From Fragilariopsis cylindrus CCMP1102 (Eukaryota; Bacillariophyta; Bacillariophyceae; Bacillariales; Bacillariaceae), in assembly GCA_900095095.1 (NCBI GenBank), contig FMBT01000352.1:124001-188000 (forward strand): a DNA stretch of 64,000 bases, given 5' to 3'. Below, piece by piece: positions 1 to 64,000 of the stretch (position 1 is its first letter; each line of letters opens with the position of its first letter). The notes under the pieces are model-generated. The model had not been told where the DNA came from. It worked only from the letters and a program-made list of their open reading frames with translations, and did not search any database. A program made the translations under genes and the position numbers.

Positions 1-66
1 ACGATTTCTCCTACTGTTGATAATCTATCTCTCCTCCGATCTGTGCTATAGGACGCACGGATCATA

Positions 67-123
67 ATGAAAGGGAAGCAATACACATTAGACAAAATCC
101 CGTCTGTGATACACGTAAATTAA
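67..123 (+). other. Possible uORF or upstream exon fragment
   Basis: An 18-codon reading frame starts at the ATG at 67. Its TAA stop shares its last A with the ATG of the jacalin-like gene (TAATG). It could be an upstream ORF that dampens translation of the next frame, or the tail of an earlier exon. The sequence does not decide between these. Confidence 0.25.
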
Positions 124-854
124 TGAGCTCTAATTTTAAAGGTCATGGTATCACTCCGGAACTACTTATGTTGAAACGAATCAAAGCTTGTATTGGATGG
201 GCTATCCATGGAGTTGTAATGGAATTCATTGATGGTAGTACACGTGGTGGATACGATTGTCATGTCGCATCTCTGTACGATGATGAGCAAATCAGAAAAC
301 GTCAAGGTACCGAATGGATCGACGTTGCCGAGGGGGATTATGTCATTTCTGTTTCCGGTCATCATTTAGCTCGTCAATGTTTCCTGTGTCATACATTGCG
401 ATTTGAAATGGCATCCGGTCGGGTGATTGAATTCGCATCCTCACATGAACCATGGAAAGGCGGTGCATTTCAATACGAGTTACCTGAATCAGCTTTACTA
501 CAATTCGTTTCATTCCGAAATGGAAAATGTATCGGTGTGACCGCCACTGAAACGCGACTGCATCTTCCATTACGATCCACGGCACAAGTACAACAACATT
601 TACCGACTTCTCCCCATCAAGATACATTTCGTACTATCCAGCTTTGTATCCAACGGTATGAGAACAATCGAGTTCAGGCGGGAGAACGACCACTTGGACG
701 GGACATGTGGTCAAAGGTTCTATATGAATACTTGAAGGGAAGTGACTTACAAAGTTATGAAGAATCGACCCTGGGACAATTGAAAGCATGCCAACGAGAT
801 GCCTCATACAAAAAATGTTTGGGCCTGGTGGCTTTAGCATCGGCAAATAAATAA
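123..854 (+). CDS. Jacalin-like lectin domain protein
   Basis: A single-exon frame of 243 residues. Residues about 23-150 fit the jacalin-related beta-prism pattern: a Gly-rich start, an internal GG-Y strand, a middle segment like the family's 'E-x-I-x-x-V-x-G' strand (here around residues 70-80), and repeated F/L strands ending in a Gly-x-x-x-GV turn. Jacalin domains bind mannose or galactose glycans in many eukaryotes. The C-terminal third (about 165-243) has no domain I recognise. There is no signal peptide, so the protein is probably cytosolic or nuclear. The ATG at 123 is the first in frame, but an upstream exon is possible because the gene lies at the window edge. The fold call is from pattern only. 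Confidence 0.5.
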   Translation: MSSNFKGHGITPELLMLKRIKACIGWAIHGVVMEFIDGSTRGGYDCHVASLYDDEQIRKRQGTEWIDVAEGDYVISVSGHHLARQCFLCHTLRFEMASGRVIEFASSHEPWKGGAFQYELPESALLQFVSFRNGKCIGVTATETRLHLPLRSTAQVQQHLPTSPHQDTFRTIQLCIQRYENNRVQAGERPLGRDMWSKVLYEYLKGSDLQSYEESTLGQLKACQRDASYKKCLGLVALASANK

Positions 855-881
855 TAATATTATACTGTGTACTTTCTGCTC

Positions 882-946
882 GTGTGAGCAAAATATCATG
901 TTGTCAACAATAGGGCTGGTGAACTACAATTGTTTCCGTTATACAA
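882..946 (+). repeat. 65-bp dispersed repeat, copy 1
   Basis: This 65-bp block just downstream of the jacalin-like gene recurs in the same orientation at 2506-2570. The two copies differ at only three positions. It is non-coding in both places. Confidence 0.85.
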
Positions 947-1080
947 AAAGTTTGACGAATAACACTTCTTTTCAACAATCGTAATAAAGCACTACAACGG
1001 ATCGATAAACATGCGCAAAAAACTTGTTTAAAATATATATATTTTATCAATTTATGATCTATTTTTAACATGGCATCAAA

Positions 1081-2094
1081 TTATTCAACGGGAGTTGCCA
1101 TTGCAACAGGGATAACCTCATCATCGTCATGCTCTGATAATACTGTGGCAGTTGCAGTTGCAGTTGCAGTTTCGATTATGGTTGTTTCGTCCTGCGAAGT
1201 GGCTACTTCAGTAAATGAAGAGATATAGGAATCCACGTTAGTTGTAGCCGGTGCGTTATCGACATCCTCGTTGTCGTTGTTCTCTGTTATAACATTATCA
1301 TCATCAATACGAGTAGTAGAATGATTTTCTAATACAATTTCATCAACAGGAGACATAATTGATGAAGACGAGGCGAGAGATGAAGAAGAAGTTTTATTCT
1401 CATTCTCATTCTCGTCTTTCCGTATCGAATCTCTAGGCAAAATAGACGGAAAGTCCTTAGGAACACGACCTTCTTTTGCCATATGGTTTAACAGTTCACA
1501 AAGTGTTGTTCCACTCAATTTTGCATCCCCCTTTGGCGATGTCCCCTTTGTGTTCTTTACTACTATCTCCAATATTTTTTTATGAGTTTGTATGGTACGA
1601 TAATTTATATCTTCAATTTGAAATGTATTTGGATTTTTCCTTACTACCTTCAAGTTACGTGATTCAACAATACCACCCTGGTTTGTTTTCAAATTTGGAT
1701 CGATTGAACAACTATTTAATGGATCTTTCTCATCAAAACGCTTGTTTATTATGTTAGGACTTTTTAGTAAAATAAAATTTACCTCTTCAGATCCGTTCTT
1801 CTTCTGTTGACGGACAACAGCTAAAATACGATTTTCACCATTCCCTTCGATACTTTGCTTCACTTGAGCAATTGAAGAATACACAGGATCCTTGATGTTG
1901 CGACTACTACCATGTAACATATCACGCAATGGTCGAGTATAGTGGTAAGAAATTTCTCCGAGAGCAATGTATTCGAAGTTTCCTTCTGCCTTCATTGCTT
2001 GTACCTTCTTTTTATAGCCTTCCGATGCCGCAGTTTTCATTCCCGTTCCAGCGACGCTAACAGCGGCGGTACCGATTATGAGTAAACTTGCCAT
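1081..2094 (-). CDS. Unknown protein, hydrophobic N-terminus
   Basis: An uninterrupted frame of 337 residues. The first 20 residues are hydrophobic and small (Leu, Ile, Ala, Gly, Val) and could be a weak membrane anchor or signal. Residues about 40-210 look globular, with mixed charge and regular hydrophobics. Residues 220-337 are low complexity, with Ser runs, Asp/Asn stretches and an Ala-Thr dipeptide run. I do not recognise the family. The ATG at 2094 is the first in frame, followed upstream by AT-rich non-coding sequence. The gene converges on the jacalin-like gene, sharing the 226-bp interval that holds repeat copy 1. Confidence 0.6.
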   Translation of the reverse strand: MASLLIIGTAAVSVAGTGMKTAASEGYKKKVQAMKAEGNFEYIALGEISYHYTRPLRDMLHGSSRNIKDPVYSSIAQVKQSIEGNGENRILAVVRQQKKNGSEEVNFILLKSPNIINKRFDEKDPLNSCSIDPNLKTNQGGIVESRNLKVVRKNPNTFQIEDINYRTIQTHKKILEIVVKNTKGTSPKGDAKLSGTTLCELLNHMAKEGRVPKDFPSILPRDSIRKDENENENKTSSSSLASSSSIMSPVDEIVLENHSTTRIDDDNVITENNDNEDVDNAPATTNVDSYISSFTEVATSQDETTIIETATATATATVLSEHDDDEVIPVAMATPVE

Positions 2095-2905
2095 TTTTAT
2101 ATGTAATCTGTTTTATATCTTGTTTTATTCCCTACTGTAGTGTATTTTGCTTTCTTCGAGTAGTTTTTTATGTCATAATTATTACGGGCGTGAAAGCTGA
2201 ATGGTCGAAGTTTTCTTGATACGCATAAAAGCTGGTTCCCGTTTAAATGTTTATTTTTGTTTTAAATACTTCATACCGGTGTGAAGCCATGGCGTAAAAA
2301 GAAATCTTCACATCGCGCGAACTTACAAAAGAGTTCTCACAAGATGATTGAATGCATAGCGCGGACAATTGCAGCTCCGATCCCTGCAAGTCAATTCTTA
2401 CCGGTCTTACTACACTCCGTATTCAGTAGTAAGATATTGGGTTATAAGATATTGAGATACTCAAACCTGGAACTGACGACTTTGACATCATCCAGTCGAG
2501 GGATTGTGTGAGCAAAACATCATGTTGTCAACAATATGGCTGGTGAACTACAACTGTTTCCGTTATACAAGTTTTATCAACAACATCAACAATGCAATGC
2601 ATATAGACTAGTGGGTCGCGCTTAGTACTATGATCGACCGGCTCACGCCAATAATCGTATCATAATATGTACAAGAGTGTGCAACTCTACCGTAGTAGCA
2701 ACCATACGTAATTTTAAATTTTTCGTTAACCAATCAAATTCCTTAACTGTGAGGAGGTTTTCCTGTACAATTGAAAACCCGCACCCCTCGTGACACTCTC
2801 CGTTCATCGAAATCACGATGATAAAAGCCGTAACAGGTACTAAGTATTGTATAAATGTAGATACAAATATAAATAATAGCAAACAAAAGCAATAACATAA
2901 CGATC
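2095..2905. other. Intergenic stretch with repeat copy and MYND-gene-like fragment
   Basis: This is the 811-bp divergent interval between the unknown protein (-) and the MYND protein (+). It holds the second copy of the 65-bp repeat (2506-2570). Just before it, at about 2472-2505, there is a short stretch resembling the MYND gene around 3899-3938, including a 17-base match reading actgacgactttgacat. An ATG-less frame at 2281-2511 covers this fragment and is not a convincing gene. Confidence 0.5.
2506..2570 (+). repeat. 65-bp dispersed repeat, copy 2
   Basis: Same orientation as the copy at 882-946, 62 of 65 bases identical by eye. The second copy sits directly after a fragment resembling coding sequence of the neighbouring MYND gene. 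That suggests a local duplication or a small insertion carried both. Confidence 0.85.
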
Positions 2906-4576
2906 ATGACATTCAAGAGAGGAGAGAAGTGCGTCATTACAAGACTCGAGAAACGAACAGATCTCAATGGTGCGGTAGTCACATTATGTAGATGGAACAA
3001 GAATCTCCGCCGTTGGGAGGCTCGATGTTGCGTCGGCAATAAAGGAGATAAGGGAGAAATGGTATGCATTCGGCCGGGAAATTTGGAAAAGATAGAGCAA
3101 AACGAGCGAGAAGCTACAGACAATGTGTTACATCCATGTATTGGCGATACATTGAATCTCGCCGTTCGAGGTGGTTTAGATGGGTTGCCCTTTGATGAAA
3201 TTCACCAAGCGGGGAGTGGTCAGATCTCACTTATAGTTTTTCAAACTGTTGCAAAGATTGCTATAGAATTATATGGAGACGCGTCATCTGGCTTGGTACT
3301 GGCTTTGTTGTTTGATTTCATTGGCAAAGACAACGATTCTTACTTGATCCAGCATGCATTAAAGGCTCTAGTTTGTGATACCTTCAATTCCTTCAATATG
3401 GGTATCATCTTGCCAATTCAGGATTTTTCGAGGATGGAAACAACATCTGATTATGGGAATTTGATGTACAGTCTAAGGAAGGGAACACTGGCATTTATTG
3501 AGGAGCGCCAAATGTTGCTCAAAATGACAATTTCCAGTATGAAAGGATCAAAGATGAAGAGCAATCGAAATGAAGCTTCCACGATATTCCAGATGGTTAA
3601 TTGTGGGATGGATGACAATAAGTCAATCCAATGTTCAAAGCTTGAAAAAGAACTTTTACATAGTTCCATGGGAGGTGAGGTTAAAATATTCGACCCATCA
3701 GGTAATGTAAAGAAGATAGAGTTCAGTGGGCTTATGCATCATGCTTACACGCATTGGTTAGTCAAAAATGTCTGTTCGAGTTTATCTCCATTAGATGCTA
3801 GGAAAGGATCACTGGGAAAATGGCATCGGCTTTTGAGCTGGGAAAAACAACTCACAAAAGCCATCGAAGCTTCTTCCGTTCGTCTTACACTTGATGTTAC
3901 TGACGACTTTGACATGATCCATTGGGTCGAGGGATTGATTTCGGCTGACATCTCTACATTGATTGACGCGCCCGGTGTAGACACGGATCGTCGTATCTTA
4001 CGCTTGGCCTTCTTTGCCGAGCTCTTGTTAGAATATTTGACCGTGGATTATTTGACCGCATCATCAGACGAAAAAGGTGTCGAATCGGAAGGAACCGACA
4101 GTGGCACAGATAGTAGCATGACCACACTGACATGTGATCAGAATGAGAAAATCCAACAGGCTCCTATGAAAAAGGGGGCAAATGTTACCATTGTTGGACT
4201 GGAAGGAAAAGAGCATGCACTGGTGATGAATGGAATGGAAGGGCAGATAGTAGAGATTATTGATACCGAACAATACAGCATTCTATTCACCAATCTAACT
4301 TCACCTCAAGTCATCCATACCTCGAACTTAACACGAGCTGCAAGAGTGCCACGGGAACTTCACAAGTGCCTCTGTGGCCAGAACGGAGATTATTTTTGTA
4401 ATCGCTGTAACATGATGTGGTATTGCAGTGCAAAGTGTCAGTCAGATGACTATGCTCGACACAAGACTGCATGCAAAGCAATGGTTTCAAAATTTGGGTT
4501 ACTTTCGTTGGGAACAAAAGATTTAAAAAAAAATAGATCTGAACAAGAAGAAGGCAACAATGATGAAGAAATCTGA
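2906..4576 (+). CDS. MYND zinc-finger protein
   Basis: An intact 556-residue frame. The MYND finger lies near the C-terminus (about 488-523), with the expected Zn ligands: C-x-C, C-x2-C, a WYCS-x2-C segment, then H-x3-C. MYND fingers bind short Pro-rich or charged peptides and often act as docking modules. Residues about 5-62 and 425-478 look like two diverged copies of a small beta-rich module with G-x-x-V/I-x-L spacing and an 'R-P-x-N-L-E' or 'H-x-S-N-L' ending. Such modules accompany MYND fingers in several algal proteins. The middle 350 residues are helical and unrecognised. There is no SET domain, so a methyltransferase role is not supported. Location is probably cytosol or nucleus. Confidence 0.85.
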   Translation: MTFKRGEKCVITRLEKRTDLNGAVVTLCRWNKNLRRWEARCCVGNKGDKGEMVCIRPGNLEKIEQNEREATDNVLHPCIGDTLNLAVRGGLDGLPFDEIHQAGSGQISLIVFQTVAKIAIELYGDASSGLVLALLFDFIGKDNDSYLIQHALKALVCDTFNSFNMGIILPIQDFSRMETTSDYGNLMYSLRKGTLAFIEERQMLLKMTISSMKGSKMKSNRNEASTIFQMVNCGMDDNKSIQCSKLEKELLHSSMGGEVKIFDPSGNVKKIEFSGLMHHAYTHWLVKNVCSSLSPLDARKGSLGKWHRLLSWEKQLTKAIEASSVRLTLDVTDDFDMIHWVEGLISADISTLIDAPGVDTDRRILRLAFFAELLLEYLTVDYLTASSDEKGVESEGTDSGTDSSMTTLTCDQNEKIQQAPMKKGANVTIVGLEGKEHALVMNGMEGQIVEIIDTEQYSILFTNLTSPQVIHTSNLTRAARVPRELHKCLCGQNGDYFCNRCNMMWYCSAKCQSDDYARHKTACKAMVSKFGLLSLGTKDLKKNRSEQEEGNNDEEI

Positions 4577-4862
4577 ATCCTGTTCAAATGTGTAATAGAG
4601 TCTATTTTTCTTCTTGCATCTATAATACCTTCTTATTATGTATTGGGAGGTCGCAAAACTGAAGATGAAATTCGGCTCGTGCCTGGTCAGTCGTAATAGA
4701 TCGAATTTGTAGCTTAAAATACTATCACGGTCTACGGCATATATTTTCTGTATTTTAATATCTTTGGGGTAGATTTATTTTTATTTCTATACATCATTGC
4801 ATAATGAATATTCCCCTATATCAGCAGTATCAACATCAATAGTAGTACGTGTACTACCATCA

Positions 4863-6662
4863 CTAGTTAGTGGTAGCACGTGTAGCAGTTTTATCATTTA
4901 CACGATCTTCGGGTACGTGACAAAATTTCGAACTTAAACGTTCTTCGATATCATGAAAATCAACTTTACTTGTATCGGTACTTAATATTGGAACGACTAC
5001 TGGTGCTGGCATATTTTTACCTAATGGTAATATATCAGGTGTGATACCTTTCCCTTGAATTTCAGACCCATTCGGTGTGACGTATCGAGCAACAGTCACC
5101 ACCAATCCTGCACCATTCTTTAATCCGTACACAGCTTGGATTAGACCTTTCCCAAAACTTTGCTCACCCATGGTAACAGCACGACAATTATCATGTAATG
5201 ATCCTGCTAAGACCTCTGATGCGGATGCTGATCCACCATCTAACCAAATAACTAATGGTACGTCTGGTGCAATGACCAACTCTTGTAACTTCTGTGTCCG
5301 AAATGGTAATTCAATTTGATTCGAATCCACCACATACGTCGCCACACGATCACGTAAAAATAAACTGGATATCTCCACTGCTGATTGGAAGGCACCACCC
5401 CCATTGCCACGTAAATCCATGACGTAGGCAGTCGCACCTTGTTTTTTCAATTCTAACATTGCATTTTTCAAGGAGGAATTTACTAGTGTATTAAATTCCG
5501 AAACTCTTAAATATCCCACTATTGTCCCATCGGAACGTTTTTCTGTAATTTTATATTGTACAGGATCCTTAACTTCCATTGTTTGTCGATTCATTGTGAC
5601 ATCAAATTTACTACTAGTAGTATCATCACCACTACCACTACCAGGTCGCAGAATTGAAAATGTGATAGTTTTAGCATTAGAATTTTCAGATATTTGATCA
5701 ATGATATCAAATGCAGTATTACCACGTGTGGGTATATTATTTACAGCTGTCACATAATCACCAACTTGTAATCCAGCTAAATCGCCTGCAGATTTTGAGA
5801 TTGGTGGTGCACCCACAATTATATCCTTGTTGGAATTGGGCATTAATGTTACACCCACACCAATTAAATCATATTTTTGTATGGCAGCATATTGATCAAT
5901 ATCTAATACTCTGGTATATTTATCATTCAATGAACCCACCATCTCATAAATAAGTTTCATACTTTTTTCATTCTCAAAGTTAGATTTTTCAGCTTTTCCA
6001 AGTACATCCCTTCGTACATCCTTCCAATTAAGGTTATTAAAGGAACGATCAATATAGTACTTATCAATTAAATTCCATACTTCTTCCACGACGGATGTAT
6101 CTCGTTGTTGTTTTATAAGTTCATCTGCTGACGATACCTCTTGAAGAAGTAAACTTTGTTGTTTTGGCGTCGTACCGCCGCCGCCGTCAGAAGAAGCTGT
6201 TGTTGTTGTCGTCGTTGTAATGGTATCGGTGGTGGCGGCAAAGGCTGGTGATGTTGGAGTTGTCATTAGCATCATTGTACCAAAAGAAAAGAAAATTGCA
6301 GATGCCGTTGCAAATGTAGCGGCCTGATGTGTGATTTTATCTATCAGTGATAATGATTTTTCGCCATCGTTGTCGTTGTTGTCGTTTGGTAATACCAGTA
6401 ATAGCGTATTTGTGTTGCGACTGTGACGACGATGATCACGAGAAAATTGTAATAGCGACGACGATGATGATGATGATGATGATAATGATGATGTCAAAGT
6501 TGTTGTTGTTTTTGTTGTTGTTGTCGGTGGCGATATCTTGGGTTGAAATGACAAACAAACTTTGGGAAGCAAACACAACAATAACAACAACACTGCAGCT
6601 AATGCTACCGTCAGTGTAGTAGCAGCACGACCCTTTTTCATCATCTTTAGTCGTCTATTCAT
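4863..6662 (-). CDS. Plastid lumen C-terminal processing protease (S41A)
   Basis: An intact 599-residue protease. Residues about 14-38 form a signal peptide ending in Ser before Phe, the heterokont plastid entry signature. A second hydrophobic segment (about 115-141) ending in Ala-Phe-Ala fits transfer into the thylakoid lumen. A PDZ domain follows at about 265-345. The S41 core carries a LRGNGGG segment near 417-423. The Ser/Lys dyad fits family spacing: Ser about 480 in G-S-A-S-A-S-E and Lys about 505 in F-G-K-G, 25 residues apart as in plant and bacterial CtpA. The known role of this family is to trim the C-terminus of the photosystem II D1 precursor. Its start is divergent from the IPMDH gene, with 412 bp between them. 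The N-terminal Thr/Ser/Asn runs are linkers. Confidence 0.93.
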   Translation of the reverse strand: MNRRLKMMKKGRAATTLTVALAAVLLLLLCLLPKVCLSFQPKISPPTTTTKTTTTLTSSLSSSSSSSSSLLQFSRDHRRHSRNTNTLLLVLPNDNNDNDGEKSLSLIDKITHQAATFATASAIFFSFGTMMLMTTPTSPAFAATTDTITTTTTTTASSDGGGGTTPKQQSLLLQEVSSADELIKQQRDTSVVEEVWNLIDKYYIDRSFNNLNWKDVRRDVLGKAEKSNFENEKSMKLIYEMVGSLNDKYTRVLDIDQYAAIQKYDLIGVGVTLMPNSNKDIIVGAPPISKSAGDLAGLQVGDYVTAVNNIPTRGNTAFDIIDQISENSNAKTITFSILRPGSGSGDDTTSSKFDVTMNRQTMEVKDPVQYKITEKRSDGTIVGYLRVSEFNTLVNSSLKNAMLELKKQGATAYVMDLRGNGGGAFQSAVEISSLFLRDRVATYVVDSNQIELPFRTQKLQELVIAPDVPLVIWLDGGSASASEVLAGSLHDNCRAVTMGEQSFGKGLIQAVYGLKNGAGLVVTVARYVTPNGSEIQGKGITPDILPLGKNMPAPVVVPILSTDTSKVDFHDIEERLSSKFCHVPEDRVNDKTATRATTN

Positions 6663-7074
6663 ACCGGTAGTGTAGTACTTTATTTCCAGCCAGAATAGCT
6701 ACGGTAAGTTGTGGTTTCTATTCTTTTGCACATCAGCATTCCGATCAAAGCAGCAGATCATTTGAAATTTTCGAATTTTTCGGTTCAACATGCATCATGT
6801 GAGTTCTGCCTTTGCGACGTCCGTTTTGACACGACAATTATTTTTAGGTTGCTTCCACGTGGTAGGCTATAATTTTTTGAATTTTCGGACACAAAATTTC
6901 ATGTCCCCCATGCATCACAGACATCATCACCCATTCCATATATCGTCGAACAGATGTAGAATTTTGTGTGTTTTCCGAGGATATTAGATCGGAACACAAC
7001 CGTACGAAAGACAATCATAATATATAAATCAATTCATCACGAGCAACATACACCAAACAAATATATCAGCAAAG
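6663..7074. promoter_or_regulatory. Bidirectional promoter interval, two plastid genes
   Basis: This 412-bp interval separates the start codons of the CtpA-type protease (-) and the plastid IPMDH (+), so it must carry both promoters. A small frame at 6790-6987 has no support. No TATA-type element stands out. Confidence 0.45.
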
Positions 7075-8609
7075 ATGGTTCGATTTGCATTCGGAGCAAT
7101 AACTCTATTCTTGGCAGGTGCTGCTAATGCCTTTTCATCACAGACTCTATCTCGTAGTACTACTCCTTCTGCTTTGAATGCTGTCTCCAAAAAAGATTCC
7201 TATTCAATTACATTATTACCAGGGGATGGTATTGGACCAGAAATTACTGCCGCTACTAAAGTTGCATTAACAGCATTATGTGAAAAATCTGGTTTTACCT
7301 TAGAATTAAAAGAAGCATTAATTGGTGGTGCCGCAATTGATGCTGTTAATGATCCATTTCCAGAGGAAAGTTTACAACAATGCTTGTCCAGTGATTCTGT
7401 CTTATTAGCCTGTATTGGTGGATATAAATGGGATAATAATCCACGTGAATTACGTCCCGAATCGGGATTATTGAAAATGAGAAAAGAAATGGGTTTGTTT
7501 GCTAATTTACGTCCCGCAAAAGTATTACCACAATTAATGGATGCCTCGACCTTAAAAAGAGAAATCATTGAAGGTGTCGATATTATGTGTGTCCGGGAAT
7601 TAACGGGTGATGTTTATTTTGGTACACCCAAAGGAATTGATGTCATTGATGGTAAGTTTGTTTTTATCTATTTCTTTATTTCATTCTTTGTTTTATTTCT
7701 CATCCCAAGATTCTTAATATTTTTTTCCGGCATTTTCAAATTACACTTTTCTCATCCCCATTATACTTTTCTTAACTTGTCGTCATTTTTTTACTTTAAA
7801 TGTTTTTCCATTTTATGTTGATTCATTCATTTGATTCTTTCATCGTTTTTGTCTTCTTTTTGTTTCTGTCGTTATTGTTATCGTTATCTTCTATAAAAAA
7901 TTAAACACATCATATTCAACTCCCATCCCACACAATAACCCACAAACCCCAATTAAATATAGGTCAACGTGTTGGATACAATAATATGATTTATAGTGAA
8001 ATGGAAATTGATCGTATCGCTCGTGTGGCTGGTGATATTGCAGCGAAACGTGGTGGAAAACTATGTTCGATTGATAAAGCGAATGTCTTAGATGTCAGTC
8101 AATTATGGAGAGAGGTGGTCACAGATGTCATCACCAAGGACTTTCCTTCGGTGGAACTGAGTCATATGTATGTGGATAATTGTGCCATGCAATTGATCCG
8201 ATATCCAAAACAATTCGATGTGATCGTGTGTGGTAATATCTTTGGTGATATCTTAAGTGATGAGGCATCGATGTTAGTTGGCTCCTTGGGTATGCTCCCC
8301 TCCGCATCAATTGGTGAATCAGGACCGGGTGTCTTTGAACCCTGTCATGGATCGGCACCGGACATTGCTGGAGATGATAAAGCTAATCCATTGGCCATGA
8401 TTTTAAGTGCCGCCATGATGTTGAAATATGATTTAGACCGTCCCGAGGAAGCAAAGATGTTAGAGGATGCCGTGGAGGCTGTGTTAGATAAAGGATTTAG
8501 AACACCGGATATCAAAATTGAGGATGATGGATGTCAATTGGTGGGATGTGTTGCAATGGGTGAAGCTGTTGCGGAAGTTATCACTGCGATGGAACTTATT
8601 GCCGTATAA
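7075..8609 (+). CDS. 3-isopropylmalate dehydrogenase, plastid-targeted
   Basis: Two exons, 7075-7651 and 7963-8609, separated by a 311-bp GT-AG intron (7652-7962). They give 407 residues. The enzyme oxidises and decarboxylates 3-isopropylmalate with NAD+ in leucine synthesis. The leader (residues 1-20) is a signal peptide ending in Asn-Ala before Phe, so plastid import is likely. The nucleotide-binding G-D-G-I-G-P-E-I motif lies at about 43-50. The signature [12 protein letters not shown] and the downstream E-P[10 protein letters not shown] segment are intact. The splice join restores the conserved 'GxRxGxNxMxYSExEI-RIAR' block of the family. Length is normal for a plastid IPMDH. Confidence 0.95.
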
Positions 8610-9120
8610 ATTTAATTTAATATAATATAATATAATATAATATAATATAGTATACAGTCGTTGTATTAAATTAATTGTGGGTTGTTTTATTTCATTTTAT
8701 TAAGTACGTTCTAGGATTATTTATTGGATATCTGCTACTATGCTTCTTTCATATCGATCGCTGCCAGCCATATAATTGACTCTTGCATATTTCCCCTATA
8801 AAACAATGCGGATGTAGCCACTATGTACTGTTGGTGACAGCATTGCATAGAAAGCTGCAATAATATTAAAATAAAAACGTTATGCCGTGGAAAGATAAAT
8901 TCATGTAGTAATTTACAGTTAACTTAAATATATAATCTAACACAAATGTATTGGAATGAAATTTCAGTCCGGAATGTACGGATATGTACATGAAAGCATG
9001 ATCGAGGTCATAATAAGATAGTCATGCTCACTATATAACTTGACCTACTTCTTACTTTTTCCTTCGTTCTTTTAAACAGATTTGCATACGATGATTTAGG
9101 GAAAAACCAAATCAAGGTCG
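8610..9120. other. Convergent intergenic region with TATAA satellite
   Basis: This is the shared 3' region of IPMDH (+) and the histidine kinase (-). A (TATAA)n microsatellite occupies about 8617-8650. I see no gene here. Confidence 0.6.
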
Positions 9121-12100
9121 TCAAACGGAAGAATCGGAAGGAGGTGGCGGATACGACGATGGCGATGACGATGATGATTTTAACTTGAGTGTTTGCGCTA
9201 AGTTATCGCCCATTTTGATTAATGTATTCGAGGACTCAACTCGGACCATACCATTCCCACTTTTTTCTGCCTTCGTGAATGCTTCAAGACCATCTTCGAC
9301 CCATTGATCTTCTAACGCCTTAAGCCGGAAAGGCTTTGGTAATACCCAATTGGCTCCGCATTGACGAAAGTGATCGACATCCTCCGACATAACGTTACCG
9401 GTGACACCAGCAATGTATGAAGAACATCCCATTTCTCGTATTTTTCGGCAGGCATCCGGTCCGTTCATGACTGGCATCTCGTAATCCAGAAGGATACAAT
9501 CGTAATAGTCTCCTATCTCCAACGATTTTTTCACCATATTCACGGCTTCCTGTCCATCACTCGCCCCCTCTGTTGTATGGCCCTTGCGTTCGAGTAATCG
9601 CATGCATAGCTTACGATTCGTAACTGAATCGTCGACAACTAGCACATGAAGGTTCGGTATTTCAAACTCCGTTGCTTCGATAGGGTTTTCCACATCGCAC
9701 ATATGGTCCTTAACAAGCATGCCATTGGAAATACGATCAGCGGTAATTTGAAGGGTAGATGAACATCTTTCCGTTTCCTCCTGCGATGTTGACAGTGAAT
9801 CGGTATATATAGCAGTGGATAGGGTAAAGATCGAACCTTTCCCGATACCTTTTGATGAGCAAGTGAGTGTAGCACCATGCTCAAGAACGATACCCCTGGC
9901 AATATTAAGACCTAATCCACTTCCACCACCAGCTTGGAATTTATTAGTATCGAATTGGGTACCGTCATCAAAAACAGTAGCAACTTGATCAGGGGTCATC
10001 CCCACACCATCGTCGATAACTTCGATAGAGACTAAACCGATTTTAGTGACCTTAGCTGTATTATTTTTGTGAAGAGATACAGTTTGCAGCTTTTGCTTGC
10101 GCTCTGGGATTGTATCTTTTAGGGATACACGAACGGTCATGTTGCCTGGAAGAGTAGATGGGGGGGGGGGGGGGGGGGGGTAAATAGATTGGGAAAGAAA
10201 GAGCGAGAAAACAGTGAGTCATATGACGTTTTATTTTTATTTTTTTACGAAGGCATCATACTACAAACAAACAATCACACGACGCGGGAAATGATTATAT
10301 ACGTACTGTGTTGTTTAGAAAATTTCAATCCATTCGAGATCAAATTACGAAATACTTGTATCAATCGAATTTTATCTCCAACAACCTTATAGTTTCGGAT
10401 ATCGATTGGTAGATCTACTGCCGCTAAATCTGAGTCTATCATTGCGATATTGTTTCCAATACGTTTCAATGAACTATCCGATAATTTGTTGGTAGTATTA
10501 TTATTATTATTTTTGCCGTTCGCAGTAGTTGTAGTTGTAGTCTTTGCTGCTGCTGCTGCTTCACATATAAACAATAATAATGGAGTGAAATCTAATTTCA
10601 AGTTCACATCCTTTTCTATAGCAGTTAATTTGAATTCAGTCACAGTCTTTTCTAGTGCACTCCAAATGTTCATAAGGGACAGTTCTAATGTGAGAGTACC
10701 CATCTGGATTTTATCATAATTCAACAAATCACTCAATACACCAACAGCTGCATCCGCATTCTGATAAACTTGAGTCGACAATGACATCCATTCCTCTACA
10801 TATTTTCTTTTCAAAACCACAACGTCCTCTGTATTTCCTGTAGTAGTGACGGAAGTAGAAGAAGAGAATGTACTGTTGGAATGATCGCCGTTGAAGCTCT
10901 TTGGGGTGATTTGTCGTTTCTTCTTCCCATCAACAACAATAACATCATTACCAATCTTATTGTCCAAAACATCGGACAAGTCATTCAGGACAAGTGTCAG
11001 TCCCATACAGACAGTATTGAGGGGTGTTCGAACTTCATGTGATATGTATCGAACAAATCTACGTTTCGCCTCTAACAGTCTTTCCTTGGAATCAAATTCT
11101 TTACGGACACAGGAATCATACGAAATGAATAATATACTGGTAAATAGCATGATCAGAACAGTCCCGATACAGGCAATTGTTGGTATACTAATATCTCGAT
11201 CATTTGGGTTACTAGTTTCACCCATAATACGACCAAAATGGTTGATAAATTCTTCTGTGGCATAAATATCCATATAATATTTGATTGTATCATTCCCAAA
11301 GATACCATCCGTGACACTAATGTTCAGTCTTCTGTAATAATCAATTTCATCTGATTCCAGGTACAGTAAATCATCAAATGGTACCCATGGATCATCCGGA
11401 GTACATTCTACATTATCTTCTTCTTTGCCGGAATAGCCATATTTTTGTTTCGCATTCACTGCATATCTGGATTGCACCTTTTGACACATATGCGTCCGAT
11501 TACCAGCATAATATGCTTTACCATTAATAATATCATAGGTATGTTCTCTCGGACTACCGACACCGGAATCGGTACGAAGAATAATACGAATACCGGTCAC
11601 ATCCAATTCAAAGGCATGTGACAGTAAATCATGCCAAATTTGTTTATGTAAAATAAAACCAGTCAGCTTTTTTGAGGAGTGAAGGGTGAGGGTGTGGGTG
11701 ATGTTATGGGGACGAAAGAAGTGCAAATGAGTGGATGAGCGAGTCAGTTAATGAACGAATAAATGAATGGTATCCCCGCAGTACAGTTATATACACAAAA
11801 TCAAATGTAACGGAAACGAAGTAGGAATACGAATGATCATTTGCACACAAAACTGCGATGCATAAATAACACATTCCCATTCCCATGTACTTTACTTCAC
11901 ATCACACATATACATATACACATATACTATAACGTACCGTTAAGTTATCATTCCTTGGATATATCGGACTAAAAATAATCCCACCAGGACCAGCTGCCAC
12001 TTCTTTTGCATTGGTGGGTGTCCAGATCATATTAGTGATAGAAGTACAATCAATGTTACCATCCACATCATTTTCAGCAATACGCCGATTGGAACATTCG

Positions 12101-12993
12101 ATTATCGTTTGTATAGCTTCGGCACGATTTGCTTCAAAGGAGACATCTAACATTAATGCGGAATGATTACCATAATCGGATTGTACAAATGGTACACGAA
12201 TATTATTTATATCAATACCATGTTTGGTCCAATAATTATTTTGATTATTCTTTACAATAGGATAACGATAATCGGGATATGTTACATTTTGAAATTCACC
12301 AGTACCAAAACCATATAAACCTTTTCCAAACATGGAAACACCGGTACCATTCGGATATCCCCATTTCTCATATAAATTATAATAATAGTCTTCAAATTCT
12401 TGTTGCAGATCATTACTACTACCATTCCCATCACCATCACCACCATCCAACAAATTATTATTATTATTAGGAAGGATCGGACAAAAACTTAAGGTTCCTT
12501 TAGTAATTAATCGTAAACTTTGTGCTATATCAGTATACCCATCCATATATACAAAGGGCCATTCCTCTGCGTCAGGATTGACAATACCATACATTTTTGC
12601 TAACGCATCGGTCGCTTGTTTCTTTTCAGCTAAGACCCATCCAGCATTTGCTTCTGCACGTTGTGCAATTGCTACAAATCGAAATTTCGCTAATCGTGTT
12701 TCTGCCGATTCCATTATGGCATACGATGCATATCCTAATCCAGCAGCCGATGTTAGTAATACAATTAATAATATGATCCGTCCAAAATCAATATTTCTTT
12801 TATTAATTTGTGTAGTACTTTTTGAACTGGATGAATTTGAAGAATGTCCTGTAATACCAGAACTACCACTGCCGCCACTACCACTGCCACTACTAGTAAC
12901 TTTTCTATGGAATGTCTTCCATGTTCGTGATCTAGATGATTCCGTCCTTGACGTATTCGAGCCAGTTTTAGAATCAACCGACGACAATTGCAT
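9121..12993 (-). CDS. Transmembrane hybrid histidine kinase
   Basis: Three exons, 12993-11938, 11666-10307 and 10145-9121, all phase-consistent, giving 1146 residues. Introns are 271 and 161 bp with GTACGT donors. TM1 is at about 73-93 and TM2 at about 512-535. They bracket a 420-residue extracytosolic sensor with a C-terminal part resembling the CHASE-like ectodomains of diatom receptor kinases and cyclases. After TM2 comes a HisKA helix with phospho-acceptor His about 562 in Y-I-S-H-E-V-R-T-P-L-N. The HATPase N-box spans the second splice (Asn about 793-797). G-boxes D-D-G-V-G-M (about 850) and G-S-G-L-G-L follow. The receiver has Asp pair 977-978, phospho-Asp about 1026, Thr 1054 and Lys 1076. 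All catalytic residues are present, so a multistep phosphorelay is likely. The ligand is unknown. Confidence 0.92.
10160..10180. repeat. Homopolymer of 21 G inside kinase intron 2
   Basis: On the coding (minus) strand this is a C21 run ending about 14 bases before the AG acceptor of intron 2, where a polypyrimidine tract normally sits. Its true length may be mis-sequenced. Confidence 0.8.
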
Positions 12994-12995
12994 GA

Positions 12996-13026
<31 letters not shown>

Positions 13027-13147
13027 TGATGATTATAACGTTCCCTGTCAGGGTTGCTTGCGTTGCGTTACCTGACGTTTCTTTTGAAGTGTGAGTGAGC
13101 AGTACAATACTGTAGATGCTGCTATATTATACTAATGCTAATAATTA

Positions 13148-13180
<33 letters not shown>

Positions 13181-14224
13181 TGTTGCTTGTTTCGCTTACG
13201 GAATTGTTCTCTCGCTTCTGTCGCTTTCGCTTTCGATTGTATTATGGCGTTTTTTATTAATGAAGACACAACTAACAGACAAGTGACCAGATGATGATCG
13301 GGTGAGTAAGTGAGTGAGTCAAGTCGTATGCTTTTTGTAGTACTGTATGGTTGATAAGATTGCTTTCGAAAGGAAGCGATATCCCTTTCGTGTGAAATTA
13401 TTTGTTCTTTTTTGTGTTGGTTGTTTTGATAAGTACTGTAGATTGTTAAGCAGGCTTTGGAAACTGGCTGAAGGAAAAAATTGTAATACTGTACGTTAGA
13501 GGTTAATTAGTTTCGCTCATACTGTATCGCATTCTTTAGAAATGACTGGCAGCTTGCGCTAATACCATTCGGTTTAATTAGTTCATAATCGCGCGCTCAT
13601 ACGTTGTTTGTATGTTAAATACTATAGTCGTAATACACATTTAAGGTTCGAATTTATTAAAATAAATATAACTTCTATTTTTGATTAGCGCGACGAAAAA
13701 GAAGATTGTTACAAAACGGGATTGGGATTAATTAACATTGTCTTATACACTTACTATAATCCAACTAACAGCTGTCTTGTATAATATTATAGTCCGTCAT
13801 ACATAATGAAAATGTTGCTATTTATTTGTAAAGTTATATAATAATATTATTATTCTCAATTGTAATAATAATTTTTACATTAGCGCGCATTTATTGTAAC
13901 CACGTACGAATCGAATCATAGTTGCCATGCTGTATATCATAGCAAAAGAGAATATAGTACCGCGATGATTGTTGTGTTCTTGAGTTTGTGCGGTGTTCAC
14001 TAATTGAAGAAGATTGAAGATCATTGAAGATCATTGAAGATCATTGAAGACCCCGCCGTCCGCCACTGTTGTACCATATATATTAATGTCGGTACTATTA
14101 GCTAGTACCAGGTAGCTACAGTAGCTTCGACAACGCATCGCGTACCGTATGATTGCGAACCACTACTCACGTCACGGGTACAGTACCTCAAGTATTAAAG
14201 TATAACATATTATATGGAATAAAG
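12994..14224. other. Intergenic region with simple repeats
   Basis: This is a 1.2-kb divergent interval between the kinase and the FKBP gene. It contains a (TTGA)n run at about 12997-13026, a (CT)n run at about 13149-13173, and a decamer repeat of the type attgaagatc at about 14008-14049. No gene is apparent. Confidence 0.6.
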
Positions 14225-14903
14225 ATGCCACCAAAGAAGGCAGCAAATAAGAAGAGTGGTGGCGGCGGCGGCGAAGCGGTGACCGCGACAAAAACTTCAA
14301 CGTCAAAGTCAACATCAACAGTAATAGGAAAAATTATTTATGCCATACGACAATTAAATGAACCTGGAATAAAAGGTTCATCACGTATATCTATTAAAAT
14401 ATATTAAATCTGAATTTAATAATTATGACAATACAACAGCGTTGAAAAAGGCATTTAAAAAAGCTGTTGTTGATAAAATTTTAATTCAAAATGGACAAAG
14501 TTTTCGTGTTACTGATGATCCAATAATTGAAGATTCATCTGTAGCTGAAGAAGATAAATTAATTATTGAAGACATCAATGGGAAGAAAGAATCGTCGTCG
14601 TCGTCGTCTGATGAAGACACAGCGACAGCAACCGCAACTATTGGTGATACAGTCACAGTTGCCTATAAGGGTACATTAAATAGTAATGGTTATCTGTTTG
14701 ATTCCGCAAAGAACTTTACATTTGTATTAGGTGCGGGTGATGTCATCAAAGGATGGGATCAAGGGATACAAAATATGAAAGTTGGACATAAACGTAAATT
14801 AATTGTACCCAGTCAATTAGGATATGGCAAACGTGGTTGTAAACCGGATATACCACCAAATTCAATATTAAATTTTATTATTACATTGAAAAAAATTGAA
14901 TAG
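14225..14903 (+). CDS. Linker-histone H15 domain fused to FKBP isomerase (frame break)
   Basis: The start at 14225 gives a basic, Lys-rich N-terminus. Residues about 37-100 then match the H1/H5 winged-helix (H15) pattern: an I-x-x-A-I-x-x-L helix, G-S-S-R, and a 'LKKAxKKxV' helix followed by a Ser-Phe-Arg strand. The frame stops at 14405-14407. The same domain resumes one frame over, and adding two A's in the run near 14396-14399 would restore the family's I-K-K-Y-I-K-S core. The C-terminal about 85 residues are an FKBP peptidyl-prolyl isomerase domain with G-x-V-I-x-G-W-D and a G-Y-G loop. A chromatin-linked prolyl isomerase is the likely role. Upstream ATG at 14153 is possible but less natural. 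A real pseudogene cannot be excluded. Confidence 0.75.
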
Positions 14904-15411
14904 AATGAAATACAAATTATAAATCATTAGGCATAATAAAAGCATACTAGCACAGCCAAGGCAAGGCAATTTTATTCTTCGTGAGATGTCAAAAAAAAGG
15001 TAATACACTTACTTTATTACGTACATAGATAGATAGCGTTATTAATCAAATTATAAACGTACAGATTTTGCTTGGATTATATAGATGTAAAATTAAAGCT
15101 ACAGTACTAACTAGCTTAACGGAGGATTCATTTCATTATATAGTAGAAATGTAGAAATAGAATGCACAATATTACGAAAATACAAAATTATAGAGGAATA
15201 GGCAGAGGTATTTATATTTATATATATATATATATATATATAATCTATCTTCTTTAAGCTTCACGCTGACTAGAAAGAAAAAATGATAGCATCGGAGCAT
15301 TTACATATTTCGATCTTTGTTCCTTTGTATTCGTATAAGTTTGGAATTTGCTATTCATATATAAACTGCTGTCAGCTAAATTTGCGAATTCTTCACTTCT
15401 AGACTCCAGTC
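14904..15411. other. Convergent intergenic region
   Basis: This AT-rich interval lies between the FKBP and F-box-like genes. A (TA)n run sits at about 15216-15242. Nothing else is recognised. Confidence 0.55.
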
Positions 15412-16728
15412 TTACTTGCAATATAACTCAGACAAAAGATGACCAATCGTAACCCCATTATTTGGGAATTCATCTGTTTCATCAAAGGGATGACAGTCCC
15501 CATCTTCGTTTACTTCTTTGTGTACTTGGAGAGAAAATCCTGCTATTGCAATCTTCCTCTCTGGAGTTGCAATTAACTCCAACTCAACGTTAAAAAAATA
15601 ATTGTAGGGGAATCTCATCCCAATCTCAGCCGCCCTTAGTGTGGATTGAAATGGTGGGTGAATCCTATCACTGTGCAAATCAGCAAATCCAGCCTGTGTT
15701 CCTACATCAAAATCAAGCTTGTTGATGTCACCTAATTTAGCTATATACTTTGCACTTTTAGAACGATCTAATGGCTTTAGTGTTGGTAACGTTCGTAGCA
15801 CTGGACGACGACAGGTGCCATTGTGAATACAGCAGCTTTTCATATCACTGAATCTAACTAAACGAATATTTACACAATTTGCCAACATTTTCAATGATTC
15901 GTATGAAGGTCCAACGCTAACATAACCAGGTTCCCCACCCCAATAGGTACAATCATCTTGACGAATCTCCGCATTAGAGAGGTTGATAGGATCATCGAAC
16001 TTGTGTTCAATTTCCCACGAATCTTCTTCGAAAAACTCACTTAACTTTTCTCCTGTAATACAAAATCCACGGACTAAACGTGGTCGATGATTTCCGTTGC
16101 GATTATTGAAGTACAATTCACCAGTAAGCATAAAATCGTCTTCTGTAAGATTTGGAAGAGGAATCTGGGGAAATGAAGGCTTCTGCGTACGAATGGTTTT
16201 CTTTCCCAACTGTTTCAAAAGACACCGGCGTCCAATCTTTTCTTGAATGTGTCTAGGAATTCCGTAGGTCTGCTGAAATGCGAGAATGAATAGTTCCTTT
16301 TTATCTTTGCGAATTACTTTTCTCATGGATTTATTCGTCTGTGCCAATGTTCCAAGATCGTGGACATCAACACAACCGTTATTTGCAAGGATACGAAGGA
16401 CCGATTGTGGGATGGTTGACGGATGTTCATTACTACTGATGGTACCGATACTATCGTCCTTGATCTTACGGCGCTTGTTACTTCCTCTTCCCTTAATAGT
16501 TCTCATCTTTGAAGTTCTACACCGTTCACAAATCCAAGTTCTGCAGTTTTTATATATTCTGAATATTTGTGATAGATAATGATTTACTGTATAATATGGA
16601 AATACAATAATCTGTTGAGAACTATCACGTATGAACGCTAACAAAAAATAAAAGGTCGCCATTGATTGACCATCATCGACCGTAGACGACCGTGGACGAC
16701 CGTGGACCACCTCACATGAGAGTGTCAT
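15412..16728 (-). CDS. F-box-like protein, unknown target domain
   Basis: An intact frame of 438 residues from the first ATG at 16728. The start at 16506 (Met 75) is more likely, because residues 1-74 are of mixed, non-conserved character. After Met 75 comes a basic stretch (K-R-R-K-I-K) that could be a nuclear signal. Residues about 105-150 (I-P-x-S-V-L-x-I-L then L-x-x-L-A-Q-T-N-K) resemble an F-box helix pair. F-box proteins link substrates to SCF ubiquitin ligases. The C-terminal 250 residues look folded but match nothing I know. The F-box call is a pattern guess. Confidence 0.55.
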   Translation of the reverse strand: MTLSCEVVHGRPRSSTVDDGQSMATFYFLLAFIRDSSQQIIVFPYYTVNHYLSQIFRIYKNCRTWICERCRTSKMRTIKGRGSNKRRKIKDDSIGTISSNEHPSTIPQSVLRILANNGCVDVHDLGTLAQTNKSMRKVIRKDKKELFILAFQQTYGIPRHIQEKIGRRCLLKQLGKKTIRTQKPSFPQIPLPNLTEDDFMLTGELYFNNRNGNHRPRLVRGFCITGEKLSEFFEEDSWEIEHKFDDPINLSNAEIRQDDCTYWGGEPGYVSVGPSYESLKMLANCVNIRLVRFSDMKSCCIHNGTCRRPVLRTLPTLKPLDRSKSAKYIAKLGDINKLDFDVGTQAGFADLHSDRIHPPFQSTLRAAEIGMRFPYNYFFNVELELIATPERKIAIAGFSLQVHKEVNEDGDCHPFDETDEFPNNGVTIGHLLSELYCK

Positions 16729-17771
16729 GTCAAGATAATCTTTTTGAGTGATCGTTAAAATTAGAGTTTCCGTTCAAGGGAATTGTCACTACACGCAATT
16801 TCAATACTACTTGTAACTCCGACAATTCGTTTGCTATATTATGGAATGAATGTGCTATACAAAACCAACAATATTTACATCTCTGTGACATTAGCTAAAA
16901 TGACGGCATACCACACAAAAAGGAAAATAAAATGGATGGCAATTACGATCACGAGCAACAAATTGCTGCCTTTGCCTATGCCAGCATCAACAACGACGAG
17001 GATGATAATGATGACGACGATAATAATGATCTTCCCCTATATGCTACCGATGTACTTCATTGACTGAAATAGTATTTCATAATGCTATAAAACTCAAATT
17101 AGTGAACTCGCATTCGTGAGTGTTTGTAACTTGCACCGCGTCGAGTTACCAGAAAAACTCGTACATTTGAGAGGACAGGCTTTCTACGATTGTACTGCCA
17201 TACAAGGAGCGAGAAATCGTGATTCCACCAAATGTTCAGTTTATTGATCAATAAGCCTTTCTTGGTTGCTCTTCCCTACAAGGAGTAATATTTCTAAAAA
17301 ATTGAGATTTCGGAGAATGTTTATCACATTGGATTTAACGCATGGAGGGGTTTTGTTTGTCTCTAGAAAGTATTGCCATCCATTCACCTAATCTTCTAAA
17401 TATAGAGTACGGTATCTTTGGAAATTGTCCCTCGTTATCTGGGATAAAGATGTATCATTGGTTGTGGCCTAAACTCTGTGCTGCAATGAATGAATGAACC
17501 GAATTTCTTTTCATATTTATGCAAGTAATATCAAACACAAATGAATCTAGAAACTCTTGTCGTTCGGCCTCTTCGAAGATTACGAAGACGATGATGACAT
17601 GTGAGATTAAATTCTTCGCATTAATGTTTAGAAATAAACAACCCTAACAAAAACAGTTGAAGCAGGAGATGATTCTATATAATACTTTGCCTCCAGTAGT
17701 ATGAATAGGAGAAAAAGGACGAACTAACTACCGTTTACGTAATTCAAGAGTTATCGTTGTCGTTGTGGCTA
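16729..17771. other. Intergenic region
   Basis: A 1.0-kb stretch without a convincing gene. A 43-codon acidic frame at 16932-17063 starts with ATG and ends in TGA. It is Asp/Asn-rich and low complexity, so it could be a micro-ORF or chance. Confidence 0.45.
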
Positions 17772-19415
17772 TTAACAACCCACCAACAACACAACTACTG
17801 ATACTACAAGAAGATTAGTCCAAGAAGGAGTAATAACACCACCACCACCAGACGACGACAGGAGTGAATCCGAATTCTGAATTGCTGCTACGTCTAATTC
17901 CTCAGTTGTCGGATCATTATCATTATCTTCATCTTCATCTTCTAATAGAGTCGTACTACTACTGCTGTTTCTTCTTCCATCAGTATCCTCCTCATTCAAC
18001 ATAATATCTTCATCTTCTAATAGTAATAAGTCTTCTTCTAAGTCAACATCATCAACATCATCAACGTCATCAACGTCATCAACATCATCAACGTCATCAA
18101 CGTCATCAACGTCATCAACGTCATCAACGTCATCAACTTCATCAACGTCATCAACGTCATCAACGTCATCAACGTCATCAACGTCATCAACGTCATCAAC
18201 GTCATTACTATCGTCGACATCGACATCGACATTGATCCTATTTCCATACAAATCATATAAAGTTCCTTCTGATGGAGATGTACGTCCAACACAAGTTACA
18301 TCCATCAATTCTGCTTCCTTCTTTGTAGGTAAAAAATTGTCATCAGTACTACGATCTAAACCTTGCAGGTCTGCTATAATTGCATCCATAGTATATCGTA
18401 ATGTCCAAGCTTGATCTTCTTTACTATTATTATTACTATTCATCTCATTTAATCCAGAACAAAGAACAACTTTCGTCGTTGATAACATCGATATCCCATT
18501 TGTATTTGCATTTAGAATCGAATTCAAGACAGACCAATACATCGCAATACATAATTCAATATAAGATAAATCATATAAACTACCACCCGATGATATCGTA
18601 GATTGTAATAAATTAATAATGTCAGTTATAGAATCAAATTTTAGTTGTGGTGATAAAAATGATCTTGGTCCTGCTCCTGCTCCTGTTCCTGCTTTTGGAA
18701 TAGCTGTAATTGATTTAATACGTACATCAAATGTACCTTCTTGGAATAATACATAGACACTCAACCTATCAATATTTGTTTTATCCAATTTACAATTTTC
18801 ACGACATGAAAAACCAAACCGTCCACCACGATTAAAACTATCCATTGGTAAATAAACACTTGTTAATAATTTTTCTGATGTATATGATGTTGATGCTGTT
18901 GATGTTGATGTTGATAATGGTATCGCAAATGCGGATGAAAAATCATAATAACTGGTGGAATCACTAAATTGAAGATGTAGTCCCGTTGGAGGTGTTGGTA
19001 TTGTTGATCCTGCTGAGATATAATCATAATTATCAGCCTCCAATGTAACAACGATACCATCATAATTATTCAAATTTAATGAAATTGGACGTCGAACACT
19101 AGAAAATCCACCACCATTTAAACTAATATCACCTGTAAATTTTAATACATTGTTATTACCATTATTTTCGTCGTCGGACGACGATGACGACGTAATAAAT
19201 TCCAATCTACCCGTGGATTGACCACCCATAACACCATCCACTTGTACAGACCAACTATCTTCATCCCATGATTCTCCTTCATTACCATTACCATCAATTC
19301 GTAAAACGTTATTGTCATTATTGTCATCGTCGCCTTTCACAACGACAACGGCAGACAACAAGGTTAAGCAGACGAGTCCGAAAGTAGTAATCATCCTCAT
19401 CTTGTTACTGATCAT
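17772..19415 (-). CDS. Secreted CIA30-domain protein with Asp-Asp-Val repeat
   Basis: An intact 547-residue frame. Residues 1-28 are a signal peptide. Residues about 50-245 match the CIA30 / NDUFAF1-like galactose-binding fold: W-S-V-Q-V-D-G-V-M-G-G-x-S-x-G near the start, then G-G-G-F-S-S-V-R-R, and closing strands with D-x-R-I-K-S-I. CIA30 is known as a complex I assembly factor, but secreted and plastid forms exist in algae, and here the signal peptide argues for the secretory route. A perfect-phase Asp-Asp-Val repeat (about residues 395-458) comes from a 9-bp minisatellite. The C-terminus is a short hydrophobic tail after a Gly-rich hinge, compatible with a GPI or tail anchor. Cell-surface location is inferred. 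Confidence 0.85.
   Translation of the reverse strand: MISNKMRMITTFGLVCLTLLSAVVVVKGDDDNNDNNVLRIDGNGNEGESWDEDSWSVQVDGVMGGQSTGRLEFITSSSSSDDENNGNNNVLKFTGDISLNGGGFSSVRRPISLNLNNYDGIVVTLEADNYDYISAGSTIPTPPTGLHLQFSDSTSYYDFSSAFAIPLSTSTSTASTSYTSEKLLTSVYLPMDSFNRGGRFGFSCRENCKLDKTNIDRLSVYVLFQEGTFDVRIKSITAIPKAGTGAGAGPRSFLSPQLKFDSITDIINLLQSTISSGGSLYDLSYIELCIAMYWSVLNSILNANTNGISMLSTTKVVLCSGLNEMNSNNNSKEDQAWTLRYTMDAIIADLQGLDRSTDDNFLPTKKEAELMDVTCVGRTSPSEGTLYDLYGNRINVDVDVDDSNDVDDVDDVDDVDDVDDVDDVDEVDDVDDVDDVDDVDDVDDVDDVDDVDDVDDVDLEEDLLLLEDEDIMLNEEDTDGRRNSSSSTTLLEDEDEDNDNDPTTEELDVAAIQNSDSLLSSSGGGGVITPSWTNLLVVSVVVLLVGC
18043..18213. repeat. 9-bp coding minisatellite (catcaacgt), about 19 units
   Basis: Tandem copies of catcaacgt with a few catcaacat and catcaactt variants, in phase with the CIA30 gene on the minus strand. 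They encode Asp-Asp-Val repeats. Confidence 0.9.
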
Positions 19416-20925
19416 CGTATCGTTAGGTGTGTGATAATCGTAAATTAGTTACGTAGCTGAATAGATAGATGGTAAGGAATATAACGGCTGCCGTGTATAT
19501 ATTATGGGATACTAATTCCGCTTTTTCTGGTTCGAAAATTTCGAAGAGCAAAACAAACAAGATTGGAATTTTAATTAAAAGTACTTTTTCACACTTTGTT
19601 GAGTGAGTAAATTAGTGAGTCAGTCATATTATTTATTGTACCACTGGTAAAATTGGTGAGTTTCTACCGTAGGATAGTATCGCGATGTACCGTAATTTAT
19701 TATTTAAGGAGATCTTAAATTATTGGCTTCGCGCTTTATTTAGTCGTATTTATTTAGCTAGAAGGAATCTACAGTACACCGCAGGAATATTGGGTTGGAT
19801 GATCGATCGGGTCGACGAAATCGTTCGAAGAAAAAAAAATGGTGTGTTGTTATTGTGTCTTGTACTGCCATGTCTGATGACACTATCTATATACGACCAC
19901 GACTACTTGTAGTAACCTAATGGAACATATTGGTCGTACTAAATATAATTAGAATACACTATACTAAATATCAGTACGTTCGTTTTGCTCCTCCGTGCCC
20001 GTGTTTGCCTCGTCACACACACACACACACACACACAAATTCCCATCATCGTCGTGCTTTTCTATAGTATGTACACACACAATTCCTATTGCCTGCTTTT
20101 TCGCGCGTTCACTTCTTCTCATTCATTTTCCACTTCTTCTCTTTCAAATCGTTTAGCGCTTTCTTTTTCGGAAAAAGTTGTTTGTTTAATTAGATTGCTC
20201 ACCCTTTCGCATTCCTTTATTGTTCTTTTAATTACTGCTTATTCGCGCTACCAGTTTAGCGCTACCAGTTGCATGCGCTTCACTTATAGGTGGGTTCAAA
20301 GCTTGATTCAAGTTACAGTAGATTGAAAAAATACTACAGTATTAGTATCAAAAAATACGAACACTATGATGTTCCAGGATGTGGTTGCGTGAATTCATCG
20401 CGCTTCAATTTATTATTTATGGCATTTATTTCATCTCGTCGCGCTTGTTACGGCGCCTCAATCTCGTCGCGCTTGTTACAGCGCTTCAATATTATGCTAC
20501 GTTTCTTAAATTTATGATCTCACGTAGGATCTGGTACTTTGTCTACGATGATAGTTGATGAAAAACATTTGAAAATGAGATGAAATACGAAAAATCATCA
20601 ATTCATTGTTTTTCACATCTTCATTTTAAACTCTCACAAAACTCAATTATCAAAACATAAATAACATCTACCAGATAACAAAGTAAGTTCAATTCTACTA
20701 GAATAAGATGTTTATACGTATCACGATTACATACCATTTGAATTCGATTGATTTGTATTCCTATACGTAACATCGATGATGACACGATGACATATACAAT
20801 TTATTACAGCGGTGCTAATGACAACGAGAATGAACGTACGTTTGACTCACATTAATATTTACACAATTTTCCACTTATTCCATTTTTCTTGCTTCCTTTA
20901 GCACACAAATCATCATCGATTCATA
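19416..20925. other. Intergenic region with tandem 28-bp repeat
   Basis: A 1.5-kb interval. It holds an (AC)n run at about 20017-20036, and two near-identical 28-bp tandem units at 20433-20460 and 20461-20488 (atctcgtcgcgcttgttac plus a variable tail). A partial third unit lies near 20395. Small frames at 19685 and 20290 have no support. Confidence 0.5.
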
Positions 20926-22346
20926 ATGAAGCTTTCATTTATCTGCGTCATATTGTTGCTTATGCCCGTTGTCACTACCGCTAGGTTATTGGGCAAAAAT
21001 AACGGTATGACACTTACTAACGAAGAATTAAATCTTGAAGAAGAAGTAGAAGATTATCTTGATCTTCATTACCACCAGAAATTGGATGGACGTAATCTTC
21101 ACCCATTAGTAGATCTTGCAGCAGAGACATGCGAAGCAGCTTGCACTGGAAGAGCAATTCACGCAGTAGTAACTGAGACCCAGTTAGTAGCATGTGCAAA
21201 TGCGCTTGAAGAAGCAACTACAACAGGGATCAAATCAGCGTGCTCTACAGCAACTGGACCACTAGCGGCTAATACAAGAGCTACGGCAACAGCTACCGTA
21301 AAAGCAAAAGCAAATGCTACAGCAACCAAAACAGCAACCGCAACTGCCACAGCAACTGAATCAGCAACTGCAACTGCAATAGCACCCAAAAGAGCGGCTG
21401 CAGCAGCAACTGTAACTCACACAGAAACAGCGGCCGCATCAGCTACCGCTGGAGGGTCTTTAGCAACTGGATCTTCAGCAACGGCTACAGCAGCAGCAGC
21501 AACAGTGACCGTAACATCAACTAATGTTACAGGCAATGTTGAAGGAACTGCAATATCAACAGCAGATAAATCAAAGGACGCAGCAGCCGGCGCAACAGTA
21601 ACAGTTACAGCACCAACAGCAATTGCAACAGCTATAGCTACAGCAACATCAACGACCGAAGCAGGGGAGGCAGTAGCAACAGCAACAGCAACAGGGACCA
21701 TTGCAGCGTGCGCATTAGCGACCGCAACAGTAACTGCACCATATTCCTCAACAGCTTGTGCAACTGCAACTACAACAGCAACCTTATCATCAACAGGACA
21801 ATCAGATACAAAACACAAGACAGCGTGCGTAAAAGCACTTGGAACAGTAACAGCAACTTCAATAGTATGTGTTCCAGAAGGGTAAGACATGTTGCAGCAA
21901 TGTGGTGCACCATCTTTTTTGTTTTGTGTCTCAATCTATATCATAGATACTAATTGTTTTCTCCCTCCTATTTTTCTGTTCTTACCTATACAATGAACAG
22001 GCTGGAGCCAAGTGTATCACCAAGTGGTGCACCAAGTGGAAGTCCAAGTGCCTCACCAAGTGGTGGACCAAGTGGAAGTCCAAGTTCTAGTCCAAGTTCT
22101 AGTCCGAGCGCATCTCCTAGTTTGGATCCAAGTGGCGCACCAAGTTCAGCAGCACCAACTAAAACACCAACTAAAACACCAACTAAAACACCAACTAAGT
22201 CACCAACGCGACCACCAACACAACCACCAACACCAACACCAACACTACCACCAACTTATTTTTGTAAATGGCTTGATATGTGCTGCATTCACCCACAAGA
22301 CGAGCCATATTGTGCGAAATCAAATGGAGGAATGGGGATGGGGTGA
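20926..22346 (+). CDS. Secreted Ala/Thr-rich protein with Pro/Ser repeats
   Basis: Two exons, 20926-21881 and 22001-22346, joined across a 119-bp intron with a GTAAGA donor and a pyrimidine-rich acceptor, give 433 residues. A signal peptide spans residues 1-19. A short acidic segment and a Cys-containing region (about 65-105) follow, then about 200 residues dominated by alternating Ala and Thr. Exon 2 encodes P-S-G-x-P-S type repeats, then T-K-T-P units, and ends with a Cys cluster. Pro/Ser and Thr/Pro repeats of this kind are typical of diatom extracellular and cell-wall proteins, probably heavily O-glycosylated. Function is inferred as structural or adhesive. A GTGAGT at the stop codon could be a further donor, so the C-terminus is uncertain. 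Confidence 0.75.
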
Positions 22347-22870
22347 GTTCACTACCTAGTTCTGCAGTTGAAGACGAAAAGAAGAAATAATCACGCAGAC
22401 ACACACACACACACACACACATCACACATTTAAAAAGAGAAGAAGAAAAAATAGTAAATATTAATATATGTTGAAGTCAAAGCACGAACAAGAGAGAGCC
22501 GGATGTACAAACAAGAGTCGAAGCACACAAACAAGAGAAGTGTGGATACAACTAAAAATGGAATGTAATATAACCCATGTATTTTACATTCTGACTTTGT
22601 TTTTAATTGTAATATTTCCTAATTATCATTGACTTTTAAATTCTCAGTGTTGGCTTTTTCGAGTACTGTATATTGTTGGGATTTGGTGAACTCATCAATA
22701 TAACATCTTTTTGTTTGTTGTAGTTGTTGCTGTAGTTGTAGTTGTTAAAAATGTTTATTATTTACTTGATTCATATCTTTGTGTTTCTATGCATTCTTCG
22801 TTATATTGTCATACCACTACGATCGCCTTCTGCGCCATTGCCATTGCCGTTGCTGTCGACAGCTTTTATC
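22347..22870. other. Convergent intergenic region
   Basis: This lies between the Ala/Thr-rich gene and the LRR gene. An (AC)n run occupies about 22397-22421. No gene is apparent. Confidence 0.55.
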
Positions 22871-24362
22871 TTATGGTCGTTGAATGACGTCGCTACTACT
22901 ACTCTGCTGTCGTTTGCTATCGACACGATAATTCCAATTCCAATCGGGACGACCAACTAGTCCATTACGGAATAGATCATAGACACCATCAGCTGTCTTA
23001 GTTTTACTTTTGTTTCCGTCGTTTTCTTCCGTATCATCATCCCAATCGTATATCTTATAGGAATTTTCGTATCCACGTACTAGAACTGTAGGCCACATTG
23101 AAAGAGAAAGAGATCGTTCATCGCCACTAACAGTAGTGGCTTCAATGATCCTTCTACGTCCAGCATGATTGATTCTCAAATTATATTCGATATTAGGATC
23201 ATAGCCAACATTTCCAGTACCAATGTAACTTCCTTTTCTTCTGCCCAGGTTGTAAATGGTGTTGTTCAATGTTGTAAGAAAACTGAGCATTGCCGTCTGT
23301 TCTTGTTCTGGATCATCAATCACATTTTTAGACATTATTGGATTACCTTCGAGTTTCAAAATGTAAAGTTGCTTTGAAGGTACAAACTCTGTATCAGTAT
23401 CATCGTTATTGTTTCTTTCCACAATGGGTGGTTGAATGGCTTGAATCTCATTCCAATTCAGATCTAGTTCGGACAAGTTAGGTAGTCTTGAATTGATAGA
23501 AGACAAGAGTTTTATAAACATTTCTCCGTCTACATTGCAATGGACCATCCTGAGACATTTTAGAGTATCTTTAAAGCACACGCCATCGACAGAGCAGAGA
23601 AAATCGAAGAAGTAGATGGTTTCGTTCCTTCTCATTCCAACAAATTCAAGTTCTTCTAGACTTGGTAGTTCTTTTACCAACCAAGTGAAAAATGGTGATG
23701 ATGCAGATTCGATTTGGGAAGCAAAAACAGCAAGTTTCTTCAACTGTTTTAGCTTTACCAGAATAGGAAATTTATTCTGAAGATTTGAACAATTGTGTAA
23801 TCGAAGCGATTGCAAATTTGGTAAATTAGAAAGTTCCTCAGGAAGTGATCGGCAAATAATCGCAGGGAGATCATATTCGTCAAAATCAGAATTGGGATCG
23901 ATAGAATCAATAAGATACTTAAACTGATGATCCGACCATCGTTGTTGTCAGTGGTAAAAGAACAATGGGCACCGTAATGAAAATTGCTGAAACAATAATG
24001 ATTATTACTACTACCGTATATGTTATTGAACTTGATACGTCCATTCTCAACGTTGTGAAAATCGATAATTCCCATTTTGACAGTGCGAAAATTACAATAA
24101 CGAAGTCTGAAAAAGAAACTTCGTTATTTGGGATACTATTGATACATACAGTCATCAATTTCTCTCTATCTTCATCGGACATCTCGTATAATGTATCTTT
24201 CACCACACTATCTCCTCTTGCTATGATTGCAGTCGCTTCCGCCATAGTTAGTATTACTGGATCGTCACTGTCACCGCCGTCGTGATCATTGTCATCTTCA
24301 GATGATGATCCATGTCGTCCATGATTTAGACAACAGTAAACAGAAAGCAGATTGCAAACCAT
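22871..24362 (-). CDS. Leucine-rich repeat protein
   Basis: Proposed as two exons, 24362-24039 and 23923-22871, with a 115-bp intron. The join is in phase, and the intron removes a hydrophobic stretch that is otherwise hard to explain. Start is the ATG at 24362. The N-terminal exon is acidic (Asp/Ser-rich). The second exon has at least four LRR units with L-P-x-L-x-x-L-x-L spacing. It ends with an L-R-I-N-H-A-G-R-R segment that is characteristic of diatom LRR proteins with an Asn-x-x-G-R tail. No signal peptide or membrane segment is clear. LRRs are protein-binding surfaces and the partner is unknown. The intron boundaries are my inference, while the LRR region itself is solid. Confidence 0.7.
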
Positions 24363-24518
24363 TTTTGCATTATCAGAGAGTTTACTCAAATAGCAAAAGA
24401 AATAACAATAATAGTAGTAATAATAATGGAAGCACACACAGTACAGTAGATTAAGTTTTGGTTGGTGGTGTCGTATTATGTTTGTCGCATGTCGCATGTC
24501 GCAAATAAAAGCTGAAAA

Positions 24519-24760
24519 TCACCTGTTACTGTATATCTAACGAATGCGGCACGGTAGTGCGTGAGTGATTATACAGCAACGCGAAAAGATCAAGAATCTG
24601 TGTCTCTCCTCGTACCTTTACTGTATATATATTATATTCAGGGTCACCTGTTACTGTATCTAAAAGAATGCGGCTAGTGCGTGAGTGATCTACAGCAACG
24701 CGAAAAGATCAAAATCCGTGTCTCTCCTCCTCCCTTCTTGTAATATTATTTTCAGGGGGG
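24519..24760. repeat. Tandem duplication, 125-bp period
   Basis: Two direct copies start at 24519 and 24644. They share blocks such as tcacctgttactgtat, gtgcgtgagtgat and cagcaacgcgaaaagatca, with small indels. Non-coding, upstream of the LRR gene. Confidence 0.85.
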
Positions 24761-24981
24761 CTTTGGTAAAACAGGATATTCATCAATTTTTTACGTGAAT
24801 CTTTTATTAAATTCTCGCGTCTCCCCTCATTTTTTGACGAATTCTGAATGAAAAGACGAAGAAAAACGAAGAGAAAAAGATCGAAGACGAAGATAGACTA
24901 AGTTAAAAGTTAATAGTAAACTTCATTCTGTATCGGCACAGAGATATTTTAGATAATATACATAAGGACAACACGCACATT

Positions 24982-27055
24982 ATGTACACTGCCAGCATCC
25001 ATCATCATCATCGTCGTCGTCGTCATGGTAGTCGTCATCATGGAGGTCATGTTTTTCTTCTCGGAATCACCAGAGTCGTCCTGGTATTGTTGTTGTTGTC
25101 ATCATTAACATTGACCTGTTCACAAACACAAACGTCTTCATCGTCATCGTCTTTAACACCGCCGTTATCATTACCGTTATCTTCATTCCAAAGACCTGAA
25201 TTATATCATCCTGAAGAAAGCAAGGCTACTGATCGTTACTTCGAAGGATGGTATCATAAACTAGTACGAACTACGATAACGGCGAGTGATACTGATACTG
25301 ATAATAGTAATAGTAATGGTAAGGATAGTCTATCGATGGCGGTCGTTCCTGGAGTCTTCTATGGATGTAGTAGTACTAGTACTAGTAGTAGTAATGATAT
25401 AAACAACGAGACGTCGACGACGTTGATGATGAATAAAAAGAACGAATCTCATGCATTTATCTTTGTAACAATTAATGGCGAAGAACAACATTATTATCGT
25501 TTTAATCTTGACACAGAATTTAAATATGTAAAATTTTCTGATGCTGATGACAACTATTATATTCAGATAGGAAATAATACATTTTCAAATATGGAATGTC
25601 TTTAGATTTAATTCCACGACGATGGAACAACAAAGGACAACCAGCAATAAGTCACGACGATATGGTTGATAATACTATGGAAAAAAGAATTGAGAATGAG
25701 AATGATAATGCAACCATAACATTACAGGGTTCTATCAAATATAAAAATTTATCACCATGGCCAATCAAATCAAAATATAATTTAGGTGCAATGGGTCCAA
25801 TTGGATATCTATTAAAATCATTCTTAGAATGTTATCATGATGTATTAAGTTTTGATCATACCATTATTGGAAAATTAATTATTAATAATACACATATTGA
25901 AGAATTTTATGATTCTGATTATAATGATAATGATTATGATTATACTGATGATTTGAATTTAGATGATTCAGGAAAAGGAAAAGAAGAAGAAGAAGTATCA
26001 TGCAACAATAATAACGAGGATTATAATAATAGTCAGCAGTGTGCTGCAATTACGGATGATAATAATACTAATACTAAAAGTAGTATTATTTCTCGTGGAT
26101 ATGTTGAAAAGGATCGTGGTCGATCATTTCCTTCATTATGGATATGGATACAAACTAATTCATTTCCAAATCATATTGGTACATCATTATTTTTTTCTGT
26201 TGCTAGGATACCAATATTAACATCCATTGTAAAAACAAAAGTATTTCAATGGTTTTTGTTGGATCAGAATTCGAATTTCCTGGTTTTACTGCAGCTGTTT
26301 GGCTTAACAGCAACAACAACAACAACAATAATATAATAATCAGTACGATAACGATAATGACGACGACCCTACAATAACAACAGCAAACAGCAACAAATAG
26401 ATTAATACCATTTGCGACGTGGACTGGTGCTTTTTTTGAAAAACTTATCATCGATGATGAACGTGTCGTTATTGAATTAAATTCGGGAAGTATAAGAAAA
26501 GGATTAATAAGTATTTTGTGGGATCATTATCATGATGATGATGATTCGTCATCATCATCATCATTGTCTATTATAATTCTTATAGGACGATATATACGAG
26601 CATGGTTTGGATCGTGGTTTGTTACGTATGATACAAGAAAAGTATATTATCGACTTGAATTGATTGTGAATCGAAAAAATGTACGACATATAATGTTATA
26701 TGCACCAACAACAACAACGACAACGACAATAATAAATGGGACGTCATCGTTGTCGTCATCAACGAGCAACGCAAGTACCACCACAACTACCACCATCTCC
26801 TCCAAGATGAAACCATTCGTAAATGAAGCTTTGAATGCGAAGGTACATTTGCGTCTATATGAATATTATTATGACGACAACGACAACAATATTAATGATG
26901 GTGACGATGATGATACACGCAGTAGTAGGGAACGTGTTCGATTGTTAATAGACGATATTGGGGAACATGCTGGATTAGAAATACATCAAAATGTACAATA
27001 TTTAGTAGATAACTTATGTGGGAAACCAACCGCAAATCGATTTGTATGCTTATAA
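24982..27055 (+). pseudogene. Tocopherol-cyclase-like protein, several frame breaks
   Basis: A signal-peptide-like N-terminus (about residues 24-45) follows a His/Arg-rich start. The conserved 'Y-F-E-G-W-Y-x-K' motif of the tocopherol cyclase (VTE1) family appears at about residues 85-92. Conserved blocks continue in other frames: L-D-L-I-P near 25600, [13 protein letters not shown] near 26265-26305, and F-A-T-W-T-G-A-F-F-E near 26408-26440. Each break needs a single inserted base at about 25594 and 26253-26257. Two or more shifts lie in the repeat-rich 26320-26400 part. The family closes the chromanol ring of tocopherols or acts on related lipids. This is either a decayed copy or a gene damaged by assembly deletions. 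Protein conservation across the breaks favours the latter. Confidence 0.7.
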
Positions 27056-27808
27056 ATAAAATATTTAATCTCGTCTCAAAAAAAGTCATACAACACGAAA
27101 GCAAGGAGGGTTTTCCTGCGTTGGCTGTAGCTGCAAAGCAAAATGGTATCAACCTTAAAAAGAACTTGTTAATACTGTATAGAAGGAGGAGGATTCTACT
27201 ATAGCTAGTTCGCAACAAAGTCTTCGCTCACAGGGCCAGAATATACTCTATGATCAATAAACTCGTTATAGTCTAAAAAAATAAGTTGTATCTCTGTTAG
27301 GAAAAAATATTTCTATTGCAAATACAAGTCTACTATTATTCCTCTGTTTTCAACTTTTATCACACAAAATAGCATCAACGCTCATATTACATTACATGCC
27401 ATATCTCATTATAACAAATCAAGTCTAAAAACCTGTTCGGGATTGATTCTTCTCCACGCGGACTGACATCATCGTTCACAAAATAAGTGTTAAGATCTTT
27501 GGTAAGGACACAATATGAATCGTTGTATAATTAATCAAAGTCGCCGATAATGTGGAAAATAATAAGAGCAACTCACACTCACTTGATGAAACATCGCCTC
27601 TCATTATTCGTAAATTTTGATATAGACGATCCAACAAGTATACCCACTCCTCTCATCGTGTATGGTGTATATTTGTGCTCATTCAAGTTATATATACACT
27701 CCTCTGCCAGAAACAATAGGACCTAAAGATTTTGTATCGTGTACTTAAAAATGACACATATTTTATCGAATATAGCTCGGTGGTTGATATAAGAATGTAG
27801 TGATTGAT
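27056..27808. other. Intergenic region
   Basis: A 753-bp AT-rich convergent interval. I see no gene or clear repeat. Confidence 0.5.
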
Positions 27809-30698
27809 TCATTTCTTCCACAACCAACTCCTTGATTTTTTCTTCTTTTTGTCCCCCACAGGAAGACTATTAGAACGAGAAGGAGGCTTTCGTTGCGGTT
27901 GTTTCGGAGACCTATCGGGTAACTCAGGTAACTTCTCTTTCTCTTCATCTATTGTTGATGGTCTTCCTTTTGACGAAATGAGTCGTCTTGATGTTGGTGA
28001 GTGTTCGCTTCTGGTTCCCAGCGCTGTCAAAGATCCCCCTCTTTCCATTGGAAGATTACCTGACTCTGACGTTGTGATATTATGATCAACGGGAAGACTA
28101 TGAGTACCGTTTGGAGACCGTCGCGATGGTTGGTTACCAGTAGAAAAAGATTTGTTGTGCTGACCTTGCATAGGAAGACTATGGGTACGACTTGGAGGCC
28201 GTCGTGACTGTTGCTGAATACCAGTCTGTTGATTGGATGTCAATGATTGCCTTGGATGAAGCTGATGGCTAGGTGGTGGTGTATGATTGCTTCTAGCATC
28301 TAGTATTTCCTTTTTACTGTGAGTCCGTGTCGCTGGTCTTTGTTGTTGCTGGGGAAGACTTTTTGTTCGAGAAGGAGGGATCCGAGATGGTTGTTGGGGA
28401 CGACGATGAGCAGGTTTGTGTCCTGTATTATCATTATTCCCTCGAGGAATGTGTTCTGAAACGGATATTGACGATGACATCGCAGATGGCTTTCTCGGTT
28501 GCTGGGGACGACGATGAGCAGGTTTGTGTCCTCTGTTATCATTATTCTCTCGAGGAATGTGTTCTGAAACGGATATTGACAATGACGTCGCAGATGACCT
28601 TCTCGGTAAGGCACTATGATCATTCAATTTCGTTTTAGTGACTTGTCCTTCCGTCAAATCATTCGCGACTTTTAGTAACTGCTCTGTCGTTAAGTCAATG
28701 TCTACGTTTCCTCCTTCATTCAAATCGTTGGCTAATTGTACTAATTGTTCTGTCGTCATATTATCGACGGTCGGTTGATGTTGCTCCTTAGATTGTTCTG
28801 ATATAGCAGTAGTTGCAGTTGTAGTTCTTGTATCCCTGCTCAAATCGGTTGCTAATTGAACTAATTCTTCTGTAGTCATTTCATTCGTTTCTTGTTCCAA
28901 CTGCTGTTGCAGCTGGTACAACTGTTCCCGTGACAATGCTGTCCCATCGATAACGCGTCTTTGTTTTATTATATCGGCCGTACCACCAGTAGCTGCACTA
29001 TTCGATTTCTTTTTCTTTCTCCTTACGATTCGAATAATCTTCTTCTTTTTGACCACCCGATTTTCATTGAGATTTGAGCCGCGGTGCCCGCACCATCACC
29101 ATCACCTTCTTCTGTATTCTTCTTTGCGTTTGCGGTATCTTTATTATCCGGGCCATTCTGTTGTTGTATTACTATTATTTCGTCAGTATCATTACGAAAC
29201 CGATCTGGATTCATAAGTCGTTTGTATTTATGAGTTTGATACGCTGAAGGATCCTTGCAGTAGGGACATTCACAGCTACGAGTAACACGCAGTTCTGCTT
29301 TTGGACGTTGAAGACGAAAATTACGTTCCCACGCACTAGCCGCAACAGAATTCGATATGGATTCAAGGATACGCAATTGATTCATATTCGTACTATTGTC
29401 ATTGTTGACATTGCTATTCCCATCTTCGACATCAAGATCAGCGTTAGCGTCATGTTTTCTGGTGGGACGACGAAAGGTTGGTAAGACATCGGTTGGAAGT
29501 TCAATATCCCCAAAACTTTTATAGTTAGCAGTTTTATCATCTCGTTCAAACATTATTTCTGGTGATGTCCACATTCGTTCCTTTTTTTCAGTCCGTTCTT
29601 CCTGGACGTGTTTATCCAACAAAAAATTGGTTCGTAATACCTTTCGTCCATCTTCATCAACTTGATTATCAATATCAAAATCATCATAATAACTGGTATC
29701 ATGATCAAATTCGTTATGTTCGTCTTCGGTCGAAGAAGAATTTCTTATCCGACCCGCAGCAGCTGCTTCGATAATTGCTCTCATAGCATTAGATCGTCGA
29801 TCGTCGGCTAATTTTGGACCAGTCCATGTATCGATTATCTTATTACCATTTATATCATCTCCTGGTTTCTTCATTGGTACTACCGCTTCAACTACTATTT
29901 CACGTAACCGTACTAGCCTACCGTACTCCGCGGCCTCTTCTGCTACCGTCATAAAAGTCTTACGATGTTCTTCAACAGCAACGACGACATCATCGTTACT
30001 ACTACTTGGATTGTTTGCTTTGTTTTGTTGTTGTGTTTCCATACGTATCTTACGCTTGGAGGCTGCTTCCGCGGCCATATCAGCTAAAGAAGAACCACCA
30101 ACAACAGTTTTAGTTTTAATTTTATCGTCACTTATAGTAGTAACTTTTTCCGTCTTCGTTTCTATTCTATTCTGACGCTTTGCGACTGCCTCAGCAATCA
30201 TAGCAGCCATTCCACCAATACCACCGCTAGTAGCAGCAGCAGCAGCAGGAGCAGGAGCAGGAGCAGGACCACCATTGTTGTCAATGTCATCGCTTATTGT
30301 ACTATCAATTCTTGTTTCTTTATCATCATCTGCTGCTGATGACAATGCTCGATTTTTGTTAATCCGTTGTTCTCGTTTTGCAACAGCCGCAGCCAGCATA
30401 GCTGCCATTCCACCCCCACCCACATTATGGACAACTGATTTGACGGCTTCTTCTTCTTCTTCTTCTTCTTGATCATCGGCGTCGTCGTATGTCGTCTTAT
30501 TATTCAAATTATTTTTAACCACATTATTACCATCATTACTATTTGTACTGCTCCTAGTAGTAATCACAATATCATCATCATCATCGTCATTATCATTAAG
30601 TTCAATTTCATAAATATTATCGTCTTGCTCTTTATCATTATCTGACAGTAATAAGGATGGCGACGGTGGTGACAATGACGATGACGACGATGACGATG

Positions 30699-30746
<48 letters not shown>

Positions 30747-32312
30747 TGATGAGGATGACGATGACGATATGGATACTGATCGACTACGAGTCATCCGTTC
30801 CTTACGTTTCGCAACAGCCGCGGTTAATATAGCCTCCATTTCACCACCATTACCACCACCACCAACACCGACACCAGTAGTAGTTGTAGTGGCGTTTGCA
30901 TCATTGGTGCTATTATTATTATCGTCACTACTATCTATATCACTACTACTGTTACCAGCATTACTACACGTACTTCCACTTTTATTGTTGATGATGATGC
31001 TGTTGTCGCTGTTATTTCTTCTACCACCTCTACTAGTGCTACTTGTACTACTTGTACGTGTACTAGTAAGTAGCATAGTATCATGATCAGCTGACTTGGT
31101 ACGAACCACACCACGTCGTCTGCCACCTCTACTACCACTTGTATCATGACTAGTACTAGTAAGTAGCATAGTATCATGATCAGCTGACTTGGTACGAACC
31201 ACACCACGTCGTCTACCACCTCTACTACCACTTGTATCATGACTAGTACTAGCACGTAGCATAGTATCATGATCAGATGACTTGGTACGAACCACACCAC
31301 GTCGTCTACCACCTCTACTGCCACTACTTGTACTAGTATGACTGGTACTAGCACGTAGCATAGTATCATGATCAGCTGACTTGGTACGAACAACACCACG
31401 CCGTCTACCACCTCTACTCCCACTACTTGTACTAGTATGACTAGTACTAGCACGTAGCATAGTATTATGACCAGCTGATTTGGTACGATCTACACCACGT
31501 TGTCTACCACCTCTACTACTTCTATCTGTACCTCTACTAGTACTATGACTAGTATTACTAGTAAGTAGCATAGTATCATGATCAGCTGATTTGGTCCGGT
31601 CGATACCACGTCGTCTCCCCTGTCGCCTTACACCCCCACCACCACTACTTGTACTGCCACTACCACTACTTGTAGAACGATTTTTATTCTCTTGATGTTG
31701 TTGTTGTGTCATTACGTCGGTGGATGATGTACGCCGTGGTGGTCGTGGTCGTCGGTGTGGATGTGAATGAGAATGAGATTGTTGAGTAGTAGTCCCAGAT
31801 GCATGCACAGATGCAGTCGCAGTTGTAGGAGAACAGGATAGTTCCGAAATTGTCGTTGATGCAGTATGACAACTATCCGTGTTGTTGTTACTGTTCATGT
31901 TGTTATTATCAAGTATTATTTGTTGTTTTCGTTGTTGTTCCTGGTTTTTTCTTATGCGTTTTTTTATCTTTCTGCTGCTCCTATTTTTCTTCTTGCTGTT
32001 CTTGCTGTTCTTGCTGCTGTTGCAATCGCTACTATCGTTACTGTTGCTACTACTGCTGTGACTACTACTACTTCTACTACTAAATGATGATGATGATGAT
32101 GATTCATTCTGTAGTTTCCGTAATAGTTTGGATGTTTTTTCATCTTCCTTTTGCAATAGTAATAAAAGTTCATCCGTTGACGTGTCATTGTCATTGTTGT
32201 TGTCATCATTCTCATTACTAGTATTATTAATTACTTGATCGTTCTGTAGTACCCGCAATAACTCGGAAGCTATTTGGTCGTACTCATCGTCGTTATCATT
32301 TTCTATTTCCAT
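27809..32312 (-). CDS. Very long Ser/Arg-rich repeat protein (two frame breaks)
   Basis: Three overlapping frames (32312-30564, 30675-29023, 29056-27809) form one protein of about 1500 residues if one base is added in the gacgat repeat near 30694 and one A/T in the 29046-29050 run. Order of parts: an acidic start; poly-Ser; six units carrying R-T-K-S-A-D-H-D-T-M-L; five units like G-G-M-A-A-M-I-A-E-A-V-A-K-R-x-x-R; a Cys pair near 29265; several (M/L)-T-T-E-x-L-v-x-L-A-x-D-L repeats; a duplicated S-I-S-V-S-E-H-I-P-R block; then several S-R-T/S-x-S-L-P motifs and a Lys-rich tail. Mostly disordered, with many basophilic kinase sites. A scaffold role is a guess. No known family is recognised. 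Confidence 0.7.
30670..30755. repeat. gacgat simple repeat with a broken unit
   Basis: A (gacgat)n tract with one unit shortened by a base near 30694. It encodes poly-Ser on the minus strand in one frame, and the short unit shifts the frame. Confidence 0.85.
31071..31600. repeat. Coding minisatellite, six units of 93-111 bp
   Basis: Units begin at about 31071, 31164, 31257, 31356, 31455 and 31566, each with tagcatagtatcatgatcag or a close variant. Spacing is 93, 93, 99, 99 and 111 bp, all multiples of 3. They encode the R-T-K-S repeat. Confidence 0.9.
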
Positions 32313-34047
32313 TTCTTTAGTTTCTTTCCCTAGATCATAAGCAGATTAAATCGAATCAATATCAAACATTCTTTTCCCCCTACCTCTACGAATACCTTCT
32401 TCTCTTCTCCTAAATCTTTATATCCCTTTTGTCAGAGCCTCTCTGCTGCTGTGTTTGCTGCTGCAGCTTCTTCACTTGTACAAGCAGTTAGGCTAGAAAT
32501 TGAATTCATTCGGCGGAGGTACACATTACATACATGAAGTTGTTGTAATGCTAATTTCGTCGCGTTAGTAAAATTACGCGAACACAAGGGTAGACATACT
32601 GAACGAATTGGGCTTAATAATTTCTCCGACTAAAATATTATCTAAAAAGTCATTACGATGTTGGGCAATGAATGCACATTCCTCCCCTTGTGTACAGTAT
32701 GTATGGTGGACTTAGCTAATATTATTTCTAACTATATAGTATCAGGAGGGGGAAGGGGTTGGTTAATAGTGAATATTACAAATAATATGCTGCTATCATT
32801 CTTGGTCAAGGATGATAGCAACAATAGCAAGATGCCAAATCCTGATCCATCTAGCACCAAAATATCAGCTTCGTCACTGCCACAATCATCATAAGTACTA
32901 CTTCTACATTGGCACGGGCTGGCCAGGTGCAAGCATTGCAGTCCCCTATATTTTTGGCCAATCCAGACACGTTATTGGATACATTGTATTTCTGGGAGCT
33001 AGTAGTGATTGGATTGATGTTATTCTTTTTCAACTTTTTGGTTGGTGGACGTCACAGGCAACTACTACATGCAATGATGATGACAATAACAGCAAGATTA
33101 TGGTTCTCAGAGATGTTGGTTTCAAATCTGTTGGAAGCCAGGGACTGTTGTTCTTTCAAACCTTCCAGATTATATCTGCCACTTGGCCTTGAAACAATCA
33201 GAATCAGTTTAAATTATATCACCAACGTAACGGCAGTTATGAAAGTCTGTCTGGAACATTATTTCCATCATCAACCCATATGTATTGATCCAGTGCATAA
33301 AGTGTTGGCCCCACGTGCCATGGGCCTCATATTTCAATCTTTGTTGGCGGCAACCAATGTCTGACTTATGTAGAGTACCAAGGTGAGATCATCTCAGTTA
33401 ATTTAACCAACTGCTATATGATAACACTAAAATACTATCTTGGACCATTGTAGGAAGCATTTGGCAATCCCCAACCCACTTGGTGTAATAATTATAGTGA
33501 GGCCCTCACTAGATTTTTTTAAACTTTGTGGCACGTAAGATTCAAAACAATGCCAAAAGCCCACAACGCTTCTGCTGCAATACATGTACGTTTATATCTG
33601 GTGTCAGGTCTTTTTGGAGTAGCCCTATGGGAATGGAGCGCAGCTGATCCAATTATGATTTTAAACCCCAAGGAGAAGCTGGTTGGGACTGTTTCTGGAA
33701 ATTGTTGCCGTTCCAGCTACATGGGCAATACTGGTTCTCTGCATGTGGTATAGTCTTTCTTTTTTCCATCTTCTGCAAGCATCCTATCTACCATCTATAT
33801 TTCTACATTTATTATTCCAAAGCAAACAGTCGATGTTGCTACTCCTTTCTGTGATCTCTTTTTTTCCATTGCGTTATGCTGTTCTTTATTGCTCTGCTGA
33901 TATAATTAGATGCTATTCACCATCCCCAACTAAGAATCCCCCAAGAAAAAGAGTACATCACAAGACTTTACTAGACAATAAAAGGAGGAAGAGCTGGGAA
34001 CATGCCATGCTGCTCTAAAACTAGTATTACCTAGTATTTTTATAGAG
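32313..34047. other. Transposon-relic region, no intact gene
   Basis: No frame is long or conserved enough to call. About 33720-33965 is related, in inverted orientation, to 51130-51370. Readings in several frames give Phe/Leu-rich peptides with scattered stops. This fits a decayed mobile element whose family I cannot name. Confidence 0.5.
33720..33965 (+). repeat. Dispersed repeat, copy 1 (inverted relative to 51 kb)
   Basis: Matches the reverse complement of 51130-51370 over about 240 bp, with shared blocks such as tctgtgatctctttttt and gcatgtggtatagtc. Identity is roughly 85% by eye. Confidence 0.75.
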
Positions 34048-34051
34048 TTAA

Positions 34052-34601
34052 CAGGATTCCTGTTATAAGGAATTTTGCCGTATTTTACGCGTGTTAAATA
34101 CACGCGTTAATTTGCATCTAAAAAAAATAAATAAAAATGAAAAACTTTGGAAGCTGGTAATAATATAACTAAGTGTCGGAATTAGAATATATTTGACGTA
34201 TGACAGAATCGAACCACAGCCTGTCTGCTACACCCGGTGGGATGTTGCCAACTCAACCACATCAGTAGTTACGTTCATTCGTATCAGTATACAAATATTT
34301 TGAGTATATGAATTTCAAAAAATCGCGCAGACATACTCTTAACGTGATACGTCGCGCTACCGCGAATTTTCCTACAATGGCTCTTCCGATTTATTATTAT
34401 TGCCCCGTATTACGCTGTAGGTGCGGCCCATACAACGCTTTTTCCGCGTATTCTAAGTATATAAAAAGACACGTGCCCTTATTCGGAGACGCGCTGTGTC
34501 TCAATAGGGGGGTATAAGTCCAATTTTTGGGGGAGATATGTCCCCCCGAAAAATACACCCCAAAAAGTGGCTTGCCACCGCGAGCCATAACAGGAATCCT
34601 G
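34052..34601. mobile_element. TTAA-flanked 550-bp non-autonomous element (piggyBac-type MITE)
   Basis: Perfect 15-bp terminal inverted repeats, CAGGATTCCTGTTAT at 34052-34066 and its complement at 34587-34601. Each end is flanked directly by TTAA (34048-34051 and 34602-34605). TTAA duplication is the signature of piggyBac-superfamily insertion. There is no transposase frame inside. The element contains a tRNA-like segment (34194-34263) and a GGGGG/CCCCC hairpin near 34530-34550. It is inserted in the transposon-relic region. The superfamily is inferred from the target site alone. Confidence 0.8.
34194..34263 (-). ncRNA. tRNA-like segment with A and B boxes
   Basis: On the minus strand there is an A box (TGGTTGAGTTGG, 34248-34259) and a B box (GGTTCGATTCT, 34205-34215) at tRNA-like spacing. 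A 7-bp acceptor-like stem (GATGTGG with ATACGTC) forms with one mismatch. A GTTG/CAAC D-stem is present. No proper anticodon stem forms, so this is a degenerate tRNA or SINE-type head, not a working tRNA. Confidence 0.5.
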
Positions 34602-35341
34602 TTAAGAGGTGTTTTATATGTGATAGAATAGAAATAATTAGCTTAACTTCTATTGGTATGCACAAAGAATTCTATTGATGCTGTATGCTTTCAAGATAAA
34701 GTGATACAGTGAAATAGGAATAGTTCACAATGACTCAATTGATTAATCCTTTACCAGTATATATACACACACAGACCCATGCCTGTAATATATACACAGG
34801 GCAGAACGGGCAGAACAGTATGCACAGGAGATGGCGGGCAGGACCTATCTATTCTTGGAGCAACAAGAAGAGTATCTATGTCCTGTTCTTGCGCAAGTGA
34901 GGAGTACATTATATTCCCTCACTACACACAATGTGGACTGAATATTATTATATGCTGCCTCTCTTTTTGTGTTTGTTTTTATTGTATACAATGCAATAGT
35001 AGTACCTCTTTCTCTGTCCTTGGGAGGGCCTTGTCTAGCTCAAGTTATTTCAAGAGACCTAACCTGAGTGTATGTATGTGTACCTATCATATTCTACAAC
35101 CCCTATTTCTATCATTCTACCTGCCTAGTTAGCTAGGTTACAATGATGTTGTACTCAGCATACATATTATTATTATTATTTTATTTGAACCACCTCTATT
35201 CCGAATAGTTGTACGATACTGTACTGGAGAAAGTTTGAATAATGAGATGGTGCGACATTGAAGTGACACGCAAACCACGACTTGACGAAATTCTACTTAC
35301 TTATAATAACTACCCATCCTACAATTCAATTTCGCGCGCGC

Positions 35342-35515
35342 GACACGAGTCGATAGACGAGTGGCGCGTGCCGAAATTGGCGACAACGAGTAACCGATTT
35401 GGAAAGCCGAGTGGAAATACTGGTCTTTGACGAGGACGAGTGAAGGCATCTCTTGGCCAAACGAGTCCAAGTAAAAGACAGTATGGACACGAGTCTTTCC
35501 ACATTGGTAACGAGT
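35342..35515. repeat. Degenerate CGAGT array
   Basis: At least eight CGAGT words, near 35346, 35358, 35387, 35408, 35436, 35462, 35490 and 35511. Most spacing is 20-30 bp, in one orientation, usually preceded by A or C. Confidence 0.6.
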
Positions 35516-35598
35516 TGGAAGCATTGTGGTATGTGCAGTTATTCACGTAATATTTGACATGCAAGTTGAAGCAACAAGTATGACGCAAATCGGCATCT

Positions 35599-35890
35599 CA
35601 GTAATTCAGAGCTTTTTTGCGTGATTTATGTGAAGAAAAAGTTTTTTTTAGCGCGTGCCCAAAATTTGAGTAATTCGGATGTGACACGTTCCACATACGA
35701 GTAATTCGAATAAATGAGACATCACTTAAGCTGACACATACCAGTAATTCATCTTATTTAGATTTCACACATATGAGTAATTCACACGTTTAGGGTTTGC
35801 ACATATGAGTAATTCATTTTGCATGCGCCAAATTCCAGTAACTCATAATTTAGGACGCAATACATAGGTTGTCACATACCAGTAATTCAT
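35599..35890. repeat. AGTAATTC array, left of recombinase gene
   Basis: Eight copies of (C/G)AGTAATTC or AGTAACTC, four or five preceded by CACATA(C/T)(C/G). All are in the same orientation, spaced about 30-70 bp. Two or three related copies lie to the right of the recombinase gene at 41235-41270. Confidence 0.75.
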
Positions 35891-36267
35891 TTTATCTAAA
35901 GAATTAGTCGCGCTGAAAATTTGGTACTTAGATGCTACCGTTGATTGACAGGTTGAACTAAAAATTCAATTCGTGTTTCAAACCGTGGACAGTTCTCTAT
36001 ACTTAAGCATATTTTCAAAAATTCATTCACGCCAAAGTTTTCCTATATAAATGATCACGATTGAAATTTTTTGACCTGCCGCCTCCTTTAACACGTAACA
36101 ACGCGTCTTATTTTCTAGAATAATCTTTTATGCAGTGTTTCTTGCAGTGATTTTTTTATACTAGATACTGCTAGTTGTAGGCTCAAAAAAAATATATTTC
36201 CACACACCAAAAGCAATTCTACTGTAACACTGGTACGTTTTATTACAATTGGTTAGTGAATTGAACC

Positions 36268-39200
36268 ATGGATGACGACGACGACGATGACGACTGCTCT
36301 ATATGCATTAGCTGTTGTACTTGTAGTAGTGCTAGTACCACTGACGTCAATTGGATTTGTTCTGATTTTAATAATTTTGAAGTCGTGATTCATGATAAGA
36401 AAACAAAACAAATTAGAAGTAATATGGGATATCGCCTTCGCAATGGGATTTGTTATAACAACTATCATGTTGATCTCACCATCGATTCTCCTCCTCCATC
36501 TCCATCATCCTCAGTTGAATTCGTCCGAGTTACTCCGTCATCTGTTGGATCTGTCATTTACGAGTAAGTTTTTATCGATTTCTTATTGACATCGATTCAT
36601 TGATACGATCGATTATAATTATTTGTATTAACACCCACTCACCTCTTCCTTCGTTATTCCATCTTCTTTGACAGCGATTGTACCGGCATTGATACTAATC
36701 AAGACCTTGATACTTGTATTTACATCAAATCTATTCGCGACAAGAAAAGGTGTGTTGTGGTTGTTTCCTTTTTGTTGTTGTCGTTGTCGTTGTCATTTAT
36801 TTGATTTCTTTCATTTGTAATATCTAATCCATTACACTCTTTTCTGCATTATTCTAATTTGTTTAATAAAAGAAATCTGTCAACCATGGCACGTTCAAAA
36901 AAGTATGATTCTGATATCGATGCAGCTAGTGATTCTGATATCGATTTTGATATCGATTCTGATTATGAAGATCTTGATGTCGACAAGCCACCACCAACAA
37001 CAGAAGATGCCTTCAACAATATCTTCCGTGGTGCGACTACACTGCCAACTCGTATTCGGAAGAAGCCACAACCTTATGGTACTACTCCTTCACCCCCCAA
37101 TCCTACGTTGAAGGAGAAGACCAAGAAGAAGATCGCTCCATTGGTCAATTCCAATCGTACTAATCAGAGTAATAATAACAGCAAAACCAAGAAAAGACCA
37201 CGAGTAAAAGCAAAAGTAGCAACAAAACAGCCATCTTCAGTTGCGCCTCTCTCAAGTATTGCTACCAACGTCCAGCCCAACGCCATTCTCTTGAATGAAG
37301 TGTCACTCTCTACATCCGTCCCAAATGGTGCGTTACTGTCTCAATTATTACTGTCTTAATTATCATGGTTGCGAGCCTACCGATTATTCATTTTGATTTC
37401 GCTAATTCTATTTACTCACATTTTGCTTCCATTCTTTCCATATTTTCAATCCTATTTTTTCAATTTTCGGCAATCAATCTTTGGATATTGCATTGATTCT
37501 TATCCTGCTTCCGTTATTGATACTGCATCATCCGTCTCCAATACATCCACCGCCTACAATTCTTCATCATCCATTCCAATGACAACAACCACATCTGTTG
37601 CCACAACGTCACTTCCTTCTACTGCCACCACATCTATCCTTGATTCATCCACCGTCCTCATACCAGCTGCTTCCATGGCCTCCGCATCTACATCAACTGC
37701 GGGTCCATCCGTTCTAACGACAGCCGGTCCGTCCTCTCCTACAACAACAACAGCTCCATCCGTTGTCACACCATCCGGCTTTACATTGGATCCAGTAAAA
37801 GCCAAAGAATTCTTCGATGCTGATGATGATGCTACCCTATCATTAACTGATTTCCTTCGGAAGATGGATTCAGTTAAAGATATCTATGGGGCCGATACTG
37901 AAATGATCAAGGGTCTTACTTCCAATACCAATAGTCATGAAAAAGCTAAACTCAAGGTCCGTCGTTGTATGTCTGTGTGTATGTCGTTGACCTGTGTATT
38001 GGATTGAGCACGCCGATGTCTTCTTTTTTGATTCCACTCACATTATTATTTCTTCCTCGTTTAATTCACAAATCTTTTTAATTTTTTTATATATAGATGG
38101 AGGCTCGATTATTCGCTTGCCTATCTACTAGTGATCTATTCAAGCACCTATCTTGTTCAGTCCCTGATCCTGAAGATCCATGTACAAAGATTCGACAATT
38201 CTATGTCTTCTGCAGAGGCACCAAGACACCCACTCGGTATAAGATACTCAATGCTGCATTGGTCCACTTCTCTACCACATTCGTTCAGCTCAAGTTTGTT
38301 GGTGTCGATCTATCGGATATCAATGTATTTTGCAAGGCTCAATATCAACCCAATAGTTGTGCTTACTATTTTCGGTGCCTGTTTGCTACTCTATCCGAAC
38401 AAGGCATCCGATTCACTCTATCTAAATCATTTAATGGTGCTGGTACGTTCCGTTTCGATTATGTATGTTGTTGTTGTGTATATATGTGTGTGTGTGTCGT
38501 TGGTGTACGTCATTGCTACAACAACTTGTTTCTATTCGACCTGTGCCCCCCTTCTTAAGGGTCAGCTATCAAGCTGAATAAGTGGCTGGTTGTTAGAAAC
38601 AAGCCATCCGACCATCCCGCCTGTCAAAGGATTGGGGTTTGTTTTCAGCATAATTTATATTGATTTATCTCACTTTTTGTTATTGTTGCTGCTTCATTTT
38701 ACAAACCAATTTAATATCTTATCAAGGTGGTCTTTGTGCTTGGTGGAAACGTAACTTCGACATCTGTCGTACTTATGATGAGGACTTTGGTGGTACTACA
38801 AGAGCGGCTACATTCGATGAGAACTTCCGGGAGAAGCGATTAGCAGCACATGAAAATCCTAATCATCCCTTCACTGTATTCGATACTGATGGCGTGACTG
38901 TCAACAACTACTCCAATTACGTCAAGGTCTTCCAAGAAGAAGTGAAGCTTTGTTGTGGTTTGCGTTCTGGGAAGGAACCTGCTGCTATCGTACGGAGCAA
39001 TTGGACTTGGTTTATTGTTCAAGAAGGTCATTTCAAAGGATGTAAGGCTGTTGTTCTTAAACCAACTCATGGTGGGCAAAAAGGGAAGGCTCTTACTATG
39101 AAGAATCATACTGCCAAGGAAACCCTCAAGCATGTCCGACATCTTCCAATTCTGAAAGGAACTGGTCTATTCGATTGCTACAAACTCCTTGATTTGATGG

Positions 39201-41065
39201 TCAACAAGTTTATGCCTCCAGACAATCTTATTAAAGGCTTACCTCGTATCTTCCGGTTAGAGGCATCCGTTCAGCAAATCAAGGTAAGACATTTTTCTAT
39301 TCGATAGTCTTGGTTGTGCTGTTGATGCTGTTGTTATATCCTTTCGTTTCAATTTTTTCTCACTTTTCATTCACTTCTTTCTTCAATTATAGGATTGGAG
39401 AATGGAATTCGGTCCCACTTGCACCTACCGTGCTAACCCACATGAAAGCAAGTGCGTTGGTGAAAACCAGTTCCGTGAATATAGCAAGGAGCTTGCTCGT
39501 GAACTTGGCTACACCAATCCTGAAACCAACACAGGACATGGTACTCGGGGTGGTGGTATTTCTCTTGTAGGCAATTCAAAATGTGGTCCTGCTACTACTC
39601 TTGGATATTCTCGTCATGGTGATCTCAAAATGACTGCCACTTATCACAAGCCCAACATGGATGATAGACTTCGGGGATCGTTAGCACTACAAAAATTGGA
39701 TGCTGACGAGATTCATATGAATGGAGAAATAGGTACGTTCAGATCTGTTTCATTTTTCTAGTGTCGTTGTACATATTTATCTTATCGTCAAATCTGTTAT
39801 TTAATATATTTCTAACTAATTGATTTTTGTTTTTTATTCTATATATAGAACAACACTTCCATACAGAGACAACCCAACCGAGGTGCAAATCAGTGCCGGT
39901 ATCTTCAACACATGATAATGATAATCCATTATTTAGCAAGCCACCTCGCCCTGCTTCATGTGCCAATGATGATGATCCACTACTCAACAACCCCATTCAA
40001 CCGATTGGGTCCTTCGATACCATTGATTCTAATACACGACCTACACGCTTGCAGAGACAAAACTCTCGAGGTACGTTCCCCTATCTAACTTTGAATGCCT
40101 TTCCTATGTATCAAGTACTGTATTCCGAAGTGCCGTCTCTTTGAGGCACGAGGTGTGTATCTATTATCATATTTTTAACTCACTTTTTTACATGTCCTCT
40201 CTTTAATTGCAATCACACTCAAGGTCGGAGCAAGTCAGTTGGGGATACACCTCCTAAACTTACTGATGATATGACTGATGAGGAACTTACTAGGTGGATG
40301 GAGCAACGGAAACAGCTACAACGACCTAATCCTATCAAGCCTACTCATCATCATCAACAACATCAACCCAATCGTCCTGCTCGTGCTCATGATGCTATTG
40401 AAGACCAAATTCAATCTCTACGACAGCAACAGGAACAAGTTTATCATCCGCGTATCGAGTCTCCTTTACAACTTCAGCAGGAAGCACATAGGCAACCATA
40501 TCACCGTGCACCTGCACCTGTTCAACGCTCGTATCTGTCTCCTGAACAGCAACAGTATCATCGTCGTCAGTCCTATCAACGTCGTCGTCCTGATGCTGAA
40601 TTCTCTCTTGATGACAGAATTGAATCACTGTATCAACAAAGAGATCGGATGTATCCTCCACCACCTCCTCCACGACAACAGTATCGTGCTGCACCTTCTA
40701 TTGACGACCGAATTGAATCTCTACTACAACAGCGTGAAGATCAGTCGTATCGTCAGCAACAGTACCATCATTTCGATCCATATGATGCCCCTCCTCAACA
40801 AGCTGTCCGTCGATCATATCCTCCTCCACAACAGGAACCAATCTATGAACAGAGAACTGAACGTGTTGCTCGTATGTCTTATTCTCCTGATCAAGGGAAT
40901 CAACTGGAATATACTGTATCTCATTCTAATCGGGTTACCCAACAACCACCTCCTCAACAGTTTGCTCGTCTACCACCATCAGGAACATATCGTCAACAAC
41001 AACTACAGTATGAACCGAATCGACCACCTCAACCACGTTCTACTACTCACTATCGTCGTCGTTAG
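36268..41065 (+). CDS. Intron-rich tyrosine recombinase (Crypton-like)
   Basis: Nine proposed exons: 36268-36563, 36675-36749, 36873-37327, about 37376-37956, 38097-38442, 38727-39283, 39393-39732, 39849-40070 and 40224-41065. All joins are in phase except the poorly resolved exon 4 start, where AG is scarce. Catalytic residues of tyrosine recombinases are visible: Arg in C-C-G-L-R-S-G-K-E (exon 6), His-x-x-Arg in G-H-G-T-R-G-G-G (exon 7), then R-H-G-D-L-K-M-T-A-T-Y with His and the Tyr nucleophile nine apart. An acidic N-terminus, Ser/Thr/Ala-rich exon 4 and a Gln/Arg/Pro-rich C-terminus surround the core. Crypton transposons encode such enzymes without reverse transcriptase, and none is seen here. 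A domesticated recombinase is the alternative. Three donors read GGTACGTTC. Confidence 0.8.
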
Positions 41066-41613
41066 GGTGTATTTTTCATTGCAAGTCGACGAAATTTTAC
41101 TTTTTTCCTCTCTACAGGTTATGAGCCCATTGCCATCACCCTTGATTTACTAGTACATGCTTTTTATAAGCACTGTACGACGTACGTACACCTAGATTAA
41201 TTAATTTTAATTAGAGCTTTTTTATTTTATTAATCTCAGTAATACACTCTCAGTAATTCGTTTGGCGATTATTTACTTAGAAAGATTTGGCACGTGCCCA
41301 AATTTACTTAGGCGTCGAACGCGTGCTTCGACGCGCATGATCAAAAATTACCAAAAGAAAAGCAAAACCATCGCAATAAAATAAAACCAAACAGAGAAAA
41401 GAGAAAGTCCAGGACAAAAATCAAAGCAGCAAACAATATTACCTCTTTGACTTGTTGTCACCATACTTGCACCTCTTCAATTCTATAAAAACACAATACT
41501 GATTACAAAGAATTCACAGAATACACCACTTTATATCTACAGTTCAAATACGCCACACACAAAACGTAACGTAACGTACAGTATTCAACAACATACTAGG
41601 AACTATCTAAAAA
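41066..41613. other. Right flank of recombinase gene
   Basis: Contains AGTAATNC copies at about 41238-41270, a block cgtgcccaaattt near 41293 also found near 35654 (left flank), and the perfect palindrome gcgtcgaa/ttcgacgc at 41312-41334. The last 200 bp are the likely promoter of the next gene. Confidence 0.6.
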
Positions 41614-43407
41614 ATGGGGTTTTTATTTGGAAGAAAAAAGAATAAAAGTGGTAATAAGGACGTCGTTGTCTTGAAGGAAATACCACAGGACCACAAAACG
41701 ACGACTACTACTGCTCGACCTAATACTACAAAGCAGTTATCATCTTCATCGATATCATTATCATCGTGTTATACATCATCTGCGAACAATAATAATCCTA
41801 CTGCTGCTACTGCTGCTGCTAGTACTACTGCTACTACTGCTAGTATTCATTCTTCAAAGACATTACCACACAGGAACAGTAAGAAGCACAGTGGTGGTAT
41901 ATTGGAAGATAAATCCAAGAAGTTGCCATCGAAAGAAAAGTCAAAGTCAAAGAAATCCTCGAAATCTAAAAAGTCGAACAAGAAGTTGTCTTCAACAACA
42001 ACAAAACAAAAACATGCTGTTAAGAATGAAGTCCAAACACAATATTATCAACAAGAATCACCACCGACAGTGGAAGTGAAAATTATTGGTAATACTAGAC
42101 ATATCATAACCACTACCATTGATGATTTAGGTCGTCATGTACAACAAACAAAGTAACAAAATTAACGAATGAGGAATTACATGAACTGGGTATTATTTTT
42201 ACTCCAGAGCAAGAATATTACGAAAAAGCAGCAGCAGCTGCTGCTGCAAAGGAGGAAGAAAAAATGTCCTATTCAAACTATTTATCTAACAGGAGTATTC
42301 AAACTAATGAGGAATTAAATAATGAACTTGGTACTTTTATATTTCATCCCAAGAAAGAATATTATGAAAAAGCCGCAGCAGCTGCTGCAAAGGAGGAAGA
42401 AAAAATATCCTATTCAACAACTATTTATCGAACAGGAGTATTCATGCAGCCTCACAAGTATCGTCCACATCCTATTCAAACTATTTATCTGATAGTAATC
42501 ATAGTAGTGGCAATAATGATGATCATCAGAATCAAGAAGAACATCGATCATCATTGATACTACATCGATCCAATTCGATAGAATCATTCGTGGATGAAAT
42601 GACAATGGATCCACATTCTGATTATTTTGATTTTATGGATCCAGATGCACCACCAGTTCCAGAAAGAAGATCGGAAAAAGAAGCCAAATACAATGACACC
42701 ACCACCTACACCAAAAGTAGTGGCACGAAGACTCCTGATACTATTAGTGTCGATGACATTATTAGCATTAGACCATCACTATCATCAGACGATAATGATG
42801 CTCCGGAAGATACTCCTACCAAAGAAGAAGACGAGAAGAAGAGGATCAAAGTCGTCGTCGTAGCAGAAGCCGCTGCCGTCGCCGTCGCCACCGCTACTAC
42901 TAATACCAATACCAATACCAATACCAATAATGATATTATTATTGATTCTAATAATATTGGAACGATATGAATATGAATATGAATACGAATATGAATATGA
43001 ATGAAACAACCAGAGATTTAGTGAAAACATTTATTGGTAAAATATGGAATCATGGTGAAATTGAGTATATACCAGTGGTCTGTTCACCATCCTTACGATT
43101 TAATGGTCGAGATGGATTAGAACGGATTGGTCATGCTGGATTTTCAAAGATGGTCTCTACTGTACGACAAAGTGTGGCTGAATATCATTGTGCCATCCAT
43201 TCGATGGTGGTGGAACATAATAAATGTTTTTGTCGTCTGAAATTTACGGGACGGCATGTCGGTGAATTATTAGGATACCAACCGACCCAAAAAATAGTAC
43301 ATTGGATGGGTGCGTCGGAATTTACTATTTGTACCAAACGGAATCAAATAGTAAAAGTATGGGAATTAGGGGATATACATACCTTAGAAGAACAATTAAA
43401 ATGTTAA
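41614..43407 (+). CDS. SnoaL-like domain protein with Ala-rich repeat (frame breaks)
   Basis: Frames 41614-42156, 42170-42555, 42555-42969 and 42967-43407 read as one protein if single bases are missing near 42150, about 42440-42480, and 42966. The N-terminus M-G-F-L-F-G could be N-myristoylated. A Ser/Lys-rich stretch follows. Then two copies of a unit with T-N-E-E-L and E-Y-Y-E-K-A-A-A-A-A-A-K-E-E-E-K. The C-terminal 130 residues match a SnoaL-like fold: V-K-T-F-I-G-x-I-W-N-H-G near the start, F-T-G-R-H-V-G-E-L-L-G, and W-E-L-G-D-I-H-T-L-x-x-Q-L at the end. SnoaL-like proteins bind or isomerise small hydrophobic ligands. The 42967 frame alone may be a separate gene. Its ATG repeat start (Met-Asn run) is unusual. 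Confidence 0.6.
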
Positions 43408-43885
43408 AAAACAGAAGAGAGAATAAATACAAAATGATAAATGGGAATAGAGAAATAAAATTACTACTACTGCACTGCACTGTACTGAACTGGCAGGTAA
43501 CTAATAACGTCTTGATCCATCACACCCATTCAGATGAAACTTTAGAATAAAAACTTTAGATTACGAATGTCGATGTCGATTCGATGTCGATTCTAATTCA
43601 ATGCATGTTGAAATAATACATAATACATAATACATAATACATAATGTCAAACAAGACTTGCATTCTGATCTTTTATTTTTTCGTGAGTGCTCTCATTTAG
43701 CTAAATTGCGCAGTATCTAGTGAATAAGAACAGTAGAATAATACGACTACCATTCTTTTCGAACTATTTTACTTATGTTGTTATATCTTTATTCAGTTTT
43801 AGACTATTCTTTTTTCATTCTTTACATGGTCTTGCTTGCCTTAACTTTATTTCTTTTACTGTTATCATCAATCATTACATTGCTG
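43408..43885. other. Convergent intergenic region
   Basis: A 9-bp tandem repeat taatacata lies near 43617-43645, and a cgatgtcgat cluster near 43567-43590. No gene is apparent. Confidence 0.5.
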
Positions 43886-45031
43886 TTATCCTTTTTGTTG
43901 AAATTCTTTCATTTCCTTGACAGCAGCTGATTGAGCAGTCCCTTTTGGTTTCCTTTTTCGTCGATTCCTTTTCTTTTTGTTTTTGGCCATATCTGCTGCA
44001 ATGGAAGCGGGATCCGTGGCAGACGACGACTCGGCGACTCCTGCTTCTTCTCCTCCTCCTCCTCCTCCTCCATTTGTTGTATTACTACTACTGGGTGTTG
44101 TTTTTCTGATAGTATTAGCAACGTATGTACTATTCTTCGTTGGTAATTGCTGTTTGCACCACCTTTCGTTGTGGTGGTCGTTGGTGGTCGTGGTGGCGGA
44201 AGATGTTGGTGGACTTGTTGTCGTTGTCGTTGCCGGTGCGACTTTATCTTTTTTCTTTCCTCTATTCCGACGACGTCTATTTCTTGAAGTGACATTAGTT
44301 GTTGTTGTTGTTGGTATCTCATTAAAAGGTATCGATGGCTTGTTGCTTTCTGTTGGCGAATCGGAAGAAGTTCTCTATAATGTTCGTCGACATCGCCGAC
44401 CCAAGGAGTAGAAGGAGTACTTCTTCTACCTTATTCACATCACTTGTGGTTTCAGAATTTGTGGGCTTTTCTTAGGAGATACAATCTCTGAAGTAGATAA
44501 AGCTGGTGGTGATGGTATTTCCTTTGTAGTAGCAGTAGTAGTAGTTGCTGCAGACGACAAGTCTTCCAAAAATGTGTCAATTTCATCCTCGTTCATGGTT
44601 TTGTTCCTCTCTTCTTCTTTATTTTTTTATTTCCTTTTTTGGTGGCAATACGATCAAGCCATTTCTTTGTTTTTGGTTTAATAGGACTCTTACTAGTATT
44701 ATTTTTCGCGGTGACAGCAACAACAGCACCATCATTATTATCTGAACGGGTTATAGTAGTTTTCTGTAATCAGCTACTTCCGTTACATTAGCACCGGTAG
44801 ATATTGGTAAGGAACGTGAAGTGATAGGGGTTTCTTTTTTCGTTTCTATTACGGTCGATGGTGATGATGATGATTTCTCCACATCATTGTCAACATCATC
44901 ATCATCGTCATCAACGCTGCCATACTTCAATAAATCGGCAGCTGTCGGTATCGCCACCGTCGGTGCTTTTTCCACTTCTTCTCGTGGCGCAACAACAGCA
45001 ACAGCCGTGGTGGTAACTTCGTCTTTTTTTA

Positions 45032-45063
<32 letters not shown>

Positions 45064-45200
45064 TTATCATCATCATCATGATGATTGTTCTTTTTGTTAC
45101 TACGAAGCAAAAGATATGCCGCCGCTCCGACAGCAATAGTAGCACCACACAAAAGAACTAAGGATCTCTTGCTGGTAGAAGTTGAACCTGAGCCCATCAT
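43886..45200 (-). CDS. Membrane-anchored acidic/basic protein (frame breaks)
   Basis: The first frame (45200-44751) has a transmembrane segment at about residues 13-33, then a poly-Asp run and acidic linkers. At the T4 run 44760-44763 the frame shifts. The likely continuation is Lys-rich, then M-N-E-D-E-I-D-T-F-L-E-D-L near 44597. A further segment starts with P-W-V-G-D-V-D-E-H-Y-R-E near 44390. The last part, in a different frame from the 43909-44322 frame, ends with D-M-A-K-N-K-K-K-R-N-R-R and stops at 43886. I do not recognise the family. At least three shifts are needed, so the model is tentative. Confidence 0.4.
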
Positions 45201-45595
45201 GGTTTATTGTAGTTGTTATGATATAATAAGCTTTACAACAGAGATAGGATTACGGATAATAATATGATATTATGATATTACCGTTAAAGATACAACTTTT
45301 TAAACCTTCGAACCTTTTTCGTGTGGCTGCGAATAATGTTAATAAAATAATGATATTATGACGACTACGACAGCGTTGTCAGTCGTGACTCAATTATTTT
45401 TCTGTTAGCTAATTGATAATTACTAGGAGCTGTGACTCAAATATGAAATACCGGATCATAAGTTACTGCACTGCCCATCTTTAACAAAATGAAAAAGTGC
45501 CGCGAACTTGAAACTTTAAAATCTTAAACTGACTAACAAAGCAAAGAAAGAGAGAAAGAAAGAAAGCAGGCGAAGATAAGGACCGCAATACGGTA
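45201..45595. other. Divergent intergenic region
   Basis: The final 90 bp match the 5' leader of the next paralogue (47490-47572), showing that the tandem duplication includes the untranslated leader. Confidence 0.6.
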
Positions 45596-47143
45596 ATGGA
45601 CACCAATATTGATAACGAAGAGAATGACGGCCAGCAGCAAGCTGATGAGCAAGAGCTGCTACTGAAGCTGATTTCAATCCTTGAATGGAAGGTTACATAT
45701 CCTGCCCAAACAATTGAAAGAATTGATCATCTAGTGGTTGAGTTTCTTGAAGGTCTAGATCGGCAGCTACAAAGTGACAGCGAGGATGAGGATGAGGATG
45801 ATCGTGATCGTGTTCGTCGTCAAGCATTAACAAAAAAAGAACGGATCGCTGCTGGTCTAGATCGTCAGCTAAAAAGTGAGGATGAGGTTGGGGATGAGGG
45901 TTGGGATGAGGATGATCGTGATCGTGATCAAGCATTCACAGAAGAAGAACGGATCGCTGCTGATGCTGCTACTGCTGGGCGAAGTAGATTGATGCTACTG
46001 AAGCTGATTTCAATCGCTGAACGGAAGGTTACACATACTGCTCATACAACTGAAAGAATTGATGGTCTAGTGGATTATTTTCTTGAAAATCTTGAAGGAG
46101 ATGTCTGTGATATGTTTTGTAGTAATGATCTTGATAGCAGTCGCGACACAGAAGCCGAAGTTGAAGCTATTGTACGAGTATTTCCAAACATTTTGTCAGA
46201 AACAGTGGCAGTACAGATCCGTGGGGAATTATGTCGCTTCTATCCAATTCAATTCCTCGCATTCACAGTCGACGATAAAGATGGCATCTGGGTGATCAAT
46301 GAAAAGACTGTATCTTTTGTTCCTATTGTAGCTAGACTAGCAATAGAATTTGGTTCATTTGAGGAAGAAGAGAGAGGAGGACTATTATTATTTAATGTTG
46401 ATTATTTTTTTGAATGTGATAGTAAATGTTCCGTTGATAGTGTTTTGCAAGGTCTCACTAACAGTGTCACTCATAGTGACCCAAGTAAAGCTTCCGACCA
46501 GCATCATAATGAATTTGTCGACGGTAAATATCTACTGGTGATGGAACAATTGAGACAAAATGGTCTTCTAAAGAAAGGTGACATTCAAACGTATGGCCTA
46601 TTGAACGAACTGTGTATTCAAGATGTTACTGCGGAAAAGCGATTGCAATTTCTAGTCGAATGGGATCCAACCGTATTGACACATACCAATACACTTAGAT
46701 GTATACCACTTCATATTGTCGCAATGTATTCCATTGTAAGATTTCGGCTGGTATTCGAATATGGAATTCGTTACTATCCTCACAAGAAAGGTATCTGTTT
46801 ATTATTCAGAAAAGACGATGATGATGACACACCCTTCCAATTGGCTTGTGGAAAATTTGGATACAAAGAAGTAATGAAGGGCATAGAAGACACTCTTGCC
46901 CGTTATTCGGACACACCAATCAATATTTCAGAGGCATTAGTAATGTCAGCTATTGATGAAGACATACATTTAGACTGTGTATATTTCTTATTACGTAGAG
47001 AACCGGACGTGTTAGTAAAATTGCTATCACCATCATCATCATTATCATCGACATTGGCAGCTGGGGCTGTGGTTGCAGTGGGTACCAACGGCAACGACAT
47101 CAATAATAACAATGGAGACTCAAAAAAGCGAAAACGAACTTAA
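45596..47143 (+). CDS. Diatom repeat-family protein, paralogue 1
   Basis: An intact 515-residue frame. Residues about 20-165 contain an internal duplication: two helix units (K-L-I-S-I-x-E-x-K-V-T then T-x-E-R-I-D-x-L-V) and two copies of a linker starting with G-L-D-R-Q-L and ending in E-R-I-A-A. The C-terminal 330 residues show the ankyrin-like or helical-repeat pattern seen in many diatom proteins: G-L-L-K-K-x-D-I, then F-L-V-x-W-D-P, F-E-x-G-I-R-Y-Y-P, P-F-Q-x-A-C, and L-L-R-R-E-P-D-V-L. The tail ends in K-K-R-K-R, a nuclear signal. Function is unknown. It is head-to-tail with a close paralogue. Confidence 0.8.
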   Translation: MDTNIDNEENDGQQQADEQELLLKLISILEWKVTYPAQTIERIDHLVVEFLEGLDRQLQSDSEDEDEDDRDRVRRQALTKKERIAAGLDRQLKSEDEVGDEGWDEDDRDRDQAFTEEERIAADAATAGRSRLMLLKLISIAERKVTHTAHTTERIDGLVDYFLENLEGDVCDMFCSNDLDSSRDTEAEVEAIVRVFPNILSETVAVQIRGELCRFYPIQFLAFTVDDKDGIWVINEKTVSFVPIVARLAIEFGSFEEEERGGLLLFNVDYFFECDSKCSVDSVLQGLTNSVTHSDPSKASDQHHNEFVDGKYLLVMEQLRQNGLLKKGDIQTYGLLNELCIQDVTAEKRLQFLVEWDPTVLTHTNTLRCIPLHIVAMYSIVRFRLVFEYGIRYYPHKKGICLLFRKDDDDDTPFQLACGKFGYKEVMKGIEDTLARYSDTPINISEALVMSAIDEDIHLDCVYFLLRREPDVLVKLLSPSSSLSSTLAAGAVVAVGTNGNDINNNNGDSKKRKRT

Positions 47144-47572
47144 GTCATGATTTGGTTCATAAAACTCCCTGTAAAAACAACTGCATAATTTTTGCAATTT
47201 TCAAGGAGCAGATCAATTCAAGTTAGCCATGAATAGAGGATATTTTCAGAATCAGCATAGAAATATGGTCTATAAACGTCTTTTGAATTTTTTTATCTTA
47301 TGTTTTTTTTGTATGTTATATGTGGTCCAAGTTGGTATAGTTAACTAGAAATATCTAGTTGAAAAAAATGCGTAAAAATTAATTCGGGCACAATTTTCTT
47401 ATTTGGGTACATCATAGCGAAAATCAAAATCGCGCAGTGGCGCACACCGTATAGATTATTACCCCTGACGTACGTACCCATTAAAAAAAAATGCATTTCG
47501 AACTTGAAACTTGAAACTTTAAAAATTTCACAAAGCAAAGAAAGAAAGCAGGCGAAGATAAGAAAAGCAATA
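47144..47572. other. Interval between tandem paralogues
   Basis: 429 bp. The last 75 bp repeat the leader found before 45596 (cgaacttgaaac, acaaagcaaagaaag and gcaggcgaagataag blocks). Confidence 0.6.
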
Positions 47573-48925
47573 ATGGATGCCAATATTGATAACGAAGAGA
47601 ATGACGACCAGCAGCAGCAAGCCGATGAGAAAGAGAAAGAGCAACAAGCCGCTGCTGCTGCTACGCGAAGATGTACCAGATTAATTTCCGCCCTTGAACG
47701 GAAAGAAAAATTTCCTGTTGAAACAAGACGTGAAATTGATGAACAGGTCGATGAATTTCTGGATAAAATTGAAAGTACTATCCATTGGATTTTGTGGGAT
47801 ACGAAAAACCCTGATTCTGACCTGTATGATGGTTTAGATAGCACTGATGATTATCATACAGAAGAGGAAATTGAAACGGCTGTACGGTTCTACCCGGATG
47901 TCCTTTTAAAAAAGGAAAACCGTAACGAGCACGACGACGAGCACGACGACGAGCACGACGACGAGCACGACGACGAATACTTTTTGCATCGTCCTATCGA
48001 CGTCGACCGAACGATTGGGAAGCATCCTATCCAAATTTGCGCATTCATACTCCGCGAAGACGACACCTGGGGGTGCAATAGCAAAGCTGTACCGTTTATC
48101 CCTCTCTTGGTTAGGATAGCAATAGAGCTCGGTTTGTATGAGGAGCAAAATCGAGGAGGATTATTGATTGAAGATGAAGACGGTGCTAATGTTTTGCAAA
48201 ATCTAATGCGTAGTGACACGATCGAACGTAATAATCAGGAACATCATGCACTTGTCGATGAAAAATATTTACAAGTTTTGATACAATTAAGAAAAATGGG
48301 TCTTCTAAAGAAAGAAGACATTCAGAGGTATGACTTACTCAATATGTTGTGCACACGCAATACGCTGTGCAATCAAGATTATTTTTCAGAAAAGCGATTT
48401 CGATTTTTAGTTCAATGGGATCCAACCCCATTGATAAAAGCTGATGTAACTGGACATCTACCAATTCATATCGTTGCATTTTATTCTCTCATTCGGAGTT
48501 TCCAAATCGCATTCGAATCTGGAATTCGTTACTATCCTAAAAAGAAAGGAATTCATCTGATTTTCCGCAAAACTAATAGAAGTTTTACACCCTTCCAAAT
48601 GGCTTGTGAGAAATCGGGACATGAACAAGTGATGAAGGTCATAGAAGACACTCTTGTTCGCTATTCGTACACACCAATCAATATTTCAGAGGCATTAGTA
48701 ATGGCAGCTATTGACGAAGATATACATTTAGACTGTGTATATTTCTTATTACGTAGAGAACCGGACGTGTTGGTAGAATTACTATCACCATCATCATTAT
48801 CAATATCAATATCACCGACATTGAAAGCTGGGGCTGTGGCTGTGACTGCAGTGGGTACCAACGGCAACGACATCAACAACAATAGCAATGGAGACTCAAA
48901 AAAGCGAAAACGAAAAAGAGGGTAA
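47573..48925 (+). CDS. Diatom repeat-family protein, paralogue 2
   Basis: The ATG at 47573 aligns with the start of paralogue 1 (M-D-A-N-I-D-N-E-E-N-D). An in-frame upstream TTG is not the start. The product has 450 residues. Compared with paralogue 1 it lacks the internal duplication and has an Asp/Glu/His repeat (about residues 118-137). The same C-terminal pattern is present. The last about 120 bp of the conserved part (I-N-I-S-E-A-L-V to E-P-D-V-L) are nearly identical at the DNA level to paralogue 1, more than the rest. It ends in K-K-R-K-R-K-R, a nuclear signal. Function is unknown. Confidence 0.8.
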   Translation: MDANIDNEENDDQQQQADEKEKEQQAAAAATRRCTRLISALERKEKFPVETRREIDEQVDEFLDKIESTIHWILWDTKNPDSDLYDGLDSTDDYHTEEEIETAVRFYPDVLLKKENRNEHDDEHDDEHDDEHDDEYFLHRPIDVDRTIGKHPIQICAFILREDDTWGCNSKAVPFIPLLVRIAIELGLYEEQNRGGLLIEDEDGANVLQNLMRSDTIERNNQEHHALVDEKYLQVLIQLRKMGLLKKEDIQRYDLLNMLCTRNTLCNQDYFSEKRFRFLVQWDPTPLIKADVTGHLPIHIVAFYSLIRSFQIAFESGIRYYPKKKGIHLIFRKTNRSFTPFQMACEKSGHEQVMKVIEDTLVRYSYTPINISEALVMAAIDEDIHLDCVYFLLRREPDVLVELLSPSSLSISISPTLKAGAVAVTAVGTNGNDINNNSNGDSKKRKRKRG

Positions 48926-49574
48926 CAAAAAATAAAAAAAGACTTGCTGTGAACATTTTTGCACTGAAATTCAAAACCTGGAAACACTTCTCATAAAAAT
49001 CATAATAATGATGACAATGGCAATTGTTCGTTCTTGTCTTTGATTATCGGTAGATGTAAAACAATTTCTCTGTATCCTTCTAATTACTATGATTATTATT
49101 ATTATTATCCTTTCCATTTATATTTAGGCCTACTAGTAACAAACTAGCTAGCTATTTAGTGGTATACATAGTGCAGTACTAGTAATATATAATTCGAGAT
49201 TATTGAGTACTGTAGTACAATTGTGATATATGGATACATGGATGAATCCAAAAATTCTATAAAGGATGTTGGTATTACTGATGAAATGACAAAACAATAT
49301 GAATACACTTAATGCAACACCAGATAAGGAGTATGCGATTCTTCAGACTATTCATTGATTATTTGAGTAAAGTAGGACGATAAATTGATTAACGGCGACC
49401 GTAAATGTAGCTCTATATTTTTTACCTAGCTACCACATTATTTGAATTTCATCTTCTACTGAGTATATAACTATTGATTTTATGGTCGTAATTTTCCGTT
49501 CTCATATTGTTTTTGAAACTTTTCCTGTTGCTATTATTGCTGTATCGTAAACTATGATATTATTATATATTATT
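48926..49574. other. Convergent intergenic region
   Basis: 649 bp, AT-rich. No gene or clear repeat is seen. Confidence 0.5.
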
Positions 49575-50489
49575 TTACATCCCACCTGATAAAAATTGAT
49601 CTCGTGCTTGACGGAAGGCTTGACCTAACGTCATATCACCGGCATTGACACCGGATGGCATACCCTGTTGTTGTGCATGACCCGCCATACCCGGTTGTCC
49701 TCCACCGTGGTGTGGATCCTGTCCGGAATCATCACCATCTCTCAACAAAACAGCGGATGCTAATTTCGATCCATCTGTTTCTAAAATAATCCCACCATCA
49801 CAATGCTCATCAATCAATAAAAATACTAATTCTAAATTATCTAATACCATCGTACGTTCGGTGGTTCCACCCATCAGTTGTGCTAATGCTTCATACATAC
49901 CCTCACATAAATGTGCCAACACAAGTTCCGATTCATTCGATGGACCGATATGTACGACTCGGACATCACCACCACCACCCTGTGAGGAGCCACCACAGAA
50001 TACAATGGTTTTACCTCGCACAGTTACCACTTCGGCCGCATCCGATCGTGCTACAATACCACCAATTTTTTGTTGTACTTCCTTTTCAAAGGTATTCCGT
50101 GCTTCTTCCCGTGAGGTGTTTTCATCAGCACCAGTCTTTAAAAAATCACCATAATATTTACCAGCCAGTCGATCACCATCACTCCCCAATACTAAAATAG
50201 CATCCAATTTTGGCATTAACGGTGCGAGTACCTTTGTTTTTTTAGAGAAAATAAATTAAAAAAATAGAGTTCACATTCACATACATCGGGAATTTTATAT
50301 TTATTTTGTTGGTAGTTTCCAACAACGGATTCGATTCGATTCGATCGTATTTAGATATGAAAACATCAGAAGGAAAATTGCGATAGGATTCAGTAACAAG
50401 AATAAATATATTCGTGAGTTATCGCGTCAACATACCATCACGACAACGACATCGCATCGTCGTCAATTCTTATTCCAAATACTTACCAT
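49575..50489 (-). CDS. Coatomer zeta subunit (COPI)
   Basis: Exon 1 is only the start codon ATG (50489-50487), followed directly by a GTAAGT donor. A 255-bp intron (50486-50232) ends in a pyrimidine-rich AG, and exon 2 runs 50231-49575. The product has 218 residues beginning M-V-L-A-P-L. The longin-like core is clear: A-I-L-V-L-G-S-D-G-D-R-L near the start (family form A-I-L-I-L-D-N-D-G-x-R), and D-E-x-x-D-G-G-I-I-L-E-T-D about residues 145-155. Zeta-COP is a small subunit of the COPI coat for Golgi-to-ER transport. The C-terminus is a Gly/Gln/His linker then a helix. Starting at the exon 2 ATG (50216) would still give a normal-looking protein, so the one-codon exon is inferred from splice signals. 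Confidence 0.88.
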
Positions 50490-52222
50490 CTTTATTATAT
50501 TATATTTGTTATTGAAGTTTATAAAAGAAGAAGTTACGGTATACTGTACGGTAGTTACAATATTTTTATACAGAGTGCAGTTGTTCCTCCGACAAACAAC
50601 AAAGCGACGACAAGAACCCCAACAAACAAATATTGAGCAATAATGACCGATAAACTTTGTATGATGTATAATATGTACTATGCATACTTACATACCTATG
50701 AGACATACATAGTCCTTTCTAGCTTACACATTCGACTCTCATCTCTCTCTTATAATCTGCTGAGTCTCATATTAGCCTTTAGATAATACTATACTGTTAC
50801 CACTTGTACCTTTCCTCCAGGGTCTAGCCCACTAGTTGTACAACAACGAAACAAAACATAACACATAGGACTACTCCAAATGTAATTGGGTGACAATATA
50901 TAATAAGCAAGTTGGCACTACAGGAAATAAGGAGTCTGGAACTCTTTGTTCAATGATGGAGAATTTTTGAATCTATACTATTTTGTGTATGCTATATGCG
51001 CTGCATCTTCAAGATTAAAGTCCACATACCATAGTAGTCAATGCAATAGCACCCCTGTCAAAAAAAATTGAAACTCAAAGATCAATCAGCATCAACACAC
51101 GACTAAGTGAACAATAACCTGATACGCAGCGCATAGAGAGATGGACCGAATGAATAATTTTTCTGGATTCTTAGTTGGTGATGGTGAATAGCCGCCAATT
51201 GTGTCAGCAGAGCAACAAAGAACAGCATAATGCAATGGAAAAAAAAGAGATCACAGAAAGGAGTAGCAGCAACATCATTGTTTGCTTTGGAGAAATACAT
51301 ATAGAGTAAAGATGATAGATAGGATGCCTGCAGAAGATGGAAGAAAGAATGACTATACCACATGCAAAAAACCGGTATTGCCTATAGTGTCTAGTACAAT
51401 ACAAATTAAATTCATTGACAAACAGCCTTATTTGAACAAACTTAGAATAATAGATAGATTGTGGAGGCACTTGGCCTGCCTTATTAGGTTGGAATTTGCC
51501 ATAAGATGCTTGTTTTAATTGATTTGATGGTGTTAATCCATCCTCATAACAACAGTTGTCTTTGATGTCAGGGACACAAGATCAGAATATTAACCTCAGA
51601 GTCCACTGGAATAAACTACTATTACTTCTTGGCAAAGTCCATTTTTTTTTTTATTATGAACTATGCTGCTTTCAACAAGTATAGTAGTAAAATAAAATAG
51701 ACCCAACTGCCAATCAAAATTGGGGGCTTTTTGAATTTTCTTGGGCTGAATGAAGATATCTAAAGCCACAGTGAAGTACAATGTGACAATAGGGGGAGAA
51801 CTCAAAATAGGGTGGAGTAAATTCTGGAAGAACAACACAAAGGTATTGATCTTGTGTCAAAGAGTAGTGTTCAAAAGGGCTCCTTTCATAACAGATCAAG
51901 TAAGTCAAGTGTTAGTCCAAAAGTGTGTAAAGCCATACTGCAGACTAGAAGTTGATAACAACGATGGGAGCTACATAACATGTAGTACTCTGTGGTTTAT
52001 TCCATTCAGTCCCTATAGTGACAATTGGTCCTTGAAATATAATCTCACAATTATACATGTTATATTGCACTATTGCAAGAATTTATCATCTTTAGCTTGT
52101 TATTTGTGAGTAGCATTATTTCTATTATAAGCTATCTATCATTGATATTGACGAGTGAGTCTATACTTGTGGATGTCTGACTGAGTGCAACGTTTTGAGA
52201 ACTATTCCCGATATTATTTCTG
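50490..52222. other. Intergenic region with transposon relic
   Basis: 1.7 kb without a credible gene. It contains the inverted counterpart of the 33.7-kb repeat. Small frames at 51282 and 51750 read through the relic and are not called. Confidence 0.55.
51130..51370 (-). repeat. Dispersed repeat, copy 2 (inverted relative to 33.7 kb)
   Basis: The reverse complement matches 33720-33965 over about 240 bp with scattered substitutions and small indels. Part of a degenerate mobile element of unknown family. Confidence 0.75.
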
Positions 52223-54736
52223 CTATCTAGACTGAGAGAGCTCCAAACACAAGGCCTCCAACTCTTCTGAAGATTTGACCCCGCAGCTTGTATATGTAGT
52301 ATCCAAAGACAGCTGCCTCCCTTCATCTTCTAAATTCTGGCCTAGGAGGAGTAATTCACGATAGGCACGGATCTCACCACGCAATTCGCAACACATATGT
52401 ATCGAGACAATTTTTCCTTCGGCAATTGCTGATTGAATTTGGACAGCAGGATCGGAGATGGCACGCCACTGATTCGGATTGATATCATTTACTAATGGAT
52501 TTCCTAAAATTCTTTCCAACGAGATAATATCTTCCCATGCATGTTCCGCTCTAACAACAAACTTTCTACTATCTGGTGAATTACTGAGCTCTTTCAATGC
52601 TTTTCGATTCCTAGATGCTATCGACAGTTTGTTGTTGCTAGTACTTGGAGAAAGATCGTATAACCAATCCTTTAAAAGTTCGTTGATAGGATTTTGAACG
52701 GCGACAACGATCGACCCATTCCATGGTTGAGGAAAATCGTCATTTGTTCCCCCCACAAATGATGAAGTATTTGTTGCTAGTTTTGAAATGTAGAATTCAG
52801 GTTTTTCACCAAACGCATTAACGAGACAATGTTCAATCGCCATTCTACTTTGAGCTTTTTCGCATGCTGATCTGATCACAGTTTCTACCAGTTGACCACC
52901 TCGCTCTGATGCTGCGACCAGTAAGATATTTTCGTTAGATTTGTCTTTCTGACGGATCTTTCGTTCGTAACGCAACCAGGCAGCTACCCATTTTCCTGGC
53001 TGCTTCGTTTTCTTGTCGTGTTGCCAAAGTATTGGCATCATAAGTGGTTCGCCACGAATTACTGGACCCCATAGATCTCCAAGTTCTACTTTCGTTACAT
53101 TTTCAGGATGGCTTAGAACGAGATTTCCGATTGTTATATCTTCATGATTTGTTATCTCTAACGCTCGTCGTCTCGAAAAAGGAAGCGATGCAATATGATG
53201 TGCAATATCAGCAGACATAATCTCAGCGGCACCTCCCATGTAATAATCTTGGATCATTTTCGAACAATGCTCATCCCGTTTAAATCCACAATGTTTCCTC
53301 GAAACAGATACTCCCGAATATATTCTTGTTGGGCTGGTTGGTAGTTTTTGATTAATTGTTTGTAGAAATTCAACAGGCCATATTAGTGTGTCACTGTCTA
53401 CCTTGGCTATATAATCAAAAGCAAAACCCTCATTGATTAGACTCGATGCGTAAGCAAAGAAGGTTTGCATCTTCCCACCAAATTGGTTCTCCTTTATGTT
53501 AAGATACGTAGCATCCCGTTCTGGTTCCAGTCCTTTGGGGAATACGGAAGTATCAGCCAAATATTCATTGGATGACACCTGCTGGCCTTCGCCATCAATA
53601 ATTAATTCCTCTGATCCGAATGGATTGCCACCCATAAAAAATGTATACACCATCTGACAATTGTCGAAGTTGACCTTCTTCTCAATAACATCAACTAATG
53701 AACATATTCGATCTGGATTGTTATTGTGGACAGAATGATCGTTGTATTTGTAGAAAGATAGGTATGATTTTCGAATAATATCACGCCTCCGTCGTTCCAT
53801 ATCATCACCTATTTGACTAGCAATTCCCCACAAAATCTTTGGTTCTCCTCTTTGTTGATTTTCATCATTATTTAGTACCTCTATCGTTTTTTCTATTTTT
53901 GGTATTGATTCTGACTTTTCGATATAGATAGAATTCGTCGATTCAGACTGTTCTTTTCTGTCTTTTAGATCCATCGTTCGAAGAACGTTTTCTTCTTTCG
54001 TTTTGATTCCCCACAAAATCTTTGTTCCTCTTTTCTGTTGATGTTCATCATTATTTAGTACTTCTATCGTTTTTTCTATTTTTGGTATTGATTCTGACTT
54101 TTCGATATAGATAGAATTCGTCGATTCAGACTGTTCTTTTCTGTCGTTTAGATCCGTCGTTCGAAAACCGTTTCCTTCTATCGTTTTGTCGTCGTCGTCG
54201 TCGTCGTTGACGACGTGCACGAGCATTCTTGTTGAGTCTGATACACTGATTTGCATATGAGAATTCACATTCGAATTTGTATTCTCATTCGCCAACGCTA
54301 TTACTACGGGCTGCTCGTCGCTGTCCTCTTCTTCAGTGTTGTCATGCTGAATTTCTTCGTGTAGATGATTGGAGTTATCTTCAATTTCACTTCTCAATGA
54401 TCTTTTCGTTTTACCCGTACTGTGTACGAGCATTCTTGTTGATTCTGATACACTAGGTTCCAAATGAGAATTTGCATCCGAATTTGCATCCTCATTCGAC
54501 AACACTATTACTACGGGCTGCTCGTCACTGTCCTCTTCTTCAATAGTATCACGATGATGAATTTCTTCATGTAGATGGTTAAAGTTATCTTCAATTTCAC
54601 TTCTCAATAATTTTTTCGTCGTTGTATCCATAGTACCGTGTAATACAATTGTTGACACGACCGCAAAAACCGTAGCAGAAAGAAAAACATTTAATACGGA
54701 CCTTCGAACGGAATTATTAAGCAGAGACATCTTCAT
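52223..54736 (-). CDS. Type II membrane glycosyltransferase, GT31-like
   Basis: An intact 837-residue frame. The TM segment at about 15-33 near a short basic N-terminus gives type II topology. Residues 43-304 are a stem made of two tandem duplications (about 43-105 with 112-173, and 191-244 with 252-304). The catalytic region begins near 300, with R-R-R-D-x-I-R-x-S-Y-L (family: R-x-x-I-R-x-T-W). It carries an F-x-x-G segment, a D-S-D metal motif at 447-449 preceded by Y-I-A-K-V, and a late E-D-I-T-I-G-N segment (the conserved E-D-V-x-x-G). GT31 enzymes add beta-1,3-galactose or GlcNAc in the Golgi. The last 230 residues (from [11 protein letters not shown]) look like a second domain with a Rossmann-like start, perhaps sulfotransferase-like. 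That part is uncertain. Confidence 0.8.
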
Positions 54737-55284
54737 TTTACACGGTAATTAGATAACTTTTGGTGCTCCTATCGTTTATGTCCCGATGTCAAGAAACGAT
54801 GCTTGATGTTGGTCCACTTTACTTTGAGTGTTGTTGACTGTTGTTTTGTCGAACTGTTTGTTTTACATGTGAAAGTGTGAGTGAGTGTTTAGTTTGTGAT
54901 TGTGATTTGTCTAATTTTCGGACATACAAAAAATCCGTTGTGAGACGCAGCACGTGGAGTGAGTTCGGTATGCGCGTCTTGAATATAGTGCCCCTTCATT
55001 TTTATTAGGGTTACAGCGGTTAAATCAGGTAAACGAAAAAAATACTTTACAAATATTTGAATCGAATGAATCGAATAAATGAATCAATCCATCGAATCAC
55101 AGAGATCCATATTGTATCATTCATCGGCTTCCACTCCTTTTTCATCTTATTCATTGACAATTAACATGCATCATGCATCAATCAATCATCGCTCATCATC
55201 AATTAAAAATAGGGTGGAGGTACCGTTGAGGCAAAGCAAAAGCTGATCACACATTAAAAGATTCGAGTCATTTGGGCGGAGTTG
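54737..55284. other. Divergent intergenic region
   Basis: 548 bp, holding promoters of the GT31-like gene and of the plastid-type gene. Short gaatgaatcgaat repeats near 55060-55100. No gene is apparent. Confidence 0.5.
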
Positions 55285-56584
55285 ATGAAGAAGAAGAGAC
55301 TACAAAACATACTGAGGTATACGAGTACTATAAGGAATAGCAACATGACGCAATCGACGGTAGTGATCACAGTAGTAGCATTACTTGTACTAGTAGCTAT
55401 TGTGACGCAGCAGCAATCGCATCATGTAGTAGTAGGAGTATATGGTTTCTCTATGTCGATGTCGATGTCGATGTCATCAATTATGACATCCGATTCGAAT
55501 AATAACTTTGATAGATTTAAATCTGTTTGTCTTACTGATAAAAAGAAAAGGGAATCAGTTATTAAAGAATTCGGTGACGAATCATTGTTGTCATCACTTG
55601 GACTTCATTCTCAGAACGTCGATGACGATAATGATAATGATAACGCTAATGATGAGCTATGGGCTGCTGTATATCGTAGTAATAACAATAAACCATCAGT
55701 TATTGTTCGTGATGATTTCTTTCGTGCAATGAATGATGCAACAACAACAACAAAATCATCGGCGGATGACAATGACGACGCTATGAATAATGTATCTACA
55801 ATATCACCATCGAATACCGCTACATTCTTAAGTGATACAATGCCGGATCTATTACAAATACCCAGTTCCAAACCAGTGGCAATTGCTCGATTAATTAGAA
55901 CGAATAATAAGGATAGTTATTTATTAGATAATTTACGGTGTTCCTTAAAAAAGGAAGATCAAGATAGTAATTGTGATGGTGGAAGTGAATATTTAGAAGC
56001 ATTAGCATGTGCTGTGGATACATTACTATTGAATCATTTACAAAAATTACTATCCTCATCATCATTATCATCCTCATCCACAGATACACCACAAGAGAAT
56101 GATGTTCCTATAATAATATTTAAAGATGGATCTATTCGTACCAAAGCAACATTATTTAATTCTAAATTATTTGAACAACGTGGTTTTATTCCTATTGAAA
56201 CATTGTCGAGAGATATGGCAACACATGTATCCAATTATGAGTCATGTTCCAATAGTTATACCGAACGAGCATCCAGCGGCGAACAATCTACTACTACTAC
56301 TACACCAATTCTGGAATCGGATTTGGACAAAAACAAAAACAATCGGACGATGATGATGATGATGCAGTTAGTAGTGATAATGACAATACGACGACAACGA
56401 CGACGATGATGGCAACTGGTACACGTGATCGTGCATTACAAATTGTTTCATTATTGGGACGATTAGATCCTAAAATATTGCTTCTGATGAAAGAAATACT
56501 AATAAAACTGATGATGATGATAATAAGGATGATGAGGAGGAGGATGAATACGATCCATGGGCAACTATGTATGTGAAAAGATAG
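55285..56584 (+). CDS. Plastid-type leader protein, unknown (frame breaks)
   Basis: The ATG at 55285 opens a frame to 56409. Met at 55345 may be the true start, because the following 20 residues form a signal peptide that ends V-Y-G before Phe, a heterokont plastid signature. The middle is globular, with A-I-A-R-L-I-R and V-P-I-I-I-F-K-D-G-S-I segments. Near 56346 the frame shifts, continuing as Asp-rich then T-G-T-R-D-R-A-L-Q-I-V-S-L-L-G-R-L-D-P. A second shift at 56478 leads to an acidic tail ending at 56584 (D-P-W-A-T-M-Y-V-K-R). Both breaks need one extra base. The family is not recognised. Confidence 0.6.
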
Positions 56585-57253
56585 CTGAAGAAATGGGAAT
56601 TGTCTTTTTATTAGCTTAGAATAAATAGACCTGGTCCTATTCGAAGAAAAAAACTGGTCGTGTCATCATCATCGTAAGAATTTAAGGCACAACAATAATG
56701 GATGAACGGTTTTGTGACTCTTACTTTTGTGTGTGTGAGTGGTATGGCAACCCTTTATAAATCGCTTTATATCACCTCTTGGGACTGTCAACTCTCTACC
56801 CGTATAAACTATTATTACGCTATGCTACCTGTGATGATATTCGCATATACATACATTATTTTCCAGTACATAGCTTTATTTGAACAATTTATATAGAAGA
56901 AGTTAAAAAGTATGTATCTCTTTTTCTCTTCTGACATTACAATTGTATATATGTAGCAATAATAAATAATATCTCTAAAATATGGTCAATTAATTCTATA
57001 TTATATATCTAAACAATCTTGATATACTGTACTCATTATTAGGAATGAAAAAACGGTTTCGCCGCCGCGCAACCATCTACTACGGACCCGACCTGACTCG
57101 ACTCGACTCGACCGTCGTAATAATAATAATAATAATCAAATGAATTTTAGCTTACTCTCCTTCTCACGTTCAATAAAAAAAAATTGATAAGGAAAAGACT
57201 TGACTTGAAAACTAATTCGGTTTAATTTGGTCTTTCTTTCTTTCTCATTTCAT
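56585..57253. other. Convergent intergenic region
   Basis: 669 bp. An (AAT)n run lies near 57117-57137. No gene is supported. Confidence 0.5.
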
Positions 57254-57589
57254 TCACTTTTGTGTACAGTAGTACAGTAGTACTGTATTATTACATATTA
57301 CAAAAATAACCTTCATTGCCAGCAATACAATGTACCACATTCTTGGCTTCTTCGGACAAGCCTTCATTTCATTCCGACATAATCCTTGATGATGTTCATG
57401 CTTGCCTTCTCCTTTTTTCTGTGCACATAATGATAAACTAGCATAGACCTCCGAACAGGGACCTTGTGTTAATTTATCTTCATTGGAATGCAATATCTCC
57501 GTAGGATACTCAATATGTCCTTTTGGCATCACGGCTGTTTTAAAATTTTGTAATGCTATATCAATTGTTTGTGACGATGACGATGACAT
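57254..57589 (-). CDS. Twin CX9C (CHCH) protein with one-base break
   Basis: The open frame gives 111 residues. The first CX9C motif lies at about 45-55 (C-S-E-V-Y-A-S-L-S-L-C). After the Cys codon at about 57357 the frame gives a hydrophobic tail. If one base is added at about 57354-57356, the next frame continues with C-P-E-E-A-K-N-V-V-H-C, an exact second CX9C, and ends at TAA 57291. Twin CX9C proteins fold in the mitochondrial intermembrane space through Mia40 and serve respiratory-complex assembly. The exact member cannot be named. The corrected reading is more family-like than the tail in the raw frame. Confidence 0.7.
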   Translation of the reverse strand: MSSSSSQTIDIALQNFKTAVMPKGHIEYPTEILHSNEDKLTQGPCSEVYASLSLCAQKKGEGKHEHHQGLCRNEMKACPKKPRMWYIVLLAMKVIFVICNNTVLLYYCTQK

Positions 57590-58133
57590 GATTTGCTGTT
57601 GTTGTTTGTTGTTGCTTGAAAAATCTAATATATTATATTTCTTCCTTCTTCTGTTTCCTATGTTCCGGGTTTCGCTTTGTTCCTTTTTCTTCTGCTTCTG
57701 TTGGAATGGAACGACCTTTCAAATCAATGATATATAAAAAAGCTCAAGAATGGATAATGTTAGCTCTGAATAGTAATTACTGTACAATACTATCGGAACA
57801 ATCTAGTAATTTTGAAAGACACGATGCATGCATGCCTGCGCAGGCTGTGTCATAACGAACGAATCCTTAAATAATATTGACATCAACAGATTTTGTTAGG
57901 TCCTGGCGATGCATTTGGGACGTACGAAGTACTTACTGGATGTTTGTAGATAATAGAAGAGTAAGAAGGTAGATAAGATGGTAGGAAAGGTAGGAGGAGA
58001 CAAGTAAGTACAGTACTGCTGGTAGAAGGAATATCGAAACGTGGATGGAAACGATTTTTGCCAATTCAAGCCTACATTTTATTTGTGCATTTGTCATAAA
58101 ATCTGGAATGAGAAAAAGCAAAACGAAGGACCG
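57590..58133. other. Intergenic region
   Basis: 544 bp between the CX9C gene (-) and the GT90 gene (+). No convincing gene is seen. Confidence 0.45.
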
Positions 58134-59869
58134 ATGACGCAAAAGATATCAACGCCAGTAGTAGGAAAACGGCGACAACCACAACCACAACAACAACGAA
58201 TTAGAATAGGACCAGGACCAGGACAAGAAAACCAGTCGTAGTCGTACAAAGGAGATGTAGGAAAAAAAAGTTCGGTTTGATAAAAGATGGTGTTATCGTA
58301 TTTTAATTCGAATAGTTAGACGATGTTGTTGTTGTTGTCGTAGTAGCAGTAGCAGTAACGACAATAATAGCAAGTTTCGTTTAGTAGTATATTTACTACT
58401 ATTGTTGTTGTCGATACTACTATTATCCTACTGCAGAAGTTACTGCAACTATATCAAGCTGAAACACATCCTTCTCCATTTTTATCCAGTAAAACAATAC
58501 ACTACCCAGTAAAATTAGAGGTCTTGCTCCACCAATCGAACTATTTGAGTTTCCAACACCCAAAGAACGGATTCAATTTTATATGGGAGATTGGTATTAT
58601 CCAATTATAATAATACAACAAAAATAATGATAATAATAATAATAATTACAATAAAGTACAATAATATACATTATGTTCTACTATCAAATATTGGACACCA
58701 AGTTTTCCAATAAATGGACATCCCTACATCTTTGATGAAAAAATTTACAGCAAATGATCTATGTCGATTCCTGGAAACGATTCCGTTTGCCCATGGCGTC
58801 CACAACGTTCCTATCCGGTGATGCCTACTTATATCATTTTTCAGTCTCTTACATAATAAAATGAACCAACAAGAACAAGAAAAGAAGAAAAAAAAATAGT
58901 AACACAATACCAACAACAATATTAACAACAATAAAAAAGAGAAGAAACAAATGGTGTTACAATTTGGTGATGGGAAAGATTCGGCGAAGTTTTTGTCCAC
59001 ACCTTTTCCGATATGGTGAAGACACGATTAAGTCAACGTGTGTACGAAGAACGTTATGGTAGTAGTAGTAGTAGTAGTAGTAGTAGTAAAAACTTTACTA
59101 CTACAGGTAATAATAATAATAATAATAGTCCACCAATATTAGGGATGTATCTGATCCATCGACATTATAGTGATCATTTTTATGAAGCGGATAAGATATG
59201 GGATACCACACCTTGGAATACTAAAAAATCGATATTAATTTGGAGAGGTTCCTCCTCCGGACAACGTCGAACAGTGATTGAACAATATATTGATTATATA
59301 ATAATGATAATGCTGCTATTCTTCCCCACCACCACCACCACCGCAACAACAACAACAACAACATCTAGTATTCCAATTGATATTGCATTTTCTGAAATAT
59401 TAAAAGTGCATCAAAATAAATTCCAACATCATCCCGATGCATACTATGTCCGTGATGCATTAGTGTCTCACAATTATTACAGTATAAATATTTATTAGTC
59501 TTAGAGGGATGGGGATTAGCCAGTAATTTAAAATGGATGTTATATTCCAATTCATTGGTATTTATGGCAACCCCACAAAGGTGAGTTGGGCGATGGAAGA
59601 AAAATTAGTACCGTGGGTACATTATATACCCTTATATGAGAATTATACAAATCTCTCTGAACTATTAGAATGGGCACGTACACACGATAAGGAATGTTAT
59701 CAAATGGTGTTATATTCCAGACACTATATCGAACGATTGTCACTCGAAACAAGCACAACAGGAAACACTAGAAATATTACAGGGTATTGATCAAATATAT
59801 CAAATAGATATGGTCCAATATTACAGCAGTGTCCACATCTATGATGTAAACTGCAAATGTATGTGTTGA
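58134..59869 (+). pseudogene. GT90/CAP10-like glycosyltransferase, many frame breaks
   Basis: Conserved GT90 blocks appear in order but in different frames: a hydrophobic anchor near 58375-58430; E-R-I-Q-F-Y-M-G-D-W-Y near 58565-58600; W-x-x-K-K-S-I-L-I-W-R-G-S-S-S-G-Q-R-R near 59213-59270; Y-L-L-V-L-E-G-x-G-L-A-S-N-L-K-W near 59488-59535; and V-S-W-A-M-E-E-K-L-V-P-W-V-H-Y-I-P-L near 59582-59635. Single missing bases explain breaks at about 58500, 59481, 59579 and 59748. The 58620-59012 part is also broken. The family transfers sugars such as xylose or glucose onto proteins or polysaccharides in the secretory pathway. The 5' limit is uncertain. It is either a decayed gene or assembly damage. 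Confidence 0.65.
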
Positions 59870-60351
59870 TGTCATTGAATGGGGTGCGTACTATTCTCAC
59901 TTAAGATAAACACAATTTATATTAATATAGACTTAACTGGAATCTCTGCTACTAGCCATCTATTAGCCTATACTAGGACTAAGAACAGAATGATCTCATG
60001 ATGTAGGGATGCATTGTCAGAATGAACAAAATGTTAATTTACGCTATGTTTTATTTTTTATTGCGTAGACGTCCGTCCGGACACGTGAATGAAACTTCTA
60101 TCCCCATAATCCCAAAAAACGTTCCTTACTTATCTATCTAGCTAGCTTGATTTTTTTCATTTCTTTCCAATATCTTCCAAGAAACATCTTCCATTCACAG
60201 ACCAAGAGAGAAGGCAGGACAGTCAGACAGGACAGACAGAAAATATCGTACACGAGTTAGACTCCCCTGCATAATCGATCTCTGTATAAATATATCGACC
60301 AATTCTCTTTGTTTTTCTCATCGCCCACAGTATTGTTGTTCCGTATTTTTT
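59870..60351. other. Convergent intergenic region
   Basis: 482 bp. No gene or strong repeat is seen. Confidence 0.5.
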
Positions 60352-60660
60352 TCATTTGATTTGAATGTTAGTGGCTTTTGGATTATGTCTCTTTCGAGCC
60401 ATATTGATATATTTCTCTAATACTTCTCTCAAATCCAGTCCCACTATATAATCTCGATCAATCTTGGCATTTGGATTTGTATTTGGATTGCAATTTGGTA
60501 AACATGCCGTATGGTAGATCTTTCCATCCGGTCCCCGGAACGAAGCAAACTCATGACCCAGCCGTTCAAATCTCACTTGTAAGTCACTCCACTTGATAGT
60601 TTTATCAATTTCATCCTCATTATACGGTATGATGTTGATGGGGTTATTGTAAGATGCCAT
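60352..60660 (-). CDS. Small unknown protein
   Basis: A 102-residue frame with a clean ATG (60660). It has balanced composition with few low-complexity runs, unlike random frames here. It contains two Cys near 53-57 (A-C-L-P-N-C) and an amphipathic C-terminal helix (R-E-V-L-E-K-Y-I-N-M-A-R-K-R). I do not recognise the family. Real coding is likely from composition only. Confidence 0.45.
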   Translation of the reverse strand: MASYNNPINIIPYNEDEIDKTIKWSDLQVRFERLGHEFASFRGPDGKIYHTACLPNCNPNTNPNAKIDRDYIVGLDLREVLEKYINMARKRHNPKATNIQIK

Positions 60661-61517
60661 AATTGAATGTCATCCGCCTAAGTACGAGAACTGAAATAAT
60701 TAACGTCGAGTTGAGTTGAGTTGAGTTGAGTAAGACTGCCAACAAGCAAAACAAAATCCAAAAAGAATCTGAAAGGTACACAATTAACTCCAGCTGAGAG
60801 TAGGAATGTACTGATTATAATTGCGTTCCTCTAATGTAGGATAGTGCTGGTGTTGTATTGTAACATTGTGTGTTACTTTACCTTTGCCTTCTTCGATGCA
60901 TCTTTTTTCTTGACACTGAAGTTCTTTCTTATGATTCCATTTTCTATAACAAATTTTGTTTATCATCGTTTGTTCTCCCGTCGTTCCTTCTTTCCTTCGC
61001 CTCTAAGTTACTTGTATTTTTTTATTACTATCGGCATGCATGGTGGCGCGCGCAAAACAAAATAATCAGAATTTCATGTTTTCGCATGTCCCCCTCGCCT
61101 CCCCAAACTCCGAAATAAATGGCTTCACTGTACTAAAAAACTTACGAAGATTTTTTTCACAATAAACAAAGAAAGGACGACAATATAACCACAACATTCG
61201 TCACCGAAGATCTTTATTACAAGCAACAACCTGTTGTTTTTCAATATATCGTCGATTCGATTCGATTCAAGTCAGTTACACGTATTCGGTTTCCAATCAA
61301 TCGGCCTATTTTACATAAAAAATAATTGTACTTACATTACTGAATGATAATGTGTGAGGAGGGTGTGGGCGACTATTAAAATACTGCGACGACGACGACG
61401 ACGGCCCAAAACCTCCACATCCGAACGAGAGTGATAGCCCAAGGTCTAAAAAGAACTGATCTGCTTTATCCCCAGTCATATCCCTTAAACCGAACAACGA
61501 CGACGACGACGACGACG
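60661..61517. other. Divergent intergenic region
   Basis: 857 bp. A ttgag pentamer run lies at about 60710-60728. Small frames at 60784-60966 (-) and 60870 (+) are unsupported. The last part is the probable promoter and leader of NPRL3. Confidence 0.45.
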
Positions 61518-64000
61518 ATGATGGATAATAAAAATACCAGCACTGCTACTAGCAACGCTAATGATAATAACAATAACAATAATCGTCGAAACTCCTACAG
61601 CGCTAAAAGCCATATGAGCACTTCGACCACCAGTACAAGTAGGACAGCCGCTATCAATAACTTTGTTACATCTATGAACATTATGGATACCAGCAACGGT
61701 AGTCGAAAAAGTATTCTTCTAATAACGATAATGCGTATCACTTCCATCATCGTAGTCCTAGTGGTAGTCCTATAGTATTGACAGTCGTGATAACAATAAC
61801 ACACAACAGTATGATCATCCTATCATCACAACAATAATAATAATAATAATAATAATAGTAACAAGAAAAAAATACGTCGAAGAAGAATAAGAATCCGTTA
61901 CGTGTATTGGGAATAGCAATAATTATAGATCAGAAAGGTTCAGGTGCACGAATGCTAGCTCGATATCCTACCAACAATAGCAATAACAACAGCAGCAATA
62001 TTCACGACGACGACGACGATGACGATACGATAAGATAATGATACGATGAAGATGATAATGATGATCGTCATCGTGGTATCGCCGCCGCGGAGCGTGACTC
62101 CTCTGATGCAACAGCAGCAACAAAAGCAGCAGCAGCTCCAATAAATCATTCTTATCGGAAGATGATGATTTATTTTTCACATTAACGGCACGTCAAATGG
62201 CAAAATTATTTCGTACTAAAAAGGCACTATGTAATGAACCAATGACACTTCGTGTGAATAAGACTGTCTTTTGTTGTCATGCTGTTCTATTGGATAATAA
62301 TAATAATAATATTGTTAATAATAATAATAATAATGATAATGATAGCGAAATAAGAATAATAACACACCTACCGGAAGTGGTAGTAACGATAGTATTGGAG
62401 ATAACAACGACAATAGTAACGATGGAAAGCCTCCACCACTGCCACTACCACTGCCGCCGCGTGACGCTTCGTCGATTTCTTCCTCCGTTGTCGAAGTTGA
62501 TCTTGACAATGAGAACAACAACAAAGACGATCAGTTACAACTATTCAGCATTGTAGTAGCACTATCAGGATCGTCACAACATTCGGCATTGCCATTTTCA
62601 AGTTTTTGGGATGCGGGTGGTGGTGGTGTTGGTAGTGGTGCTAGTGGAGAAGATCGTTCGGATTTAGAACGATATCTGCGACAACTTACTAACGAAAAAG
62701 GTAAAGGCAAAGGCAAAGGCAACGATGAAACCATCACTACCACAAAGAAAGAAAAAAACAAGGATGATGATAACCATCACAATCGGTCCTCAAATAGTCG
62801 TAAAAAGAAGAAGGAACAAACGGCAGGACGTGTTTCGTCTGCCTTTTTGGCCATTCGGAGAGTCCATATATCGTTAGTACGATTTTGTAGGGCACTTCAT
62901 AGAGAAGAGAATCGTTGTGGATATGTAACGTATCAATCTCGGGCCTTATTTCGATTAAGAAACGAACGACAGAAACAATGGGAGAAAATGTGGAGTAAAC
63001 ACCACCGTCCAGGATCTTCTTCGGCAGCGACAATGACGACTAATGTTGTTGGTGGCGGCGGGGGTGATCGCAACGCAAGTCATCATCATCACCATCACCA
63101 TACTCCTCAACATTCACGTCAAAATTCTTTCATTGTCACCCCTGGTAGTGGGGATAGCAGCATGTTAGACGATACGTTATTAAAAAATGTCTTTGGTAAT
63201 AACAATGTAAGTGGGGACACATTAAGTGCAGTCGAACGAGAGCAGGAAAAAGAACAGGAAATCCTTGAGTTGATGTTAGCATGCAATCCTCAAGATCATT
63301 CCAATCACAATCAACAGCAATATCAGCCAGAAGAACAGGACCTACCACAATCGTTTCAACAACAACAATATGGAAATATGGTACGCGATTTGGTAGCCGT
63401 TTTTCATTCACTTTCCCGGAACGATCATGAATACCCTCCAACGCCTAGTTCCTTGCTTTGCGAACGAGACGCGGTGGTTTATGTGAATCAGCATGTTGCC
63501 ATACCCATTGAAGCAGCAGGTTTGAATGGTTATTCAGCAGCAGGTGTGATATCGCCGTCGTCATCACGACAGCACGTCGACGGAGGATCATCGGTCGTTC
63601 GACCCTACTACACGTTGTTGTTTCCACATGCTTCTCCATCAGAATTGTTACAAACATTCCATGCTTCTGGATCGGCACCTCCGCAACAAATGGAACATCT
63701 ATTACTTACGGTCAATCCACAAAAATCAATGACACAAATTGCTATCGATGCCAATCTTCCTATGCATACTACAATGCAGATTTCATCCTCCCTTGTTGCA
63801 CACGGAGCATGTATACCATCCCCCATTGTTACGTCACGGTCACGATTGATGTGTCCTGGTAATGATAGTATGCAAAGAATTCCCGAACTCGCTCTTGAAT
63901 TTTCTCAAGCCTTTCCTGGGATTAATTTATTTGGTGTTGTTAGCTTTCTAACCACATCATCTAGACATTTAGGAGATGCAATTGCAGTCCTACTAGATAC
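61518..64000 (+). CDS. NPRL3-like GATOR1 subunit, partial at window end
   Basis: The N-terminal segment near 61897-61965 reads L-R-V-L-G-I-A-I-I-I-D-Q-K-G-S-G-A-R-M-L-A-R-Y-P, matching the NPR3/NPRL3 longin start (I-L-G-I-x-L-V, then F-R-Y-P). Near 62178 comes L-T-A-R-Q-M-A-K-L-F-R-T-K, then C-N-E-P-M-T-L-R-V-N. From about 62353 to 64000 the frame is fully open, with F-S-I-V-V-A-L, an R-R-V-H-I-S-L-V-R segment, H-V-A-I-P-I-E, L-L-F-P, and winged-helix-like C-terminal blocks. NPRL3 with NPRL2 and DEPDC5 restrains TORC1 when amino acids are low. The 5' part up to 62352 has several one-base breaks amid Asn, Asp and Ser runs, so the exact start (61518 or 61521) is tentative. The 3' end lies beyond the window. 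Confidence 0.85.

Follow-up and report, generated by a model that had tools for sequence, protein, structure and literature searches.

Introduction

Eukaryotic transposons that move by means of a tyrosine recombinase leave hardly any footprint, so that the rules of their crossover are hard to read. Among the described groups, CryptonS are known from seven oomycetes and one diatom (Phaeodactylum); they are flanked by direct repeats of 5–6 bp, mostly TATGG, and sometimes carry a C48 peptidase, and non-autonomous derivatives have been reported from other Crypton groups (PMC3212892, available text). In the accessible parts of two diatom genome papers, Crypton is named as a class in the repeat table or list (PMC5859163, PMC7466962). 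The fungal Starships are about 20–700 kb in size and carry cargo, 18 of 20 in one study have terminal inverted repeats, and the target of the Hephaestus family is TTAC(N7)A, as given in the available text of PMC12153272. Among titles and abstracts on Cryptons and on recombinase transposons of diatoms and stramenopiles, mostly other than those of subscription papers, we found no TAC-ended element like the one described here.

This element lies in a window of 64,000 nucleotides of the Fragilariopsis cylindrus genome (67.9 Mb in 818 contigs), namely positions 124001-188000 of contig C462. Like Cryptons including CryptonS as described in the available text of PMC3212892, it has a putative recombinase as mobility gene and short terminal direct repeats, and like Cryptons it is devoid of inverted or long direct repeats. 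It differs from CryptonS by its 3-bp TAC repeats in place of 5–6-bp repeats of mostly TATGG, by eight introns and, in its family, by a TACNNNARTA target and an apparent exchange of the catalytic core; unlike some CryptonS it has no C48 peptidase, as judged from the lack of such a Pfam match (PMC3212892, same text). With the Hephaestus Starships it shares a tyrosine recombinase, as far as its protein can be assigned, and the TTAC at its end, and the predicted circle junction of its subfamilies A and B reads TTAC(N7)A, whereas the genomic target in its family, TAC(N6)A, is one base shorter (PMC12153272, available text). This likeness is a lead, and it may be due to chance, the motifs being short. 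Unlike the giant Starships with their cargo and 5′ captain recombinase, the element is 6 kb in size and has one gene and no terminal inverted repeats (PMC12153272, available text). Within the same genome, retroelements that we call DIRS-like, a label of our own, have an RNase H-like frame next to a recombinase recognized by Pfam. The window element resembles them in its putative tyrosine recombinase, but has neither an RNase H-like frame nor a recombinase that Pfam recognizes. No relatives of the DIRS-like recombinase were found in viral contigs.

Copies of the Element in the Genome

A search of the genome with the protein encoded by exon 6 of the element's gene gave at least 11 matches at at least ten places, two of the matches being parts of one copy. 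The copies were grouped into three subfamilies. Subfamily A consists of the window copy and C464, whose exon-6 proteins are 95% identical. Three copies on C306 and those on C297 and C90 form subfamily B, with 55–56% identity to the window in the exon-6 protein, and C61 (37%) belongs to subfamily C, which also has a degenerate member on C79 and a fragment on C60. At the nucleotide level, the window copy is about 82% identical to its nearest copy. The aligned full copies have the same single gene and the same ends and, apart from later inserts, are about 6–6.5 kb long. The three C306 copies are arranged head to tail, with adjoining copies having exactly 3 nt, TAC, in common. Because these copies are 99.5–99.9% identical, the array is, judged by its sequence, recent. 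No relatives of the window element were found in viral contigs or in prokaryote contigs.

Five shorter copies of 1677–2212 bp possess both ends, three with A ends (C530, 2052 bp; C635, 2091 bp; C254, 1677 bp) and two with B ends (C139, 2212 bp; C688, 2143 bp). Stop-to-stop frames were checked in C530, C635 and C254, and none exceeded 137 aa. When the same three copies were compared with the window element by blastn, the matches were limited to both ends and part of intron 8, with no exon among them.

Ends and Subterminal Repeats

Comparison with C464, C530, C635 and C254 delimited a complete element of 6054 bp on the forward strand (35298..41351), which starts and ends with TAC. Its left end TACTTATAATAACTACCC and its right end AAAATTAC both recur in C464 and in the short copies C530, C635 and C254. 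The left TAC (35298..35300, +), the probable recombination site, is repeated directly at the right end (41349..41351, +). The two termini are not complementary, and terminal inverted repeats were not found in the element.

Three kinds of subterminal repeats were detected, all on the forward strand. Seven ACGAGT motifs in one orientation occupy 35345..35515, with an eighth at 35697, and are candidate arm sites by virtue of their position; other A and B elements that were scanned also have several of them at the left end, and C254 a single one. Another motif, AGTAATTC, occurs seven times within 35600..35888, five times in the context CACATA[CT][CG]AGTAATTC, and an eighth time near the right end at 41252, and is absent from C464 and from the B elements scanned. 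Finally, GGCGCGTGCC near the left end (35363..35372) has a counterpart near the right end, GGCACGTGCC (41289..41298). This motif or a close variant was present near both ends in eight of the ten elements scanned, while C254 has it only at the right end and C139 only at the left end. By their position, the ACGAGT and GGCGCGTGCC motifs are candidate sites for the recombinase. Outside the span of the gene described below, no other long frame within the element was taken for a gene.

Gene Structure and Splicing

The gene extends from the ATG at 36268 to the last base of the TAG stop codon at 41065 on the forward strand. It consists of nine exons separated by eight GT...AG introns of compatible phases, and the spliced frame of 1140 codons has no internal stop, in line with the eight introns of the initial annotation. 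Exon 1 (36268..36563) encodes an acidic N terminus and is followed by exon 2 (36675..36749), exon 3 with a basic lysine-rich stretch (36873..37327), exon 4 (37667..37956) and exon 5, which probably encodes the core-binding domain (38097..38442). The predicted catalytic residues are encoded by exon 6 (38727..39283; Arg 38963-38965, Lys 39080-39082) and exon 7 (39393..39732; HGTR 39537-39548, His 39615-39617, Tyr 39642-39644). Exon 8 (39849..40070) precedes exon 9 (40224..41065), which encodes Gln/Pro-rich repeats and ends with the stop codon TAG. The donors of the introns starting at 38443, 39733 and 40071 are all GGTACGTTC, and the earlier observation that three introns have one donor sequence was thus correct.

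No AG is located close to where the T-rich stretch of intron 3 (37328-37666) ends, and CCAG|CTGCT is the fitting acceptor. We placed the start of exon 4 at 37667 because CCAG is present in all five aligned copies, because the phase fits, and because the sequence upstream of it is broken in frame in some copies, with an in-frame TGA in two and indels in one. A two-gene model, in which one frame ends with TAA at 37357-37359 and the recombinase starts at 37579, was dropped: C90 does not have this stop, the ATG of 37579 is absent from three of the five copies, and the CCAG acceptor restores a single frame. As aligned, the lengths of exons 1–7 modulo 3 agreed with the window for all seven exons in C464 and for six of seven each in C306_1, C297 and C90. 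Exons 1–7 of C464 are translated without a stop, and C306_1, C297 and C90 have one exon each out of frame in this alignment. Most intron positions are common to A and B copies, indicating that the introns are the element's own. Exons 7 and 8 are separated in subfamily A and continuous in the aligned B copies.

Target Site and Proposed Mobility

TAC was present at both ends of all nine insertions for which both flanks were read, the C306 array being counted once. When the nine pairs of flanks were joined and searched against the genome, an element-free homologue spanning the junction was found for six and none for three. The homologue on C491 represents a clean, element-free version of the C464 site, in which the flanks are continuous and TAC occurs once. 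In the other five homologues both flanks are present and the junction is different, so that no footprint can be read there.

At eight of the nine sites, RTA is located at position +4 after TAC; with a background of 0.0436 in the window this corresponds to a binomial probability of 1.1e-10, a value that precedes any correction for the choice of the motif after the sites had been seen. A motif of GTA only, which is split between position +4 (five sites) and position +1 (three sites), had been dropped in favour of RTA after inspection of the sites. The right flank of C688, AGTAGTA, was read after the motif had been proposed, and that of C575, TTACATA, was not used in forming it; both fit RTA at +4. 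In total, 10 of the 11 right flanks read have RTA at this position, the exception being the window copy. These 11 are part of the total: the flanks of right ends on C144, C91 and C447, and those of left ends on C303, C439, C624 and others, lie outside the flank readings. At the left ends of the elements themselves, the sequence is TACNNNNARTA, one base longer than the target TACNNNARTA.

These features suggest the following model. The protein of 1140 aa would bind the subterminal repeats, and the recombinase tyrosine would cut at TAC, whereupon excision of the element would yield a circle retaining a single TAC. For integration, the TAC of the circle would recombine with a genomic TAC in front of an ARTA half-site (TACNNNARTA). 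In the predicted circle junction, TTAC is joined to TATTAGTA or TTATAATA. If the end of an existing element, TACNNNNARTA, were also accepted as target, a head-to-tail array would result, which would explain the one on C306; integration of a circle would leave one TAC common to neighbouring tandem copies. Acting in trans, the protein would also mobilize the shorter copies. Circle and strand exchange are inferred, the tandem array and the empty site being indirect support. In this one genome, exact ends and a 3-bp crossover occur along with a target motif, an array, shorter copies and an empty site, so that PCR spanning the junction predicted for the circle could test the circle model directly.

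Relationship of the Protein to Tyrosine Recombinases

The initial annotation had recognized an R / HxxR / H / Y set across exons 6 and 7 with His and Tyr nine residues apart. All of these residues, together with a Lys, are encoded in the window gene in the order expected of a tyrosine recombinase (R 38963, K 39080, H 39537, R 39546, H 39615, Y 39642), and the last His (39615) and the Tyr (39642) are indeed separated by nine residues. R, K, HxxR, H and Y are all kept in the window and C61 proteins, which are 38% identical to each other. The window copy and subfamily C have the R-H-R-Y trait of Cryptons, and subfamily B has Q in place of the first His (QGNR). Between the window and C464, exons 5–7 are under purifying selection (dN 0.051, dS 0.305, dN/dS about 0.17; 414 codons).

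The Pfam scan of the spliced protein did not place it among the tyrosine recombinases, its sole match being KIF21A at chance level (E 7.2), and in Pfam, PHROGs and the PDB sequences there was no significant match to any recombinase family. As the initial annotation had noted from the letters, reverse transcriptase and DDE transposase domains were likewise absent from the Pfam matches of the spliced protein. With PF00589, ten other loci of this genome were matched, nine of them above the cut-off, and the window element was not among the matches; nine of the ten were read, and these have a DIRS-like look.

We then built a profile from one sequence of each of the three subfamilies and aligned it to 87 tyrosine recombinases, namely one DIRS-like enzyme, six enzymes of bacteria or phages, and 80 sequences that a search with XerD had identified in viral contigs. 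Loci from an IntS search were near-identical and were left out. The catalytic positions were those of XerD, and their conservation was checked in the alignment. The profile obtained an E value of 0.053, weak on its own, compared to 0.19 in an earlier comparison with seven recombinases, and 91 of 2400 column shuffles reached its score. In the row of the window protein, R, H, R, H and Y, i.e., five of the six catalytic residues, were in register, and the Lys was out of register. At least five of six residues in register occurred in 3 of the 2400 shuffles, score and register together in none, and the reversed profile had no catalytic residue in register. AlphaFold2 models of exon 6 and exon 7, given singly, had pLDDT values of 33.4 and 46.6 and were not informative. 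These sequence comparisons support the assignment as a tyrosine recombinase, short of proof, the basis being conserved residues in register and not a significant HMM match. The window protein looks like a divergent member of these enzymes.

Exchange of Element Parts and Conserved Intron Sequences

The similarity between copies varies along their length. In exons 5–7, the window and C464 are 86–94% identical at the DNA level, compared to 56–61% between A and B. Exons 1–2 of C464 are 94–95% identical to C306_1 and 76–79% identical to the window, and in exon 9 the identity is 79–84% between A and B copies, compared to 79% within A. C297 and C90 are 99–100% identical from exon 4 to exon 9 and 85–88% identical in exons 1–2 and the left end. 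Judging from these identities, parts of the elements, including the catalytic core, have been swapped between elements. Phages swap integrase modules among themselves, and an exchange of catalytic cores among elements with like outer parts resembles this process.

Intron 5 contains a conserved structured block (38511..38648, +), which is highly conserved in subfamilies A, B and C except for a stretch of ~11 nt missing from the window; the catalytic exons flanking it have 37–56% protein identity. The block folds better than 199 of 200 shuffled sequences (z -3.18), and folding six sequences to a consensus gives 44 pairs, in two of which C464 has a compensated change. An Rfam search of the element gave no match to this block and one sub-threshold match, sR5 (E 1.2). 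The block may have been homogenized by recombination, or it may act as RNA. In intron 8, a GTGCC..GGCAC inverted repeat (40126..40150, +) is related to sequence in three non-autonomous copies. Its hairpin was discarded as a special fold, 42 of 200 shuffles folding as well.

Nature of the Element

The element is a genuine DNA transposon present in several copies, and the tyrosine-recombinase type is the most likely one for it. The initial annotation had considered a Crypton-type transposon, and the transposon half of this reading is borne out by copies, exact ends, TAC repeats, the array, short copies and the empty site; the proposed mode of movement fits that of a Crypton, and the element may be a Crypton itself. 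We regard a DNA transposon with a tyrosine recombinase and a Crypton-like mode of action as very probable, Cryptons having been compared by published description only. A more tentative proposal, plausible though short of probable, is a separate tyrosine-recombinase lineage outside the described Crypton groups, marked by a 3-bp crossover at TAC, by targeting of TACNNNARTA, by a gene rich in introns with an exchanged module of catalytic exons, and by a conserved structured intron-5 RNA that changes more slowly than these exons.

The strongest competitor, in our estimate still unlikely, is a different chemistry, either that of a DDE transposon duplicating its TAC target or that of some unknown nuclease, in which case R/H/R/H/Y would be a coincidence. 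Target duplications of 3 bp occur in some DDE superfamilies, no recombinase HMM matched, and the score of the profile was equalled by the 91 shuffles. Such an element would be at odds with the missing terminal inverted repeats, with the one TAC common to neighbouring tandem copies, as expected of circle integration, and with the register of five of six catalytic residues, which only 3 of 2400 shuffles attained, none of them also reaching the score.

A host-adopted recombinase that no longer moves, the other option of the initial annotation, would fit the intact spliced frame of the window copy, its eight introns and the dN/dS of about 0.17 versus C464 in exons 5–7. We consider it highly improbable, since the ends of the element are intact: the gene lies inside a mobile unit with both ends, and its relatives on other contigs are tandem, shortened or broken in frame. 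The introns do not favour domestication either, as most of their positions are common to A and B copies. Just as improbable is the remnant of a larger recombinase-coding element (a DIRS-like retroelement, a polinton-like virus or a virophage) whose other genes were lost. DIRS-like elements with a recombinase do exist in this genome, but PF00589 recognizes their recombinase and not the window protein, the aligned full copies uniformly have one gene and the same ends at about 6–6.5 kb, and viral contigs yielded no relative. A tyrosine-recombinase transposon thus remains the preferred reading.

Other Genes in the Window

Ten frames of the window were scanned, and the matches included isopropylmalate dehydrogenase, an S41 peptidase, a CIA30 protein, tocopherol cyclase and a clathrin adaptor small chain. 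The isopropylmalate dehydrogenase, by its presequence-like start, and the tocopherol cyclase point to a photosynthetic stramenopile, perhaps a diatom, although a search of the assembly for RuBisCO gave no match. The matched genes are ordinary nuclear genes.

Conserved Sequences within Introns of the Element Gene

Conservation and folding analyses pointed to a structured block inside intron 5 of the element gene (window positions 38511-38648). This block is highly conserved across the three subfamilies of element copies, whereas the exons on either side have diverged. Its folding gave a z-score of -3.18 with two compensated pairs, and a search of Rfam yielded no match. Intron 8 contains an inverted repeat, GTGCC..GGCAC (40126-40150), which did not fold better than shuffled sequences. 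Related sequence is present in the non-autonomous copies on contigs C530, C635, and C254, which apart from this repeat have mainly the ends in common with the full element.

Surroundings of the Element and Other Putative Mobile Sequences

The element is flanked by the arms of a 79-nt inverted repeat, one per side (33721-33799 and 51307-51385), which are 17.5 kb apart and 89% complementary. The adjoining region 41611-42420 contains a Ser/Thr/Lys-rich reading frame without a Pfam match and two occurrences of a 69-nt block. A gene-like stretch is present in two diverged direct copies (46474-47109 and 48211-48882) separated by about 1.75 kb.

In its left portion, the C464 copy carries an insert of about 4.6 kb (C464:15058-19698), which resembles an LTR element in having similar sequence near both edges. 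Elsewhere in the genome, elements that look DIRS-like are located at C60:27705, C81, C635, C306:646722, C523, C166, and further sites (loci L055-L064); their recombinase frame comprises at most 420 aa and is recognized by Pfam.
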